Shown: piece by piece, positions 1 through 64,000 of the stretch
How positions within the stretch are numbered: position 1 is the first letter of the stretch
Layout of the letters: the number at the start of each line of letters is the position of its first letter
Source: Chlorobaculum parvum NCIB 8327
GTDB lineage: Bacteria > Bacteroidota > Chlorobiia > Chlorobiales > Chlorobiaceae
DNA length: 64,000 nt
Reading direction: 5' to 3'
Assembly (NCBI RefSeq): GCF_000020505.1
Contig: NC_011027.1
Location: 1,348,001 to 1,412,000 of the forward strand
Program-made: the position numbers and the translations under genes
Notes under the pieces: generated by a model
Told to the model about the DNA's origin: nothing
Databases searched by the model: none
What the model saw: the letters and a program-made list of their open reading frames with translations, nothing else

Positions 1-575
1 CGGAGAAAACGGTTCGCCTCGATGCGGAAAACGTGGAATCGCCCAGAGCGGTACCAGCGCGCCTCCGTGACCGTGCAAAGCGTTCCCTGCTGGTCAGGGG
101 TCTCTTTCGAGAAGGCTGCGAAATCATGGGTTCCGACCAGCATCGCCGCCAGCCGGTTCATCAAAACCACATCCGGCTTGCCGTGCGAGCACCCGGCGAA
201 GCGGGAGTCGATGGCCGAGGGACGTTCGAGCAGAACGTAGCGGTACTCCCGCGAGGTAGCGCTGAAGCGCGCGTGGAACGACTCCGGCACTTGCCGCATG
301 GAGGTGATGCGAATCGTCGAAGGCAACAGCGAGTTGGCCGAGTGCATCATGCGTCCAAGTGGCATTTCCGAAGCGACCGCAAAGCTCGCTACCTGCCCGC
401 GCGCGTGCACTCCCCTGTCGGTTCGGCCTGCGCCATCGATGCTCACCGGTTCCTGCGTGATGCGTCCGAGCACGCGCTCGATCTCGCCCTGCACGGTCAC
501 TACGTCACCCGGCTGCCGCTGCCACCCCGAGTAATCGGTGCCGTCGTACTCGATCTGCATCCTGATGGTTCTCAT
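1..575 (-). CDS. truA: tRNA pseudouridine synthase A, 5' part (cut by window edge)
   Basis: Reading leftward from an ATG at 575, the frame stays open to the window edge and gives about 191 residues of a TruA-type enzyme, which makes pseudouridine at positions 38-40 of the tRNA anticodon arm. The N-terminus has the family's [12 protein letters not shown] opening and the active-site block GRTDRGVHA, with the catalytic Asp near residue 53. The C-terminal part lies outside the window. It is divergent from the GH13-like gene, with about 115 bp between the chosen starts. A rightward open frame over the same bases is an antisense shadow. Confidence 0.93.
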
Positions 576-690
576 CGACCTTCCGCCCATTTCACTCTCT
601 ACCGTCAATCGTTCCGCTATTCTTTTCCCGATAATAATTATCTTTAGCCATAATTTTCGCCTCATCGATCCTGAAAAACCGGCTAACAGC

Positions 691-2613
691 TTGACAATAC
701 CATCCCTCGACCTGCTTCTCGCATCACTGGCAACAGCTGACCGCAGCAGCTATTCGCACCGATATGCCGTGCCGAACCTCTGGCACAACGGCACAACCGG
801 CGTGTCAATGGTCGATCCGGTTGACTACTACGGCGACACGCTCAACGCCATCCGAAATGCGCCGCCTTGCGCCCTGAACACCGGGCCGGACGATGCCGAC
901 TGGAGCGCTTCGGCAACGGTGTACAACCTTTTCGTCAGGTACGATGCCGCGTTCGATCACAACCTGGACGGGCACATCGGCACGGATGCGCTGCCGGAGG
1001 GATTCCGCGAAACCGGCACGCTGCTCAAGGCAATCGCGATGCTGCCGTATATCCAGCGAATGGGCGTCAACACGCTCTACCTCCTGCCGCTGACCAGCAT
1101 CGGGGCAGTCAACCGAAAGGGTTCGCTCGGCTCGCCGTATGCGATCAAAAACCAGTACAAGCTCGACGAAACCCTCGGTGAACCGGTGCTCGACCTGTCG
1201 CTTGAAACGCAGCTCAGAGCGCTCGTCGAAGCGTCACACCACCTCGGCATGAGGGTCGTCTTCGAGTTCGTTTTCCGCACGGCATCAATCGACAGCGACT
1301 GGATCGAAAAACATCCCGAGTGGTTCTACTGGATCAAATCCGGCGAGAGCCTGCCGCCCTACAGTGCTCCGGCATTCGAGGACGACAAGCTGACGCGCAT
1401 CTACGAGCAGGTGGACAAGCACGACTTCCACGAGCTTCCTGAACCGGATGAGACGTACCGCAACCGCTTCGTCCCGGCTCCGGAGAAGCTCACACTCGGT
1501 GCGAACGGCTACACCGGCACGACCGATGACGGCGGTGAATGCGTCATCGCGAGCGCCTTCTCGGACTGGCCGCCGGACGACCGCCAGCCACCGTGGACCG
1601 ACGTCACCTATTTGAAGTTGCACGATTCGCCGCGTTTTAACTACATTGCCTACAACACGATACGGATGTACGACGAGGCGCTCGAACAGCCCGAGTTCCG
1701 CGCCATGAAGCTCTGGCGGGAGATTACGGGCATCATTCCGCACTACCGCAAAGAGTTCGGCATCGACGGCGCGATGATCGATATGGGCCATGCCCTGCCG
1801 CCGGAACTGAAGGCATCCATCGTGGCTGAAGCTCGCAAAGGTGCGCCAGAGTTTGCCTTCTGGGATGAAAACTTCGACCCGTCGCCGAAGCTGAAGGAGG
1901 AGGGGTTCAACGCCGTCTTCGGCTCGTTGCCCTTCGTGATTCACGATGTGCTCTTCATCAAGGGGCTGCTCAACTTCCTGAACCGCAACGGCGTAGCGAT
2001 CCCGTTTTTCGCCACGGGCGAGAACCACAACACGCCGAGAGTCTGCCATAACCTCGCGGGCAAAGAGGCCGGGCGCCGCCGCTCGCTCTTCCTCTTCACG
2101 CTTGGCGCAGTGCTTCCGGCCATGCCGTTCATCCACTCCGGCATGGAAATTTGCGAGTGGCATCCTGTTAACCTCGGCCTGAACTTCACCGACGACGACC
2201 GCCAGCGCTTCCCCGCCGAGACGCTGCCGCTCTTCGCGCCCGCTGCCTGCGACTGGGCGAAAACGAATGGCCTCGACCCGCTCTGCGACGACATCCGCAA
2301 GGTGCTCGACATCCGGCAGCAGTACTTCGATCTCATCCGCTGCGGCGACAAAGGCTCGATCACGCAGCCCTACATCTCCGATCTGCAGTTGTTGACCGTC
2401 ATGCGCAAATCGGGTGGCAAAAACCTTGTCTTCGTCGGTAACAGCAACTTCGAAGAGCCGGTCACCGGCACAATGGAGTTCGGTCAGCAAGAGATGGAGT
2501 TCGAAGAGCTGATCACCGGGCGAACGCTGACGGTTTCCGATCACAAGCTCGTGATCGATTTCGCTCCCGGTCAGTGTGTGCTGTTCGAACTACCCGGCAC
2601 GGATGAAGAGTAA
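691..2613 (+). CDS. GH13-like (alpha-amylase family) protein with altered catalytic motifs
   Basis: About 640 residues with the outline of an alpha-amylase family (beta/alpha)8 barrel: a [10 protein letters not shown] strand near residue 125, a segment ending in HPEWFYW, a [14 protein letters not shown] segment near 357-370, FWDENFD near 390 and ENHNTPR near 445. These sit where GH13 regions I-IV should be, but region I lacks the DxxxNH pattern and region II lacks the usual Arg before the Asp. Hydrolase or transferase activity on alpha-glucans is therefore uncertain. The TTG at 691 is chosen because an in-frame ATG at 538 would overlap divergent truA; ATG 808 is another option. A pfkB-family kinase follows 45 bp downstream. 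It could be a non-catalytic relative or an enzyme of changed specificity. Confidence 0.75.
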
Positions 2614-2658
2614 TTCCGAAAAAATTTTTCCAGTAAACCATTTAACTATCATCACATC

Positions 2659-3573
2659 ATGTCACTTCTCGTCATTGGATCCCTCGCTTTCGACGACATC
2701 GAAACTCCTTTTGGCCGTTCTGACAACACCCTCGGCGGCTCTTCGACCTACATCGCGCTGTCGGCCAGTTACTTCACCGACGAACCGATCAAAATGGTCG
2801 GCGTCGTGGGTTCCGATTCCGGAAAAGAGCACTTCGACCTGCTCCACTCCAAGAACATCGACACCAAGGGCATCCAGGTCATCGAGGATGGCAAAACCTT
2901 CCGCTGGGCGGGCCGTTACCACTACGACATGAACACCCGTGACACGCTCGACACGCAGCTGAACGTCTTCGCCGAGTTCGACCCGCATGTCCCGACGCAG
3001 TACCGCGACGCGAAGTATGTGTGCCTCGGCAACATCGATCCCGAGTTGCAGCTCAAAGTGCTCGACCAGATCACCGACCCGGAGCTGGTCGTCTGCGACA
3101 CCATGAACTTCTGGATCGAAGGCAAACCCGAGGAGCTGAAAAAAGTGCTCGCACGTGTGGACGTCTTCATCGTCAACGATAGCGAAGCCCGCCTGCTCTC
3201 CGGCGAACCGAATCTGGTCAAGACCGCCCGCATCATCCGCGAGATGGGTCCGAAAACCCTCATCATCAAAAAGGGCGAACACGGTGCCCTGCTCTTCACC
3301 GACAACGGTATTTTCGCAGCTCCGGCCTTCCCGCTCGAATCGATCTACGACCCGACCGGCGCTGGCGACACCTTCGCAGGCGGCTTCATCGGCCACCTGG
3401 CCCGCTGCGGCAACACCAGCGAAGCCGAGATGCGCAAAGCCGTGCTCTACGGCAGCGCGATGGCCAGCTTCTGCGTGGAGCAGTTCGGCCCATACCGCTA
3501 CAACGATCTCAACCTGCTCGAAGTAGACGACCGCTACCAGAGCTTCCTAGAACTGTCGCGCATAGAGGCGTAA
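2659..3573 (+). CDS. PfkB-family sugar/nucleoside kinase
   Basis: A 304-residue ribokinase-fold kinase. The N-terminus (VIGSLAFDDIETPFG, then GGSSTYIALSAS) is the substrate-binding half. The C-terminal DPTGAGDTFAGGF segment near residue 235 is the PfkB signature 2 with the catalytic Asp and anion hole. NDSEARLL and KKGEHGALL are also typical. The substrate cannot be read from sequence; adenosine, ribose or another sugar are all possible. It starts 45 bp after the GH13-like gene, so the two may be co-transcribed. A hairpin follows the gene. Confidence 0.85.
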   Translation: MSLLVIGSLAFDDIETPFGRSDNTLGGSSTYIALSASYFTDEPIKMVGVVGSDSGKEHFDLLHSKNIDTKGIQVIEDGKTFRWAGRYHYDMNTRDTLDTQLNVFAEFDPHVPTQYRDAKYVCLGNIDPELQLKVLDQITDPELVVCDTMNFWIEGKPEELKKVLARVDVFIVNDSEARLLSGEPNLVKTARIIREMGPKTLIIKKGEHGALLFTDNGIFAAPAFPLESIYDPTGAGDTFAGGFIGHLARCGNTSEAEMRKAVLYGSAMASFCVEQFGPYRYNDLNLLEVDDRYQSFLELSRIEA

Positions 3574-3596
3574 CAAAGAACCGGCGCGCAACTTGC

Positions 3597-3620
3597 AGGG
3601 GCGGTTTGTGAACCGCCCTT
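3597..3620. terminator. Hairpin after the PfkB kinase gene, possible terminator
   Basis: A 10-bp stem (AGGGGCGGTT / AACCGCCCTT, one G-T pair) with a 4-base loop lies 24 bp after the kinase stop. It has no uridine run, so it may act as an mRNA 3' stabiliser or a weak terminator before the symporter gene. Confidence 0.45.
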
Positions 3621-3722
3621 GTGAGTAATCACGGTGGATTTGATGGGCAAAATAGACCCAATGGACAACATGGATAACCGCCCACCACATTCCTGAAAAG
3701 GCACCAAACCCAACACACGACC

Positions 3723-5483
3723 ATGGCACAACTCACCCCACTGGACATCTCATTCATTGCGGGTTACCTGCTGTTAACCCTGCTGGTCGGCCTGTTCTTT
3801 TCAAGGCGGGCATCCGAAAACGTTGGCGAGTTCTTCCTTTCGGGACGCAAGCTACCGTGGTGGATCGCAGGTACCGGCATGGTTGCCACAACGTTCGCCG
3901 CCGACACACCGCTCGCCGTGGCGGGGTTTGTTGCCAAAAACGGCATCGCGGGGAACTGGGTGTGGTGGACGTTCGTGTCGGGTGGAATGCTTACGGTGTT
4001 CTTTTTCGCCCGGCTCTGGCGACGGGCAAACATTCTAACCGACCTCGAATTCATCGAGCTGCGCTACAGCGGCAAGGCTGCGAGCTTTCTGCGCGGCTTC
4101 AAGGCGATTTATTTCGGCCTCTTCATCAACGCGGTGATCATCGGGTGGGTGAACCTGGCCATGTTCAAAATCATCAAGATCATGATCCCCGGCCTAGACC
4201 CGCAGCTCACCATCGTGGGGCTCGTGATTTTCACGGCGATCTACTCCGGCATGTCTGGCCTGTGGGGCGTTTCAATCACCGATGCCGTGCAGTTCATCAT
4301 CGCGATGGGTGGTTGCATCGTCCTCGCAGTGCTGGCGGTCAACTCGCCGCAGGTTACGGCGGCTGGCGGCCTGAAAGAGGCCCTGCCTGGCTGGATGTTC
4401 GACTTCTTCCCGTCGTTCTCTTCGACCGTCAACACATCGGCGACCGGAGCCTACGCCCTGCCCTTCACCGCCTTTGCTGCTATGGCGTTCGTGCAGTGGT
4501 GGTCGTCGTGGTATCCGGGCGCGGAGCCGGGCGGCGGCGGCTACATCGCCCAGCGCATGATGAGCGCCAAGGACGAAAAAAACTCGCTGCTGGCGACGCT
4601 CTGGTTCACTATTGCGCACTACTGCGTACGCCCGTGGCCATGGATCGTCGTCGGCCTGGCGAGCCTCGTGATGTTCCCTCACCTGCCCGCCGGTCAGAAG
4701 GAGGACGGCTTCGTGTATGTCATGAACGCCGTGCTGCCCGCCGGACTGAAGGGCCTGCTCATCGCAGCCTTCATGGCGGCCTACATGTCAACGCTCTCGA
4801 CCCACCTGAACTGGGGCACGAGCTACCTCATCAACGACCTTTACAAGCGCTTCGTCAAGCCGGAGGCTGAACAGAACCACTACGTGCTGATGTCGCGGAT
4901 CGTCACGGCGATCACGGCGATCTTCGCCCTTTACATCACGTTCTACGTGCTGGAGACCATCACCGGCGCCTGGGAGTTCATCATCCAGTGCGGCGCGGGC
5001 ACAGGCTTCGTGCTGATCATGCGCTGGTTCTGGTGGCGGCTCAACGCCTGGTCGGAGATCACCTCGATGGTCGCGCCGATCGTTGCATACACCTGGATCA
5101 GCCAGTTCACCACGATCGTGTTCCCCGAGTCAATCTACATCATCGTGCTCTTCACGATTGCCGTAACCCTCGCCGTCACCTGGCTCACCAAACCAACTGA
5201 CAGATCAACGTTGCACGCCTTCTACCGCACCACGAGGGTTGGCGGAGCGCTGTGGAAACCGGTGGCCGACGAACTTCCTGACGTACAAGGCGACACCGGC
5301 TTCCCGGCCCTTTTTGCCAACTGGTTTTTCGGCATCGTGCTGGTTTACGCCACACTGTTCGGAACCGGCAAACTGATCTTTGGCGAACCGCTGGCTGCCG
5401 CGCTCTACTACGCCGCCGGAGCATTGGCTGGCGTAATGATCTACCGCGACCTGTCGAAGAGAAACTGGAAAACCTTCGATTAA
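3723..5483 (+). CDS. Sodium:solute symporter family (SSS) permease
   Basis: A 586-residue integral membrane protein with about 13-15 hydrophobic segments. The FLSGRKLPWWIAGTGMVATTFAADTPL stretch after the first helix is characteristic of SSS transporters, where the TTFAADTP part resembles the sodium/substrate region. The substrate is not evident; relatives carry sugars, nucleosides, amino acids or carboxylates. It sits between a carbohydrate-type kinase and maf, and its stop is 2 bases before the maf start, so symporter, maf and miaA probably form one transcript. Some residues after the last core helix (KPTDRSTLHAFY) form a soluble loop before two more helices. Confidence 0.88.
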   Translation: MAQLTPLDISFIAGYLLLTLLVGLFFSRRASENVGEFFLSGRKLPWWIAGTGMVATTFAADTPLAVAGFVAKNGIAGNWVWWTFVSGGMLTVFFFARLWRRANILTDLEFIELRYSGKAASFLRGFKAIYFGLFINAVIIGWVNLAMFKIIKIMIPGLDPQLTIVGLVIFTAIYSGMSGLWGVSITDAVQFIIAMGGCIVLAVLAVNSPQVTAAGGLKEALPGWMFDFFPSFSSTVNTSATGAYALPFTAFAAMAFVQWWSSWYPGAEPGGGGYIAQRMMSAKDEKNSLLATLWFTIAHYCVRPWPWIVVGLASLVMFPHLPAGQKEDGFVYVMNAVLPAGLKGLLIAAFMAAYMSTLSTHLNWGTSYLINDLYKRFVKPEAEQNHYVLMSRIVTAITAIFALYITFYVLETITGAWEFIIQCGAGTGFVLIMRWFWWRLNAWSEITSMVAPIVAYTWISQFTTIVFPESIYIIVLFTIAVTLAVTWLTKPTDRSTLHAFYRTTRVGGALWKPVADELPDVQGDTGFPALFANWFFGIVLVYATLFGTGKLIFGEPLAAALYYAAGALAGVMIYRDLSKRNWKTFD

Positions 5484-5485
5484 CA

Positions 5486-6085
5486 ATGACCTCGCGCCGC
5501 AAACTCATCCTCGCCTCGCAATCGCCGCGACGTCGGGAATTGCTCGCCATGACGGGAATTCCGTTCGAAACCGCCTCGGTCGAGATCGATGAAACCTTCG
5601 ACCCGGCGCTGACAGTCGAGAAGAACGTGATGGCGATCTCGAAGCAGAAGGCCGAAGCCGTAATGTGGACGTTGCCGCAAGACGCTGGCGAAGCGATCGT
5701 ACTCGGATCGGACACCACGGTAGTGCTCGATGGCGCCGCGCTCGGAAAACCCGGCGACGCCGACCACGCCTTTGAGATGCTCTCCGCGCTGCAAGGCCGC
5801 AGCCACGAGGTGCTCACCGGCTTCTGTATCCTGCACGATGGCAAGGCAATCACGGACTACGCCCGCACCATCGTCGAGATCGGCGCGATGACGCCCGGAG
5901 AGATCACCCGCTACATCGAAGTGATGAAACCGTTCGACAAAGCCGGATCGTACGGCATTCAGGACCCGCTGCTCGCCTGCTTCGTCACCGGCATCGACGG
6001 CTGCTACTACAACGTCGTCGGCCTGCCGGTCTCGAAAGTGTACGCCGCGCTCAAACCACTCTTCCCACTGGACGCGAATCGATGA
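5486..6085 (+). CDS. maf: Maf/YhdE-family nucleotide pyrophosphatase
   Basis: A 199-residue house-cleaning nucleotide pyrophosphatase that hydrolyses non-canonical or modified NTPs to NMPs. The N-terminal [12 protein letters not shown] motif, the [10 protein letters not shown] segment with its metal-binding Asp, and the [11 protein letters not shown] segment are all family hallmarks; the last is like the dTTP/UTP-specific group. The start is 2 bases after the symporter stop. Its own stop overlaps the miaA start in ATGA, indicating translational coupling. Confidence 0.93.
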
Positions 6086-7023
6086 GCCAGAAACCTGTCC
6101 TCGTCATCCTCGGCCCCACCGCCTCCGGCAAAACGGAGCTGGCCTTCCGCATCGCCCGTAAAACCGGCGGAGAAATCATCTCGGCCGACTCGCGCCAGAT
6201 CTATCGCAGCATGGACATCGGCACCGCCAAGCCGCCGAAGTGGATGCTCAATGAAGTCAAACACCATTTCATCGACGAAAAGGAGATCGGCGAACCCTTC
6301 AGCGCGGGAGATTTCGCAGAACAGGCGGCAGAGAGAATCCGCGAACTACGTCAGCGCGGCATTACACCTATCGTGGCGGGCGGCTCGACGCTCTACCTCG
6401 AAGGCCTGCTCAAAGGCTTCGCCGAACTGCCGCAATCCAATCCGGAGATCAGAGCGCGGCTGAAGCATGAACTTGAGCTGCACGGCGCAGAAGCGCTCTA
6501 CCGACGGCTCGAAGCGTTCGACCCGGAGCAGGCCAAAACCCTCGACCCCACCAAAACCCAGCGCCTCATCCGGAGCCTCGAAATCATCGAAATTTCGGGA
6601 ACGACGGTCACCGCCCTGCAACGCAAAACCTCCGGCCCGCCGCCCGGCATCGAGTTCACCGTCATCGCCCTCGATCTGCCCCGCGAAGTGCTCTACGAGC
6701 GCATCAACCGACGCACAAGCGAAATGATGCACGCCGGACTCGAAGCCGAAACCCGCCATCTTTTCGACAAGTTTCGTGACGAATGGCGCAGCAAAAAACT
6801 CAACGCCCTTGCTACCGTTGGCTATCGCGAACTCTTCGAACACTTCGAAGGGCTGTACAATTTGGAGACCGCTGAAGCCCTTATCGCCCAGCACACCCGC
6901 AACTATGCCAAACGCCAGTTGACATTTTTCCGTAACCGACTCGATGTGGAATGGGTAAAAGGCCCGCTTGATGAAGCCGGGATTGAGGCGCTGGTTGAGT
7001 CGCTTTGCGAGAAAATTGCCTGA
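6082..7023 (+). CDS. miaA: tRNA dimethylallyltransferase
   Basis: A 313-residue enzyme that transfers the dimethylallyl group to N6 of A37 in tRNAs reading UNN codons. It has the P-loop [10 protein letters not shown] near residues 9-18, [16 protein letters not shown] (substrate recognition and catalytic Asp), [13 protein letters not shown], and a C-terminal [14 protein letters not shown] segment. Length is typical. It overlaps maf by 4 bases and is the last gene of the symporter-maf-miaA run. Confidence 0.96.
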
Positions 7024-7269
7024 TCTTTTACCACATTCACCTGCCTCTACGCAATAAAGCTCTGAACGCACCCACCTCCCCTCTCAACTCCCACCGATAT
7101 TTTACGCTATCGCAAAAAATATGATTTGAATGAATGGAATTTTGTACGATAATAGGGATAGGGGTCGCTCCGCATCGATTGTATAACCATCCCTCACTGA
7201 TTGTGGAGCGAAAAGGCTGTTCACATGCCTTAAAAAAATTAGTTACCGTTTTTCCGCTGGAGTTTTTTT
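7024..7269. other. Intergenic region upstream of STAS gene
   Basis: 246 bp, increasingly AT-rich toward the STAS gene. No convincing ORF, hairpin terminator or clear promoter was recognised. A region around 7105-7135 (TATTTTACGC, AAAAATATGATTTG) could hold promoter elements, but none matches a consensus well enough to call. Confidence 0.4.
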
Positions 7270-7911
7270 ATGAAACACTCCATATCGACTCGCAAGGAGT
7301 TGACCATCCTCAAGCTCGAAGAGCAGGTTTTTGATGTCCGGCATGCCGAATGGTTCAGGACAACAATCGATACGATGGTCAGTGATGAGGCAAGCAGAAA
7401 CATCATCATCGATTTTTCACAAGTCAAGGCAATCGACTCGTCTGGCATAGGTTCCATCCTTCTTGCCCACCAGCGCGCCAACAGTTCAGAAGGGCTGGCT
7501 ATTTTCGTCTCGCTCTGCCAGCAGATCAAGGATCTGCTCAAACTCGCCAACCTGGACAAACAGCTCTTCATCTTCTCATCGATCAACGAGGTCATGACCC
7601 TGATCGAACCGGCCCTGAAAGGTAAACGTGCCAGCAAGGCGCGCCGGCAGCAGCAAAATGATGATGACAACGACGGTGACGATGAGGTGAACGAAGAGAT
7701 CGATATTCTGCCCGACGATGCATACGAAAGCGAATCGTTCGACGACATGGACGACGAAACAACCGACGACAGCAACGAGCGCGAAGAGGACGATGATGAA
7801 GCCGAAGTCAAGCCCCGCAAAGTGGCTAAAACGCCGAAAAAGCGCGGCCGCCCGAAGAAAAATTCTCAACCGGTGAAGGCGGTCAGAAAAAAATCCGAAC
7901 ATTTGGACTGA
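7270..7911 (+). CDS. STAS-domain (anti-anti-sigma factor-like) protein with acidic and AT-hook-like tail
   Basis: 213 residues in two parts. Residues 1 to about 115 form a STAS domain of the SpoIIAA/RsbV type; the segment IIIDFSQVKAIDSSGIGSILLAHQRA carries the conserved DSSG whose Ser is the usual phosphorylation site. Residues about 120-175 are almost all Asp/Glu, and the end is basic, including a KRGRPKK block that resembles an AT-hook core (GRP flanked by Lys/Arg). Such tails are not normal for RsbV-type proteins. No partner kinase or sigma factor is adjacent. The role is probably partner-switching regulation; the tail's job is unknown. Confidence 0.83.
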   Translation: MKHSISTRKELTILKLEEQVFDVRHAEWFRTTIDTMVSDEASRNIIIDFSQVKAIDSSGIGSILLAHQRANSSEGLAIFVSLCQQIKDLLKLANLDKQLFIFSSINEVMTLIEPALKGKRASKARRQQQNDDDNDGDDEVNEEIDILPDDAYESESFDDMDDETTDDSNEREEDDDEAEVKPRKVAKTPKKRGRPKKNSQPVKAVRKKSEHLD

Positions 7912-8068
7912 CTGCCCATCTCGGCTTCCAGCTCAACACGCAGCACTATCCGCCAGCCCTCCATTTGACTTTTTTTAGCGTCTACACTATTTTTTGAACG
8001 GTGGTCAGTACCTTGCCGCCTTCTCTTGAAAAACGAACTGTTTTATCCAGAGAAAGGAGCGCCTTGCC

Positions 8069-9241
8069 ATGCTTGACGACCTCTTTCGCGATCGGCTCAA
8101 AACACTTCTTGACACCGCAGGTGTAACCATCGACGGCCCCAATCCGTGGGATGTCCGCGTGCACGATCCCCGCATGTTCAGAAAAACCGTGCTTGAGGGC
8201 AACCTCGGCTTTGGCGAGTCCTATATGGATGGCTGGTGGGAGTGCGACGATCTCGACGAGCTGTTTTACCGGATTCTCTCCTCCGGCATCGACCAGCAGC
8301 TTGTCACGCTCACCAAAGCGGTCAAAACGCTCCAGAGCACGGTTCGAAACCTGCAAAAACCCGCACGAGCCTTCACAGTGGGCAAACGGCATTACGATGC
8401 GGGCAATGACCTTTTCCTGGCTATGCTCGATCCCCTGATGCTCTACAGTTGCGCCTGCTGGAACAAGACCAGCGAACTCGCTCAGGCGCAGCGCAACAAG
8501 CTGACGCTGGTATTCAACAAGCTCGGCCTCGAACCGGGCATGAAGCTGCTCGACATCGGTTGCGGCTGGGGCGGAACCGCGCGGTTTGCCGCAGAACAGT
8601 ATGGAGCGAAAGTGGTCGGCATTACCGTTTCCGAAGAACAGGCAAGCTTCGCGAGGAAGTTCTGCGCAAACCTCGATGTCGAAATCAGGCTGATGGATTA
8701 CCGCAAGCTCGAAGGCACGTTCGACCGCATCGTCTCCCTCGGCATGCTCGAACATGTGGGATATCGGAACTACCGCACCTTTTTCGAAACCGCCCGTCAC
8801 TGCCTTCATCACGATGGGCGTCTCCTCGTGCAGAGCATTGGCAGCAATACCCCCTCAATGGCGAACGATCCCTGGATCGAAAAATATATCTTCCCGAACT
8901 CCCTTTTGCCCGCGGCCAGCCAGATCACCCGTGCGTATGAACGCTGCTTTATCCTCGAAGACTGGCACTCTTTCGGCCACGACTACTCACTGACGCTCAA
9001 GGCCTGGGAAGAGAATTTCAGACGCAACTGGCCGCGACTTGAAAAGAACTATGATAACCGGTTCTACCGCATGTGGCGCTACTACCTGTTAAGCTGTTCG
9101 GGCGCTTTCCGGGCGCGCGCCATCCAGCTATGGCAGATTCTGCTCAGCCCGAGCGGCATCAGGGGCAAGTGCCTGATTCCGCACGAGCCATCCGCATCAG
9201 GGTTCAGGGATAGAGAAAGCGACCGTGGTTCTTCTCGTTGA
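8069..9241 (+). CDS. cfa: Cyclopropane-fatty-acyl-phospholipid synthase
   Basis: A 390-residue SAM-dependent enzyme that adds a methylene bridge to unsaturated acyl chains of membrane phospholipids. The N-terminal domain contains VRVHDPRMFRKTVLEGNLGFGESYMDGWWECDDLDE-type sequence typical of Cfa. The methyltransferase core starts at YDAGNDLF and has LDIGCGWGGTARFAA (SAM binding, near 165-180) and SLGMLEHVG. The length matches E. coli Cfa (382). The last 38 bp overlap the 3' end of the convergent NamZ-like gene. The final ~20 residues look non-conserved and may be a recent extension. Confidence 0.94.
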   Translation: MLDDLFRDRLKTLLDTAGVTIDGPNPWDVRVHDPRMFRKTVLEGNLGFGESYMDGWWECDDLDELFYRILSSGIDQQLVTLTKAVKTLQSTVRNLQKPARAFTVGKRHYDAGNDLFLAMLDPLMLYSCACWNKTSELAQAQRNKLTLVFNKLGLEPGMKLLDIGCGWGGTARFAAEQYGAKVVGITVSEEQASFARKFCANLDVEIRLMDYRKLEGTFDRIVSLGMLEHVGYRNYRTFFETARHCLHHDGRLLVQSIGSNTPSMANDPWIEKYIFPNSLLPAASQITRAYERCFILEDWHSFGHDYSLTLKAWEENFRRNWPRLEKNYDNRFYRMWRYYLLSCSGAFRARAIQLWQILLSPSGIRGKCLIPHEPSASGFRDRESDRGSSR

Positions 9242-10406
9242 ATTTGCGCACCTCTTTCTGCGCAGTATGGAGAATCTTGTCGATCGGCTTCTTCCTGACA
9301 AGCATATGTCGATAGCGATCGGTTCCGGCAAGCTTGTCGAAAAACTCCTTGTTCAGGTCGAGCTGGTCGGGATACAGCTTTTGCAAAACCAGCAGAATCG
9401 CCACTTGCATCCTGAAAGGATCGAAAATCGCACGATCGGTCACGGCAAGGCGGATACCGTAGCACGTCAGCCCAGCAAACTTGCTGCTCGACGGGATGAA
9501 CGATGCCGGCTGAAGAGAAAGGCCCGGTAAATCGTATTGCTGCAGTTCCGATAACAGGACTTCGCTGTCGATAAACGGGGCACCGAAAAGTTTGAACGGA
9601 GCCTCGGTGCCGCGCCCCTCGCTCACTGCGGTAGCTTCGAGCATGACCGTAGCCGGGTAAAGCAGCAGCGTCTCGAAGTCACGGAGATTGGGCGATGGCG
9701 AACGGAAGCTGTACCCCTCAAGCGCGTCGGCGAACAAGTCGTGACGATAGCCACTCATGCGGACAACCTGCAACGAAAGCTCCGGGTAATCCCGCTGTTG
9801 CAGCCACGTAGCGATCTCCCCCACCGTCATACCGTGAATGAAGGGCAGCTCAGCCGCTCCGACAAACGACTCATAGTCCGGATCCAGCACGAAGCCGGAA
9901 ACTGGCATAGGCGCAATGGGATTCGGCCGGTCAAGCACCATGAAGACGATCCCCGCGTCACGGCACGCCTCCATGGCGAGCTTCATGGTAGAGATGTAGG
10001 TAAAGCAGCGGACACCGGCGTCCTGAAGGTCGAACACCAGCACATCGATAGTTTTGAGAAGCTCAAGATCGGGGCGCTTCGTCTTGCCGTAGAGCGAATA
10101 GACCGCAATGCTGCCGCCAACTTCGTCATTACCGACTGCCTCCCCCGCCTGCCGCTCAAGCGTGAAGCCATGCTCCGGCGCCATGAGAAATTTCAGATCA
10201 ACGCCATTGCTCAGCAACACCTGATAGCCCGGCTCCCCGGAGCGCGAAACCGACACGGCATTGGTAATCATGCCCACCCGTTTACCCTGAAGCTGCAAAC
10301 ATCTTTCGGAATCAAGCACGTCAATCCCATACCGGAACGGCTCGGCATAGGCTGTGGAAGCAGCAAGAACAAGCAGAAACAACAAAAAAGAGGTAATGCG
10401 GCCCAT
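9204..10406 (-). CDS. DUF1343 / NamZ-like exo-beta-N-acetylmuramidase, exported
   Basis: 400 residues with an N-terminal signal peptide (hydrophobic run LLFLLVLAASTAYA, cleavage likely before EPFRYGI). The body matches the DUF1343 family: GKRVGMITNAVSVSR, the LFAPEHGF-like LMAPEHGFTLE, DLQDAGVRCFTYISTM and LDRPNPI. Characterised members (NamZ) remove terminal MurNAc from peptidoglycan fragments, so a periplasmic role in cell-wall turnover is likely. It is convergent with cfa with a 38-bp overlap and follows the metG/tRNA block. Confidence 0.88.
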   Translation of the reverse strand: MGRITSFLLFLLVLAASTAYAEPFRYGIDVLDSERCLQLQGKRVGMITNAVSVSRSGEPGYQVLLSNGVDLKFLMAPEHGFTLERQAGEAVGNDEVGGSIAVYSLYGKTKRPDLELLKTIDVLVFDLQDAGVRCFTYISTMKLAMEACRDAGIVFMVLDRPNPIAPMPVSGFVLDPDYESFVGAAELPFIHGMTVGEIATWLQQRDYPELSLQVVRMSGYRHDLFADALEGYSFRSPSPNLRDFETLLLYPATVMLEATAVSEGRGTEAPFKLFGAPFIDSEVLLSELQQYDLPGLSLQPASFIPSSSKFAGLTCYGIRLAVTDRAIFDPFRMQVAILLVLQKLYPDQLDLNKEFFDKLAGTDRYRHMLVRKKPIDKILHTAQKEVRKFNEKNHGRFLYP

Positions 10407-10457
10407 GAGGAAATAGCCCTGGAAATTTGCGGAGGATTGGTCTTGCTTCTTACAGAA

Positions 10458-10483
10458 CTTATAGGTCGTATAAGTCCTATAAG
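10458..10483. repeat. Small dyad of CTTATAGG / CCTATAAG units
   Basis: An 8-bp perfect inverted repeat with a 10-base spacer that itself contains TATAAG-like sequence, followed by six As. It lies 52 bp upstream of the NamZ-like gene start, between that gene and the tRNA terminator. It could be a small terminator (rightward A run means U run for leftward reading lies on the wrong side) or a short dispersed repeat of the TATAGGAC/ACTTATA type. Confidence 0.4.
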
Positions 10484-10545
10484 AAAAAAGCTAAACGAAG
10501 GCAATATACTTTGCGAAAGCAGTAAAAAAACACGGAGGCTCTAAA

Positions 10546-10575
10546 CAAAAAAAGGCCGCACAACATGGCGCGGCC
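10546..10575 (-). terminator. Rho-independent terminator of the initiator tRNA gene
   Basis: Reading leftward just after the tRNA 3' end: GGCCGC stem, 10-base loop, GCGGCC, then seven to eight Us (A run at 10546-10553). Confidence 0.8.
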
Positions 10576-10581
10576 TCTGAA

Positions 10582-10657
<76 letters not shown>

Positions 10658-10704
10658 ATGTAAAGTCTTTTTAATGTACAACTTCCATCGTAATTAACAA
10701 ACAA

Positions 10705-12816
10705 TTAACTGACAGAGTTCCCATTTATACCCTCGCCCTGCGGTTCCAGCAGAAACAGGCGACCATCGGCGCCCTCGACGGCGAGAATCATGCCCTGCGA
10801 CAGCTCGCCCCGCATGGTGCGGTCGGCGAGATTGGCCACCAGCACAACGTTCTTGCCCACCATCTGTTCGGGCGTGAAGTGCTGCGCGATGCCCGAGAGC
10901 ACCTGGCGCTGTTCCGAGCCGACCTGCAATTGCAGCTTGAGCAGCTTGTTGGCCTTCTTGACCGGCTCGCATGCGATCACTCTGGCAACGCGCAGATCGA
11001 CTTTCTGGAAGTCGTCGAAGGTGATCTCCGGCTTGAAGGTCATCGGCGCAGGCTGTTCGGCGGCTTCGCGTCGCTCCGCTTCGGCAAGCAGGGCTTCGAT
11101 CTTTTTCAGCTCGGGCTCGAGGTCTTTGTCTTCGATCTTCGAGAAGAGGATTTCCGACGAACCGAGCAGCTTGTGCCCTTTCTTCAACCCCGGTTCGAGC
11201 GCCTTGCGCCAAACCGGATTGCCGGGTTCGACCAGGTCGTCGATTCTGCCCTCGAAGCCGAGCATCTTCCAGATGCGATTGGCGGTTTCAGGCACGATCG
11301 GCCAGAAGAGCAGCGCGAGCGTGTGGCAAAGGTTCAGCGACACGGCCATCGTGCGGCCCGCGGCTTCCGGATCGACCTTGATGACTTTCCACGGCTCGCT
11401 CTCGGTGAGATAGCGGTTGGCGAAGCGGGCAATCTCCATCGCCTGTGCGGTTGCCTCGCGGAAATGGAAGCCCTCGTAGGCCGCTTCGAGCTTGCCGAAG
11501 CTCGCCAACCAGTCGATGCCGAGGCCGTCCCACGCTTCAAGATCGATGTCCGCAGGCACCTCGCCGCCGAAGCGCGAGTTAGTGAAGTCGATCGAGCGCT
11601 TGATGAAGTTGCCGAGCGTGTCGGCCAGCTCGCCGTTGGTGCGGTTCTGGAAGTCGCTCCAGCTGAAGTCGGTGTCCTTGTTCTCCGGGTAGTTCATCGC
11701 GATGCTGTAGCGCAGCGTGTCCGCCGGGAAGCGTTCGAGGAACTCGCCGAGATAGACCGCATAGTTGCGCGACTTGGAGAACTTGCGTCCCTCGAAGTTC
11801 ATGAACTCGGAGGCCGGAACATTGTCGGCCAGCTCGTAGCGTCCCTCGCTGCGCCCCTCGTTCCAGGCCATCAAAATCGCCGGGAACATCAGCGTGTGGA
11901 ACACGACGTTGTCCTTGCCGATGAAGTTGATGATGCGGGTCTCCGGATCCTGCCAGTAGCGCCGCCAGAGTTCGGAGTCGCCCTGCTTTTCGGCCCACTC
12001 TTTCGTGAATGAAATGTAGCCAAGCACGGCGTCGAACCAGACGTAGAGCACCTTGCCCTTCGCCTCTTCGGAGTCGAGCGGCAACGAGATGCCCCAGAAG
12101 AGGTCGCGGGTGATGGCGCGGTCGGCGAGGCCCTGGTTGAGCCACGTGCGAGAGTAGTTCACCACGTTGGAGCGCCAGTCGCCGGTGTGCCGTTCAACAA
12201 AGGCTTCGAGCTGCTTCTGGTAGCGCCCGAGCGGGAAGTACCAGTGCAGGGTTTCGCGCAACTCCGGCGTAGCATCGGAGAGCTTGCTCTTCGGATCGAT
12301 CAGCTCGGTCGGACTGAGGTGCGTGCCGCACTGCTCACACTGGTCGCCGTTCGCGCCGGGAGTCTTGCAGACCGGGCATGTGCCGGTGATGTAGCGGTCG
12401 GAGAGGAAGCGCCCCGCCTTCGGATCGAAAAACTGCTTTTCGGTCTTCTTGACGAAAATCCCCTTTTTCTCGATTTCCGAGAAAAACTCACGAGCGGTCT
12501 CGTGATGCACCGGCCCGCTGGTGCGGCCGTAATAATCAAAGGAGATACCGCACCTGGCGAAGGCATCCGCATTCATTTTGTGGTAGCGATCAACCACGTC
12601 CTGCGGTGAAATGCCCTCCTTGTCGGCGGTAATGGTAATCGGCACGCCGTGCTCGTCCGAGCCGCCGATGTGGATCACGTCGTGGCCGCAGAGGCGTTTG
12701 TAGCGTACGTAAATGTCGGCGGGCAGATAAACCCCGGCGAGGTGGCCGAGGTGCACCGGGCCGTTGGCGTAAGGAAGAGCGGTCGTGACAAGCGTCCTTT
12801 GGAACGTATGGCTCAT
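10705..12816 (-). CDS. metG: Methionyl-tRNA synthetase with C-terminal tRNA-binding domain
   Basis: 703 residues. The class I signature HLGH is at 22-25, and KFSKS (KMSKS variant) is near 344. A four-Cys zinc knuckle CPVCKTPGANGDQCEQC lies near 145-160, as in the MetRS1 type. After the anticodon-binding helical domain there is an OB-fold Trbp111-like domain from about residue 595 (FQKVDLRVARVIACEPVKKANKLLKLQL), which in other bacteria aids tRNA binding and dimerisation. An initiator tRNA gene follows 47 bp downstream. Confidence 0.97.
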   Translation of the reverse strand: MSHTFQRTLVTTALPYANGPVHLGHLAGVYLPADIYVRYKRLCGHDVIHIGGSDEHGVPITITADKEGISPQDVVDRYHKMNADAFARCGISFDYYGRTSGPVHHETAREFFSEIEKKGIFVKKTEKQFFDPKAGRFLSDRYITGTCPVCKTPGANGDQCEQCGTHLSPTELIDPKSKLSDATPELRETLHWYFPLGRYQKQLEAFVERHTGDWRSNVVNYSRTWLNQGLADRAITRDLFWGISLPLDSEEAKGKVLYVWFDAVLGYISFTKEWAEKQGDSELWRRYWQDPETRIINFIGKDNVVFHTLMFPAILMAWNEGRSEGRYELADNVPASEFMNFEGRKFSKSRNYAVYLGEFLERFPADTLRYSIAMNYPENKDTDFSWSDFQNRTNGELADTLGNFIKRSIDFTNSRFGGEVPADIDLEAWDGLGIDWLASFGKLEAAYEGFHFREATAQAMEIARFANRYLTESEPWKVIKVDPEAAGRTMAVSLNLCHTLALLFWPIVPETANRIWKMLGFEGRIDDLVEPGNPVWRKALEPGLKKGHKLLGSSEILFSKIEDKDLEPELKKIEALLAEAERREAAEQPAPMTFKPEITFDDFQKVDLRVARVIACEPVKKANKLLKLQLQVGSEQRQVLSGIAQHFTPEQMVGKNVVLVANLADRTMRGELSQGMILAVEGADGRLFLLEPQGEGINGNSVS

Positions 12817-12906
12817 ATCGAAAGGTCTTTCAGAAAATAGGTCTAGCTCCCGGCAAGGGGAAAAATGCGTTTAACTGTATCAGGAAATGTGGAGCGACAA
12901 CGGCAC

Positions 12907-13884
12907 TTACGGGCGCTGACCAGCCATTTTGTTGTACTGATCGAACGAGATGCGGCGCTTCTGGCCGCTGCTCTCGTAGCGGATCCAGATGCATTTCCGC
13001 TGTGGATCGACCCCCTCGACAACGGCATTGCCCTCCCGAACGGCAAAAGTAGTGCCGACTGCTGGCCAGCTATTGCTGCGGCATGAACCGTTCTTGCCTC
13101 CATTCCCTTTCGAAAACCCGAGGCAGCATTTGGGACGGTTGCACAAACCGATGGTGTTGAAAGAGAGGTTATCTCCGTTCGTCCCCTCAAACGTCTGAGG
13201 TTTTTCAGCAAACGGATTGGAGTGAATCTTCTGCATCCAGGTCGAGCAGCACAGCGAGCAGCCGCACGAGCCCTGGCTGTTGGTGCGACGGGCCTCTTCG
13301 CGTGTGGTGATCTGCACCATCTGGATTCGCGCCTTGAACTCGCCGGCAAGGTCACGTACCAGGCCGCGGAAATCGACGCGATGCGTAGCCGTGTAATAGA
13401 CCGAAAGCTTCTGCTGATCGAGCCTGAGGTCGATATCGACCAGCTTCATGTCGAGCCGATGACGCTCGATCCGCTCGTGACAGGCTGCCCTGATCTCCGG
13501 CTCGCGTTTGCGAAGCTCGGTAAACGCAGCAACATCCTCCTCGCTGGCGTTGCGGATGACAGCCGGCAGCTCATCTATTTTTTCCATCAAACCCTTGAGC
13601 TCAAGCTTGCGCTGCGCAATCCGGCCCATCGAATAGACCATGCCGAAATCATAACCGCCATCAGCTTCCAGAATCACCGGCATGCCGATCGAAAGCTCAC
13701 CACCTGTCTTGTTGACGTAAAATTCCCGGCGGCATCCTTTCAGCTCGACCTCGCAGACCTGAGCGGCACTCTCCGCCAGTTCCCCGGCATAGAGGTCAGT
13801 GGTCTGCTCATGTAGTAGCTTCGAAAGTTTCAGCCTGATCCTGGCATTATCGCCAAGCAGGCAACTGCATAAAACCGTACTCAT
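12907..13884 (-). CDS. PSP1 C-terminal domain protein, RicT (YaaT)-like
   Basis: 325 residues matching the PSP1/YaaT family: MPVILEADGGYDFGMVYSMGR, LVDIDLRLDQQKLSVYYTATHRVDFRGLVRDLAGEFKARIQMVQI, and conserved Cys clusters (CGCSLCC near 205 and CNRPKCC near 250) that in Bacillus RicT bind Fe-S as part of the RicAFT complex affecting RNA processing. The C-terminal ~80 residues (after CLGFSKGNGGKNG) are Gly/Ser/Lys-rich and less typical. It sits between the acyltransferase and metG genes. Naming it ricT would be inference; no ricA or ricF homologue is nearby. Confidence 0.87.
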   Translation of the reverse strand: MSTVLCSCLLGDNARIRLKLSKLLHEQTTDLYAGELAESAAQVCEVELKGCRREFYVNKTGGELSIGMPVILEADGGYDFGMVYSMGRIAQRKLELKGLMEKIDELPAVIRNASEEDVAAFTELRKREPEIRAACHERIERHRLDMKLVDIDLRLDQQKLSVYYTATHRVDFRGLVRDLAGEFKARIQMVQITTREEARRTNSQGSCGCSLCCSTWMQKIHSNPFAEKPQTFEGTNGDNLSFNTIGLCNRPKCCLGFSKGNGGKNGSCRSNSWPAVGTTFAVREGNAVVEGVDPQRKCIWIRYESSGQKRRISFDQYNKMAGQRP

Positions 13885-13950
13885 ACAACATTGTCCTGAT
13901 CATCACTGCCGCTCCCCTGCTCGGTGAAACGACAGCACTATTTTTTAACC

Positions 13951-14724
13951 TCACTTCTCTGCCGAACCACTTCCGGAGAAGAGCTTACGAAACGCTTCGA
14001 CACGCCGGTTGATCGATTCCGAACCGCGTATAACCATATCGAAGCCGTCGAGACGTCGCTCGATCACCGCTTGCTTCACCTTGTCGAGATGGGATTCGGT
14101 CGTCTGCTCCATGAAGGCGGTCAGGGCGTCAAGCCCCTGCCAATCCGCTCTTTTCAGCACTCTCGGCGACCCGAAAGACAGGAAAAGTTCAGGTTTCTGC
14201 TCCTCAAGATATTCAATACGGCTGACAACTGAAACAAGATAGAGTGATTCGCTCTTTTTCAGAACACGATCAGCAATGCCGGCCGTTCCCCTGAAAAAAA
14301 CGAGCGGACGTTTATCGACATGCTCGATCTTTCCCTGCGGAAAAATCCAGAGCGCGTTCTGCTTTTCACTTGGTGACAGCAGGCACGTTGCAGCGTAATC
14401 AAGCGTGGCGATGGCGCTTCGCGCATTGGATCGGTCGATGGAAAAGGCCCCGAGCCGGGTGAAAAACTGGTGCTTGAGAAGCTGCGGATACTCGATGATG
14501 ATGAAGAGGTTCTGCCGGAAATAGAGCTCCGTGCAGAGCTGCGACCAGAAGCCATCCCACCAGTAGGCGTGGTTACCGTAGAAAATGACCGGAATCGAAG
14601 GATCCATTTCCGGCAGACCGGTCGGCATCTGCACCCTCAGCGAGTGGAAATGCCGCCGGAACTGCCAGCGCGAATACCAGCCGAACCATCGAGTATATGC
14701 CCAGCTCCGGCGAACCTTCAGCAT
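13951..14724 (-). CDS. PlsC-family acyltransferase (possible carotenoid-glycoside acyltransferase, CruD-like)
   Basis: 257 residues. GNHAYWWDGF near residue 50 fits the NHx4D acyltransferase motif, and LWIFPQGKIEH near 123-133 corresponds to the FPEGT block. It lacks strong membrane segments. Relatives transfer acyl groups to lysophosphatidate. In green sulfur bacteria a protein of this family, CruD, acylates chlorobactene glucoside, and this gene could be it, but that cannot be decided from the sequence alone. It is 9 bp after the aminotransferase gene and 66 bp before the PSP1 gene, in one leftward block. The start at 14724 is the first ATG-like codon in frame; the codon reads as a standard start. 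Confidence 0.78.
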   Translation of the reverse strand: MLKVRRSWAYTRWFGWYSRWQFRRHFHSLRVQMPTGLPEMDPSIPVIFYGNHAYWWDGFWSQLCTELYFRQNLFIIIEYPQLLKHQFFTRLGAFSIDRSNARSAIATLDYAATCLLSPSEKQNALWIFPQGKIEHVDKRPLVFFRGTAGIADRVLKKSESLYLVSVVSRIEYLEEQKPELFLSFGSPRVLKRADWQGLDALTAFMEQTTESHLDKVKQAVIERRLDGFDMVIRGSESINRRVEAFRKLFSGSGSAEK

Positions 14725-14733
14725 GGGCTGCGC

Positions 14734-15936
14734 TTAGCTGAACGCTTTTCTGATGCGGTTGACCGCCTCGGCCAGCTCTTCGATAGAGGCCGCATAGGAC
14801 AGGCGCAGGTTCTCCGGCGCTCCGAACGCATCACCAGGCACGGTGGCCACGTAGTGCTCGGCGAGCAGATACTCCGCGACGTCGGTCGAGTCCTTCATCA
14901 CATTGCCACCAAAGGTTTTGCCGAGCAGACCTTTGATGGACGGGAAGATGTAGAATGCGCCCTCCGGCAACGTGCATTCGATGCCGGGAATGGTGTTCAA
15001 CTCGCGGAACATAAAATCGCGGCGCTTCTCGAACTCCGCACGGCGCTGTTCGACGATGGACTGGTCGCCATCGAGAGCAGCCACGGCGGCCTTCTGGGCG
15101 ATGGAGTTCGCGTTCGAGGTGGTCTGCGACTGAATCTTGTCGCACGCCTTGATGATCCATTTCGGCGCAGCCAGGTAGCCGATACGCCAACCGGTCATCG
15201 AGTAGCTCTTGGAAGTGCCGTTGCTGACGATCACCCAGGGCTTCATCTCCGGAATCCGCGCAGGTGAGAAGGGTCGCACGCCACCATAGCAGATCATGTC
15301 GTACATCTCGTCGGAGATGATGAAAATCTCCTTGCCCTCGAGCACCTTCATCAACGCACGCACCTCGGCTTCGTTGTACACCGCGCCGGAGGGGTTCGAT
15401 GGCGAGTTGAGCACGAGCACCTTCGTCTTCGGCGTGATGGCCGCGGCGAGTTGCTCCGGCGTCATTTTGTAGCCGGTCTCGATGGAGGTTTCGACGATCA
15501 CCGGCGTCGCTCCGGCCAGGCGAGCCATCTCGGGGAAGCTCACCCAGTAGGGCGCGGGCACGATCACCTCGTCACCCTCGTCGCAGAGCGCAAGGAAGGT
15601 GTTGGCGAGCGTCTGCTTGCCACCGTTGCTGACGATGATTTCATCTTCGGCGTATTCCAGGCCGTTATCGCGCTGGAGTTTACGGATGATCGCTTTTTTC
15701 AGCTCCGGAATTCCGGCGTTTGCCGTATAGCGGGTGAAGCCGGAACGGATCGCCTCGATGCCCGCCTCGCAGACGTTATCCGGAGTCGGGAAGTCCGGTT
15801 CGCCCGCAGAAAGGCTCACGACATCCTTGCCTTCCGCCTTCATCTTTTTAGCCAGGCCGGTAATCCGCATCGTCTGCGATTCCTGCATGTTCTGCACTCT
15901 CTTGCTCAGGTATTGCTCATGGCTCTCTGCGCTCAT
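14734..15936 (-). CDS. aspC: Aspartate-type aminotransferase, class I/II PLP enzyme
   Basis: 400 residues of a fold-type I aminotransferase of the Igamma aspartate type: [14 protein letters not shown] near the N-terminus, [30 protein letters not shown], and the PLP-lysine site [19 protein letters not shown] near residue 240. It would interconvert aspartate and oxaloacetate and may also act on related amino acids such as prephenate, as in other bacteria. It lies 38 bp after coaD. Confidence 0.92.
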
Positions 15937-15974
15937 GGTGGTGGTATTGGTTGTTAATTTGGTAATGCAAACTG

Positions 15975-16475
15975 TTATGACTGCCCCTCGCGCTCAGCCC
16001 GCTTTGCGTTCAGCTTGTCGAGCACGAAGGGGTGAACGAACTTGCTCACGTCGCCGCCAAGCATGGAGACTTCGCGGATGATGGTCGAGGCGACGTAGGT
16101 GTATTTGACGTTCGGCATGAGGAACACCGTCGTCACCTCCGGATAGAGGTGGCGGTTCAGAAGCGACATCTGGAACTCGTACTCGAAGTCCTTGACCTGC
16201 CGCACGCCGCGAACAATGGCGCTGGCTCCGGCCTGCCGCGCGTAATCGGCCAGAAGCCCCGCGTGCAGCACATCGACGCTCACATTCGAGAACTCGCGCA
16301 CCACCTCGTGAACCATTTCAAGACGTTCATCGACAGAAAAAAGGGTCTGCTTCTGGCTGTTCTCGGCCAGTACCACTTCGACGTGATCGAAGATGTTCAG
16401 CGCCCGTTCGAGCACGTCGAGATGACCGTTGGTGAAGGGGTCGAAGGTTCCCGGATAGATGGCTTTTCTGGTCAT
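15975..16475 (-). CDS. coaD: Phosphopantetheine adenylyltransferase
   Basis: 166 residues from the ATG at 16475; a longer frame upstream to 16571 overlaps rsmD and is rejected. The protein opens with [22 protein letters not shown] (T/HxGH nucleotidyltransferase motif) and includes [16 protein letters not shown] and [22 protein letters not shown]. It makes dephospho-CoA from phosphopantetheine. It follows rsmD by 4 bases, the classic rsmD-coaD pairing. Confidence 0.96.
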
Positions 16476-16479
16476 GAAA

Positions 16480-17022
16480 TCACGGTTCGGGTGTAAAAAA
16501 AGAGACTCGCGTCGTTCCGTAATCCTTGTGGAAAAGGTACCCGCGTGATTGAGAAAAATCGTGGCTTGCATGGTGCTCGATCAACAGCAGCCCATCGGCA
16601 GCAAGCAGACCGGTATCGAGAATCGAACGGATAAGCAGCTCGTAATCCTCCCAGCGGTAGGGCGGATCGCAGAACACCAGCTCGAATGGCCCCTCCTGCC
16701 GCTTGAGAAACGCCGAGACATCGGCCATGACGAACCGCGCTGAACTCTGTACGCCGATGTCGGCAGCCGTCTGCTTCATCGTATCGAGCGCCTTGCGATT
16801 CTGCTCCACAAAGCACACGCTCCGTGCGCCGCGGCTCAGCGCCTCGAAGCCGAGATTGCCGAATCCGGCAAACAGGTCCAGCACGTCGATGCCCTCAAAA
16901 TCGATCCGCGCCGCAAGCGTATCAAAGAGCGACTTTTTGACCCTGCTGGTGCAGGGCCGGATGTCGCGCGAAGGCAGATGCCTGATCTTTCGCCCCCGGT
17001 ATCTGCCCGCATGAATCTGCAA
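16480..17022 (-). CDS. rsmD: 16S rRNA (guanine966-N2)-methyltransferase
   Basis: 180 residues. RIIAG-like start ([13 protein letters not shown]), [33 protein letters not shown] (SAM site) and the catalytic [12 protein letters not shown] at about 116-127 identify RsmD. It modifies G966 of 16S rRNA. Followed immediately by coaD. Confidence 0.94.
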
Positions 17023-17038
17023 GTCCTATCGAAACAGC

Positions 17039-17951
17039 TTAAAAGTCACCGAAAATAGTCACGCCGAGAATCTCCAGCGCCTTTGCCTCGTCCTCTTTGG
17101 ACGGAGGTTTGCCATGCCAGTTGGACTTGTCGGGCATCGTACCTTCAAAGAAGGGTACACCCTTGCCCATGACCGTTTTAGCCAGAACCACCACCGGTTT
17201 GGTGCGGCCTGTATCCTTGCGAAGATACTCAAGCGTATCGATGAAATGCTCGATGTCGTTGCCGTCGCAGGAGAGCACATCCCAGCCGAAGGCTCGCCAT
17301 TTGTCGGCAAAAGGCTCGACCTCCATCACGTCCGAAACCTCACCGTCGATCTGCTGGTTGTTGTAATCGACAATGCCGATCAGGTTGCCGAGTTGATAAT
17401 GGGCGGCGCTCATGGCGGCCTCCCAAATCTGCCCTTCCTGGCACTCGCCGTCGCCCATCAGACAGAAAACCTCTACCCTTTTTGCCATCCATGCGCAGGC
17501 CAAGCGCCGCACCGACAGCCGCCGACAAACCCTGACCAAGCGAACCGGATGCGATATTGATGCCCGGAAGCCCCGACTCGCAGGTCGGATGCCCCTGCAG
17601 GTAGGAGTTGATCTCGCGCAGATAATTCAGCTCATCGAGGGAGAAGTAACCCGAACGGGCCAGTACGCTGTACCAGACCGGAGCAATATGGCCGTTCGAG
17701 AGAAACAGCATATCCTGATCGGTTTCGCCCTTGAACTGATGCGGATGATGCTTCAGAATCTTGAAATACAGTGCCGTAAAAATATCGGCCATGCCAAGCG
17801 AACCACCGGTATGGCCCGAATTGGCTTTAGCCAGCATGCGAACCACATCACGGCGCACCTGACGGGCCATGTCCTTGAGTTCATCGATGGTTGAAAGCTG
17901 CAAGTGCTTGCCTTTTTTCTCCGCAGGATAAGGCTTCAGATGTTTTGCCAT
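17039..17951 (-). pseudogene. Transketolase, N-terminal (TPP-binding) subunit, interrupted by a frameshift
   Basis: The first part (17951 to about 17480) reads HLQLSTIDELKDMARQVRRDVVRMLAKANSGHTGGSLG, then a typical N-terminal transketolase up to ALGLRMDGKK. The second part (about 17485 to 17039), in the next frame, continues with VEVFCLMGDGECQEGQIWEAAMSAAHYQLGNLIGIVDYN. The join is at a run of five A and three G on the coding strand (17476-17483): one extra base puts the rest out of frame. Joined, about 303 residues, a normal size for a split transketolase N-half. No C-terminal half is next to it. It is either a real frameshift or a sequencing error; a -1 slip would hit a stop, so only +1 restores the frame. 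Confidence 0.85.
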
Positions 17952-18064
17952 GATGGAAGCGATAAATAAATGATGGCTGAAAATGAAAAAATGGTGTCAG
18001 AAGGACGCCGGAAACCGCCCGTCAGAAAACCTTAAAGTTAAAAGCGGACGCCTAATTTACCAAG

Positions 18065-18733
18065 TTATGCCCCGTCAGCTTGCTGTTTTCTTTTTTTGAG
18101 ATAGGCCACGACTTTCCAGATAATAAAACCTGTAAACAGGATGGTGAACGGCGCAGTGTAAAGCACCGCGTATTGACCGATCTTGTCCCAGTTGCTGCCG
18201 AGCAGATAGCCAGTGCTCAATAAAAGAATATTCCAGAGCAGCGAGCTGACAAAAGAGGCAGCGAGCACCAGCGGTATTTTCAGATGTAACATGCCGGCCA
18301 CGATGCAGATAACCGCCCGCGACCCGAAAAGAAAGCGGTTCACCAAAACCGCCATGTAGCCGTGGCCCGAAAACTTCTGGCGCACGGCCTCCATTTCGGA
18401 GGGAGGAAACAGTTTGTGAATGCTTCGGGCAAATTTGTGACGCACCTCGCTTTCTCCAGCTGCGTAGAGCTTCAGCCCAAGAAAACGACTGAGCAGAAAC
18501 ACGGTCATGAAGCCGGCCACCGAACCAAACGTTGACCAGAACAAAGCAGCGGAAACGGTGATATGGCTGAAGGTGAGAAGGTATCCGGCAAGAGCCACGG
18601 GCACATCCCCCGGAATCGGGGGAATGACGTTCTCAAAATATGCCGATAGAAACAATACTGCATAGACCGAAGAAGGTTCGGCCTGTTGCAGGTAGGCAAC
18701 AACTGATTCAAGCATTGAAGAGGTTTCCGGCAT
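18065..18733 (-). CDS. DedA-family membrane protein
   Basis: 222 residues with several membrane segments and the DedA pattern: YFENVIPPIPGDVPVALAGYLL near the N-terminus (E and PGD positions), RFLGLKLYAAG, and FGSRAVICIVAGMLHLKIPLVLAASFVSSLLWN. DedA proteins are implicated in membrane lipid and polyprenyl-phosphate translocation and envelope homeostasis. It begins 7 bp after purC; the ATG six codons in is an alternative start. Confidence 0.9.
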   Translation of the reverse strand: MPETSSMLESVVAYLQQAEPSSVYAVLFLSAYFENVIPPIPGDVPVALAGYLLTFSHITVSAALFWSTFGSVAGFMTVFLLSRFLGLKLYAAGESEVRHKFARSIHKLFPPSEMEAVRQKFSGHGYMAVLVNRFLFGSRAVICIVAGMLHLKIPLVLAASFVSSLLWNILLLSTGYLLGSNWDKIGQYAVLYTAPFTILFTGFIIWKVVAYLKKRKQQADGA

Positions 18734-18740
18734 CGATGAT

Positions 18741-19448
18741 TTACTGCTCCAGGACGCGCCTCTTTACCTCGGAGTATGCATCCTCAACGCCGCCAAGGTC
18801 GAGGCGGAAACGATCCTTGTCAAGCTTCTCGCCCGACTCGGCATCCCAGAAACGGCAGGTGTCGGGGCTGATCTCGTCCCCGAGCAGAATCTCGCCCTTG
18901 TGACGCCCGAATTCGAGCTTGAAATCCACGAGTCTGAGCTTCCGTTCAGCAAACCACGGCACGAGAAGGCTATTGATTTTCTCGGCCATATCCTTGAGCT
19001 GGGCAACCTCTTCGTAGGTTCCGAGGCCAAGCGCAACAGCGTGATCCTCGTTCATGAGCGGATCGTCCAAATCGTCATTCTTGAGGTAGAGCTCGACAAT
19101 CGGCTTCTCAAGCACGGTACCTTCGGCAAACCCGTAACGCCTGACCAGCGAACCGGCAGCGACGTTGCGCGTAACCACCTCGATCAGAAGAATGTCGAGC
19201 TTCTTGCAAAGCATGTCGCGGTCGTTCAGCTTGCTGACGAAGTGTGTTGGAATGCCATTTTCACCAAGCATGGTGAACAGGCGGCTGGCGATGGCATTGT
19301 TGGTCACGCCTTTGTCGGCGATGGAACCCTTTTTCTTGTTGTTAAACGCGGTCGCGTCGTCCTTGAACTCCTGTATGATGAGGTCCGGGTCATCGGTCTG
19401 CCAGACTTTTTTAGCCTTGCCCTCGTGAAGCAGTGTAAGCTTGTTCAT
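18741..19448 (-). CDS. purC: SAICAR synthetase (phosphoribosylaminoimidazole-succinocarboxamide synthase)
   Basis: 235 residues, the usual size. LLHEGKAKKVWQTDDPDLIIQEFKDDATAFNNKKKG at the start, IEVVTRNVAAGSLVRRYG in the middle, and LVDFKLEFGRHKGEILLGDEISPDTCRFWD are strongly conserved. It joins CAIR and aspartate in purine synthesis. dedA follows 7 bp downstream. Confidence 0.97.
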   Translation of the reverse strand: MNKLTLLHEGKAKKVWQTDDPDLIIQEFKDDATAFNNKKKGSIADKGVTNNAIASRLFTMLGENGIPTHFVSKLNDRDMLCKKLDILLIEVVTRNVAAGSLVRRYGFAEGTVLEKPIVELYLKNDDLDDPLMNEDHAVALGLGTYEEVAQLKDMAEKINSLLVPWFAERKLRLVDFKLEFGRHKGEILLGDEISPDTCRFWDAESGEKLDKDRFRLDLGGVEDAYSEVKRRVLEQ

Positions 19449-19520
19449 TGAAAGAATACTTCTAAAAGTTTTGTCGTCCTGGTGAATCCCGGTTCACTTG
19501 CCCCGGAATCGATAAAAATT

Positions 19521-19922
19521 TCATTCGCCCTGCTGGCCGTCAGTCGCCTGCTGCACGGCTCCGGTCAGCACAATATTGATCTGCTCTTCAGTCAGGCCAC
19601 GCTCCTTCAGGAACCACATAAATCTGAAAACGCCAAGATCCGAGAGAATCGCCTTGGGGCGATCGGTCTCATCAAGCCCTCGCGATTTGCTATGCTCATC
19701 GGCAGTGCGAAGCCAGTCCTCGATGAATTCCGTTGGACGGCCATCGCGGGTAAAATAGTCGGTCACAATACGAGCGACATCAGCAAAGGAGGGCATGGGA
19801 TTGCCGGCAAAAATCTGCTGCATCTCATCAGAAATCTTGCCGAGATAGACGACGGCTTCCATGTCGAGCGTCTCCTCGAGAATATCCCTGGCCTGCTCCT
19901 TAACATCGAACTTGTTGGTCAT
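19521..19922 (-). CDS. Small acidic hypothetical protein
   Basis: 133 residues, not recognised. It is mostly charged and predicted helical, without signal peptide or membrane segment. Internal phrases such as DMEAVVYLGKISDEMQQIFAG, IVTDYFTRDGRPTEFIEDWLRTADEH and LGVFRFMWFLKERGLTEEQINIVLTG look like a conserved compact domain. It precedes purC by 72 bp in the same direction and may share its transcript. Codon use matches its neighbours. Confidence 0.72.
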   Translation of the reverse strand: MTNKFDVKEQARDILEETLDMEAVVYLGKISDEMQQIFAGNPMPSFADVARIVTDYFTRDGRPTEFIEDWLRTADEHSKSRGLDETDRPKAILSDLGVFRFMWFLKERGLTEEQINIVLTGAVQQATDGQQGE

Positions 19923-20129
19923 ACTCCTGTAAACAGCCGGTTGTCCGGGTCAAGGTGATCAAAAATTCCTGATTAAGTTACGTATCGCACGCTAAAACGT
20001 AAAGAAAAAACTTCACCGCGCAAGACTTGCCCAAACCGATAGGCCCTTGCGATTGTTCTGACCAGAATTCAAAATCCAAGACTGGCCAGAACCCGACACC
20101 ATCAGCATTTTAAGTCAAAGCAATAATGA

Positions 20130-20897
20130 TTAGTCATGATGTGCTTCATGCATGCTGCCATCATGTGATGATTCCCGTTCACTGCCATTCAAGATGCGGA
20201 GCTTTTGTGCAGCCTCCTCATTCCCTTTGGCCGCAGCCGAACGATACCATCTCATGGCTTCATTAAGGTCTCGTTTAACCCCGAGACCATGGTGATACAA
20301 GTTGCCGATATTGAGTTCCGCTTCGCCATTGCCTTTGGCCGCCGAGATGCGATACCATTTCATCGCTTCAGCATAGTCCTGTTCGACCCCCTGAGCGCGC
20401 TCGTACAGAACCCCGATATTACTTTCACCAGCATAGTTGCCTTTGGCAGCCGATAACCTGAACCACTTCATCGCTTCAGCATAGTCGATCGGCACACCCC
20501 ACCCATGCTGGTAGAGGTAACCGATCTGGTTTTGAGCGTTGTCGTTGCCTTTTGCAGCTGCACGCTGGTACCATTTCATCGCCTCAACGTAGTCCTGCTT
20601 TACCCCGATTCCCTTGTCATACATGTATCCAACGGCGTACTCCGCCTCGGCATTGCCGTGTTCGGCGGAACGCTTAAACCATTTCATCGCCTCGGCATAG
20701 TCACGCTCTACGCCCTGCCCATGGTAGTACCTGACTGCCATGAGATATTGTTGACCGGCATCTCCGCTCTCAGCATCGGCGTTCATTTGAACGGCGACTC
20801 CCTTTGATGCGTCGCCTGCCTGTAAACTCTCTCCACTCCCCGATACAGGAACAGCTATCATAAATACAGCAAGACTGCCAAGTATGAAACGCTTCAT
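20130..20897 (-). CDS. Exported Sel1-repeat (SLR) protein
   Basis: 255 residues from the ATG at 20897; an extra upstream stretch in frame has no signal-like start and is not used. After a signal peptide (FILGSLAVFMIAVPVSGSG) come about five Sel1 repeats of 36 residues, each with the pattern A-x-x-x-[MI]-x-Y-x-x-G-x-G-V-x-x-D-Y-x-E-A-M-K-W-[YF]. The C-terminus ends in a His/Asp/Glu-rich tail. SLR proteins act as scaffolds; here the target is unknown and the location is probably periplasmic. Confidence 0.88.
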   Translation of the reverse strand: MKRFILGSLAVFMIAVPVSGSGESLQAGDASKGVAVQMNADAESGDAGQQYLMAVRYYHGQGVERDYAEAMKWFKRSAEHGNAEAEYAVGYMYDKGIGVKQDYVEAMKWYQRAAAKGNDNAQNQIGYLYQHGWGVPIDYAEAMKWFRLSAAKGNYAGESNIGVLYERAQGVEQDYAEAMKWYRISAAKGNGEAELNIGNLYHHGLGVKRDLNEAMRWYRSAAAKGNEEAAQKLRILNGSERESSHDGSMHEAHHD

Positions 20898-21103
20898 AAA
20901 ACTGTTGATTTTTGGTTCGATAACACAGAGCCAGCACAAATAGATAAAGTTCATTAATAATTATACTTACAATAACAAACCTTATCCGTAATTCACAAGC
21001 AATCTGTGAGGAATGCTAATTAATCCTCAAAATAATCACCTCGCTCATTCAACTCTCGGACAAATAAAGAGCTTCATAAGGCAACAGATTTTACAGAGCA
21101 CTC

Positions 21104-21245
21104 CCAAAGCCAGCCGCTATTATGTGGTGGAATGTCGAAAACCTGTTTGACACAAAGAACGACAAGCATGTCGATGACCGGGAGTTCATGGCGGAGGAAA
21201 AATGTCACAAAAGAGACAAAAGAGGTTTTTCGAGCAATTAAAAGC
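21104..21245 (+). pseudogene. Decayed 5' fragment of the endonuclease/exonuclease/phosphatase-family gene
   Basis: Positions 21119-21190 encode IMWWNVENLFDTKNDK-VDDREF nearly identical to residues about 32-54 of the intact gene at 22662. The homology ends about 21190, then the frame runs into a stop at about 21243. The start, the signal peptide and nearly all of the catalytic domain are missing. It is best read as the remnant of a partial duplication. Confidence 0.8.
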
Positions 21246-21432
21246 ACAAGTATAAGAACTTTCTGGACACTATCGCGCCCGGTGAAACTGAAAACAGCCA
21301 TCCGCTCACATCACACTCCACAGTAGGTTGCTAAACATGCTGGCATCCGTGAATCTTCTCCCCGATCTCCATAAGAGAAAACTCACCCAGTAATAAGATT
21401 TATTTACCTGCTGTAGCTTTTTGTGACCCCCC

Positions 21433-21471
21433 AAAAAAAACAGCCACCTCATTTTAACATGAGGTGGCTGT
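21433..21471 (-). terminator. Strong terminator of the outer-membrane protein gene
   Basis: A 12-13 bp perfect stem (CAGCCACCTCAT / ATGAGGTGGCTG, 21441-21452 with 21459-21470), 6-base loop, then eight Us for leftward transcription (A run 21433-21440). It lies 46 bp after the stop of the 21518-22075 gene. Confidence 0.92.
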
Positions 21472-21517
21472 CTGACTGTCATTCTGGTGCGTACACCAGA
21501 TAGGAACACTCCTTCGA

Positions 21518-22075
21518 TTAGAAGTAGTAGTGAGCACCCAAGGTCACGAAAGTACCGTCGATATTGACGTCCACATCTCCTTCTTCAGTATCCACGTTGA
21601 CCCGATGGAACTTGTAGCCAACTTCCCAGTTGAAGCAAACATCGGGGATCTCGGCAAATCTGAACTCGGTACCGATTAATGGGCTGATGGTATAAACGGT
21701 GATGTCGACATCATCAGGAATAGTGTCACCACCAATCGAACCGATTCCACCCTCGAGACCGACATAGAAGCGGCTGTTCTCTTTGACGATCGGCGCGTAA
21801 AGCATCTTCAGCTCGGCAAGGAACAGATCTGCATTTGTGTCAGAATAATCAAAATCAACACCAACTCTTCCATAGAAGAGATTCAGCTCACCACCGAGAT
21901 TCTCATTAAACCAGTAACGTGAGCTAAGTCCCTGCAACACGTCACCAGCAAACACGCCTTCGTAACCCAAGCTGAACTGCTTGGTGTTACAGCCTTCGTC
22001 GGTTTTATCCGATGCAAATGACGTTCCGGATCCGCAGAGGAGTGCCAGAAGTACCGCTGAAAGAATTTTTTTCAT
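21518..22075 (-). CDS. Small outer-membrane beta-barrel-like protein
   Basis: 185 residues, starting at the ATG at 22075, which has an AAGGAG site 6 bases upstream; the longer frame to 22114 is rejected. It has a signal peptide (KKILSAVLLALLCGSGTSFA) and then alternating polar/hydrophobic strands (YEGVFAGDVLQGLSSRYWF, LGGELNLFYGRVGVDF, RFYVGLEGGIGSIGG) ending in HYYF, a C-terminal aromatic residue typical of OMP barrels. No family was recognised. A strong terminator follows it. Confidence 0.8.
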   Translation of the reverse strand: MKKILSAVLLALLCGSGTSFASDKTDEGCNTKQFSLGYEGVFAGDVLQGLSSRYWFNENLGGELNLFYGRVGVDFDYSDTNADLFLAELKMLYAPIVKENSRFYVGLEGGIGSIGGDTIPDDVDITVYTISPLIGTEFRFAEIPDVCFNWEVGYKFHRVNVDTEEGDVDVNIDGTFVTLGAHYYF

Positions 22076-22174
22076 GTCTTTCTCCTTTTTTTTTGGGTAA
22101 GATGATGACCTCACAGAACAAAACCTATGATTTTCAGAATGAGTAAAAAATTACGATTAACGCCAAAATAATAC

Positions 22175-22208
22175 TAACCAGGATTCAAAATTTTTTGAAT
22201 CCTGGTTA
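22175..22208. promoter_or_regulatory. 34-bp dyad: TAACCAGGATTCAAAA and its complement around TT
   Basis: Two 16-base arms with a 2-base centre, perfectly complementary. It lies 100 bp upstream of the OMP start. Without a following U run on either side it is more likely an operator or a cruciform-prone site than a terminator. Confidence 0.6.
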
Positions 22209-22513
22209 ACCAACAGCCACACCACACGCACCACAATCGACTGTCTGGCAATAACTCATTGAACACATAAGTAAACTGGTACTCAATTACAACTGATTTT
22301 GCCAAAAATCTTTTAAGGCTCATGTGACTAAAACCTTATTGCGTTTCACTTAAAACGTAGGCACAATTACACAAAAAAACAAAATAAAAATCCAACCAAC
22401 AGAAGCTCACACATGAACATACAGTTATAAACAGCAATTCTTTTGACAAAGGCGAAAATCTTTTTCAAACACACTGAAAAGAGATTTTCTAGCACAGAAT
22501 TTGAAAAATATTT

Positions 22514-22538
22514 CCTTTTTGTCATACCGACAAAAAGG
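22514..22538. promoter_or_regulatory. 25-bp dyad CCTTTTTGTC-n5-GACAAAAAGG
   Basis: Perfect 10-base arms around a 5-base centre, 124 bp before the nuclease start and just upstream of a TATACT -10-like element (22554-22559). No good -35 could be matched, so this is a candidate operator only. Confidence 0.45.
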
Positions 22539-22661
22539 AGAAATAAAAGTATTTATACTGTAGTACATTAACAGACAATCTTACAATAAGAACACAGTTC
22601 TGTTAAAAATAACAGCAAAAAAAATACGCCAATCCAGGCCAAAAACAGTCTTCAACTGAGT

Positions 22662-23687
22662 ATGCGATCAAGCCGGATATTTATACTACTGCTCCTGCTT
22701 CTCACCACTCCATGCTCCAATGGAATGAGCAAAGAGCCACGAAAGTCAGTCGTTATCATGTGGTGGAACGTCGAAAACCTGTTTGACACAAAGAATGACA
22801 AACAGGTCGATGACCGGGAGTTCACACCGGGCGGGTCTCGTCACTGGACGCCTAAAAAGCTGCTTCTGAAGCAGTTGCGAATCGCTCAGGTGTTTCGGGC
22901 GATTGAACAGCAACGTGAGTACGAACGCTATCCGGATATCGTGGCTTTTGCGGAGACAGAGAACCGGGGCGTATTCGAGGGAACGCTCCAAGCCATCGAT
23001 CATGCCCAATACAAGATCGATTATCATGAAAGCCCCGATCCGAGAGGCATCGACATTGGACTGGCATGGAATCCGGCAACGCTGAAATTCACAGGCTCGA
23101 AACCTTGCCGCGTAACGCTTGATAACGGCCGAGGCACCCGATACGTCATCGTGGCCGGGTTCATGGCATCCGGCCATCCATTTTCCGTCGTGCTGAACCA
23201 CTGGCCTTCGCGCTCGTTCGATGCCAAGTGGAGCGAGCCAAAGCGCATCGCTGCCGCAAAAGTTGCCCGCCACATTGTTGACAGCCTCACGACCCGTAAC
23301 CCGATGGCCGAGATAATCGTAATGGGCGATTTCAACGATCATCCCAACGACCGCTCGATCAGAACGGTGCTCGGTTCTTCGTTTGACCGAAAGGAGGTCA
23401 CAAGCTCAGCCAATCGATTGCTCTATAACTGCTGGAACGACACCAAATCCCCCGGCACTTACTATTACCGAAAACAGTGGGAACGGATCGATCAGATCCT
23501 GGTTTCCCCAGCGCTGCTCGATAACAGTAAGCTCTCTATCGACACAAAATCATTCAGAGTCTTCTCCATTCCCGAAATGTTCAGCCATCCCGGAAAAACG
23601 CTCTACTCGACCTATCAGCGAGGCAAGTTCAAAGGGGGTTACTCCGACCACCTGCCGTTGCTCCTGAAGATTGACGTCGTTCCGTAA
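22662..23687 (+). CDS. Exported endonuclease/exonuclease/phosphatase-family protein
   Basis: 341 residues with a signal peptide or lipobox-like start (LLLLLLTTPCSNG; a Cys near position 18 could be lipidated). The DNase I-like fold is shown by IMWWNVENLFDTKND near 32-46, the metal-binding E in FAETENR, NHWPSRSF, VMGDFNDHPNDRS and the SDHLPLL at the C-terminus (general base His). The substrate (nucleic acid, phosphoester or lipid head group) cannot be told. A broken partial copy lies about 1.5 kb upstream. Confidence 0.86.
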   Translation: MRSSRIFILLLLLLTTPCSNGMSKEPRKSVVIMWWNVENLFDTKNDKQVDDREFTPGGSRHWTPKKLLLKQLRIAQVFRAIEQQREYERYPDIVAFAETENRGVFEGTLQAIDHAQYKIDYHESPDPRGIDIGLAWNPATLKFTGSKPCRVTLDNGRGTRYVIVAGFMASGHPFSVVLNHWPSRSFDAKWSEPKRIAAAKVARHIVDSLTTRNPMAEIIVMGDFNDHPNDRSIRTVLGSSFDRKEVTSSANRLLYNCWNDTKSPGTYYYRKQWERIDQILVSPALLDNSKLSIDTKSFRVFSIPEMFSHPGKTLYSTYQRGKFKGGYSDHLPLLLKIDVVP

Positions 23688-24042
23688 CTATTTCGGCTTT
23701 CCGCTTTGCTTTTTTGGTAACTCCACAGCAGCCAATCGGATACAAACTTTCGATGAAGTTGAATTGCCAGCCCCCTGACTTGTAGCCGCAATCAGAAAAA
23801 ACCTCCTCATTCAGCGATCATTTCGTCCCCTGAACTGGAGATCACTCACTGTTTAGGCTTTGACGGGCAGACAATAAAGTGTACATTTTTAAGTCGCTAT
23901 GATTACCATGATCAAGCAAATCCCCCCACCGAAGCCTCCATCGAGAGCTTCCCCATCACCTGCCGACGGCTTCCTGCAAGCCTGATGTTCTTGTTTTGCG
24001 CCTTTTCATTCCAGATAACAAGCAATTCTAACAGCAAAGAAC
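23688..24042. other. Intergenic region upstream of hppA
   Basis: 355 bp with no convincing ORF. Scattered AT-rich patches (23866-23885, 23990-24010) could hold the hppA promoter. I see no terminator hairpin for the upstream gene. Confidence 0.4.
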
Positions 24043-26118
<2,076 letters not shown>

Positions 26119-26142
26119 TTAATCGCGACGGTTTCGTACCAT

Positions 26143-26180
26143 ACGGCGGTCTTCCTCTACGGAAGGCCGCCGTTTTCTTT
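26143..26180 (+). terminator. Rho-independent terminator after hppA
   Basis: 13-base arms ACGGCGGTCTTCC (26143-26155) and GGAAGGCCGCCGT (26161-26173) with one T-G pair, 5-base loop, then TTTCTTTT. Confidence 0.85.
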
Positions 26181-26214
26181 TGCATGACACTGCTCGATCG
26201 ACAAGCACGCTACC

Positions 26215-26787
26215 ATGAAACTCATCATCGGACTCGGTAATCCGGAACCCCGCTACGACGGCACCCGCCACAACGTCGGCTTCGAGGTCGTGGATCGGCT
26301 TGCATCGTCATTCCAGGCGCCGTTCAAGGCGGGCAAAGGTAAATACCACGAAGCCAAATGCAGCCACCGCGGAGAGTCGCTGCTGCTCGTCAGGCCGACG
26401 ACCTACATGAACCACTCCGGCCAGGCAGTCATGGCGGCCATGCAGTTCTACAAAGTCAAGAGACAGGACATGCTCGTCATCTGCGACGACCTGAACCTCC
26501 CGGTCGGCACCATCCGCTTGCGCGCCAAAGGCTCGGACGGTGGACAGAACGGCCTGAAGCACATTATCCAGCAAATGGGCACCAACGAATTTTCCCGCTT
26601 GCGAATCGGCATCCGCAAGGGCGACATGCCCCCCGGCTCGTTTTCATCATTCGTGCTTGGGAAATTCGATGAGGAGGAGAGAAAAGTGATCGACCGCGTA
26701 GTCGAAACCAGCGCCGATGCCGTGCTCGACTTCGCACTCAACGGCATCGAACACGCGATGACCCAGTTCAACAAAACGGTTGCCTGA
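26215..26787 (+). CDS. pth: Peptidyl-tRNA hydrolase
   Basis: 190 residues. The GLGNPEPRYDGTRHNVGF start with the catalytic His, the TYMNHSG motif and VICDDLNLPVGTIRLRAKGSDGGQNGLKHI are diagnostic. It rescues tRNA from prematurely released peptidyl-tRNA. It stands alone, following the hppA terminator, without the usual rplY or ychF partner in view. Confidence 0.97.
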   Translation: MKLIIGLGNPEPRYDGTRHNVGFEVVDRLASSFQAPFKAGKGKYHEAKCSHRGESLLLVRPTTYMNHSGQAVMAAMQFYKVKRQDMLVICDDLNLPVGTIRLRAKGSDGGQNGLKHIIQQMGTNEFSRLRIGIRKGDMPPGSFSSFVLGKFDEEERKVIDRVVETSADAVLDFALNGIEHAMTQFNKTVA

Positions 26788-26856
26788 ACACAGGAAGACC
26801 GACTCCCCTGCCATTCACCACAGGGCAGACGACAGCAGAATCAGACACACAACAGC

Positions 26857-27705
26857 TTAACAGACCGCCAGTTCCAGAGATGGAGTTGATGGCTCGGATT
26901 CAGGCGCAGACTTACAGCCATTCTTGCTGACACCTTTAAGAAATGCAATCGCACGGGCGTTGAATTCGGCAGGTTGATCCACGTTGCAGACATGGCCAGA
27001 GTTGCCGATAACCTCAAGCTTTGAGTTGGTGTGACGGCTCACGATAAAGCGCACTGCCGGCAAGAACATGTGATCTTCTTCACCCATGAGGTAGAGGGTC
27101 GGAATCGCCGTATCCTTTTCCTCGAAATATTTCAGAAGCGGGGTCAGCTCGTAGGTCAACCGGTACCAGCGCATGAACTCCTTCTGGGCAACCTTCTTGG
27201 CCTCGTTTACAAACAGAAGCCTCGATTGCTTGTGGCGCTCGCGCGGCATGATGATCCATGCGAAAAAGCGGTACAACCACATATAGGGAACGAAGCGCTT
27301 GAACATATTGCCCACGGCAACCAGCACCTTGGCGCGAACATTGAGCCGGATGATCGCCCCGCCCATCACCATGGAGCTGACCCGTTCAGGAGCCAGTTCG
27401 CTGATATTGCGGATCAGAATAGTGCCGAGCGAAATGCCAATGAAGTGCGCACACTCAATATTGAGATCATCGAGTACCTCGATCACATCACGGGTAACCA
27501 CATCGAAATTGTAGTGCCGATCCTCCTTCGAGGAAGCCATCTGCTTGGAACGTCCATGCCCGCGAAGATCGACAAGAAGAACGTTGAAGTGCTTGACGAA
27601 CTCCTTGATCTGCAAAAACCAGATCGAGGAACTTCCTCCCGCGCCATGCACGAACACTACCCAGGGGGCATCTTCGGCAATCAGATGTTTTTTGTAGTGA
27701 AGCAT
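26857..27705 (-). CDS. Alpha/beta hydrolase-fold protein
   Basis: 282 residues of the typical alpha/beta hydrolase layout: FVHGAGGSSSIW (oxyanion region) near 20, LVDLRGHGRSK, then HFIGISLGTILIRN where the nucleophile elbow reads GISLG (Ser), an acid in LMGEEDHMF, and a His in GNSGHVCNVDQP. The substrate is unknown. The cap region (SRHKQSRLLFV, about 150-190) is helical and basic. Confidence 0.85.
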   Translation of the reverse strand: MLHYKKHLIAEDAPWVVFVHGAGGSSSIWFLQIKEFVKHFNVLLVDLRGHGRSKQMASSKEDRHYNFDVVTRDVIEVLDDLNIECAHFIGISLGTILIRNISELAPERVSSMVMGGAIIRLNVRAKVLVAVGNMFKRFVPYMWLYRFFAWIIMPRERHKQSRLLFVNEAKKVAQKEFMRWYRLTYELTPLLKYFEEKDTAIPTLYLMGEEDHMFLPAVRFIVSRHTNSKLEVIGNSGHVCNVDQPAEFNARAIAFLKGVSKNGCKSAPESEPSTPSLELAVC

Positions 27706-27897
27706 GCAATGTTACTGATAAGAGCCAAGGCAATGAAGGCAGGCAAAGCTTCAGGTCTGCTGTTCCGGCCGCCCATGAAGGCTGGTCAAATGCGTAAAGA
27801 AAAACAGTGCCTTATAAGAAAAACCCACGAACCGGAAAGCAACCTGAATATACAATTATTAACTATAAGAATCCGCTTCGTGTTTAAAAGTTCACCG

Positions 27898-28434
27898 CTA
27901 CCCCCGGAAAAGCCGTACACACTCGAAAAGAGCCACCCCGGCAGCCACCGACACATTGAGCGAATGCTTTGTTCCGTACTGGGGAATTTCAAGCACGCCG
28001 TCGCACCGGGCAAGCAGCTCATCGCCGATCCCGTCAACTTCATTGCCCACAAGCAGCACGAGCGGATAATCATCGGGTTGGAGTGAAGAGTAGGAGCGGC
28101 TGTTCTCGGCGATTTCAAGCCCGAACACCTTGCATCCCTCGCCTTTCAGCACCGATAGCGCCTCCAGCGGGTCGGCGAAGTGACGCCACGGGACGGTGAG
28201 TTGCGCACCGAGAGCGGTTTTGTCGATCTCCTTGCGCGGCGGCGTGGCCGTGTAGCCGGTGATGACGATCTCGTCGATGCCCGCCGCATCGGCTGTCCTG
28301 AACATCGAGCCGACATTCCACATGCTCCGGATGTTGTGCAGCATCAGCGTCACCGGATGGCGCTCGGTAGCGCTGTAGGCCTCCGGCGTCAACCGCCCCA
28401 TTTCGTCGCCGGAGAGTTGCCGGAACTCCCCCAT
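27898..28434 (-). CDS. TrmH/SpoU-family RNA 2'-O-methyltransferase
   Basis: 178 residues with all three SPOUT motifs: NIRSMWNVGSMFRTADAAG (motif 1), LVGNEVDGIGDELL (motif 2) and YGTKHSLNVSVAAGVALFE (motif 3), which form the SAM-binding trefoil knot. The target (tRNA Gm18-like, Cm or rRNA) cannot be told. It ends close to and downstream of hisC: hisC's stop is 2 bases after this gene's start in the same leftward direction. Confidence 0.9.
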   Translation of the reverse strand: MGEFRQLSGDEMGRLTPEAYSATERHPVTLMLHNIRSMWNVGSMFRTADAAGIDEIVITGYTATPPRKEIDKTALGAQLTVPWRHFADPLEALSVLKGEGCKVFGLEIAENSRSYSSLQPDDYPLVLLVGNEVDGIGDELLARCDGVLEIPQYGTKHSLNVSVAAGVALFECVRLFRG

Positions 28435-28436
28435 TA

Positions 28437-29504
28437 TCAGCAGCTCTTCAGCAGTTCCAGCAGGCGATCGTTCTCCTCGATGAGCCCGATGTTGCAGCGC
28501 AGGCAGTTCTGCATGAGCGGATAGCCCGAAACATTGCGCACCAAAACGCCCCCTTCCCGAAGTTTCGTAAACACCTCTTTGGCATTGCCAACCCTGATGA
28601 TGAGGAAGTTGGTATCGCTCTCGAACACCTCGACACCGGCGATTCCGGCCAGCTCCTGCTCCATGCGCTGCCGCTCGGCGAGAATGTAGTGCACCGCATC
28701 AGTCACCAGCGAATAGTTCTCAAGCACATTGGCCAGGGTGATTTCAGCCAGGCGGCCCGACGCAAAGGGGATCTTCGGCTTGGTGATCTCCGCCATCAGC
28801 TCGGGATTCGTAATGGCGAAGCCGATGCGCATCCCGGCCAGCGCCAGCGCTTTGGACATGGTACGCAGCACGATCAGGTTTGGATAACGGTCGATCAGAT
28901 CGACCACCGACTCCTGCTGCGAAAACTCGATGTACGCCTCGTCGGCAAGCACGATAGCGTCGCAAGTCGAAACGATCCGCTCGACCTCGTCGTGACTCAT
29001 CGACTTGCCGGCCGGATTGTTTGGCGTCGAAAGCACGATGAAATCGACCTTCTCCCTCTCGGCTGCTGCGATAATGGCATCAACATCGAAGCTGAGATCC
29101 GGATTCAGCGGCACGCTCACAATCTCCCCCTGCAACAGCACGGCAAGCTTGTCGTAGAGCGAAAACGACGGCTCCGGAATCAACACCTTGCGGCCCGCGC
29201 CGACGCACGCCATGAAGATTGTATAGAGCATCTCGTTCGAGCCGTTGCTCATAATCACCGATTCGGCGGGCACCCCAAGGAACGAGGCGTAGGTCGCCAT
29301 GCCGCGATACGGCAAAATGTCGGGATAGCGGTTCCAGGGCTCACGGCGGAACTCGTCGAGAATTTTGTCCTTGAGCCACATCGGCAGGTCGAACGGGCTT
29401 TCGTTCTGGTTGAGCTTGACTTCTGCGTCCTGACCTCCCTCGACTTTGTAGGCCTCGATCCGCTCCAGGGCTGGATTAAGCAAGGCTCTGAAATCTCTCT
29501 TCAT
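28437..29504 (-). CDS. hisC: Histidinol-phosphate aminotransferase
   Basis: 355 residues from the ATG at 29504 (a longer in-frame reading to 29690 is not supported). The class II PLP aminotransferase core has KLNQNESPFDLP, SNGSNEMLYTIF, STPNNPAGKSM, LADEAYIEF and the PLP-lysine site RTMSKALALAGMRIGF. It converts imidazole-acetol phosphate and glutamate to histidinol phosphate. It is followed closely by the TrmH-type gene. Confidence 0.93.
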   Translation of the reverse strand: MKRDFRALLNPALERIEAYKVEGGQDAEVKLNQNESPFDLPMWLKDKILDEFRREPWNRYPDILPYRGMATYASFLGVPAESVIMSNGSNEMLYTIFMACVGAGRKVLIPEPSFSLYDKLAVLLQGEIVSVPLNPDLSFDVDAIIAAAEREKVDFIVLSTPNNPAGKSMSHDEVERIVSTCDAIVLADEAYIEFSQQESVVDLIDRYPNLIVLRTMSKALALAGMRIGFAITNPELMAEITKPKIPFASGRLAEITLANVLENYSLVTDAVHYILAERQRMEQELAGIAGVEVFESDTNFLIIRVGNAKEVFTKLREGGVLVRNVSGYPLMQNCLRCNIGLIEENDRLLELLKSC

Positions 29505-29755
29505 AGTGCTGGAATTTCCGGTTTTCGACGTCTTATGGTAGAGGGTCGGAGTAACGGTCACCTCGCCGTAATAAGTTGTTTTGCCAGTCTTGGGATCATC
29601 AAACAAATACAAAGTTCCCCCATGCCAGCCAATAACCTCAGTAAGAAACGATTTTTTGCATTTTTCGGGAAAAAAAACTGGACAAGTCACTTTTTTTATC
29701 TACATTAAAACAGGACAAAATTTATCCAAGTTACAATCATAGAAAAGGAGCCATC

Positions 29756-30175
29756 ATGATAGAGATCAAAAGAACCCCTCTGGATCTGATTGACGATATA
29801 TACAGCATCGCCTACTGGATGACCGGCAGCGAAAAGGCCTCTTCCGATCTGGTGAGTTCCACGTACCTCAACACCGATTTCGATGTCGAAAAGACCGATG
29901 TACTGAAAACGTTCAGGAACTGCTACTTGGAAACCTACGGACAACACGCCGATCTGGACATTTACGAGAGCGACCACGCACCTGCAAGTCTGATGGATTC
30001 ATTCAGGAAATGGACGGCAGACATCAAGCTCTCGGTGCTGCTTTCCGAAATCACCGGCCTGAAGCACGCGCAGATTTCTGAAGTCATCGGCAAACCGGTG
30101 GACACCATCAGGTTGTGGCTGTTCTGGGGACGGAAGTTCTTTACCCACGACCATCTTCTAAGGGCCTCTGCCTGA
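29756..30175 (+). CDS. Small ECF-sigma-like protein, degenerate
   Basis: 139 residues. The N-terminal part (YSIAYWMTGSEKASSDLVSSTYLN) resembles sigma region 2.1-2.2 of ECF sigma factors, and the C-terminal SVLLSEITGLKHAQISEVIGKPVDTIRLWLFWGRKFF resembles region 4 with its helix-turn-helix. The usual acidic residues of region 2.2 and the region 2.4 -10-contact residues are not clear. It may be a minimal or decayed sigma factor, or a sigma-fold protein with another role. An in-frame ATG at 29756 is preceded by AAAAGGAG, a good ribosome site. A terminator follows. Confidence 0.7.
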   Translation: MIEIKRTPLDLIDDIYSIAYWMTGSEKASSDLVSSTYLNTDFDVEKTDVLKTFRNCYLETYGQHADLDIYESDHAPASLMDSFRKWTADIKLSVLLSEITGLKHAQISEVIGKPVDTIRLWLFWGRKFFTHDHLLRASA

Positions 30176-30206
30176 ATCGTTTTGATGCCTCCATATATCC
30201 CAGCGC

Positions 30207-30245
30207 AAGACCGGTTTCTCCAGCGAACCGGTCTTTTGCTTTTAC
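30207..30245 (+). terminator. Terminator after the sigma-like gene
   Basis: Perfect 10-bp stem AAGACCGGTT / AACCGGTCTT (30207-30216 with 30226-30235) followed by TTGCTTTT. Confidence 0.75.
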
Positions 30246-30295
30246 AGGCCAACAGGCGTATATTTTTTTGTGCACAACCATTTTGACCCTTTTTC

Positions 30296-31291
30296 ATGAT
30301 CATCATTACCGGCGGCGCCGGATTCATCGGCAGCGCCATGCTCTGGGAGCTGAACCGTCATGGTCTTAACGATGTACTGATCGTCGATGACCTTGGGCTT
30401 GCATCCGAAGGAAAATGGCTCAATCTCAGAGGCCTTCGCTACGCCGACTTCGTCCACAAAGACGACCTCCCCGTCCTCTTACAGCATAACCAGCTTCCAG
30501 ACATCGAGGCGATCATCCACATGGGCGCCATCAGCTCCACAACAGAGCAGGATGCCGGCTTGCTCATGCGCAACAACTACGAGTATTCAAAGTTGCTGGC
30601 ATCATGGTGCGCCGACAAAGGCGTGCGATTTATCTACGCATCGAGCGCCGCGACCTTCGGCGACGGCTCGGCGGGATACACCGATGGCACTGAACCGCTC
30701 GACCGACTGAGGCCGCTGAACATGTACGGCTACTCCAAGCATCTCTTCGACTGCTGGGCGCACCGCAACGGCATCCTCGACAAGGCGGCCGGCCTGAAAT
30801 TCTATAATGTTTACGGCCCGAACGAGTACCACAAAGAGGATATGACCAGCGTGGTCTTCAAGGCCTTCAACCAGATTCGCGAACACGGGACGGTCAAGCT
30901 CTTCCGGTCGCATCATCCGGATTTTGCGGACGGAGAGCAGATGCGCGACTTCGTCTACGTGAAAGATTGCACCCGCATCATGCACTGGCTGCTGGAAACT
31001 CCTGCGGCGGCAGGACTGTTCAATGTGGGAACCGGTCAGGCGCGTAGTTTCAAAGACCTTGTAACGGCAACGTTCGACGCGCTGGAGCAACCGGTCAACA
31101 TCGAGTTTATCGACATGCCCGAAACCATTCGGGAAAAATACCAGTACTACACCTGCGCCGATTGCGGCAATCTCAGGCAAGCCGGATTTACCGAGCCAAT
31201 GACTTCGCTTGAAGATGGCGTGCGCGATTATGTCCGCAACCACCTGAACACCGCTTCACCGCATCTGGAAAACCGTCGGTCGACAGAATAA
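30296..31291 (+). CDS. hldD: ADP-L-glycero-D-manno-heptose 6-epimerase (HldD-like)
   Basis: 331 residues of the extended SDR fold: IIITGGAGFIGSAMLWEL Rossmann motif at the N-terminus, HMGAISSTTEQD, the catalytic YGYSKHLFD (YxxxK), FYNVYGPNEYHKEDM and QMRDFVYVKDC. This order and the absence of a clear UDP-sugar motif favour the ADP-heptose epimerase of LPS core synthesis. phoH follows 13 bp downstream. Confidence 0.9.
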   Translation: MIIITGGAGFIGSAMLWELNRHGLNDVLIVDDLGLASEGKWLNLRGLRYADFVHKDDLPVLLQHNQLPDIEAIIHMGAISSTTEQDAGLLMRNNYEYSKLLASWCADKGVRFIYASSAATFGDGSAGYTDGTEPLDRLRPLNMYGYSKHLFDCWAHRNGILDKAAGLKFYNVYGPNEYHKEDMTSVVFKAFNQIREHGTVKLFRSHHPDFADGEQMRDFVYVKDCTRIMHWLLETPAAAGLFNVGTGQARSFKDLVTATFDALEQPVNIEFIDMPETIREKYQYYTCADCGNLRQAGFTEPMTSLEDGVRDYVRNHLNTASPHLENRRSTE

Positions 31292-31304
31292 AACAAGGAA
31301 AACC

Positions 31305-32294
31305 TTGACTGAAAAAACAATCGAATTCGAAGGCATCGAGCCGGTCATTATTTTCGGGCCATACGACAGCTATCTGAAAAAAGTCCGTGAAGCCTTCCCG
31401 GACACGCGCATCAACGCCCGGGGTAATAAAATTACGATCAGCGGCGATGAACCCGAGGTAACGGCAATCGAAAAAATTTTCAGGGAGATGATCTTTCTTG
31501 CCGACCAGCACGGTGAAGTACTTGAGAACGATGTCAATGCGCTGGTCAGCCTTGCCCTCTCGCCGGTTTCGCACCCATCGATCAGCCACGCCGGTGATCA
31601 GGACGTCATCGTCGAAACAAAGGATTACGTCGTCAAGGCCAAAACCGGCGGACAACGCCGGATGGTAGCCGAAGCGAAAAAAAATGATGTAGTCTTCGCC
31701 ATCGGCCCGGCGGGCACCGGCAAAACGTACACGGCGGTCGCGATTGCCGTAGCCGCATGGAAATCCAAAAGCATCAAACGCATCGTCCTGGCCCGTCCAG
31801 CCGTCGAAGCTGGTGAAAGTCTCGGCTTCCTGCCCGGTGACTTGGCACAGAAAATCGATCCCTACCTGCGTCCGCTTTATGACGCCCTGCAGGACATGCT
31901 GACTGCCGAAAAACTCAAATTCCTCACTGAGCGGCGAGTCATCGAAATCGTGCCGCTCGCCTACATGCGCGGCCGGACGCTGAACAACTCTTTCATCATT
32001 CTCGACGAAGCGCAGAATGCGTCGAGCAAGCAGATGAAAATGTGTCTCACCCGGCTTGGCGTCAACTCGAAAGCGATCATCACCGGCGACGTCACGCAGG
32101 TTGATTTGCCCAAAGAGATGGAGTCCGGCCTGATGAACGCGCAACACATCCTGAAAGGCATCAAAGGCATCAGCTTCGTCTTCCTCGACAAATCGGACGT
32201 CGTGCGTCATCGTTTGGTCAAGGATATCATCAACGCCTACGAACACCATGAAGAGGCACTCCAACCTGCCAGTTCGCCAAAGCCGAAACTTTGA
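31305..32294 (+). CDS. PhoH-family ATPase (YbeZ-like)
   Basis: 329 residues starting at TTG with an AAGGA site 5 bases upstream. It carries an N-terminal KH-like part, then the ATPase with Walker A GPAGTGKTYTA near 130, ARPAVEAGESLGFLPGD, and Walker B LDEAQNAS. The family (PhoH2/YbeZ) is associated with RNA helicase or RNase activity and with YbeY in many bacteria. It follows hldD. Confidence 0.93.
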   Translation: MTEKTIEFEGIEPVIIFGPYDSYLKKVREAFPDTRINARGNKITISGDEPEVTAIEKIFREMIFLADQHGEVLENDVNALVSLALSPVSHPSISHAGDQDVIVETKDYVVKAKTGGQRRMVAEAKKNDVVFAIGPAGTGKTYTAVAIAVAAWKSKSIKRIVLARPAVEAGESLGFLPGDLAQKIDPYLRPLYDALQDMLTAEKLKFLTERRVIEIVPLAYMRGRTLNNSFIILDEAQNASSKQMKMCLTRLGVNSKAIITGDVTQVDLPKEMESGLMNAQHILKGIKGISFVFLDKSDVVRHRLVKDIINAYEHHEEALQPASSPKPKL

Positions 32295-32438
32295 CCGCCC
32301 CAACTCTGTTTGTTAAAGTACAGAGGTGAACAATCAAGCGCCCGCGCCATCTCACGAAGAAGAAGCAGCGCTTACTGCACGCAAACAACTCTGCACCAGT
32401 GCGTCAAAGCCGTTTTTCAAATCCAAACCCCAACGATC

Positions 32439-32627
32439 ATGGCACACCGTATTAACGATGAATGCACTTACTGCGCAGCATGTGAACCCGAATGCCCGGT
32501 CAACGCAATTTCACCCGGCGACAGCATTTATGTTATTGACGAAGATGTCTGCGTGGATTGTGTGGGCTATCATGACGAGCCGGCTTGCGTTGCCGTCTGT
32601 CCGGTTGACTGCATTGACAAAGTCTGA
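32439..32627 (+). CDS. Ferredoxin 2[4Fe-4S], chlorobial type, copy 1
   Basis: 62 residues from the ATG at 32439 (a longer upstream frame is rejected because it has no ferredoxin sequence). Motifs CTYCAACEPECP and CVDCVGYHDEPACVAVCP hold eight Cys for two [4Fe-4S] clusters; the nine-residue insert between the second and third Cys of the second motif is the form seen in Chlorobium ferredoxins. These carry photosynthetic electrons from type I reaction centres to reductive carboxylases and FNR-type enzymes. Confidence 0.94.
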   Translation: MAHRINDECTYCAACEPECPVNAISPGDSIYVIDEDVCVDCVGYHDEPACVAVCPVDCIDKV

Positions 32628-32723
32628 GCAGCAATCATGCATAGGTGTTGACTGGCGGTAATACACCGCGCCACACTCCGATGACAGGGGTCAGAATTTG
32701 ACCTCGAAATTCTCACCTTCGGC

Positions 32724-32753
32724 TTGTTTTCGGGGGTGAAAAAAGTTTATATT
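32724..32753 (+). promoter_or_regulatory. Possible promoter of the second ferredoxin gene
   Basis: TTGTTT (32724-32729) and TATATT (32748-32753) with 18-bp spacing, 62 bp before the start codon. The match to a sigma70-like consensus is modest. Confidence 0.4.
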
Positions 32754-32814
32754 CAAAGAATTGACCAAAACCTGTTCTTTCTGTTTTTTATAACTATCAA
32801 AGCACGTCATCAAT

Positions 32815-33003
32815 ATGGCACTGTATATCACTGAAGAATGCACCTACTGCGGTGCTTGCGAACCCGAATGCCCGGTTAACGCCATCTCCGCAGGCAGCGA
32901 AATCTACGTTATCGATGCAGCTTCCTGCACCGAGTGCGAAGGTTATGCTGATGCTCCGCTTTGCGTTGCAGTCTGCCCGGCAGAGTGCATCGTTCAGGGC
33001 TGA
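32815..33003 (+). CDS. Ferredoxin 2[4Fe-4S], chlorobial type, copy 2
   Basis: 62 residues, opening [19 protein letters not shown], second cluster [18 protein letters not shown]. Clearly a paralogue of the preceding gene, with the same eight Cys and insert. It sits 187 bp downstream, with its own possible promoter, and ends in a terminator. The pair corresponds to the two tandem ferredoxins known in Chlorobium. Confidence 0.95.
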
Positions 33004-33026
33004 TTCAACCTCCCTGTTATCGCTAT

Positions 33027-33063
33027 AAAAAAAGAGGCCGCTTTCTGTGGCCTCTTTTTTTGT
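33027..33063. terminator. Terminator after the second ferredoxin, likely bidirectional
   Basis: Stem GAGGCC / GGCCTC extended by A/T runs on both sides (A at 33026-33033, T at 33055-33062), with a 9-base loop. Confidence 0.8.
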
Positions 33064-33198
33064 TGCTCAAAGCAAAGCGATTGGAAGTTATAACACTCAC
33101 CGATTCTTACAGAAAACGTACCGGCGCCAAATAATCACGAACATTATGGGAGTCGCCGACAAAATCTCCACTGCTCACGATCCCTTCTCTTTCACTTC

Positions 33199-33501
33199 TC
33201 AGCACTCGTAATCAACCACGCGCCTCTCTCTTGACGCTCCTCCGATGAACGGTATAAGCGCTTGATGCTCCGGGTGCCGCTGGTAGGCTTCGAGCGCAAC
33301 CTTATCGGTGAATTCCGACAAAAGCACCACATCGGCAGAGCTGTCGGTGCGGCTGAAATCAAGCCCGACTTCAATCGAAAGTAATCCGGGAATCTTTCCA
33401 GAAAGCGCTTCGAGCTTCTCCTTGATGAGGCGAGCGTTAACTTCCGGGCTGTTGCCATGCGCCTCCTCTCTGAGCCGCCACATCACGATGTGTTTGACCA
33501 T
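33199..33501 (-). CDS. Dabb-domain (stress-responsive alpha/beta barrel) protein
   Basis: 100 residues that match the Dabb ferredoxin-like fold: MVKHIVMWRLREEA at the N-terminus, IPGLLSIEVGLDFSRTDSSADVVLLSEF, and LEAYQRHPEHQAL. Members are usually dimeric, with no assigned reaction. It is convergent with the ferredoxin genes, about 195 bp apart, and downstream of the D,D-carboxypeptidase gene by 84 bp in the same direction. Confidence 0.88.
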   Translation of the reverse strand: MVKHIVMWRLREEAHGNSPEVNARLIKEKLEALSGKIPGLLSIEVGLDFSRTDSSADVVLLSEFTDKVALEAYQRHPEHQALIPFIGGASRERRVVDYEC

Positions 33502-33585
33502 AAAACAAATTGGTAGTGAGAAAAAATCAGATCATCAAGCGGGGTTAAAGCACGATGAGAAAAAGCTCAACGAAAATCAGTCAGA

Positions 33586-34863
33586 TTATCCATTTGACAC
33601 AAAAGCGGACTGACTGGAGAGCGAAAATTCTTGATCCCCGACGTTCTGAGTCTGCTGATTTCCAGCCTGATCTTCTGAATGCTTTTCAGGTTCTTTATTG
33701 GCCGCCTCCCGCTCGGCTTTCTGGCGTTCGACCTTGAGCCTTAAAGCCTCAAGCGCCTCGGCCCTTCGAGCGTACACCACCTCAGCCGGAACAGTGGCTG
33801 GCTTTTTCACAGAAGGCTTCTTGACGGAAACAACAGCAGTTTTTGAACTCTTTGTCGACGACTTTTTAGCTGCCTGACTCTTCTTGATTTCAGTGGCGCG
33901 GATCTCCTCAATTTGCGTTTTCTTCCCCCGCAACGTTCTCCTTGGAGTAGTCTCAAGGTTGAACCCCTGGTCAAACATCGATGAGGCAAGCTCCCAGCGG
34001 TCAGTTTTAGCATGAAGCATGATGACCAGCATATCCTTGCCCTCGCACACGGCCCTGGCAATGAGGCACGGGCCGGCTTTTGACGTATAGCCGGTCTTGA
34101 TACCGACGCTGTAAGGATAGCGATCAAGAAGCTTGTTATGAGAACGCAGAGAGTAACGCTTGCCGGTATTCAGCTCATTGAATACAACTCTGTCAAGTTT
34201 GGCGATCTTGTTGAACTCCGAATACCTGATAGCATGCTCGGTCAACTTCATCAAATCCCGAGCTGTCGAATGGTTCCCGGCATACGAACCGCGATCGTAA
34301 CCGGCAGGATTCGTAAACCTGGTATGCGTCATGCCAAGCGCACGGGCACGGGCATTCATTTTGGAGACGAATCCATTCAAGCTGCCGCCAAGATGAATAG
34401 CGATGGCAAAGGCCGCATCATTACTTGAATTGACCATCGCCGCCGCAACAAGATCACGCAATCTGATGCGGTCTCCAGGTTTGAAACCGGCTCTTGTGGG
34501 CTCAACCTTCGTTGCTTCAGGCGGGATGGTCACGACATCGTCAAGACGACCGCTCTCGATGGCGAGCATGCAGGTCATAATTTTGGTAAGACTGGCCGGA
34601 GAAATACGTTGGTCAATATTTTTTGCTTTCAGGAAATTAGAACTCCCCGTCTCTTTGACCAGAAAAGAGGTAACCGCGTCTTCCCCCTGAGGAACGACCT
34701 TTTGTTTGGCAACGGCATTTCCATGAAGCAATATCAGTGCACCAAACACCAGCATCACCGTGACAACGAAAACCGATGCACTCGATTGACTGAACGTTGT
34801 GCCTACTTCACCGATCACCACATGAGCCCCTCCTGCAAGGGAATGTCTGATCCTGCCTGACAT
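33586..34863 (-). CDS. D-alanyl-D-alanine carboxypeptidase (S11) with lysine-rich C-terminal tail
   Basis: 425 residues. After a membrane anchor/signal (VFVVTVMLVFGALILLHGNAVA near 30-52) come the three penicillin-binding motifs: SPASLTKIM (SxxK) near 88, VNSSNDAAF (SxN) near 147 and GIKTGYTSKAG (KTG) near 252. It trims the terminal D-Ala from peptidoglycan side chains. Beyond about residue 305 is a roughly 120-residue low-complexity tail rich in Lys, Ala, Ser and Glu, not usual in PBP5-type enzymes. Confidence 0.9.
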   Translation of the reverse strand: MSGRIRHSLAGGAHVVIGEVGTTFSQSSASVFVVTVMLVFGALILLHGNAVAKQKVVPQGEDAVTSFLVKETGSSNFLKAKNIDQRISPASLTKIMTCMLAIESGRLDDVVTIPPEATKVEPTRAGFKPGDRIRLRDLVAAAMVNSSNDAAFAIAIHLGGSLNGFVSKMNARARALGMTHTRFTNPAGYDRGSYAGNHSTARDLMKLTEHAIRYSEFNKIAKLDRVVFNELNTGKRYSLRSHNKLLDRYPYSVGIKTGYTSKAGPCLIARAVCEGKDMLVIMLHAKTDRWELASSMFDQGFNLETTPRRTLRGKKTQIEEIRATEIKKSQAAKKSSTKSSKTAVVSVKKPSVKKPATVPAEVVYARRAEALEALRLKVERQKAEREAANKEPEKHSEDQAGNQQTQNVGDQEFSLSSQSAFVSNG

Positions 34864-35075
34864 AGTTAATTACCCTTGTTTTAAACTTCTACTGCCCACT
34901 GTCACAACTTCCGACAAGCAGAGAAAAACACACTTCACCTTTATATTAAAAAGTACAAAGAGAAGGCGGAATTTGTTGCTAAAAAGCTCTTTTTCTGCAC
35001 AAGCCCACTACAATGACGACGTTTCACCGTAGTGTAGGCATTTTTTGACTGCATCCCGATACGTTTCGAGTTTCA
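34864..35075. other. Intergenic region between carboxypeptidase and GNAT genes
   Basis: 212 bp, AT-rich, no ORF. It holds the promoter region of the leftward carboxypeptidase gene and a weak CACTAC/GTAGTG hairpin at about 35007-35035. Nothing stronger is seen. Confidence 0.4.
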
Positions 35076-35576
35076 TCACTCTTCACCGATGCTCTTCTGA
35101 AACAGCACCACATCAAAATCGAGACCATTGCGTCGACCGATGCCAACCAGGCGACCCCGTTCGATAAACCCGCACCTACTGTGAAAATGCAGACTCTGCT
35201 TGTTTAACGATGAAAGCATCGAAATAATTGTAGTTACACCAAGTTTTGCAGCATCAGACTCAAGCGCCGCGAGAAGCTTGCGGCCGATCCCCTGGCCGGT
35301 AAAGTCCTGCTTGAGAAAGCACGTCATTTCAGTAGCTCGGTCGAAAGCCGGAATCGAGCTGTACGGTCGCAGCAAACCAAATCCAGCCATCACTCCATCT
35401 ACGTCTCGCGCAACAAAGGCCGGATAGTCCGGCGCAAAGCACATCAGCTCCTCAAAACGATCGACGCTGACCGGCGTTTCAGTCCAGGTGGCCAGACTGT
35501 GCTCGACATAATCATTGAAGATGGCGGCCATCTCCTCAAGATCGTCCGCGCAAACCGGTAACAGCTCGACCTGCAT
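35076..35576 (-). CDS. GNAT-family N-acetyltransferase
   Basis: 166 residues from the ATG at 35576; the ORF's longer upstream extension runs through the neighbouring gene and is rejected. GNAT layout: IFNDYVEHSLATWTETPVSV near the N-terminus and the acetyl-CoA motif QDFTGQGIGRKLLAALE (Q/RxxGxG/A). The N-terminal sequence resembles the phosphinothricin acetyltransferase subgroup. Its start overlaps the stop of the membrane-protein gene (TGATG). Confidence 0.87.
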   Translation of the reverse strand: MQVELLPVCADDLEEMAAIFNDYVEHSLATWTETPVSVDRFEELMCFAPDYPAFVARDVDGVMAGFGLLRPYSSIPAFDRATEMTCFLKQDFTGQGIGRKLLAALESDAAKLGVTTIISMLSSLNKQSLHFHSRCGFIERGRLVGIGRRNGLDFDVVLFQKSIGEE

Positions 35577-36055
35577 CAGCGGAACCGTTCGGTGCGCTGC
35601 CCTGCCGAGAGCTTGCCACCATGATGGCCCAGCAGCACCACCGTGGGAAGCATAACAAGCAGCATGGCCACATAGGCCCAGGCAAGCGGACCGCCCTGCT
35701 GCATCACATCGGGAACGGCAAAACGAATCGCCGTGGCAAGAATACCGGCAACCAGCAGCAGAATCGAAAGCCTGATTTTTTTCTGAAACACCGGAGCTTT
35801 GGCACCCTTGTATTTGGTTTTCCAATCGCGAATGCCTGAATAAAACGAAAAAGGAATGGCAAGAAGCGAAACGAGGAGCAGATGAATCACCGTATGCTCG
35901 AAGAAGGGACTGCCGTCGAAAAGGGTAAGCAACAGGTAGAGCACGGCAACAGGAATCAAACCGTTACTGAAATGAGCCGCTATGGGATGCAGCATGAAGC
36001 TCTGTTTCATCTCTTTGATAAACTTGACAAAAGACATAGGCTTGGGGCTTGACAT
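35576..36055 (-). CDS. Small polytopic membrane protein (DUF2231-like)
   Basis: 159 residues with four hydrophobic segments (LIPVAVLYLLLTLF, VIHLLLVSLLAIPFSFYSG, IRLSILLLVAGILATAIRF, AWAYVAMLLVMLPTVVLLGHHGG). The N-terminal HPIAAHFSNGLIP pattern recalls DUF2231-type proteins (FHPLLVHFP...). No function is assigned. It is translationally coupled to the GNAT gene by a TGATG overlap. Confidence 0.75.
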   Translation of the reverse strand: MSSPKPMSFVKFIKEMKQSFMLHPIAAHFSNGLIPVAVLYLLLTLFDGSPFFEHTVIHLLLVSLLAIPFSFYSGIRDWKTKYKGAKAPVFQKKIRLSILLLVAGILATAIRFAVPDVMQQGGPLAWAYVAMLLVMLPTVVLLGHHGGKLSAGQRTERFR

Positions 36056-36160
36056 AGGTTCTAAAAGTGCTGGTCTTAACGTGAAAACATGGGAAATTAA
36101 ACTCCCAATCCTCTCCGAACAAGTATAATAGCACAGAAACCGTTTCCCATTATTTCCCGC

Positions 36161-37228
36161 ATGAAGTTTTATTCCTTGGTTTTACATGTTATTTTTGAGG
36201 CTTTGAGTTTCGACCAACCCAACGCCTATCGGGTGAGCAACAATTCTCCGGACAACATCCCTTTCGATAAAACGCAGGAACGCGCGTCCTCCGAAGTGAG
36301 CCGGCGCAAGCCCTTCGTTCAGGGGCGCCGCTCATTCGAACCGGTTTCAAGCCTCAGCCTGTTCGTGCGGTTCCTGAAGCCAGTCACCTGGATTCCGGTC
36401 GTCTGGAGCTTCATCTGTGGCGCGGTGGCGAGCGGCGCCTTCGGCTGGCAACAGCTCGGAGAAACAAAGTTTTGGCTCGCCGTGCTCTTGACCGGCCCGC
36501 TCGCTACCGGCACCTGCCAGATGCTCAACGACTACTTCGACCGCGACCTCGACGAAATCAACGAACCCAACCGTCCGATTCCCGGCGGCGCGATTTCGCT
36601 CAAAAGCGCCACGATGCTCATCGCGCTCTGGTCAGTGCTCTCGGTCGTCGTCGGCTGGCTGGTGCATCCGCTCATCGCGCTTTACGTCGTCGTCGGCATC
36701 ATCAACGCGCACCTGTATAGCGCTAATCCGATCAAGCTGAAAAAGCGGCTCTGGGCGGGCAACATCATTGTCGCGGTGTCGTACCTCATCATTCCGTGGG
36801 TGGCGGGCGAAATCGCCTACCGGCCCGACTTTTCGCTGCACGCCATCACGCCGTCGCTCATCGTGGCCACGCTCTACACCATCGCAAGCACCGGCACCAT
36901 GACCATCAACGACTTCAAATCCATCGAAGGCGACCGGCAGGTCGGCATCCACACCCTTCCGGCGGTCTTCGGCGAACGAAAAGCAGCGCTGATCGCAGCG
37001 ATCATGATCGACCTCGGCCAGCTCATGGCAGCGGGCTACATGTTTTTGATCGGCGAACCGGTGTACGGATGGGTGACGGCAGCGCTCGTCGTGCCGCAGT
37101 TTTTCCTTCAATTCAGCCTCGTGCGCTCGCCGAGAACTATGGACGTGCGCTACAACGCCATCGCCCAGAACTTCCTCGTCGCAGGCATGATGGTTTGCGC
37201 CTTCGCCATCAAAGCGATCAATCCATGA
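36161..37228 (+). CDS. chlG: Chlorophyll/bacteriochlorophyll synthase (UbiA family)
   Basis: 355 residues with about nine membrane segments. The prenyltransferase motif NDYFDRDLDEINEPNRPIP near 125-143 (NDxxDxxxD) and NDFKSIEGDRQVGIHTLP (second Asp-rich loop) identify a UbiA tetrapyrrole prenyltransferase that esterifies (bacterio)chlorophyllide with a C20 or C15 prenyl diphosphate. Green sulfur bacteria hold three such genes (ChlG, BchG, BchK). Its place near the tandem ferredoxins fits my memory of chlG in C. tepidum, so chlG is favoured over bchG or bchK, though this is not proved here. yjbQ overlaps its end by ATGA. Confidence 0.85.
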   Translation: MKFYSLVLHVIFEALSFDQPNAYRVSNNSPDNIPFDKTQERASSEVSRRKPFVQGRRSFEPVSSLSLFVRFLKPVTWIPVVWSFICGAVASGAFGWQQLGETKFWLAVLLTGPLATGTCQMLNDYFDRDLDEINEPNRPIPGGAISLKSATMLIALWSVLSVVVGWLVHPLIALYVVVGIINAHLYSANPIKLKKRLWAGNIIVAVSYLIIPWVAGEIAYRPDFSLHAITPSLIVATLYTIASTGTMTINDFKSIEGDRQVGIHTLPAVFGERKAALIAAIMIDLGQLMAAGYMFLIGEPVYGWVTAALVVPQFFLQFSLVRSPRTMDVRYNAIAQNFLVAGMMVCAFAIKAINP

Positions 37229-37644
37229 CCTACAGCGACCGCATACGGCTTGACACGCAGGGTTTTTCCGACATCGTCGATGTGACTCGTGAAGTCAATC
37301 GCATCATCGCCGACTCGGGCCTGAAGAGCGGCATCGTCACAGTATCGGCTGTTGGATCGACCGCTTCCGTAACGACGATAGAGTTCGAACCGGCGCTTGT
37401 CGAGGATTTCCGCGAGAAGCTCCAGCAGCTCTTTCCGAGCACCGAGCGCAGCCGCCACTCGGAGACCTGGGGCGACGACAACGGCTTCTCGCACATGCGT
37501 GCCTCGTTCATGGGTCCAGCCGTCACGCTGCCGGTCAGCGGCGGCGAACCGGTGCTCGGCACCTGGCAGCAGATCGTCTTCATCGACCACGACAACCGGC
37601 CGCGCAGCCGCGAAATTTTCGTGCAGCTTGTCGGCGAACCCTGA
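37225..37644 (+). CDS. YjbQ-family protein (UPF0047)
   Basis: 139 residues from ATG 37225, overlapping the chlG stop by 4 bases. Features of the YjbQ/UPF0047 fold: FSDIVDVTREVNRIIADSGLKSGIVTV, HSETWGDDNGFSHMRASFMGPAVTLPV and TWQQIVFIDHDNRPRSREIFVQL, which carries the conserved active-site-like His/Asp and Gln. Relatives have weak thiamin phosphate synthase activity in vitro. The coupling to chlG is probably positional. Confidence 0.9.
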   Translation: MTYSDRIRLDTQGFSDIVDVTREVNRIIADSGLKSGIVTVSAVGSTASVTTIEFEPALVEDFREKLQQLFPSTERSRHSETWGDDNGFSHMRASFMGPAVTLPVSGGEPVLGTWQQIVFIDHDNRPRSREIFVQLVGEP

Positions 37645-37663
37645 AAAGCAAGGAGTGAAGAGC

Positions 37664-38317
37664 ATGAAGACCACGCTTTTCGACATCCAGCCGGCTGTTT
37701 CGATCATCCTGCCCACGTTTAATCGTGCGCCACACCTCTCGTCGGCCATCGACAGCATCCTTGAGCAGAGTTTCACCGACTGGGAACTGATCGTCATCGA
37801 CGACGGCAGTTCAGACGAAACTTTCGACGTGGTTGACGGCTACCTCCGTCAACACGCCAACATCCGCTACCTGAAGCACCGCAACCGCAAAGTCGCACTG
37901 TCCCGCAACGCGGGCATTCAGGCCTCGTTCGGGCGCTACATCACCTTTCTCGACAGCGACGACCTGTACCTGCCCGGGCACCTTGAATCGCGCTTCTCGA
38001 TGCTCGAATCGATGCCGGAGACCGATCTGCTTTCGGGCGGCTTTGTGTGCGAAGGCGATCCCTGGGTTTGCGATCGACACGACGTCGAAAAGTTGGTACA
38101 CGTCAACGACTGCATCCTCGCCGCGACCATGTTCGGGCGGCGCGAACTGTTCATCGAGATCGGAGGCTTCCGGGCGCTCGACTATGCCGAAGATCCGGAT
38201 TTGTGGGATCGCGCCGCCCAACGCCATCGCGTTCTGAAGATCGACGAACCTGCGACCTACCTCTACCGGCGCTCGCCGGACAGCATCACCGGAACCTACA
38301 AACCAGCCAAATCATGA
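37664..38317 (+). CDS. Family 2 glycosyltransferase, short
   Basis: 217 residues: GT-A fold start SIILPTFNRAPHLSSAIDSILEQSF, VIDDGSSDETFDV, LSRNAGIQASFGRYITFLDSDDLYLPGHL with the DxD-type motif (DSDD), and AEDPDLWDRAAQRHRV toward the end. GT2 enzymes transfer sugars from UDP- or similar donors to polysaccharide, lipid or carotenoid acceptors. The start has AAGGAG 7 bases upstream. The LOG gene overlaps its stop (ATGA). Confidence 0.86.
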   Translation: MKTTLFDIQPAVSIILPTFNRAPHLSSAIDSILEQSFTDWELIVIDDGSSDETFDVVDGYLRQHANIRYLKHRNRKVALSRNAGIQASFGRYITFLDSDDLYLPGHLESRFSMLESMPETDLLSGGFVCEGDPWVCDRHDVEKLVHVNDCILAATMFGRRELFIEIGGFRALDYAEDPDLWDRAAQRHRVLKIDEPATYLYRRSPDSITGTYKPAKS

Positions 38318-38868
38318 TCCGTTCCGTCACCGTCTATTGCAGCTCCAGCAACCTCGCGCCCGAACCCTACTTCAGCCAGGCCGAAGCGCTTGGCCGCGGA
38401 CTTGCCGAGCGGAAGATCGATGTGGTCTTCGGTGGCGGAAACGTCGGGCTGATGGGCCACACCGCTGACGCAGCTCTGAAGGCTGGCGGCACGGTGAAAG
38501 GCATCATCCCGCGCTTCCTCGAAGAGCGCGAGGTGGCTCACTCCGGACTGACCGAGCTGCACGTGGTCGAAACCATGCACCAGCGCAAAATGCTGCTCAC
38601 CGACTGGGCGGACGCCTTCGTGATTTTACCGGGCGGACTCGGCACGCTCGACGAGCTGATGGAAATCCTCACCTGGAAGCACCTCGGCCAGCACCACAAA
38701 CCGATCATCCTGCTCAACACGGAAGGCTTCTGGGATCAGCTTTTACAATTCTTCGAACGAATCGCTGCCGACCGGATGGTCAAGCCCGGTTACGAAAACT
38801 ACTACGAAGTCTGCAACTCTGCCAGCGACGTGCTCGCGCTGATCGACCGGCAAAACACCAACGCCTGA
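38314..38868 (+). CDS. LOG-family protein (nucleotide monophosphate nucleosidase / cytokinin-activating-enzyme-like)
   Basis: 184 residues. GGGNVGLMGHTADAAL near 42-57 and PGGLGTLDELMEILTWKHLG near 104-123 (PGGxGTxxE) are the LOG/lysine-decarboxylase-like signatures. Such proteins hydrolyse the N-glycosidic bond of nucleoside monophosphates. The start overlaps the GT2 stop by 4 bases. Confidence 0.93.
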   Translation: MIRSVTVYCSSSNLAPEPYFSQAEALGRGLAERKIDVVFGGGNVGLMGHTADAALKAGGTVKGIIPRFLEEREVAHSGLTELHVVETMHQRKMLLTDWADAFVILPGGLGTLDELMEILTWKHLGQHHKPIILLNTEGFWDQLLQFFERIAADRMVKPGYENYYEVCNSASDVLALIDRQNTNA

Positions 38869-38885
38869 AAAAATTCAAAGCGAAA

Positions 38886-38922
38886 AAAAGAAAGGCCGGA
38901 ACGTCAAATCCCGGCCTTTTCT
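38886..38922. terminator. Bidirectional terminator between LOG gene and leftward hydrolase
   Basis: Stem AAAGGCCGG / CCGGCCTTT (38891-38899 with 38911-38919), 11-base loop, A run on the left and T run on the right. Confidence 0.82.
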
Positions 38923-38947
38923 GTTTCAAATTTTCCGCGCACTAACA

Positions 38948-40189
38948 CTACACCGGCGGAACGTTGTCGATGTAACCGCCACCGGGCATCGGCATCAGGT
39001 TCAGATCGCAGCACGGACTTTGACGGTTCAGCCAGGTGATGAACTCGCTGTCGATCCAGTCGCTGAAGCCCCCCTGGAATCCACCGCCATTCGGATAGAG
39101 ATCGATGAACTTCCCGAGCATCTCGGTGGTGAACGCCGTTTCTGCGCCCATCGGTTTGTACACATCGACGCCGGGGCAGCGCTTGCACTGGCTCGGCAGG
39201 TCAGCCACGCTGCACAGCGGACTCTTGTCAGTCAGATAACCGCAATGGCTGCCGCGCTCCACCTGCGAGGCTACGACCCAGGAACCATCGCCAGTGAGCT
39301 GGCTGAACTCGCTCTCGACGCCGGGAGTGTCCGACCAGGCGGGCGGTTGGGACATGTCGAGGCTCGCGCAATCGCACTGGCCGACAATCATCGTCATCGG
39401 CATCTGGCGGGAGGCGAGCGCCGCGCGGTATTCGCTCATGCCGGGCATGAAGATCGGCACATGCTGGTCAACCGGCGAGAGCATGAGCAACCCGACCGGA
39501 TTGGCACGATCCTCCTCAGGCCAGTCGGCCATTGGCCTGCTGAACGCGGGCAGAAGCTCCCGGTTGTAGATCACCGGGTTGAAGGGGCGACACTGCTTGC
39601 GCCCGATCTGCCGAAGCGTGTCAAACCCGCACGCCGCAGCCTGCGCGTGAGCGCCGCCAACCGAATGCCCAGCGAAAATGACGTTGTTGGAAACCATGAA
39701 CTGCGCGTCGCGGGCGAGCTTGGCATCAAAGCTCTTGCTGTTGTGCCCCTTGGCCTCAGCCAGCCAGAAGAACTCGGTCAAGCCGTACCGAATAAGGTAT
39801 GATGCAGCGGCATAGGTCTCCTGCCCCACCCTCGGATTGCCGCCGATATCGGTCCACGGCATCCAGTCAACCTGCGCATGACTGGCGCTGACAAACGCCA
39901 TCGCCCAGTTCTTTTCGACGATCGCCTCGCTATAGTTATAGTAAGCGGACGGATTGATGCCAAAGAGCGGATTGTCGTTGAGCAGCATACCGGCAATCTT
40001 TTTGGGATACCAAAGCAGATCGTTGCCAATCAGAAAGCCGTGATTGAACATCACCAAGCCGTTGGCCTTGCGGTTCGCCGGATAAAAGACTTCGATCACC
40101 ATCTCGATAAACTCGGGCACGAAGGGGTCGTACTGCAACCAGAGATGGATACGGTCGAAACAGTAATCGTCAATGCGGATGGGCTTCAT
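38948..40189 (-). CDS. Alpha/beta hydrolase-like protein, cysteine-rich
   Basis: 413 residues. NGLVMFNHGFLIGND and FAGHSVGGAHAQAAA (Ser in a GxSxG elbow at about 187-195) fit an alpha/beta hydrolase; the fold order resembles chlorophyllase-type and other lipase/esterase relatives, but the elbow is GHSVGG. Seven or more Cys occur in the C-terminal third (QCDCASLD, LCSVADLPSQCKRCPGVD, PCCDL), suggesting disulfides or a bound metal. No signal peptide is evident. The substrate is unknown; closeness to the chlorophyll synthase gene is not evidence of a role. Confidence 0.72.
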   Translation of the reverse strand: MKPIRIDDYCFDRIHLWLQYDPFVPEFIEMVIEVFYPANRKANGLVMFNHGFLIGNDLLWYPKKIAGMLLNDNPLFGINPSAYYNYSEAIVEKNWAMAFVSASHAQVDWMPWTDIGGNPRVGQETYAAASYLIRYGLTEFFWLAEAKGHNSKSFDAKLARDAQFMVSNNVIFAGHSVGGAHAQAAACGFDTLRQIGRKQCRPFNPVIYNRELLPAFSRPMADWPEEDRANPVGLLMLSPVDQHVPIFMPGMSEYRAALASRQMPMTMIVGQCDCASLDMSQPPAWSDTPGVESEFSQLTGDGSWVVASQVERGSHCGYLTDKSPLCSVADLPSQCKRCPGVDVYKPMGAETAFTTEMLGKFIDLYPNGGGFQGGFSDWIDSEFITWLNRQSPCCDLNLMPMPGGGYIDNVPPV

Positions 40190-40456
40190 AACGATAGGGG
40201 TAAGAGAGTTTAGAACTATCGCGAACAGAAAACCGGGGCAGGGGAAAAGCGTGCCATAAGCACAATATACTACGGCATTTTCACAAAAATAAAGATTTCA
40301 AATTGATATTCGAGCCGAGAGACTCAACGAAAAGTCTTCTCCCTTCAAATAATGCAGTATGAACTCAAATTGCCACCCGAATGGATCGTTTCAGCCAGGA
40401 CAGGCGTTACCCGAATAGACATGTAAAAATAGCGAACAGCTGCAACAGCATACATC

Positions 40457-40816
40457 ATGGCAACTTCACTGATTTTCATCTACAGCACCGACAGCGGAGG
40501 GGTCAGCACTCTGCTCGATACCGGGCACAAAACGCTCAGCCCGTCAACTTACAAGTGCAGCCTCTGCGAGTTGACGCAGGACACGCTCGGCGAAAAAGAA
40601 CGCTGGCGGGAGTTCCGCAAAAGCATCGGCCTGCCGATGGAGTTCTTTCACCATGACGAATTCGAAAAAAAGTATGATCTCAGATTCGACTATCCGGTCA
40701 TCCTTCGTAAAAACGAAAAGATCGAGGTTCTGCTGAGCAAAGAGCGGATCGACGCGGTCAAAAACCTCGATGATCTCATTGAAACCGTCAGAGAGGAGAT
40801 CGCCAAAACCTCCTGA
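40457..40816 (+). CDS. Small conserved CxxC protein of unknown function
   Basis: 119 residues. A strand-rich start LIFIYSTDSGG is followed by KCSLCELTQDTLG (CxxC), FRKSIGLPMEFFHHDEFEKKYDLRFDYPVILRKNEKIEVLLS and a helical C-terminus. I recall similar short proteins in Bacteroidetes/Chlorobi, sometimes annotated as GTPases without basis. No nucleotide-binding motif is visible. It converges with the alcohol dehydrogenase gene, whose stop is the next base. Confidence 0.72.
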   Translation: MATSLIFIYSTDSGGVSTLLDTGHKTLSPSTYKCSLCELTQDTLGEKERWREFRKSIGLPMEFFHHDEFEKKYDLRFDYPVILRKNEKIEVLLSKERIDAVKNLDDLIETVREEIAKTS

Positions 40817-41845
40817 TTACGGAATGAGCACCGCCGCGCCTTTGGCTCTGCCGTGACGCAGGTCGAGCAACGCGCGATTGGCCTCTTCGAGCGGATAGCA
40901 CCGCACCTCGGGCTTCAGCCCCATCCGGGCTGCGATATCGAGAAATGCCGACACATCGGCTCGCGTAATGTTGGCCACGCTTTTGATCTCCTTTTCCATC
41001 CAGAGGTGGCGTTCGTAGGAAATGCCTGCGAGCAGATCGTTATCACGCGACTCCTTGCGGATAGCGTTAATGACGAGCCGTCCGCCGGGCCGCAGCCGTT
41101 CGAGTGCCGAGAGCACCGGCAACCAGGCGGGCGTCGTGTCGATAATGGAATCGCACGGTTCCGGCGGATCGGCGGTGATTTCCCCAACCCAGTCCGCGCC
41201 GAGCGAGAGGGCGAACTCACGATCCTTTTCGCTACGAGCGAAGACAAAAACCGGAGATTTGGGAAAGAGGTAACGAGAAAGTTTGAGCACCTGATGGCCC
41301 GAAGCGCCAAAGCCGGTCAGGCCGAGAATCTGGCCATCGCGGAGATTTGCGAGCATCAGCGAGCGATAGCCAATCGCACCACCACACAAAAGCGGCGCTG
41401 CTTCGGCATCGGTAAACACGTCGGGAACGGGATAGGTAAAATCCGCGAGCACAGTCATATACTCGGCATAGCCACCGTCAGCATCGCGCCCGGTCGCACG
41501 GAACTCCGGGCAGAGGTTTTCGTTGCCTGAAAGGCAGAGCGAACAGTGGCCGCACGAGGAGAAAATCCAAGCCACGCCGCGGCGGCTGCCGATCTCGATG
41601 CCTGCGACGCCATCGCCGCAAGCGACGACGCGCCCTACAACTTGGTGTCCGAGGATGACCGGAAAGCGTGGCGGTGACGTCCGCCCCTCGATCTCATCGA
41701 GCTCCGTATGACAAACGCCACACGCGCCCACCCGAAGCAGCAGTTCGCCCCGTTGCGGCTCGGGCACTGGCACCTCACGAAACACCAACGGCTCCGCTTC
41801 CACATGCAGATCGGTAATCCGCTCAAGCAACATCGCACGCATCAT
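40817..41845 (-). CDS. Zinc-dependent alcohol dehydrogenase family protein
   Basis: 342 residues of the MDR superfamily. The catalytic zinc ligand pattern GVCHTELD and GHQVVG with the structural zinc cluster CGHCSLCLSGNENLC (four Cys) are present, and the NAD(P) site LGLTGFGASGHQ has the variant GxxxSG. The enzyme is therefore a typical medium-chain zinc-dependent ADH; the substrate is unknown. It is convergent with the preceding gene without overlap. Confidence 0.92.
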   Translation of the reverse strand: MMRAMLLERITDLHVEAEPLVFREVPVPEPQRGELLLRVGACGVCHTELDEIEGRTSPPRFPVILGHQVVGRVVACGDGVAGIEIGSRRGVAWIFSSCGHCSLCLSGNENLCPEFRATGRDADGGYAEYMTVLADFTYPVPDVFTDAEAAPLLCGGAIGYRSLMLANLRDGQILGLTGFGASGHQVLKLSRYLFPKSPVFVFARSEKDREFALSLGADWVGEITADPPEPCDSIIDTTPAWLPVLSALERLRPGGRLVINAIRKESRDNDLLAGISYERHLWMEKEIKSVANITRADVSAFLDIAARMGLKPEVRCYPLEEANRALLDLRHGRAKGAAVLIP

Positions 41846-41952
41846 CCCCCTTTTCCTTCAATCTCCCAAAAGAGAGACACAAAAGCAAAGGTGAACACTA
41901 CGGACGAAATGGGCTTGGTGGACGGGATAGACGAAGTGAAAAGAGAGCGGAT

Positions 41953-41978
41953 AAAAAAGGACGACCAACCGGTCGCCC
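41953..41978 (-). terminator. Terminator after the NifX-like gene
   Basis: Leftward: GGGCGACC, GGTT loop, GGTCGTCC (8 pairs, one G-T), then six Us (A run 41953-41958). Its right arm and loop match a hairpin at 56951-56972. Confidence 0.75.
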
Positions 41979-41980
41979 TC

Positions 41981-42012
41981 ATTATCAATTATCAACTGTC
42001 AACTATCAACTG
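41981..42012. repeat. Tandem heptamer repeat ATTATCA/ACTATCA
   Basis: Four consecutive 7-base units (ATTATCA, ATTATCA, ACTGTCA, ACTATCA) and a partial fifth (ACTG), between the NifX-like stop and its terminator. This resembles the short tandemly repeated repetitive sequences of other phototrophs. Confidence 0.7.
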
Positions 42013-42013
42013 C

Positions 42014-42382
42014 TCAGTGGCAGCCATGCCCTTCGCAGGCTTTTTGCGGGCCGACTTTCTGCAACAAGCCGTTGCTGAAGCGGTCAATGGCCTCGGCGAG
42101 GGTTGGGGCCTTCGCAGCCATGTAGATGTCGATTCCGAGGCTTTGCAGCCTTGCCGCCGCGCGTGCTCCGATGCCATTAACAATGACGGCCCCCGCACCT
42201 ACAGTTGCGAACGCATCGGCAGGTGTGCACTGGCCGTGGTCGTGGTGCATGTTCGCATTCTCGATAATCTCGACTGCTCCGGTTCCGGTCTCCACAATCC
42301 CGTAAAACGGGGCGCTGCCGAAATGTTCGCACACTTTTGAGCCGAGCCCGTTGTTCTCGTCAAGCGGAATGATGATTTTCAT
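42014..42382 (-). CDS. NifX/NifB-type dinitrogenase iron-molybdenum cofactor-binding-like protein
   Basis: 122 residues of the DiNase Fe-Mo cofactor-binding fold: IPLDENNGLGSKVCEHFGSAPFYGIVE, ANMHHDHGQCTPADAF and GIGARAAARLQSLGIDIYMAAKAPTLAEAID. His/Cys residues near HHDHGQC, plus the end (CEGHGCH), could bind metal. Anaerobes often pair such proteins with DUF134 regulators. Start overlaps the DUF134 gene stop (ATGA); it ends after a repeat and a terminator. Confidence 0.88.
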   Translation of the reverse strand: MKIIIPLDENNGLGSKVCEHFGSAPFYGIVETGTGAVEIIENANMHHDHGQCTPADAFATVGAGAVIVNGIGARAAARLQSLGIDIYMAAKAPTLAEAIDRFSNGLLQKVGPQKACEGHGCH

Positions 42383-42678
42383 GCTTCACCTCCTGCTTCA
42401 CGATTGCGACGCATCCGGCCCTGACCGTTGCCCTTGCCTTGACCCTTGCCCTGTCCACGCCCTTCTCCGTGACCTTCATGTTGCTGCAAACCGGTACGGA
42501 ATCCGCGGCAACGTCCGCCGCCCCGGCGACCACCACCGAATCCGCCACCGGGCGACAGGCGATGGATATTCTCGTTTGAGCATGATGGGCATGCCTCTGG
42601 CCGTCCGGTTCCGAACGGCACCGACCAGCTATGGCCGCACGCGGCGCAACCGAACTTTCTCTCTTCATTTGAAACCAT
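42379..42678 (-). other. Possible internal start within the DUF134 fusion, zinc-ribbon product
   Basis: In-frame ATG at 42678 preceded by AAAAGGAGG with a 7-base spacer, the best ribosome site in this neighbourhood. Translation from here would give a 99-residue protein with CxxC-x(n)-CxxC ribbon and Gly-rich tail. This looks like two genes fused by loss of a stop codon but keeping the second's initiation signal. Confidence 0.55.
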
Positions 42679-42960
42679 GATGTTTCCTCCTTTTACGTTT
42701 AACCGTCTGCCCAGCACGAGCATCTGCCCGAGTTTCTGCCTGGCTGAAGCCAGAATGTTGCCGAAGGTCTGGCGCGACACCTGCATCCGACGGGCAGCTT
42801 CCTCCTGATACAACCCCTCCACATCGGCCAACCGGATTGCCTCGAACTCGTCGAAGGTCATCTCCAGCGGCTCTGCATCGGAGTGCTCGGCAGCAAACGG
42901 CCCGAACGCCCGGTGCTCCGGATCTTCGGTGATAGCTCTGCATTTCATTGGTCTGGGCAT
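42379..42960 (-). CDS. DUF134 helix-turn-helix protein fused to zinc-ribbon/Gly-rich tail
   Basis: 193 residues from ATG 42960. Residues 1 to about 90 (MPRPMKCRAI, MTFDEFEAIRLADVEGLYQEEAARRMQVSRQTFGNIL) form the DUF134 domain with a helix-turn-helix, ending at LNVKGGN. The second part, from MVSNEERKFGCAACGHSW, is a two-CxxC zinc ribbon (CAAC, CPSC) with a Gly/Arg/Gln-rich tail. The ATG at 42678 has a perfect AAGGAGG 7 bases upstream, suggesting an internal start for a separate ~99-residue product. A palindrome sits 16 bp upstream of the start. The gene is coupled to the NifX-like gene. Confidence 0.88.
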   Translation of the reverse strand: MPRPMKCRAITEDPEHRAFGPFAAEHSDAEPLEMTFDEFEAIRLADVEGLYQEEAARRMQVSRQTFGNILASARQKLGQMLVLGRRLNVKGGNIMVSNEERKFGCAACGHSWSVPFGTGRPEACPSCSNENIHRLSPGGGFGGGRRGGGRCRGFRTGLQQHEGHGEGRGQGKGQGKGNGQGRMRRNREAGGEA

Positions 42961-42976
42961 CGTCAGTTGAATTTTA

Positions 42977-42996
42977 TTATTAGCATATGCCAATAA
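42977..42996. promoter_or_regulatory. 20-bp palindrome upstream of DUF134, candidate operator
   Basis: TTATTAGCATATGCCAATAA: arms TTATTAGCAT and ATGCCAATAA, complementary except one position. It starts 16 bp before the DUF134 start codon, so it fits self-regulation. Binding by the DUF134 protein is inference. Confidence 0.55.
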
Positions 42997-43004
42997 AATA
43001 TCAC

Positions 43005-43034
43005 AAAAAAAGCGGGATGTCAAGCGCATCCCGC
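43005..43034 (-). terminator. Terminator after the MsrB-MsrA gene
   Basis: Leftward: GCGGGATG, 7-base loop, CATCCCGC (43012-43019 with 43027-43034), followed by seven Us (A run 43005-43011). Confidence 0.85.
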
Positions 43035-43064
43035 AAAAAGCTGATTGTTGGTGTCACAGGGCAG

Positions 43065-44030
43065 TTAAAATCTTTTCTGATAGATATGGCAGTAAGGACG
43101 ATGCCCCGTCTTTTCGTAATAGTCCTGATGGTACAGCTCGGCGGGCCAGAACTCTCCAGCTTTTTCAACCGTGGTCACCACGTCGTAACCGCGGCTCTTG
43201 AGCTGATCGATCAGCGCCTCGGCGATCTTTTTCTGCTGTTCGTTCTGATAGAACACCGCCGAACGGTACTGCGTGCCGATGTCGGGCCCCTGCCGATTTT
43301 CCTGCGTCGGATCATGAATCTCGAAGAAGAGCTTGGCCAGCGTTTCGTAACTGACGACTGAAGGATCGAACTCCACTTCTATGGACTCGGCATGACCCGT
43401 TCGTCCGGTGCACACCTCTTCGTAGGTTGGGTGATCGGTGTGGCCACCGCTGTACCCGACGGTTGTCGAAATCACGCCTGGCGTCTTCTTGAAATGGTAC
43501 TCGACGCCCCAGAAACACCCTCCGGCAAAAATCGCCTTCTCGGTGGTCGGTGCTGGCTTGTCGGCAGGATCGAACGACAGGGAGATGGAGTTGACGCAGT
43601 AGCGGGCGTTTTTCGAGGTAAAGCCTTCGTTGAAAAAGACATGGCCAAGATGCCCGCCACAGTTGGCGCAGAGAATTTCGGTTCTTCGGCCATCGCGATC
43701 GGTCTCCTGACGGACTGCGCCCGGAATGGCGTCATCGAAACTCGGCCAGCCGGTTCCCGACTCGAATTTGGCATCCGAACGGAAAAGATCCGCCCCGCAC
43801 TGACGGCACTGATAGACGCCTTTTTCCTTGTTGAGATAATATTCCCCGCTGAACGGTCGCTCGGTTCCCTTGTCGATGATGACGTATTTCTCCTCTGGCG
43901 TGAGCTTATTCCAGGTCATTGATGCCTCCTTGTGCGTGTTCATTGCCGTGCTGGGCAAGGCGCGACCTTCCGGAGAATTCCCGCAAGCGGCCAGCAGCAC
44001 GGTCAGAAGTATGAAAAAAATTCTGTTCAC
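43065..44030 (-). CDS. Lipoprotein MsrB-MsrA fusion, methionine sulfoxide reductase
   Basis: 321 residues from GTG 44030, which has a perfect AAGGAGGA site 8 bases upstream; the longer frame to 44162 is rejected. The start is a lipoprotein signal ending in LLAAC, so it is anchored in the membrane and faces the periplasm. It then has MsrB (CxxC zinc sites CRQCG and CANCGGHLGHVF, catalytic YCVNSISL) followed by MsrA (GGCFWGVEYHF). It repairs oxidised Met of envelope proteins with both R and S stereochemistry. Usually the fusion order is MsrA-MsrB; here it is reversed. Confidence 0.93.
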   Translation of the reverse strand: MNRIFFILLTVLLAACGNSPEGRALPSTAMNTHKEASMTWNKLTPEEKYVIIDKGTERPFSGEYYLNKEKGVYQCRQCGADLFRSDAKFESGTGWPSFDDAIPGAVRQETDRDGRRTEILCANCGGHLGHVFFNEGFTSKNARYCVNSISLSFDPADKPAPTTEKAIFAGGCFWGVEYHFKKTPGVISTTVGYSGGHTDHPTYEEVCTGRTGHAESIEVEFDPSVVSYETLAKLFFEIHDPTQENRQGPDIGTQYRSAVFYQNEQQKKIAEALIDQLKSRGYDVVTTVEKAGEFWPAELYHQDYYEKTGHRPYCHIYQKRF

Positions 44031-44173
44031 GATGTATTCCTCCTTGCGAACGGGCAGTCCGTCGCGAGTTTGTTCTTTTAACCGCTGGCTCCGCCAGAAT
44101 GTTTCCGAGGCATGAACGCTCAACCTTGCGCTGTGCGTTGTACGAGTAACGACAATCACCAAACCCTCCGGCG

Positions 44174-46300
<2,127 letters not shown>

Positions 46301-46302
46301 AG

Positions 46303-46340
46303 AAAAAAGCCCCTCCCAAAACCGAACTTGGGAGGGGCTT
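46303..46340 (-). terminator. Strong hairpin between YyaL gene and leftward mini-protein gene
   Basis: Stem AAGCCCCTCCCAA (46307-46319) / TTGGGAGGGGCTT (46328-46340) with 8-base loop; leftward transcription would end in six Us, so it ends the 46396 gene. Rightward the U run is only two, so termination of the 44174 gene is weaker. Confidence 0.8.
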
Positions 46341-46395
46341 AAAGGTAAGAGTAATACCCCGCAGAAAGCTGCAAAGGCATCAAATAAACCGGTGA

Positions 46396-46629
46396 TCACA
46401 TGAAGGGCGAATCCTCCTCCTTCGGTTCTTGCGATTGATTGAGGCCACCGGCAAGCATTTCGCCGACCTTCTTCGCGGCTGTTCCTGCAGCAAAGAGGCC
46501 TGCCCCCACAACGGCCAGCCCCACAAGACCCGGTAAAATCGGCAAACCGGCAGGAGACAACAACGCGCCAGCTCCGGCGACACCGGCCGCAGTCGTCAGC
46601 ACACTCCCTTTAATAGGCTCTTGTTCCAT
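46396..46629 (-). CDS. Mini membrane protein with SPAGLPI motif
   Basis: 77 residues: a short N-terminus (MEQEPIKGS), a Gly/Ala-rich hydrophobic stretch about 35-40 residues long with SPAGLPILPGLVGLAVVGAG, and an acidic C-terminal tail (EEDSPFM). It is probably a membrane protein with one to two helices. The gene at 47363-47578 encodes a relative. Not recognised further; DUF5132 is a possible family, which I cannot check. Confidence 0.7.
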   Translation of the reverse strand: MEQEPIKGSVLTTAAGVAGAGALLSPAGLPILPGLVGLAVVGAGLFAAGTAAKKVGEMLAGGLNQSQEPKEEDSPFM

Positions 46630-46788
46630 AAGTCAATTGGTTAGGTTGATGTCAGATAAAAACTCTGTCTCTCGGGGCTTACCTTATTCCACCCCGAATG
46701 ATGGAAAAACATGGACAGGCAAGACGAAAAATTGTTCAAACCGTTGCAAAAATCGCCACTAAAGTCTACATTACCTCTCCATTTTTGA

Positions 46789-46865
46789 GGACAATTAGCT
46801 CAGTTGGTTAGAGCGTTCGCTTCACACGCGAGAGGTCGTAGGTTCGAATCCTACATTGTCCACCA
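46789..46865 (+). tRNA. tRNA-Val(CAC)
   Basis: 77 nt with encoded CCA. Acceptor GGACAAT pairs with ATTGTCC, the T arm is GTAGG-TTCGAAT-CCTAC, and the anticodon loop TTCACAC gives anticodon CAC (reads GTG). No terminator is seen immediately after it. Confidence 0.94.
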
Positions 46866-47362
46866 CATCTCTCCATCATTCCCAATTTCCCTCTACAGTG
46901 CCCAGCTCGCGTTCGCTCTTGAATGTAAGCGATCACCTTTCGGATCTTATTTTAAATATAACGAAAAAACCCACCTTCGAAGGGAAATAGCTCTCTACAC
47001 AATCGTTCTGATACCAGATGGAAGACTGTACGCATCTGCGCTTCAGGCTGCCCGAAACAAAAGAGTCGGCAAAAATGATTTGAACCAGATAGTTTCGGAT
47101 TGTAATAAAACAATGAAATAAACAGCCAAACAACAGCAACGAAGCGTTAGACAACACGATTACGCCTTGCGCAAGTTGCTAAAGCTAAAAACAAGTCGTA
47201 AAAATCCGATCAACGCTGCATCGAAATTTTGGAAGAACCTTGCAAACCGAAAAAAGAGTGTATAGCCGACAAACACTCTGGCTGCCGGTAAATCAGAAGG
47301 GATAGGAAGCAAAGGCCTCGTCAGAAACCAAGGGCTGAAAAAGGAGCAAAGGATAGAGGGCT
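46866..47362. other. Gene-less region downstream of tRNA-Val
   Basis: 497 bp, more AT-rich than the flanks. Open frames here are short and lack ribosome sites or recognisable domains; the longest rightward one begins inside the tRNA and is an artefact. Possibly a decayed region. Confidence 0.5.
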
Positions 47363-47578
47363 TTAATCCTCCTGCTCCCATTTCTGGTCATCCTGAGGCT
47401 GGATGCGCTCGCGGCGCAGCGTATCTCCGGCGCCTTTGACGTCGTTGATGACTCCGTTGACTACATGAAGCGTGGCGGTTCCGACGAGCAGTCCGGCAAG
47501 GCCGTGCGCAACGATCGGCATACCGATTGGCGAGAACACAAATGCCGCGCCAACGGCACTGGCAGTTTCTTTCAACAT
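47363..47578 (-). CDS. Mini membrane protein, relative of the 46396 gene product
   Basis: 71 residues: MLKETASAVGAAFVFSPIGMPIVAHGLAGLLVGTATLHVV, then a charged C-terminus (DDQKWEQED). The alignment with the other mini-protein is SPIGMPI against SPAGLPI, then a GL-GL-VG run and an acidic tail. Likely paralogues. The function is unknown. Confidence 0.68.
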   Translation of the reverse strand: MLKETASAVGAAFVFSPIGMPIVAHGLAGLLVGTATLHVVNGVINDVKGAGDTLRRERIQPQDDQKWEQED

Positions 47579-47678
47579 GTCCGTTCAGTTAAGTTTCGTT
47601 GATCTGAATATCGTATGCATGTTTTCGCGTAAGTAAGATATTACACAAAAAACAGCAACGAATGCAACTTCTGGACAG

Positions 47679-48113
47679 TTACTTTTGCTCAACACGGGTT
47701 TTCAACGCCCGATTCATCGCAGTGTAGCCTTGACGGAACAGACCGGAGAGGACTACAAAAATAGGTGTGGAGAGCAATCCGTCAAAGGTTTCGCAATGCA
47801 CGAATCGTGTGCTGCTGCCGGAGTCGAGCGGGTGCAGCTCGAACCAGTGATGCCCGATGAACAGCCCGGCGAGGAAAACCGCGCGCCAGCCAAGAATTTC
47901 GTTTTGACGGAATCGATCGAGCTGAGCCTTGAACCGGATCGGCGGCAGCCATGCAAACCTGATGGTAATGAGAAGGGTTTGGTCTGGCCCTCCCTCTCCG
48001 TCAACGCTCCGGATGCATGGATTCCACTCGCAGTAACGATCGAGCCCAGTCAGCACCGCCCAAACCTGCTCTGGCGGCGCATCCACAATGACCTCTGTCC
48101 TGATGCTGTTCAT
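47679..48113 (-). CDS. SRPBCC/START-like lipid-binding domain protein
   Basis: 144 residues with TEVIVDAPPEQVWAVLTGLDRYCEWNP, a classic SRPBCC (polyketide cyclase/dehydrase) start, and strand segments such as LLITIRFAWLPPIRFKAQL and HHWFELHPLDSGSSTRFVHCETFDGLL. It overlaps the outer-membrane channel gene (ATGA), so it belongs to the efflux operon. Its role there is unclear; binding of a lipid or hydrophobic substrate is possible. Confidence 0.83.
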   Translation of the reverse strand: MNSIRTEVIVDAPPEQVWAVLTGLDRYCEWNPCIRSVDGEGGPDQTLLITIRFAWLPPIRFKAQLDRFRQNEILGWRAVFLAGLFIGHHWFELHPLDSGSSTRFVHCETFDGLLSTPIFVVLSGLFRQGYTAMNRALKTRVEQK

Positions 48114-49564
48114 CGCTGACCGAGCACTTCACCCTCTTCCTGCCAGCCGCCTCCCACGGCACGGTACAGATCGGCGATAGCTGCCAGATGACTTCGCTGG
48201 ACATCGGCCAGTTCAAGCTCTGACTGGAGCAGCGAGCTTTCGGCGGTGATCACTTCGAGGTAAGTCGCCATGCCGCTGTTGAAGAGCAAGCAGGAATTGC
48301 TGGCGGCCTTGCGCAGCGCGGCCACGCGGGCTTCGGCGATGTTCTCCTGCTCACCGGTTTTATCCACCTGTTCAAGCGCGTTGGAGACCTCCCCTACGGC
48401 CACAAACAGCGTTTTACGGAACGCCAGCTCAGCCTGGTCGCGCTTGATTTTCGACTGTTCGTACTGCGCCTTGAGCTGTCCGTGGCGAAACACAGGCTGC
48501 GTAAGACCGCCCAGAAGCGACTCGAAGAGTGAACCGGGCGTCGAGAACCACTTGCTCGACTCGATGGCGTTCAGCCCGCCCTCCGCCGTGACCGTCAGCG
48601 AAGGGTACATCATCGCCTTATTCACTCCGGTCATGGCGTGCGCCTCCATCAGCGAGGCTTCGGCGGCGCGCACATCAGGACGATTGCGGAGCAGCGCCAG
48701 CGGCACGCCAGCGCCGAGCGAATCGGGCAGCACGACTGCCTTCGCACCTTGGCTCCGTTTGATGGGCGTGCCGGGCATCCTGCCTGCCAGAATCGACAGC
48801 GCATTCTCCTGCGCGTTTCTCGACGCCTCGAGCTTCGGCAATGCGAGTTTAGCCGTCAGCAGTTGCGCCTCCTGCTGATCGACGGCAAGGCTGGTGACGT
48901 TACCCGCATCGTATTGCAGGCGCATCATGGCCAGCGTGGTATCGGCAAGCGCAATGTTGCGGCGGGCGATGTCGATCTGCTCGTCAAGCATGGTGAGGTT
49001 CCAGTAGCCCTGTGCAACCGATGAAACGAGCGTTGTGCGCACAGCTCTTGCCGCGTCGGTGCTCCGAAGATACTCGGCGAGGGCGGCCTTTTTCGAGTTC
49101 TGCAACTTCGCCCAGATGTCTGCATCCCACGACACGCTCAGCGCCGCCGTGTAGCTTCGGCTCGTACGCTCCTGACCTTTCGAAGCGCCATAGCTGTTGC
49201 GCGAATCTTTTGAATAGCTGTATGTAGCGCCCAGATCGGCCTCGGGCAGGAACCAGAGCTTTGCCACATCGAGCGACTTGCGTGCGTAGTCGATATTCTT
49301 CATCGCGATGCGCAGATCGTGGTTGTTCTCGACCGCGCTATCGATCAGTTCGAGCAACGCCGGATCGGCAAAGAATTCACGGTACGGCACCCTGGCCAGC
49401 TCTTTGCCGGGAGTTTTCTGTCCGGGATACGTCTCGGGAAGCGCCACATCGGGACGCCTGTACTCCTTGATCGGACTACAGGCCGAGAGGCCAAATCCGG
49501 CAAAGGAGATCAACAACAACAGCGGCAGCGCGCGTTTCATAACTTGATTGTACTGGTTCTTCAT
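48110..49564 (-). CDS. Outer-membrane efflux channel (TolC/OprM family lipoprotein)
   Basis: 484 residues, NodT/OprM type: a lipoprotein signal ending in LSAC with Cys near residue 29, then two halves of alpha-helical hairpins (long coiled segments ALAEYLRSTDAARAVRTTLVSSVAQGYWNLTMLDEQIDIA and LEQVDKTGEQENIAEARVAALRKAASNS). It forms the duct of a tripartite pump. Start ATG 49564 overlaps the RND gene stop; ATG 49540 (MKRALP) is a possible start that also gives the signal peptide. Confidence 0.93.
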   Translation of the reverse strand: MKNQYNQVMKRALPLLLLISFAGFGLSACSPIKEYRRPDVALPETYPGQKTPGKELARVPYREFFADPALLELIDSAVENNHDLRIAMKNIDYARKSLDVAKLWFLPEADLGATYSYSKDSRNSYGASKGQERTSRSYTAALSVSWDADIWAKLQNSKKAALAEYLRSTDAARAVRTTLVSSVAQGYWNLTMLDEQIDIARRNIALADTTLAMMRLQYDAGNVTSLAVDQQEAQLLTAKLALPKLEASRNAQENALSILAGRMPGTPIKRSQGAKAVVLPDSLGAGVPLALLRNRPDVRAAEASLMEAHAMTGVNKAMMYPSLTVTAEGGLNAIESSKWFSTPGSLFESLLGGLTQPVFRHGQLKAQYEQSKIKRDQAELAFRKTLFVAVGEVSNALEQVDKTGEQENIAEARVAALRKAASNSCLLFNSGMATYLEVITAESSLLQSELELADVQRSHLAAIADLYRAVGGGWQEEGEVLGQR

Positions 49565-52500
49565 TCGTGCGCCCCCTCGTTTTTCAGATGCTCGGCAAGC
49601 AGGTCGCCCGCCTCGACGATCGGAGCTGCCGGGCCGGTGAAGCGCTCCTGCAAGCCCTGGAACGCCACGAAGAGCACCGGCACCACGAGAATGCCGAGCA
49701 CCATGCCGATGAACATGCCACCGATGGCCGACGCGCCGATCGAGTGGTTCCCCAACGCGGCCGGGCCGGTCACGAAAAGCAGAGGCAAAAGACCGGCGAC
49801 AAAAGCCAGCGAGGTCATCAGAATCGGGCGAAGCCTTGCCCTGGCTCCCGCCATCGCCGCATCAACCAGCGGCATACCGGCCAAACGCCGCTGGAGCGCA
49901 AACTCGACGATGAGGATCGCATTTTTAGCGAGCAGGCCGATCAGCATGATAATGGCCACCTGCACGTAAATATTGTTCTCGATCCCCGCCAGCTTGATGC
50001 CGATAAACACGCCAAGCAGACCGGTCGGAATGGAAAACATAACAGCCAGCGGCAAAAGATAGCTTTCGTACAAGGCCGAGAGCAGGAAATAGACAAACAC
50101 CACCGAGAGCAGGAAGATGAAAAACAATCCACCCGACGATTCGATCTCCTCGCGACTCTGCCCTTTCCAGTCATAGGTGAAGCCTGTCGGCAGATTGGTG
50201 CGCGAGACCTCCTCGACGGCCTGAATCGCCTGACCGGTGCTGTAACCGGGGGCAGGCATGGCGTTGATCGAAATGGCGTTGAACAGGTTGAAGTGATCAA
50301 CCGCATCCGGGCCATAGACGCGCTTGAGGGTAATGATCGCGCTGACCGGTACCATCTCGCCGCTGGCGTTCTTGACGAAGATACCGTTGAGCGAATCAGG
50401 CGTGCGGCGGTCGTTCGGCTCGGCCTGCAGAACGACGCGGAAGTACTTGCCGAAGCGGTTGAAATCGGAGGCCTGCTGGCTGCCGTAATAGGCCTGAAGC
50501 ACGGTCATCAGCTCCTTGACGCTCACGCCAAGATCGGCCGCGCGGACGTTATCGACCACCAGCTCGTACTGCGGATAGGTAGCCTTGAAAGTGGTGAACG
50601 CCACGGCGATTTCAGGCCGCTGCATCAGGGCGCCGATGAACCCCTGCGCCACCCCCTCGAACTTGTGCAGATCACCGCCGCTGCGATCCTGCAACACCAT
50701 TTCGAGACCGCTCACCGTACCGAAGCCGGGCACGGTTGGCATCGAGAGCGCGAAGAAGTTGCCCTCCTTGATCGGCGCGAGCTTCTGGTTGACCTGCCCG
50801 AGAATCGCTTTGATGTCTCGAACCTTGCCGCGCTCTTTCAGATCGTGAAGCTGAATAAACATGAGGCCCGCCGAAGGTGAGGAGCTGCGGGTAAGGATGT
50901 TGATGCCGGTCACCGAAATCACCTTCTTGATCGCAGGCATGGTGCGCAGAACCTTGTCCGCCCGATCCATCACCTCCTGCGTACGGGCCATCGACGCGCC
51001 GGGCGGCGTGGAGACCGAGACGATCACGAAGCCGTTGTCTTCGTCGGGAATAAAGCCGGTCGGCGTGGTTTGGAACATCCAGAACGCCACGGCAGTCACC
51101 ACGGCAAGCGCCCCGAACGCCACCATCCGGTGACGCATGAAATAGTCGAGGATGCCGCTGTAGCGCTGGCGAACCGCGTCAAATCCGGCATTGAACCCCT
51201 TGACAAAGCGCCCGGCGAAACCTCCGAAACGCGAGTGCTTCTCTTCGGAGTGCAGATCAGTCAGGAAAATCGCGCAGAGCGCCGGGCTGAGGGTCAGCGC
51301 GTTGACCGCTGAAATCAGGATCGCGATGGCGAGCGTGAAGGCGAACTGGCGGTAGAAGACGCCGGTCGAACCTTCGAGAAATCCAACCGGCAGAAACACC
51401 GACGCCATGACGAGCGTGATGGTCACGATGGCCGTGGTGATTTCGCGCATCGCCGAAACGGTGGCGACTTTGGCCGGGTAGCCTTTCTCCTCGATCTTGG
51501 CGTGCACCGCCTCGACCACCACGATGGCGTCATCAACCACGATACCGATGGCCAGCACCAGGCCGAAAAGCGTCAGTACGTTGATCGAGAAACCGAACAG
51601 GTTCATAAAAAAGAAGGTGCCGATGATCGCCACCGGCACGGCGATGGCCGGAATCAGGGTCGAGCGGAAATCCTGCAAAAAGAGGAACACCACGAGGAAT
51701 ACCAACAGGAACGCCTCGATAAGGGTGTGCTGCACCTGCTCGATCGACTCATCCACAACTTTTTTGGAGCTGAACGGAATAGCATACTCGACGCCCGTAG
51801 GAAAGCTTCGTGACGCCTTTTCCAGCACCTCGCGAAGCTGGGTCTCGACCTCGTTGGCGTTGGAGCCGGGCGCCTGATAGACCGCCATGACCGCGCTCGG
51901 CTGGCCGTTTGCCTTGGCGTTAACCGTGTAGCTGTACGCGGCGAACTCGACGCGCGCAATGTCCTTCAGGCGCAGCAGCGAACCGTCCGGATTGGCTCGG
52001 ATGACGATGTTTTCGTAATCCTCCGGGCGCTCGAATTTGCCGCGATACTTCATCACATACTGCATCGGCGCGTCGCTCATCTGGCCGAATTCACCCGGCG
52101 CAGCTTCGAGGTTCTGGCTCTGGATCGCCGCCGACACCTCCTGCGGCGACAGGCCATACGCGGCCATCTGCGCCGGACGCAGCCAGACGCGCATCGCGTA
52201 ATCCATCTTGCCGTACACCGCCACCTGACCGACACCCGGCACGCGGGCCAGCGCATCGACGATATTGATCTTGGCGTAGTTCTGCAAAAAAGTCGCATCG
52301 AACGCCTTGACGCTGCTCGACAGATTGATGAGCATGATCTGGCTGTTCTGCCGCTTGATGGTCGAAACGCCGATCTGGTTCACCTCGGCGGGCAAGCGGC
52401 TGGTAGCCTGCGCTACGCGGTTCTGCACGTTCACCGCCGCCTGGTCGGGGTCGGTGCCCTGCTTGAAGAAAACGTTGATGGAAAGTGACCCGTCGTTCGA

Positions 52501-52746
52501 GGAGGTCGAGGTCATGTAGGTCATGTTCTCGACGCCGTTGATCGCCTCTTCGAGCGGCGGAGCCACCGTGCGTCCGACGGTTTCGGCGTTCGCGCCGGGA
52601 TAGCTCGCCGTCACCGAAACGCTCGGCGGAGCGATGTCGGGAAAGCGCGTGATCGAGAGCTGGTTCATGCTGACCAGGCCAAGAATCACGAGAATGACCG
52701 AAATGACAGTCGCCAGTACAGGGCGGGAGATGAAGCGTTCAAACAT
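49561..52746 (-). CDS. RND transporter, hydrophobe/amphiphile efflux (AcrB-like)
   Basis: 1061 residues, standard for HAE1 pumps, with the conserved start FISRPVLATVISVILVILGLVSMNQLSITRFPDIAPPSVSVTASYPGANAETV and two halves of six helices with a large periplasmic domain each. The proton-relay Asp pair in helix 4 is within GIVVDDAIVVVEAVHA. It exports drugs, dyes or lipids with the fusion protein and channel encoded next to it. The gap to the upstream fusion gene is 12 bp. Confidence 0.97.
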   Translation of the reverse strand: MFERFISRPVLATVISVILVILGLVSMNQLSITRFPDIAPPSVSVTASYPGANAETVGRTVAPPLEEAINGVENMTYMTSTSSNDGSLSINVFFKQGTDPDQAAVNVQNRVAQATSRLPAEVNQIGVSTIKRQNSQIMLINLSSSVKAFDATFLQNYAKINIVDALARVPGVGQVAVYGKMDYAMRVWLRPAQMAAYGLSPQEVSAAIQSQNLEAAPGEFGQMSDAPMQYVMKYRGKFERPEDYENIVIRANPDGSLLRLKDIARVEFAAYSYTVNAKANGQPSAVMAVYQAPGSNANEVETQLREVLEKASRSFPTGVEYAIPFSSKKVVDESIEQVQHTLIEAFLLVFLVVFLFLQDFRSTLIPAIAVPVAIIGTFFFMNLFGFSINVLTLFGLVLAIGIVVDDAIVVVEAVHAKIEEKGYPAKVATVSAMREITTAIVTITLVMASVFLPVGFLEGSTGVFYRQFAFTLAIAILISAVNALTLSPALCAIFLTDLHSEEKHSRFGGFAGRFVKGFNAGFDAVRQRYSGILDYFMRHRMVAFGALAVVTAVAFWMFQTTPTGFIPDEDNGFVIVSVSTPPGASMARTQEVMDRADKVLRTMPAIKKVISVTGINILTRSSSPSAGLMFIQLHDLKERGKVRDIKAILGQVNQKLAPIKEGNFFALSMPTVPGFGTVSGLEMVLQDRSGGDLHKFEGVAQGFIGALMQRPEIAVAFTTFKATYPQYELVVDNVRAADLGVSVKELMTVLQAYYGSQQASDFNRFGKYFRVVLQAEPNDRRTPDSLNGIFVKNASGEMVPVSAIITLKRVYGPDAVDHFNLFNAISINAMPAPGYSTGQAIQAVEEVSRTNLPTGFTYDWKGQSREEIESSGGLFFIFLLSVVFVYFLLSALYESYLLPLAVMFSIPTGLLGVFIGIKLAGIENNIYVQVAIIMLIGLLAKNAILIVEFALQRRLAGMPLVDAAMAGARARLRPILMTSLAFVAGLLPLLFVTGPAALGNHSIGASAIGGMFIGMVLGILVVPVLFVAFQGLQERFTGPAAPIVEAGDLLAEHLKNEGAHE

Positions 52747-52758
52747 AAGCCCTGGGGA

Positions 52759-53949
52759 TTAATGACCGTTTTGATTTGATGGAGCCGGTGCCGTAGCGCC
52801 CGCCGAATCCCCGGACAGCGGCTTGATGACCATGCCATCCTGCAAACGGTCGATACCGGCCGTAACAATCGTGTCGCCCGGCTTGATGCCGTCACTGACG
52901 ATGTAGTTCTGGCCGCTCGCACCCTCAACGGTAATAACCTTTTTCATCACCTTGTTGCCCTCGGTCAGAACGCAGACCATCACTTTGTCCTGAAGCTCAA
53001 CCGTGGCCGCCTGCGGCACGAGCATCACGTTGTGATAGCCGGCCATGAGGCTCACCGTCCCGGAGTTGCCGCTGCGCAGCAGCCCCTCCCTGTTCGGGAA
53101 CGACACCCGAAGGCCGATCGAGCCGGTCGAGGAATCGAACCCGCCGCTGATCGATTCGAGCTTGCCCTCATGCTGATAGACCGTACCATCCGACAGGGTC
53201 AGCCTGACCGGAGGCACGGCATTGATTTTCTCCTGAAGCGTCGCACCGGCGTAGCGTTGTTTGAAATCTGCAAATGCAGATTCGCTCATGCTGAACACCG
53301 CGTACATGCGGTTCACGTCCGAGAGCATGGTCAAGGCCTGCGTCTGGTTTTTGGTCACAAGATTACCCTGACGGAACGGAATCCGCCCGACGTAACCGGC
53401 CACCGGAGCCTTGATCTCGGTATAACCGAGGTTGATCGCCGCGGTCTTGGCCGTTGCCGCCGCCTGATCGGCTTGCGCTTTTGCAGCCTGGAACTGCGCC
53501 CTGGCCGTCGTAAGTTGCACCGGCGAAACCACTTTGTTCTCCACCAGCGGAATCAGCTTGTCGACATTGACCTTCGCCACCCGCGCCTGCGCCTCTGCAG
53601 CATGTTGCGCAGCCAGCGCCGTCTTGTACTGCTCGCGATAGACCGCGTCGTCGATTTTGAACAGCGCCTGTCCCTTTTTAACCAGCTCACCCTCTTTGAC
53701 CAGAATCGCCTGCAGCGTTCCATCCACCTGCGGCCGGATCTCCGCATCAGCCAAACCTTCCAGCCGGACGGAATAGGTGCTCGCAACCGACGCTGACGAG
53801 GGCTCGACCTTCATCACCGGTAGCTCCGGCATCATCTGCTGCGGCTTCTCCTGCTTGCTGCCGCATCCTGAAAGAAAAAGCGATGAGACAAGCAATCCAG
53901 CGGAAGCGAGCCTGAAAAGATGGGATCTGAATGTGGGAATCGTGCTCAT
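52759..53949 (-). CDS. Periplasmic adaptor (membrane fusion protein, AcrA family), lipoprotein
   Basis: 396 residues. Lipoprotein signal with LLVSSLFLSGCGSK, then the lipoyl/hairpin layout: IRPQVDGTLQAILVKEGELVKKGQALFKIDDAVYREQYKTALAAQHAAEAQ, coiled hairpin, KAPVAGYVGRIPFRQGNLV, and a beta-barrel with GTVSLMAGYHNVMLVPQAATVELQD. First gene of the four-gene efflux operon. No regulator gene is next to it. Confidence 0.94.
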   Translation of the reverse strand: MSTIPTFRSHLFRLASAGLLVSSLFLSGCGSKQEKPQQMMPELPVMKVEPSSASVASTYSVRLEGLADAEIRPQVDGTLQAILVKEGELVKKGQALFKIDDAVYREQYKTALAAQHAAEAQARVAKVNVDKLIPLVENKVVSPVQLTTARAQFQAAKAQADQAAATAKTAAINLGYTEIKAPVAGYVGRIPFRQGNLVTKNQTQALTMLSDVNRMYAVFSMSESAFADFKQRYAGATLQEKINAVPPVRLTLSDGTVYQHEGKLESISGGFDSSTGSIGLRVSFPNREGLLRSGNSGTVSLMAGYHNVMLVPQAATVELQDKVMVCVLTEGNKVMKKVITVEGASGQNYIVSDGIKPGDTIVTAGIDRLQDGMVIKPLSGDSAGATAPAPSNQNGH

Positions 53950-54190
53950 GGTCAGGGCGAGACAAAAATGACAGATAAACGCAAATGCTGGAATGTAAAG
54001 AAAGAAAAATACAAAACCCGGTTTAACAATAGTGAAAACACAACAGCGGAAAAGATGTTACAGTCTATTATCACAAATAACGTAAAATCAACGAAAAGAC
54101 CGAAACCTACCAATAAATTCCGGACATCACCAAACTCAGCCTGAAAATTTTCGGATACACCTGGCTCATAGGTTCACTTTGTGACGTCAG
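53950..54190. other. Intergenic region upstream of the efflux operon
   Basis: 241 bp, AT-rich (long A-rich stretches near 53995-54040), presumably with the efflux operon promoter. No palindromic operator stood out. Confidence 0.4.
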
Positions 54191-54688
54191 TTATCCACGA
54201 TTCCTGCGCTCAAAATCGAGCAGCCACCGCTTCAGCTCCACCCCGCTTGAATAGCCTCCAAGCCGTCCCCCAACACCAACGACCCGGTGGCACGGCACGA
54301 TGATCGGCAACGGATTCCGCCCGCACGCCGACCCGACCGCTCGTGCCGCACCCGGTGAGCCAATCGCCGCAGCCAGCTCACCATACGGCGCTGTCTGCCC
54401 ATACGGAATGGCGAGCATCGCCTCCCGCACCCGGCGCTCGAAATCGGTTCGAGCATCAGCCAAAGGCAACGAAAATGCTTTCAGGCGCCCTGCAAACCAC
54501 GCGTCGAGCTGCCCGAACGCCTCGTCGATCAACGGTGAACCTGGAGCACTGACAGCCGTTGACGGCTCAACGTGCATAAATAATAGATCAGTAACCCGTC
54601 CACCGTGCGCCCTGATTCCGATCAAACCCACCGGCATACGTCGACAGGAAAACGAACTGTAATTTGTCAGTATTGACTCTTGCTGCAT
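54191..54688 (-). CDS. ogt: Methylated-DNA--protein-cysteine methyltransferase
   Basis: 165 residues with the active-site IVPCHRVVGVGG (Cys at about 133), IPYGQTAPYGELAAAIGSPGAARAVG (helix-turn-helix) and a C-terminal GGYSSGVELKRWLLDFE. It removes O6-alkyl groups from guanine in a suicidal reaction. Whether it is Ogt or Ada-type is not certain; there is no Ada N-terminal domain. Confidence 0.94.
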   Translation of the reverse strand: MQQESILTNYSSFSCRRMPVGLIGIRAHGGRVTDLLFMHVEPSTAVSAPGSPLIDEAFGQLDAWFAGRLKAFSLPLADARTDFERRVREAMLAIPYGQTAPYGELAAAIGSPGAARAVGSACGRNPLPIIVPCHRVVGVGGRLGGYSSGVELKRWLLDFERRNRG

Positions 54689-54748
54689 TTGTGGTGTCCG
54701 TTAATTGACGTTGCATAAATCCTTTTCATCGGCCAGACATATTCGGCC

Positions 54749-55492
54749 TCAAAGCATAAACATACCTCCCGAGACCGGAATGTAGCAGCCGGTCACGAAG
54801 CGGCTGTGGTCGGAGGCTACCGCAAGCACCGCCCCGGCGACATCTTCCGGAAGGGCGACTCGCTTGAGCGGTGTCATATCGGCCATCATCGCCTTTTGAT
54901 CGTCGGGTAGCCAGGCCGTAGCGTCAGTCAGAGTGAGGCCGGGAGCGATCACGTTGACACGGATGCCGAAGGCGCCGACCTCTTCAGCGAGCGAGCGCAC
55001 GAAAGCGTCAAGGCCCGATTTGGCCGTGCTGTGAACGATGAATCCAGGCGAGGAGTGACGCGACAGCGTGCTCGAAATAGCGATGATGCTGCCCGATTTC
55101 TGCTCGATCATACCCGGCAGAACCGCCTGAGAGCAGAAAAAGATCGATTTCAGCTCGCCGGTGAGCTTGGCCTCGAATTCATCCCAGGCGAACTGCGTAA
55201 ACGGCTTGACCGGAAAACCGATCGATGCGTTGCTGACCAGCAGATCAACCGGCCCGAGGTGTTGCTCCACCTCCGCAACCATCGCCTGCACCTGCGCCTC
55301 ATCGCGCACATCGGCGCGGACGGCGAGCGCCTTGCCGCCAGCCTGCGTAATTTCATCGACGACAGCATGAGCCGCGCCTTCACTCTGGAAATAGTTGACC
55401 GCCACCGCTGCCCCCTCGGCAGCCAGAAGCTTGGCCGTAGCCCGCCCGATACCCCGGCTCGCACCCGTAACCAATGCGACTCTGCCTTTCAT
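54749..55492 (-). CDS. Short-chain dehydrogenase/reductase with His at the catalytic Tyr position
   Basis: 247 residues of classical SDR length: VALVTGASRGIGRATA (cofactor), ADVRDEAQVQ, SNASIG (normally NNAG), SIIAISSTLSR (catalytic Ser) and VHSTAKSGLDAF. The YxxxK motif reads HxxxK, because the codon is CAC instead of TAC. Without the Tyr it might have poor or altered reductase activity. It resembles FabG-type enzymes otherwise. It lies 57 bp upstream of ogt in the same leftward direction. Confidence 0.88.
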   Translation of the reverse strand: MKGRVALVTGASRGIGRATAKLLAAEGAAVAVNYFQSEGAAHAVVDEITQAGGKALAVRADVRDEAQVQAMVAEVEQHLGPVDLLVSNASIGFPVKPFTQFAWDEFEAKLTGELKSIFFCSQAVLPGMIEQKSGSIIAISSTLSRHSSPGFIVHSTAKSGLDAFVRSLAEEVGAFGIRVNVIAPGLTLTDATAWLPDDQKAMMADMTPLKRVALPEDVAGAVLAVASDHSRFVTGCYIPVSGGMFML

Positions 55493-55941
55493 ACTCGTGA
55501 GTTTTTAGGATTTCGTTGAATCACAGGAATGCTTATCAAACATAACAATATTTGAAATCAGCTATTTCCTTTTAAGTGACGCATTCAAAATGAAGCTGAC
55601 ATTTTGTTTCGATGGCAGAACAAATCCTGACCACATTCGTTCCAAGAGCGGAAAATGCCGCAAAAACCGGTATTTTTGTACAAAACAACCACCAGTCGCG
55701 TCGCTCGCTGAAAAATCCCCAAGCTTTTGCAATGGCATGACAAGCACCGAATCGATCGCGAAGTCCGAAAAAAGCGAAATCTTCGAGTGGAGGACTGTTC
55801 GATTTTGAAAAGGAGGGCTGAATGATCGCCGGTCGCGAATAACGCTGACCATAATGTTCATTCGTTCTGTGATCCGGATGTACTTTCCCGGATTTCTATT
55901 TGGATAATCCGGATATTCTCTTAGATTTAGAGCCATAACAT
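55493..55941. other. Gene-less region between SDR gene and initiator tRNA
   Basis: 449 bp. Short open frames in both directions have no recognisable domain, and a long leftward one runs through the tRNA. It probably carries the tRNA promoter; no other element is recognised. Confidence 0.5.
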
Positions 55942-56017
<76 letters not shown>

Positions 56018-56020
56018 AGA

Positions 56021-56051
56021 AGCCGCCTGCAGTACGAGGCGGCTTTTTTTG
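56021..56051 (+). terminator. Terminator of initiator tRNA copy 2
   Basis: Stem AGCCGCCT / AGGCGGCT (56021-56028 with 56037-56044), 8-base loop, then seven Us. Confidence 0.9.
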
Positions 56052-56229
56052 TTGTACAGGCTTACGATCAGCGCGCCGGAAGCACACCGCTTTGACGTCA
56101 AATGAGCGGTGAGATTCGTACGCTTGAAGAAGCTGGGGACACTCCTTTTCTTCGAAACGATTCTTGCCTCTTTTCTGTTTTATTGACAGATTTACAAGGC
56201 AAAACCAACCAATATTTTATAGCACAACC

Positions 56230-56922
56230 ATGTTTTATTTCGATCCGGCATATTTTCTGTTCGCCCTTCCGCCGCTGTTGCTCGGCCTCTGGGCGCAGTT
56301 CAAAGTCAAATCAGCGTTTAAAAAATATTCGCAGGTGGCGACCCAGAGTGGCATGACGGGAGCGCAGGCGGCCTTGAAGATTCTCCAGCGTGGCGGTCTC
56401 GGCAGCGTCAACGTCGAGATGACTCGGGGAATGCTCTCCGACCACTACGATCCTCGCCACAAAGTGCTGCGCCTCAGCGAAGAGGTCTACAGCCTCCCGA
56501 GCATTGCATCGGTGGGCGTTGCCGCGCACGAGGCAGGGCACGCCTTGCAGGACAAGAAGGACTACTTCCCGCTTGCCATCCGTTCAGCGATGGTACCGGT
56601 GGTTTCACTCGGCAGTTGGCTTGGGCCGATCCTCTTCATGATCGGCTTTTTCCTCTCCGGCACGCTGGGCAGTTCGCTGGCTTGGGCGGGCATCATTCTG
56701 TTTGGCGGCACGGCGCTTTTCGCGCTGGTAACGCTGCCGGTGGAGTTTGATGCAAGCCGCCGAGCCAAGGAGTTGCTGGTTTCCCAGGGCATCGTCTCAC
56801 AGCGTGAAATGGAAGGCGTAAACGCCGTGCTTGATGCTGCTGCGCTTACCTACGTTGCTGCCGCCGCGCAGGCGATCATGCAGTTGCTTTATTATGTGAT
56901 GGTCATGAACCGGCGAGATTAA
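56230..56922 (+). CDS. Zinc metallopeptidase of the YugP family, membrane protein
   Basis: 230 residues from ATG 56230 (an upstream in-frame ATG at 56164 adds unsupported sequence). It has the zinc motif AAHEAGHALQ near 100-109 (HExxH) and four to five hydrophobic segments at both ends, as in YugP-type putative neutral zinc peptidases. Substrate and role unknown; close relatives are inner-membrane proteases. A terminator follows. Confidence 0.88.
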   Translation: MFYFDPAYFLFALPPLLLGLWAQFKVKSAFKKYSQVATQSGMTGAQAALKILQRGGLGSVNVEMTRGMLSDHYDPRHKVLRLSEEVYSLPSIASVGVAAHEAGHALQDKKDYFPLAIRSAMVPVVSLGSWLGPILFMIGFFLSGTLGSSLAWAGIILFGGTALFALVTLPVEFDASRRAKELLVSQGIVSQREMEGVNAVLDAAALTYVAAAAQAIMQLLYYVMVMNRRD

Positions 56923-56945
56923 TCGCAAGAGACAAGAGAGAATAC

Positions 56946-56981
56946 AAAAAGGGGCGGCCAACCGGTCGCCCCTCTGTTTTT
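56946..56981. terminator. Terminator between zinc protease and thioredoxin genes, bidirectional
   Basis: Stem GGGGCGGCC / GGTCGCCCC (56951-56959 with 56964-56972, one G-T pair), loop AACC, U-rich on the right (TCTGTTTTT) and A run on the left. Its core matches the hairpin at 41959-41978. Confidence 0.8.
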
Positions 56982-57028
56982 CCTGCTATTTTGGCGAACG
57001 ACACCTTTCGCGTCGCATGCGCACACCG

Positions 57029-57334
57029 CTACCCGATCACCTTTAAGACTTCCTGACGCATCTGCTGGTAAGGGATAGCACCGGCGGTACGCCATTGAAT
57101 CTGACCACCGACAAAGAGCATAAGGGCCGGAATACCCTGAACCTGGAAGCGGGCGGCAGCATCTGGCTGCTGATCGACGTTGACCTTGACCACGGTTATC
57201 CGGCCTTTAAACTCTTTGGCAAGCTGCTGAACGGCTGGAGCCACTATCTTGCAAGGGCCACACCAATCCGCCCAGAAATCGACAAAAACAGGTAGTGCAC
57301 TTGTTCTGATAAGATCGTCAAGTGATTTAGCCAT
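57029..57334 (-). CDS. trxA: Thioredoxin
   Basis: 101 residues. WADWCGPCKIVAPAV carries the redox CGPC pair near 26-29, and the cis-Pro VQGIPALMLF is present. It reduces protein disulfides in the cytoplasm. Convergent with the zinc protease gene. Confidence 0.95.
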   Translation of the reverse strand: MAKSLDDLIRTSALPVFVDFWADWCGPCKIVAPAVQQLAKEFKGRITVVKVNVDQQPDAAARFQVQGIPALMLFVGGQIQWRTAGAIPYQQMRQEVLKVIG

Positions 57335-57594
57335 AATGATTGAACAACATTATCGTTTGCAACTTATAGAAAACAGCCCTTGTCAGTGACAGGACTCTTG
57401 CATAAAAAAACAGCTCTCCCCCTTTGACCGTTTCGATTATCGTACCGAAGCGTTGCATATGACCAAGCCCTCAGGATTGAGGCTGCTGAAACTTATAGCC
57501 AACCGACAAGGTTGATCTGAAAAATTACGGTTCACCGTCCTGTTTTTTGAACGGCTCTGTGTCGAAAAACGGGCATCTCCATTACCAATTGCCG
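57335..57594. other. Intergenic region upstream of the PTPS-folE pair
   Basis: 260 bp between divergent trxA and PTPS. It is AT-rich in places and presumably carries both promoters; no clear element recognised. An alternative TTG start of PTPS would lie at 57547. Confidence 0.4.
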
Positions 57595-57988
57595 ATGAAT
57601 GACATCCTCGAAAAACCGAGAAAAATATACGTCACACGCACGATTGAGTTCAATGCCGCCCACCGGTTGTTTAATCCCGAACTTTCCGAAGAGGAAAACC
57701 GAAGCCTGTACGGGAAGTGCAGTGGCAAGTATGGGCATGGCCACAATTATCTGCTTGAAATCACCCTTTCAGGCCCGATCAATCGGAAAACCGGTTATCT
57801 TTTCGACCTGAAAAAGCTGAAAACGATTCTTGAAGAGGAAATCGTCACACGGTTCGATCATCGGCACATGAACTTCGAGGTCAAGGAGCTTCAGAACCAC
57901 GTCCCGACAACGGAAATTCTGGCTGTTGTCGTGTGGGACATCCTCGAAACGCGACTGGAAACCATTACCAAACAGGAGGTTAGCCTCC

Positions 57989-58681
<693 letters not shown>

Positions 58682-58710
58682 CGTCGCGCCGGACAATCAC
58701 CGCAGCACAT

Positions 58711-58768
58711 AACAATGAAGAACCCCGCTTCTCTGATGAACTTTCGAGAAGCGGGGTTCTTCATTGTT
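58711..58768. terminator. Perfect 23-bp inverted repeat between convergent folE and hupD
   Basis: Arms 58711-58733 and 58746-58768 are fully complementary, with a 12-base loop. The right arm includes the hupD stop codon and its last coding bases. It is likely a bidirectional terminator, though U runs are short. Confidence 0.8.
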
Positions 58769-59228
58769 CCAGCCACTCTTCCAGAACTTCGCGTCCCATC
58801 GCTACCGCTCGATCCAAGTGGCCACGCATCGGCTCACTGAGACCGTTGCCAAGCCCCAGATCATGCGGCGGCGCGCCGATAAGCACAATTTCTGACGGCA
58901 CCTGGTCGTGCAGTTTTGCAACGCTCAGCAACTCGCTCAGCCCCATCTGATGTGACGACATCTTGCGATGGATAAATGCCGGCAGCTCGTCGTTCCGGTA
59001 GCAGTAGACCTTTGGCTCGAACTCGACAGGAATGATCGAATCAAACACCATCAGCGCATCGCACGACTCGAAATAGTCGAGCAGATAGAGCCCCTGTGTG
59101 CCGCCATCCACAAACTGAACCGATTGAGGCCATTCACCGAACGCCTCCAGGGCCCGAACAGCCTCGACGCCAAACCCCTCATCACCAAACAGAATATTGC
59201 CGAGACCAACTACGTTGATTGTTTTCAC
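58761..59228 (-). CDS. hupD: Hydrogenase maturation protease
   Basis: 155 residues with GLGNILFGDEGFGVEAVRAL (metal-binding Glu near 16), GGTQGLYLLDYFESCDALMVFDSI and HQMGLSELLSVAKL (His ligand). It cleaves the C-terminal peptide of the hydrogenase large subunit after nickel insertion. Last gene of the hydrogenase cluster and downstream of hupC by about 120 bp. Confidence 0.92.
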   Translation of the reverse strand: MKTINVVGLGNILFGDEGFGVEAVRALEAFGEWPQSVQFVDGGTQGLYLLDYFESCDALMVFDSIIPVEFEPKVYCYRNDELPAFIHRKMSSHQMGLSELLSVAKLHDQVPSEIVLIGAPPHDLGLGNGLSEPMRGHLDRAVAMGREVLEEWLEQ

Positions 59229-59351
59229 AGGGGAAAAACTAAAAGATTATGGGAGTTATGGAAAAAGCATTCGAACTTCGACTTACTGAACAGCCAAAGG
59301 GCGGACACACAGGCCCGCCCCAGTTATCAATGCTTCATTTTCGATCATCAA

Positions 59352-60041
59352 TTACAACGCAGCTTCATCCTCAACCTTGTGCTTGTAACCGGTTATGATC
59401 GAAGAGGTTACGCTGCTGCGATCGACGATGTCGTGGCGGAACACCGCGTACAGGTGCACCAGAATGTAGAACGGGAAAATCCAAGCCATCAGGTGGTGAG
59501 CAAATCGCAAGTTGTAGCTTCCGCCAAAGAGTGGAAGCATCCAGCCAAACAGCGTTTCGCTCAGGCCGCCGGGGTTGTTCTCTCCGTACATGGCAAGTCC
59601 CGAGGTGATCATAAACACTGAACCGCAGAAGATAAACAGAAAGTGGGTCAGCGCAGCCACCGGGTTATGGCCGACGTAGTCCGGCTCACCCTTGCGAAGG
59701 AAAAGATAGGCAGCCATCTGCTCCTTGAAAGGCTTGCCCCACCACGAGGGTTTCCAGGGCTGAAAACCGCCGAAACGGGCATACTGGTCGTTCCGGGCCA
59801 TCAGGGCGTAGTACATCCGGAACAGGAAGTTGGCGATGAACACGAAGGCCACCGCAAAGTGCACGCCCCGCCAGGTCGCCATGCCGTGGTGAAACACCGC
59901 CTCCCCGGACGGTGCGGCCAGCACGGGGTACGCAATATACAGACCAGTGCCAAGCAGTACCGCGATGCTGAAAGCGTTGACCCAGTGGTAGAGCCTGACC
60001 GGCAGGCGCCACACATAGATTTCCTCGATAATCCGTCCCAT
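59352..60041 (-). CDS. hupC: Hydrogenase b-type cytochrome subunit
   Basis: 229 residues with four to five membrane helices and the His pattern of HyaC-type cytochromes: VYVWRLPVRLYHWVNAF (heme His), HHGMATWRGVHFAVAFVF, and RFAHHLMAWIFPFYILVHLYAVFRHD near the C-terminus. It passes electrons from the small subunit to the quinone pool. Gap to hupL is 13 bp. Confidence 0.93.
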   Translation of the reverse strand: MGRIIEEIYVWRLPVRLYHWVNAFSIAVLLGTGLYIAYPVLAAPSGEAVFHHGMATWRGVHFAVAFVFIANFLFRMYYALMARNDQYARFGGFQPWKPSWWGKPFKEQMAAYLFLRKGEPDYVGHNPVAALTHFLFIFCGSVFMITSGLAMYGENNPGGLSETLFGWMLPLFGGSYNLRFAHHLMAWIFPFYILVHLYAVFRHDIVDRSSVTSSIITGYKHKVEDEAAL

Positions 60042-60054
60042 GATAACCTCCGTA

Positions 60055-61773
60055 TTAAACGATCCTTACCTTCGTAATCTCGTTACCATTCATGTCAAAC
60101 ACGTGCGACGCACAGGCAAGACAAGGATCGAACGAGTGCACCGTGCGAAGGATCTCAAGCGGCTGCGAGGGATCGTGCATCGGCGTGCCCTTCAAGGCAG
60201 CTTCGTACGCGCCTGAGTTGCCACGGCCATCCCTCGGTGAAGCGTTCCAGGTCGATGGCACCACGATCTGGTAATCGCCGATCTTGCCATTTTCGATCCT
60301 GATCCAGTGACCGAGCGAGCCGCGCGGCGCTTCGGTGTATCCGAACCCTTTGCACTCCTTCGGCCAGGTCGACGGCTCCCAGCGTTCGCTGTTGAAGGTC
60401 TGGTAATCACCGGTTTTAACGTTGGCAACCAGCTCGTCGTAGAAGTGGCGCATGAAGCCGGCTGTCTGCTTGCACTCGATGCCGCGCGCGGCTGTTCGTC
60501 CGAGGGTCGAATAGAGTGCTTCGGGGCCGACTTCGAGCTTCGAAAGCACCATGCCAACCGTATCCTTGATCATCGGATCGCCCTTCGCGTAGGCTACCAG
60601 CACGCGGGCCAGCGGGCCGACCTCGACCGGCTGGTCTTTCCAGCGCGGCGTCTTGAGCCAGCTGTACTTCTTGTCCGTATCGAGATACTCGAACGGTGGC
60701 TTCGGACCGGTGTATTTAGGGTTGGTCTCCCCTTCCCACGGGTGTAAACCCTGATCGCTGCCATTGCTGTAGGTGTACCAGCTGTGGGCGATCTCCTCCT
60801 TGATCTGCGACATATCACGTGGATCGACGTCGAGCACCGTCGTAAGATCCTTGCCCATGATGACGCCGCGCGGCCACAAGAGCTTTTCGTAATCGTCGAG
60901 CGTGGTCTCCGGGAAATCCCCATAGCTCATGAAATTACCGAGACCGCCACCGTAGAGCCAGCCTTTATAGTACCCGGCGATGGCGATAAGATCAGGAATG
61001 TAAACCTGGTCGATGAACTGCTGCGTTCGGTCGATGATCGACTTGACCATCGAAAGCCGTTCGATGTTAATGGCCGTGTCGCTGTTCGGGTCGATGGCGC
61101 AGGCCATGCCGCCCACCACGTAGTTCGGATGCGGGTTCTTGCCACCGAAGATGGTCTGAATCTTGACGATCTCTTTCTGGAATTCGAGCGCTTCGAGGTA
61201 GTGCGCTACGGCAATCAGATTCACCTCCGGGGGCAGCTTGTAGGCCGGATGGCCCCAGTAACCATTCGAGAAAATGCCGAGCTGACCGCTTTCGACAAAA
61301 GCCACGAGGCGCTTCTGCAAATCCTTGAAGTAGCCGACCGAGGACTTCGGCCAAGCCGAAATGCTCTGCGCGATCGCAGATGCCTGGCCGGGATCGGCCT
61401 TCAATGCGCTGACCACATCGACCCAGTCGAGGGCGTGCAGATGGTAGAAGTGCACCAGATGGTCCTGCGTCTGCTGCGTGGCGTTCATCAGGTTCCTGAT
61501 GATGCGTGCGTTTTTCGGAATCTCGATACCGAGCGCATCCTCAACGCAGCGCACCGACGCAAGCGCATGCACCGTCGTGCAGACGCCGCAGATGCGTTCG
61601 GCGAAAGCCCAGGCGTCACGAGGATCGCGCCCCTTCAGGATCACCTCGATGCCGCGCCACATGGTGCCGGTGCTGTACGCATCCTCGATGACGTTGGCAT
61701 CGTTCATCTTCGCCTCTATTCTCAGATGCCCCTCGATACGGGGAATCGGATCAACAACAATTTTCTTCGACAT
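60055..61773 (-). CDS. hupL: Uptake [NiFe] hydrogenase large subunit
   Basis: 572 residues. The nickel-site motifs are intact: RICGVCTTVH (Cys62, Cys65) and DPCLACASH near the C-terminus (Cys551, Cys554). The 15-residue peptide after His557 (VFDMNGNEITKVRIV) is what HupD removes. It is a typical group 1 membrane-bound hydrogenase large subunit that oxidises H2. It forms a dimer with the small subunit encoded upstream. Confidence 0.97.
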   Translation of the reverse strand: MSKKIVVDPIPRIEGHLRIEAKMNDANVIEDAYSTGTMWRGIEVILKGRDPRDAWAFAERICGVCTTVHALASVRCVEDALGIEIPKNARIIRNLMNATQQTQDHLVHFYHLHALDWVDVVSALKADPGQASAIAQSISAWPKSSVGYFKDLQKRLVAFVESGQLGIFSNGYWGHPAYKLPPEVNLIAVAHYLEALEFQKEIVKIQTIFGGKNPHPNYVVGGMACAIDPNSDTAINIERLSMVKSIIDRTQQFIDQVYIPDLIAIAGYYKGWLYGGGLGNFMSYGDFPETTLDDYEKLLWPRGVIMGKDLTTVLDVDPRDMSQIKEEIAHSWYTYSNGSDQGLHPWEGETNPKYTGPKPPFEYLDTDKKYSWLKTPRWKDQPVEVGPLARVLVAYAKGDPMIKDTVGMVLSKLEVGPEALYSTLGRTAARGIECKQTAGFMRHFYDELVANVKTGDYQTFNSERWEPSTWPKECKGFGYTEAPRGSLGHWIRIENGKIGDYQIVVPSTWNASPRDGRGNSGAYEAALKGTPMHDPSQPLEILRTVHSFDPCLACASHVFDMNGNEITKVRIV

Positions 61774-61790
61774 GCCTGCTACTCCTTGGG

Positions 61791-62873
61791 TTATTGTTCA
61801 GATTCCTTTCCCTCGCCACCGCGATGCTTGACCGCCGTCACTGCCGCATGAGCGGCCGCACCGGCTGCGGCGGCACCGAGCGCCACCATACCGATCTTGT
61901 CGGCCGTCGAATCGGTACCGAACAGCTCAACATCGGCAAGCCTCGTGTAGAATGGCCCCTTGTCCCAGAAATTCGGCTCGGAACAGCCGATGCAGGGATG
62001 GCCTGAACCGATGGGGAAACTGGTCCCTTCATTCCACTGAATCTTGGAACAGGAGTTGTAAGTGGTCGGCCCTTTGCAGCCCATCTTGTAGAGACACCAC
62101 CCTTTGCGGGTCGATTCATCGTCGAACGACTCCACGAACATGCCGGCATCGAAGAACGAGCGACGATAACACTTATCGTGTATCCGGGTGTTGTAGAACG
62201 CTTTCGGACGTCCCATGCGATCGAGCTCGGGAAGCTCACCAAAAGTATGCACGTGGGTAATGACACCAGTCATCACCTCGGCGATGGGCGGGCAACCGGG
62301 CACCTTGACGATCGGCTTGTCCTTGATGATCTTGTCGATCGGTTGCGCTCCGGTCGGATTGGGCTTGGCGTTCTGCACGCAGCCGAACGAGGCACATGCA
62401 CCCCAGGCGATCACCGCTGCTGCATCGGCAGCCGTCTCCTTGAGCACGTTCTGGAACGAGTCACCACCAATGATGCAGTACATGCCGTCATCCTTTGTCG
62501 GCACATTGCCCTCGACGGCGAGAATGTACTGCCCTTTGTAGTCCTTCATGATCTGCTTGCGAACAGCTTCGAGCTGATGGCCGGCAGCAGCACTCAGGGT
62601 GTCATCATAATCAAGGGAGATCATGTTCATGATGACGTCAGCAACGATGGGATGGGAAGAGCGAATGAAGGATTCAGTACAACAGGTGCATTCAAGACCG
62701 TGAAGCCAGATGACAGGAGTGCGGGGTTTGGTCTCCATGGCGTGGACGACCTTGGGGAGCATCGAAGGCGCAAGGCCAAGAGCGACGGACGTTAAACTGC
62801 AAAATTTCAGGAAATCCCTTCGGGAGAGGCCTCGTGACTGAAACACCTCCTCGAATGTCTGCTTTTGTTGCAT
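61791..62873 (-). CDS. hupS: Uptake [NiFe] hydrogenase small subunit, Tat-exported
   Basis: 360 residues. The twin-arginine signal is SRRDFLKFC at about 17-24, with cleavage probably after VVHA. The proximal [4Fe-4S] ligands begin at ECTCCTESF (Cys62, Cys65), and further Cys-rich segments follow ([48 protein letters not shown]). A hydrophobic C-terminal segment ([15 protein letters not shown]) would anchor it to the membrane. The operon order is hupS-hupL-hupC-hupD. Confidence 0.96.
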
Positions 62874-63056
62874 AGAACCCTCCGTGGATATTGAAAGAGA
62901 TTCACGGTATACGGGGAAAAGGGGCTGTCACGATGCTTTTCCTCAACTACCGGGGTGGCATCACAAAATCATTATAGAACAAATATACGTAACAATTGTT
63001 ATTAACAAAATCCTTCACCTATCCGAAATTTATTAATCAACCGGGATGAATCAAAT
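62874..63056 (-). promoter_or_regulatory. Promoter region of the hydrogenase operon
   Basis: A leftward -10-like element TATAAT is at 62971-62976. The half-sites TAACAA (62990-62995), TTGTTA (62996-63001) and TAACAA (63003-63008) lie at the -35 position and just beyond. This cluster forms two overlapping dyads and is a candidate operator. The -35 match itself is poor, which would fit activator dependence. Confidence 0.5.
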
Positions 63057-63095
63057 AAAAAACCCGGACCATCTTGTAAAATAGACCGGGTTTTT
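63057..63095 (-). terminator. Terminator after nuoN
   Basis: Stem AAAAACCCGG / CCGGGTTTTT (63058-63067 with 63086-63095), 18-base loop. It separates the end of the nuo operon from the hydrogenase operon. Confidence 0.75.
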
Positions 63096-63127
63096 AAGAC
63101 TTATCAAAGAGGGTATGGCAAAATCGT

Positions 63128-64000
63128 TCAGTTCAGAATCGCACCGAAAAGAACTGAAGAGTAGTGTGCGTAGTTCGCAATCGGCTGGAAGAAGAGACCG
63201 AAATAGAGCGTCAGGATCATAAGCGCTGCCGTCACAAGCTTGGCGCCCATGCCGGTTTCGACCACATTCTCCTCAGGATTCTCAGACTCCCGAAGGTACA
63301 TGTTGAGCGGGATCAGCATGTAGTAGAAGAGCGAAATGACACTGGTCAGAATACCGATCAGAGCCAGCCACATAAAGACACTTCCTTTGGAAAGCAGTGC
63401 CGAGAAAATCATCAGCTTGCCGATGAAACCGAAGGTCGGAGGCAGACCGACCAGAGAAATCAGAAACACGGTGAGCGCTGCTCCAGCCAGCGGCATCTTT
63501 TTGCCAAGGCCTTTGTAATCGTCGAGATTTTCGCTTCCGGTGCGATTGGCGATCAGAATCACAACATAGAATGCACCGTAGTTCATCAGGAGATAGGAGG
63601 CCAGATAAACCAGAGTCGCCTGGACGCCCAACTCATTCATCGTAATGATGCCAAGCAGCAGATAACCGGCATGAGCGATCGAAGAGTAAGCAAGCAGACG
63701 CTTGACATTCTTCTGCCAGATAGCGACAACATTACCATAAATCATCGAGGCCGCTGAGATGACCATCAAAATCATGAGCCAGTCGATATGCAGAAAATCT
63801 TCATATCCGGTCATTCCATGAGGGATCGCCACGTAGAAGAAGCGCATGAGCATGGCAAAACCCGCAGCTTTCGAAGCAACGGACAGATATGCGGTCACCG
63901 GAGTCGGAGCACCTTCATAAACATCGGGACTCCAGAAGTGGAACGGTACAGCGCCCATCTTGTAACCCAGGCCGGCAATGATGAGCAACGACGCCAGAAT
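63128..64000 (-). CDS. nuoN: NADH-quinone oxidoreductase subunit N, C-terminal part (cut by window edge)
   Basis: About 290 residues from the window edge to the stop at 63128; the reading frame is open at the right edge. Polytopic with GLGYKMGAVPFHFWSPDVYEGAPTPVTAYLSVASKAAGFAML, the conserved H+-translocating core of NuoN/ND2, then KRLLAYSSIAHAGYLLLG and GLPPTFGFIGKLMIFSALL. Part of complex I-like enzyme; the remaining nuo genes lie outside the window. Confidence 0.95.
   Translation of the reverse strand: MLASLLIIAGLGYKMGAVPFHFWSPDVYEGAPTPVTAYLSVASKAAGFAMLMRFFYVAIPHGMTGYEDFLHIDWLMILMVISAASMIYGNVVAIWQKNVKRLLAYSSIAHAGYLLLGIITMNELGVQATLVYLASYLLMNYGAFYVVILIANRTGSENLDDYKGLGKKMPLAGAALTVFLISLVGLPPTFGFIGKLMIFSALLSKGSVFMWLALIGILTSVISLFYYMLIPLNMYLRESENPEENVVETGMGAKLVTAALMILTLYFGLFFQPIANYAHYSSVLFGAILN

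Follow-up and report, generated by a model that had tools for sequence, protein, structure and literature searches.

A DUF134–zinc-ribbon gene of Chlorobaculum parvum that very probably yields two proteins from one reading frame

A single open reading frame of Chlorobaculum parvum NCIB 8327 raises the question of whether one gene can supply both a regulator and, from an internal start, a small metal-ribbon protein. The gene lies in a stretch of 64,000 nucleotides (the window; positions 1348001-1412000 of a 2,289,249-bp single-contig genome), runs on the minus strand from an ATG at 42960 to a stop codon at 42379-42381, and translates into 193 residues. The initial annotation described it as a DUF134 regulator joined to a zinc-ribbon protein, with a strong ribosome site at the junction. 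The coding parts are as follows:

42379..42960, minus strand: long product, DUF134 HTH plus zinc ribbon, 193 aa plus stop (translation, Pfam, 25 collinear orthologues)
42679..42954, minus strand: DUF134 (PF02001) domain, a sigma-region-4-like HTH, residues 3-94 (Pfam, 73 bits; AlphaFold; Foldseek)
42556..42654, minus strand: zinc-ribbon-like domain, C105-x2-C108 ... C124-x2-C127 (Cys invariance, weak profile matches, AF2)
42379..42678, minus strand: short product, a free ribbon from the internal ATG (Met95), 99 aa plus stop, with a Gly/Arg-rich tail (predicted; start conservation, standalone homologues)

The N-terminal part is a clear member of DUF134/UPF0251, scoring 73.3 bits against a Pfam gathering cut-off of 27 (75 bits in the genome search). 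The match spans profile positions 6-95 of 98, and the domain ends directly before Met95-Val-Ser-Asn. In the AlphaFold model the HTH helices (residues 36-83) reach pLDDT values of 80-91, and the best full-domain Foldseek fits are to sigma region 4, to which this HTH is related. MCM ribbons occupy the top Foldseek rows, matched over low-confidence spans and without meaning. A sequence search of solved structures returned ribbon or HTH fragments only. In the same monomer model, pLDDT falls below 50 exactly at residues 95-97, a linker between two confident domains. The Pfam DUF134 model omits the ribbon, the internal start and the operator considered here, and describes the family only as one of unknown function.

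The C-terminal domain forms a beta ribbon at residues 100-135 (AF2 model), and its four cysteines are invariant across orthologues. It shares the CxxC-CxxC layout of the Zn_ribbon_8/FmdB-type and HypA zinc ribbons, which match all members weakly and under the curated cut-offs; the window protein scores 17.8-19 bits for Zn_ribbon_8 (PF09723) against a cut-off of 34.4 and thus falls outside that family. In contrast to these ribbons, the domain found here constitutes a family of its own, with the core FGTGRPxxCPxCxSxNIHR.

How the two domains came together bears directly on how the junction should be read. The gene had been interpreted as two formerly separate genes, recently joined through loss of a stop codon, a reading that draws on the position of the internal start at the domain boundary. 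DUF134 occurs in 72 of the 98 genomes of the class, with two copies in many of them, and the ribbon is in frame in both Chlorobiaceae DUF134 clades. Fusion in frame is also seen in two additional genera of the order, as well as in most of the distant homologues examined, from many phyla. A search with one genome per species recovered DUF134-ribbon proteins in Ignavibacteria, Planctomycetota, Spirochaetes, Aminicenantes, Acidobacteria, Omnitrophota and Elusimicrobia, and further in desulfobacterial groups, Nitrospira and archaeal MAGs. When homologues were compared for a stop codon at the boundary, none was found in the Chlorobiaceae orthologues, all of which carry the ribbon in frame, or in any other homologue read. 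Because the ribbon is in frame throughout Chlorobiaceae and in many phyla, the comparison indicates that the fusion is ancestral and that no stop was lost; the stop-loss origin is contradicted by the orthologues, the paralogue clade and the distant homologues alike, and is hardly credible. The genome also carries a second DUF134-ribbon paralogue (L001, G000:C1:1284536-1284820), a member of the separate clade, which has neither the internal Met nor the palindrome described below.

The junction itself contains a ribosome-binding site, located as initially annotated: AAGGAGG at 42692-42686, followed after 7 nt by the in-frame ATG (42678-42676) of an internal ORF of 99 codons. Two features define it:

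42686..42692, minus strand: internal Shine-Dalgarno (SD) AAGGAGG, spaced 7 nt from the ATG of Met95 (sequence, SD energy)
42676..42702, minus strand: suppressed synonymous variation, codons 87-95, TTA AAC GTA AAA GGA GGA AAC ATC ATG (codon columns)

The predicted SD energy of the window gene is -12.2 at the internal site versus 0 at its own start. Across Chlorobiaceae, the internal site is predicted at -9.4 to -12.2 in 25/25 orthologues, against a median of -2.2 for the own start and of -10.7 for that of NifX; two orthologues (L036, L045) have good ribosome sites at their own start as well. A chance SD would be compatible with the window count alone, as GGAGG-N5-9-ATG occurs 15 times against 10 +/- 3 expected and the motif by itself is within chance. 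The site is significant because it is conserved, not because of a single motif, and conservation rules chance out.

This conservation is most evident in the choice of codons. In 25 Chlorobiaceae loci, the DNA preceding Met95 reads TTA-xxx-(G/A)TA-A(A/C)N-GGA-GGA-xxx-AT(C/T)-ATG, with one exception that has GGG-GGA and a GTG start instead of ATG. Leucine is encoded by TTA in 22/22 cases and each glycine by GGA in 22/23. Among same-residue pairs at codons 87-96, the share using the same codon is 0.68-1.0 versus 0.22-0.38 expected, codons 88 and 93 excepted; it is 1.0 versus 0.22 for TTA and 0.91 versus 0.27 for GGA. The glycine columns of the block rank 1st and 2nd of 29 in codon conservation, Leu87 1st of 6, Val96 and Val89 1st and 2nd of 5, and Ile94 1st of 5. 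As a positive control, codon 190, where the SD of the NifX-like gene lies inside the ORF, is among the next-highest glycine columns (0.74 for GGA190). As a negative control, the paralogue clade, which has IEGG and no Met, freely varies both glycine codons.

The association between start codon and SD recurs far outside the class. The 68 distant homologues divide into 45 in which the Gly-Gly pair is followed, 2-4 codons on, by an in-frame ATG and 23 in which it is not. GGAGG is present in 35/45 of the former, versus 13.5 expected from the codon usage of each locus (P 1.5e-11), and in 6/23 of the latter, versus 6.1 expected; the association of ATG with GGAGG gives a Fisher value of 6e-5, with sequences treated as independent in these tests. 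A tree-corrected test leans in the same direction without reaching significance and has little power, with only 4 independent pairs on supported branches, of which 2.6 agree and 0.1 disagree (median p 0.25). The internal SD is predicted to be stronger than the own-start SD in 38/39 distant homologues, and 10/45 of the ATG-bearing ones lack the GGAGG core. The median SD energy at the site is -13.4 with the ATG and still -10.0 without it, since Gly-Gly codons themselves look like an SD.

Such a block could also act in a gene that makes the full-length protein only, pausing ribosomes at the domain boundary or serving some other nucleic-acid purpose, and its placement exactly at the linker of the AlphaFold model would suit that role. 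This explanation is improbable, as it does not account for the enrichment of GGAGG only where an in-frame ATG follows, for the conservation of ATG or GTG, or for standalone ribbons that start at the same site; scans of the block found no Rfam family and no internal promoter. An in-frame start codon with an SD at functional spacing thus lies inside the ORF, and the site is more strongly conserved than the encoded residues require, both at synonymous positions and in the ATG-dependent GGAGG, as expected of a gene within a gene. On this comparative evidence the internal start is under selection. The second product of about 99 residues proposed in the initial annotation gains support from codon conservation, GGAGG enrichment and standalone ribbons, and the gene very probably yields two proteins, the full regulator and the ribbon tail alone.

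Natural deletions isolate the short form. A ribbon-only profile identifies short ribbon ORFs without an intact DUF134 part in five Chlorobiaceae. In three of them (L201, L203 and L204) DUF134 is gone, and a promoter and palindrome are followed by a ribosome site, an ATG and the ribbon gene, and then by nifX. The ribosome sites read AAAAGGAGAAAATAAG-ATG, TTAAAGGAGAAAAG-ATG or ACAGGAAGAAAAAGT-ATG, and the distance from operator core to ATG is 73-83 bp instead of 311. In the other two (L202 and L205) DUF134 is degraded, with TTAAC(A/C)(T/G)TAAAAGGAGG(G/A)AA(C/T)AT(T/C)ATG, the ribbon and nifX intact; L205 belongs to a draft MAG containing runs of N, and for that reason its frameshifts could be assembly errors. 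In a further locus (L086) nearly the whole gene is lost, and the operator, a perfect palindrome, is kept together with nifX. The promoter and operator remnants at the free ribbon genes imply that the DUF134 part was deleted, and by this sequence record the separate Chlorobiaceae ribbon genes arose from fused ones rather than the reverse. Since the ribbon is kept in loci without DUF134, it appears to serve as an independent protein, with its start at the Met95 homologue. What the three HTH-less loci show is a working start after the removal of DUF134, not directly its use inside the fused gene.

The expression of the gene is probably controlled at its own promoter, where a palindrome overlaps the -10 region:

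42977..42996, minus strand: predicted operator palindrome TTATTGGCATATGCTAATAA (window shuffles, uniqueness, conservation)
42995..43023, minus strand: promoter TTGACA-17-TATTTT, abutting the operator (scan)
43012..43034, minus strand: terminator hairpin of the upstream msrAB gene, whose 3' arm contains the -35 TTGACA (scan)

The 20-bp palindrome TTATTRGCATATGCYAATAA is expected 0 times in window shuffles and is the sole site in the genome. The same sequence or a close variant is found at each Chlorobiaceae orthologue, just past a TTGACA-17-TATNTT promoter. In the class, 25/98 genomes contain the pattern TTRGCATATGCYAA, mostly in a single copy that precedes the DUF134-ribbon gene, while its reversed control occurs in one. 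Among the distant homologues, 53/68 match the palindrome upstream to within 3 mismatches, 23 of them exactly (control-window means 8-9 mismatches), mostly 26-45 bp from the gene, and TTGAY precedes it in 39/53 of these loci, indicating promoter overlap there too. The exact site is unique in 7/7 distant genomes that have one, and it lies at the DUF134 gene wherever the gene position is known. A conserved palindrome over the gene's own promoter, co-occurring with the gene, is the arrangement expected of autoregulation, with binding by DUF134 predicted. In the three HTH-less ribbon loci (L201, L203, L204) the left arm of the palindrome has decayed, which fits a loss of the protein that would bind it, L086 being an exception. 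The paralogue clade was considered as a co-owner of the operator and discarded, no palindrome being found upstream in the 34 loci scanned.

Several variations surround this core arrangement. Four Chlorobiaceae genomes have an exact TTRGCATATGCYAA away from any DUF134 gene (L085 4770, L088 4625, L087 4680, L089 3829), next to a lipoprotein/MFS pair and a glycosyltransferase in L085, L087 and L088 and with sqr nearby in L089. A wider regulon was rejected, as these stray sites share no theme and three are without outer arms. Archaeal and some desulfobacterial homologues (L155, L156, L154, L159) have other palindromes at the operator position, TTATGAATATATATTCATAA and TTGCGAGTATATACTCATAA, which suggests that operator specificity may have changed along with the HTH. 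In L114, L123, L126, L132, L135 and L137 the operator variant TTATGAGCATATGCTTATAA lies between -35 and -10 rather than past -10. The overlap of the msrAB terminator with the DUF134 -35 element recurs in Chlorobaculum orthologues.

The gene forms a unit with its downstream neighbour, as had been proposed from the overlap of the two and is borne out by Pfam assignment and by recurrent adjacency in orthologues and distant loci:

42014..42382, minus strand: Nitro_FeMo-Co (NifX-like) protein, with its SD GGAGGT (42393-42388) within the end of the ribbon coding region (Pfam PF02579, SD energies)

The DUF134-ribbon stop and the NifX-like ATG overlap by 4 nt (ATGA). The downstream protein belongs to Nitro_FeMo-Co (PF02579), at 74.2 bits against a Pfam cut-off of 26.3, the family of NifX and of the MrpORP/orange proteins. 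Compared with the NifX and MrpORP equivalogs themselves it matches weakly, with 19.5 bits for NifX (TIGR02663; NCBIfam cut-off 112) and 30 of 450 bits for MrpORP, and therefore no nitrogenase role is implied. A Nitro_FeMo-Co gene lies directly downstream in Chlorobiaceae orthologues; 38/68 distant loci also have one, usually as the next gene downstream, so that the partnership of this family with DUF134 extends across many phyla. In 21/68 distant loci the neighbours of DUF134 include MinD/Mrp-like ATPases that carry ferredoxin inserts. Judged from these neighbours, the label of Fe-S or metal regulator given in the initial annotation is plausible. In Desulfobacterota, standalone ribbon ORFs (L229, L230, L233) are each followed immediately by a CDF cation-efflux gene whose product carries a Nitro_FeMo-Co domain at its C-terminus. 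A zinc alcohol-dehydrogenase-like gene adjoins the locus, at 40817-41845 in the window and likewise in four distant loci (among them L129, at 3746-4792).

The preferred reading, to which we give a probability of about 0.8, is that one gene encodes two proteins, a self-regulating local regulator and a free ribbon that partners the co-transcribed Nitro_FeMo-Co protein. The promoter overlapped by the palindrome would drive an operon of the DUF134-ribbon and Nitro_FeMo-Co genes. Translation from the first ATG, which has a weak ribosome site in Chlorobiaceae, would give the long HTH-ribbon regulator, which is predicted to bind the palindrome as a dimer and most likely to repress its own promoter. 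The strong internal site, AAGGAGG-N7-ATG, would give the ribbon alone in larger amount, and the Nitro_FeMo-Co protein would be made alongside it by translational coupling. The regulator's own ribbon would report the state of a presumptive metal or cluster to the promoter.

The role of the free ribbon is the most tentative part of this reading. We infer, at somewhat less than even odds, that it binds a metal or cluster and acts as partner to the Nitro_FeMo-Co protein; the two would then handle the metal or cluster together, under the control of the long form. This view is favoured by the Nitro_FeMo-Co and MinD/Mrp-like neighbours and by the standalone ribbons of Desulfobacterota. The main rival, which seems rather unlikely, is that the free ribbon modulates its own regulator, pairing with the long form or competing for its effector and thereby relieving or tuning repression. 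Such a modulator would have a parallel in the rpn genes, which share this layout and in which a separately translated C-terminal domain, RpnS, blocks the long form, RpnL (PMC10327210); the internal ribosome site, stronger than the gene's own, would also lead to an excess of the short form. Against a modulator, the ribbon is retained with nifX in three lineages without the HTH, which argues for a function independent of the long form and supports the partner role, and the monomer model of the ribbon shows no dimer interface.

If the partner reading is extended to the distant homologues, there is about an even chance that these genes represent an ancient, widespread, self-regulating class in which one ORF provides a regulator and, by way of a conserved internal start, a free metal ribbon that serves the co-transcribed Nitro_FeMo-Co protein and sets the activity of the regulator, with a single palindrome per genome. 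In the literature searched, mostly without subscription journals, no report of DUF134 function and no bacterial regulatory use of the operator palindrome was found; DUF134/UPF0251 is named there only in lists or in passing. For this widespread domain of unknown function the analysis predicts an operator, a target, namely the operon that it forms with Nitro_FeMo-Co genes, and a second product, and an uncharacterised regulator family becomes experimentally tractable. Its in-frame internal start is broadly conserved, and in some lineages natural deletions have left the short form by itself. Annotation pipelines give one product per gene, and the free ribbon would therefore be missed in all these genomes.

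Internal in-frame starts are already known from the Rpn proteins (PMC10327210) and from Cas8b/Cas11b (PMC11899642). The DUF134-ribbon gene resembles RpnL/RpnS and Cas8b/Cas11b in that one ORF has an in-frame internal start from which the C-terminal domain can be translated alone, an excess of the short form being predicted here. Unlike those systems, it belongs to a transcription-factor family with its own operator, its putative short form is a metal ribbon, and its internal SD is conserved over many phyla.
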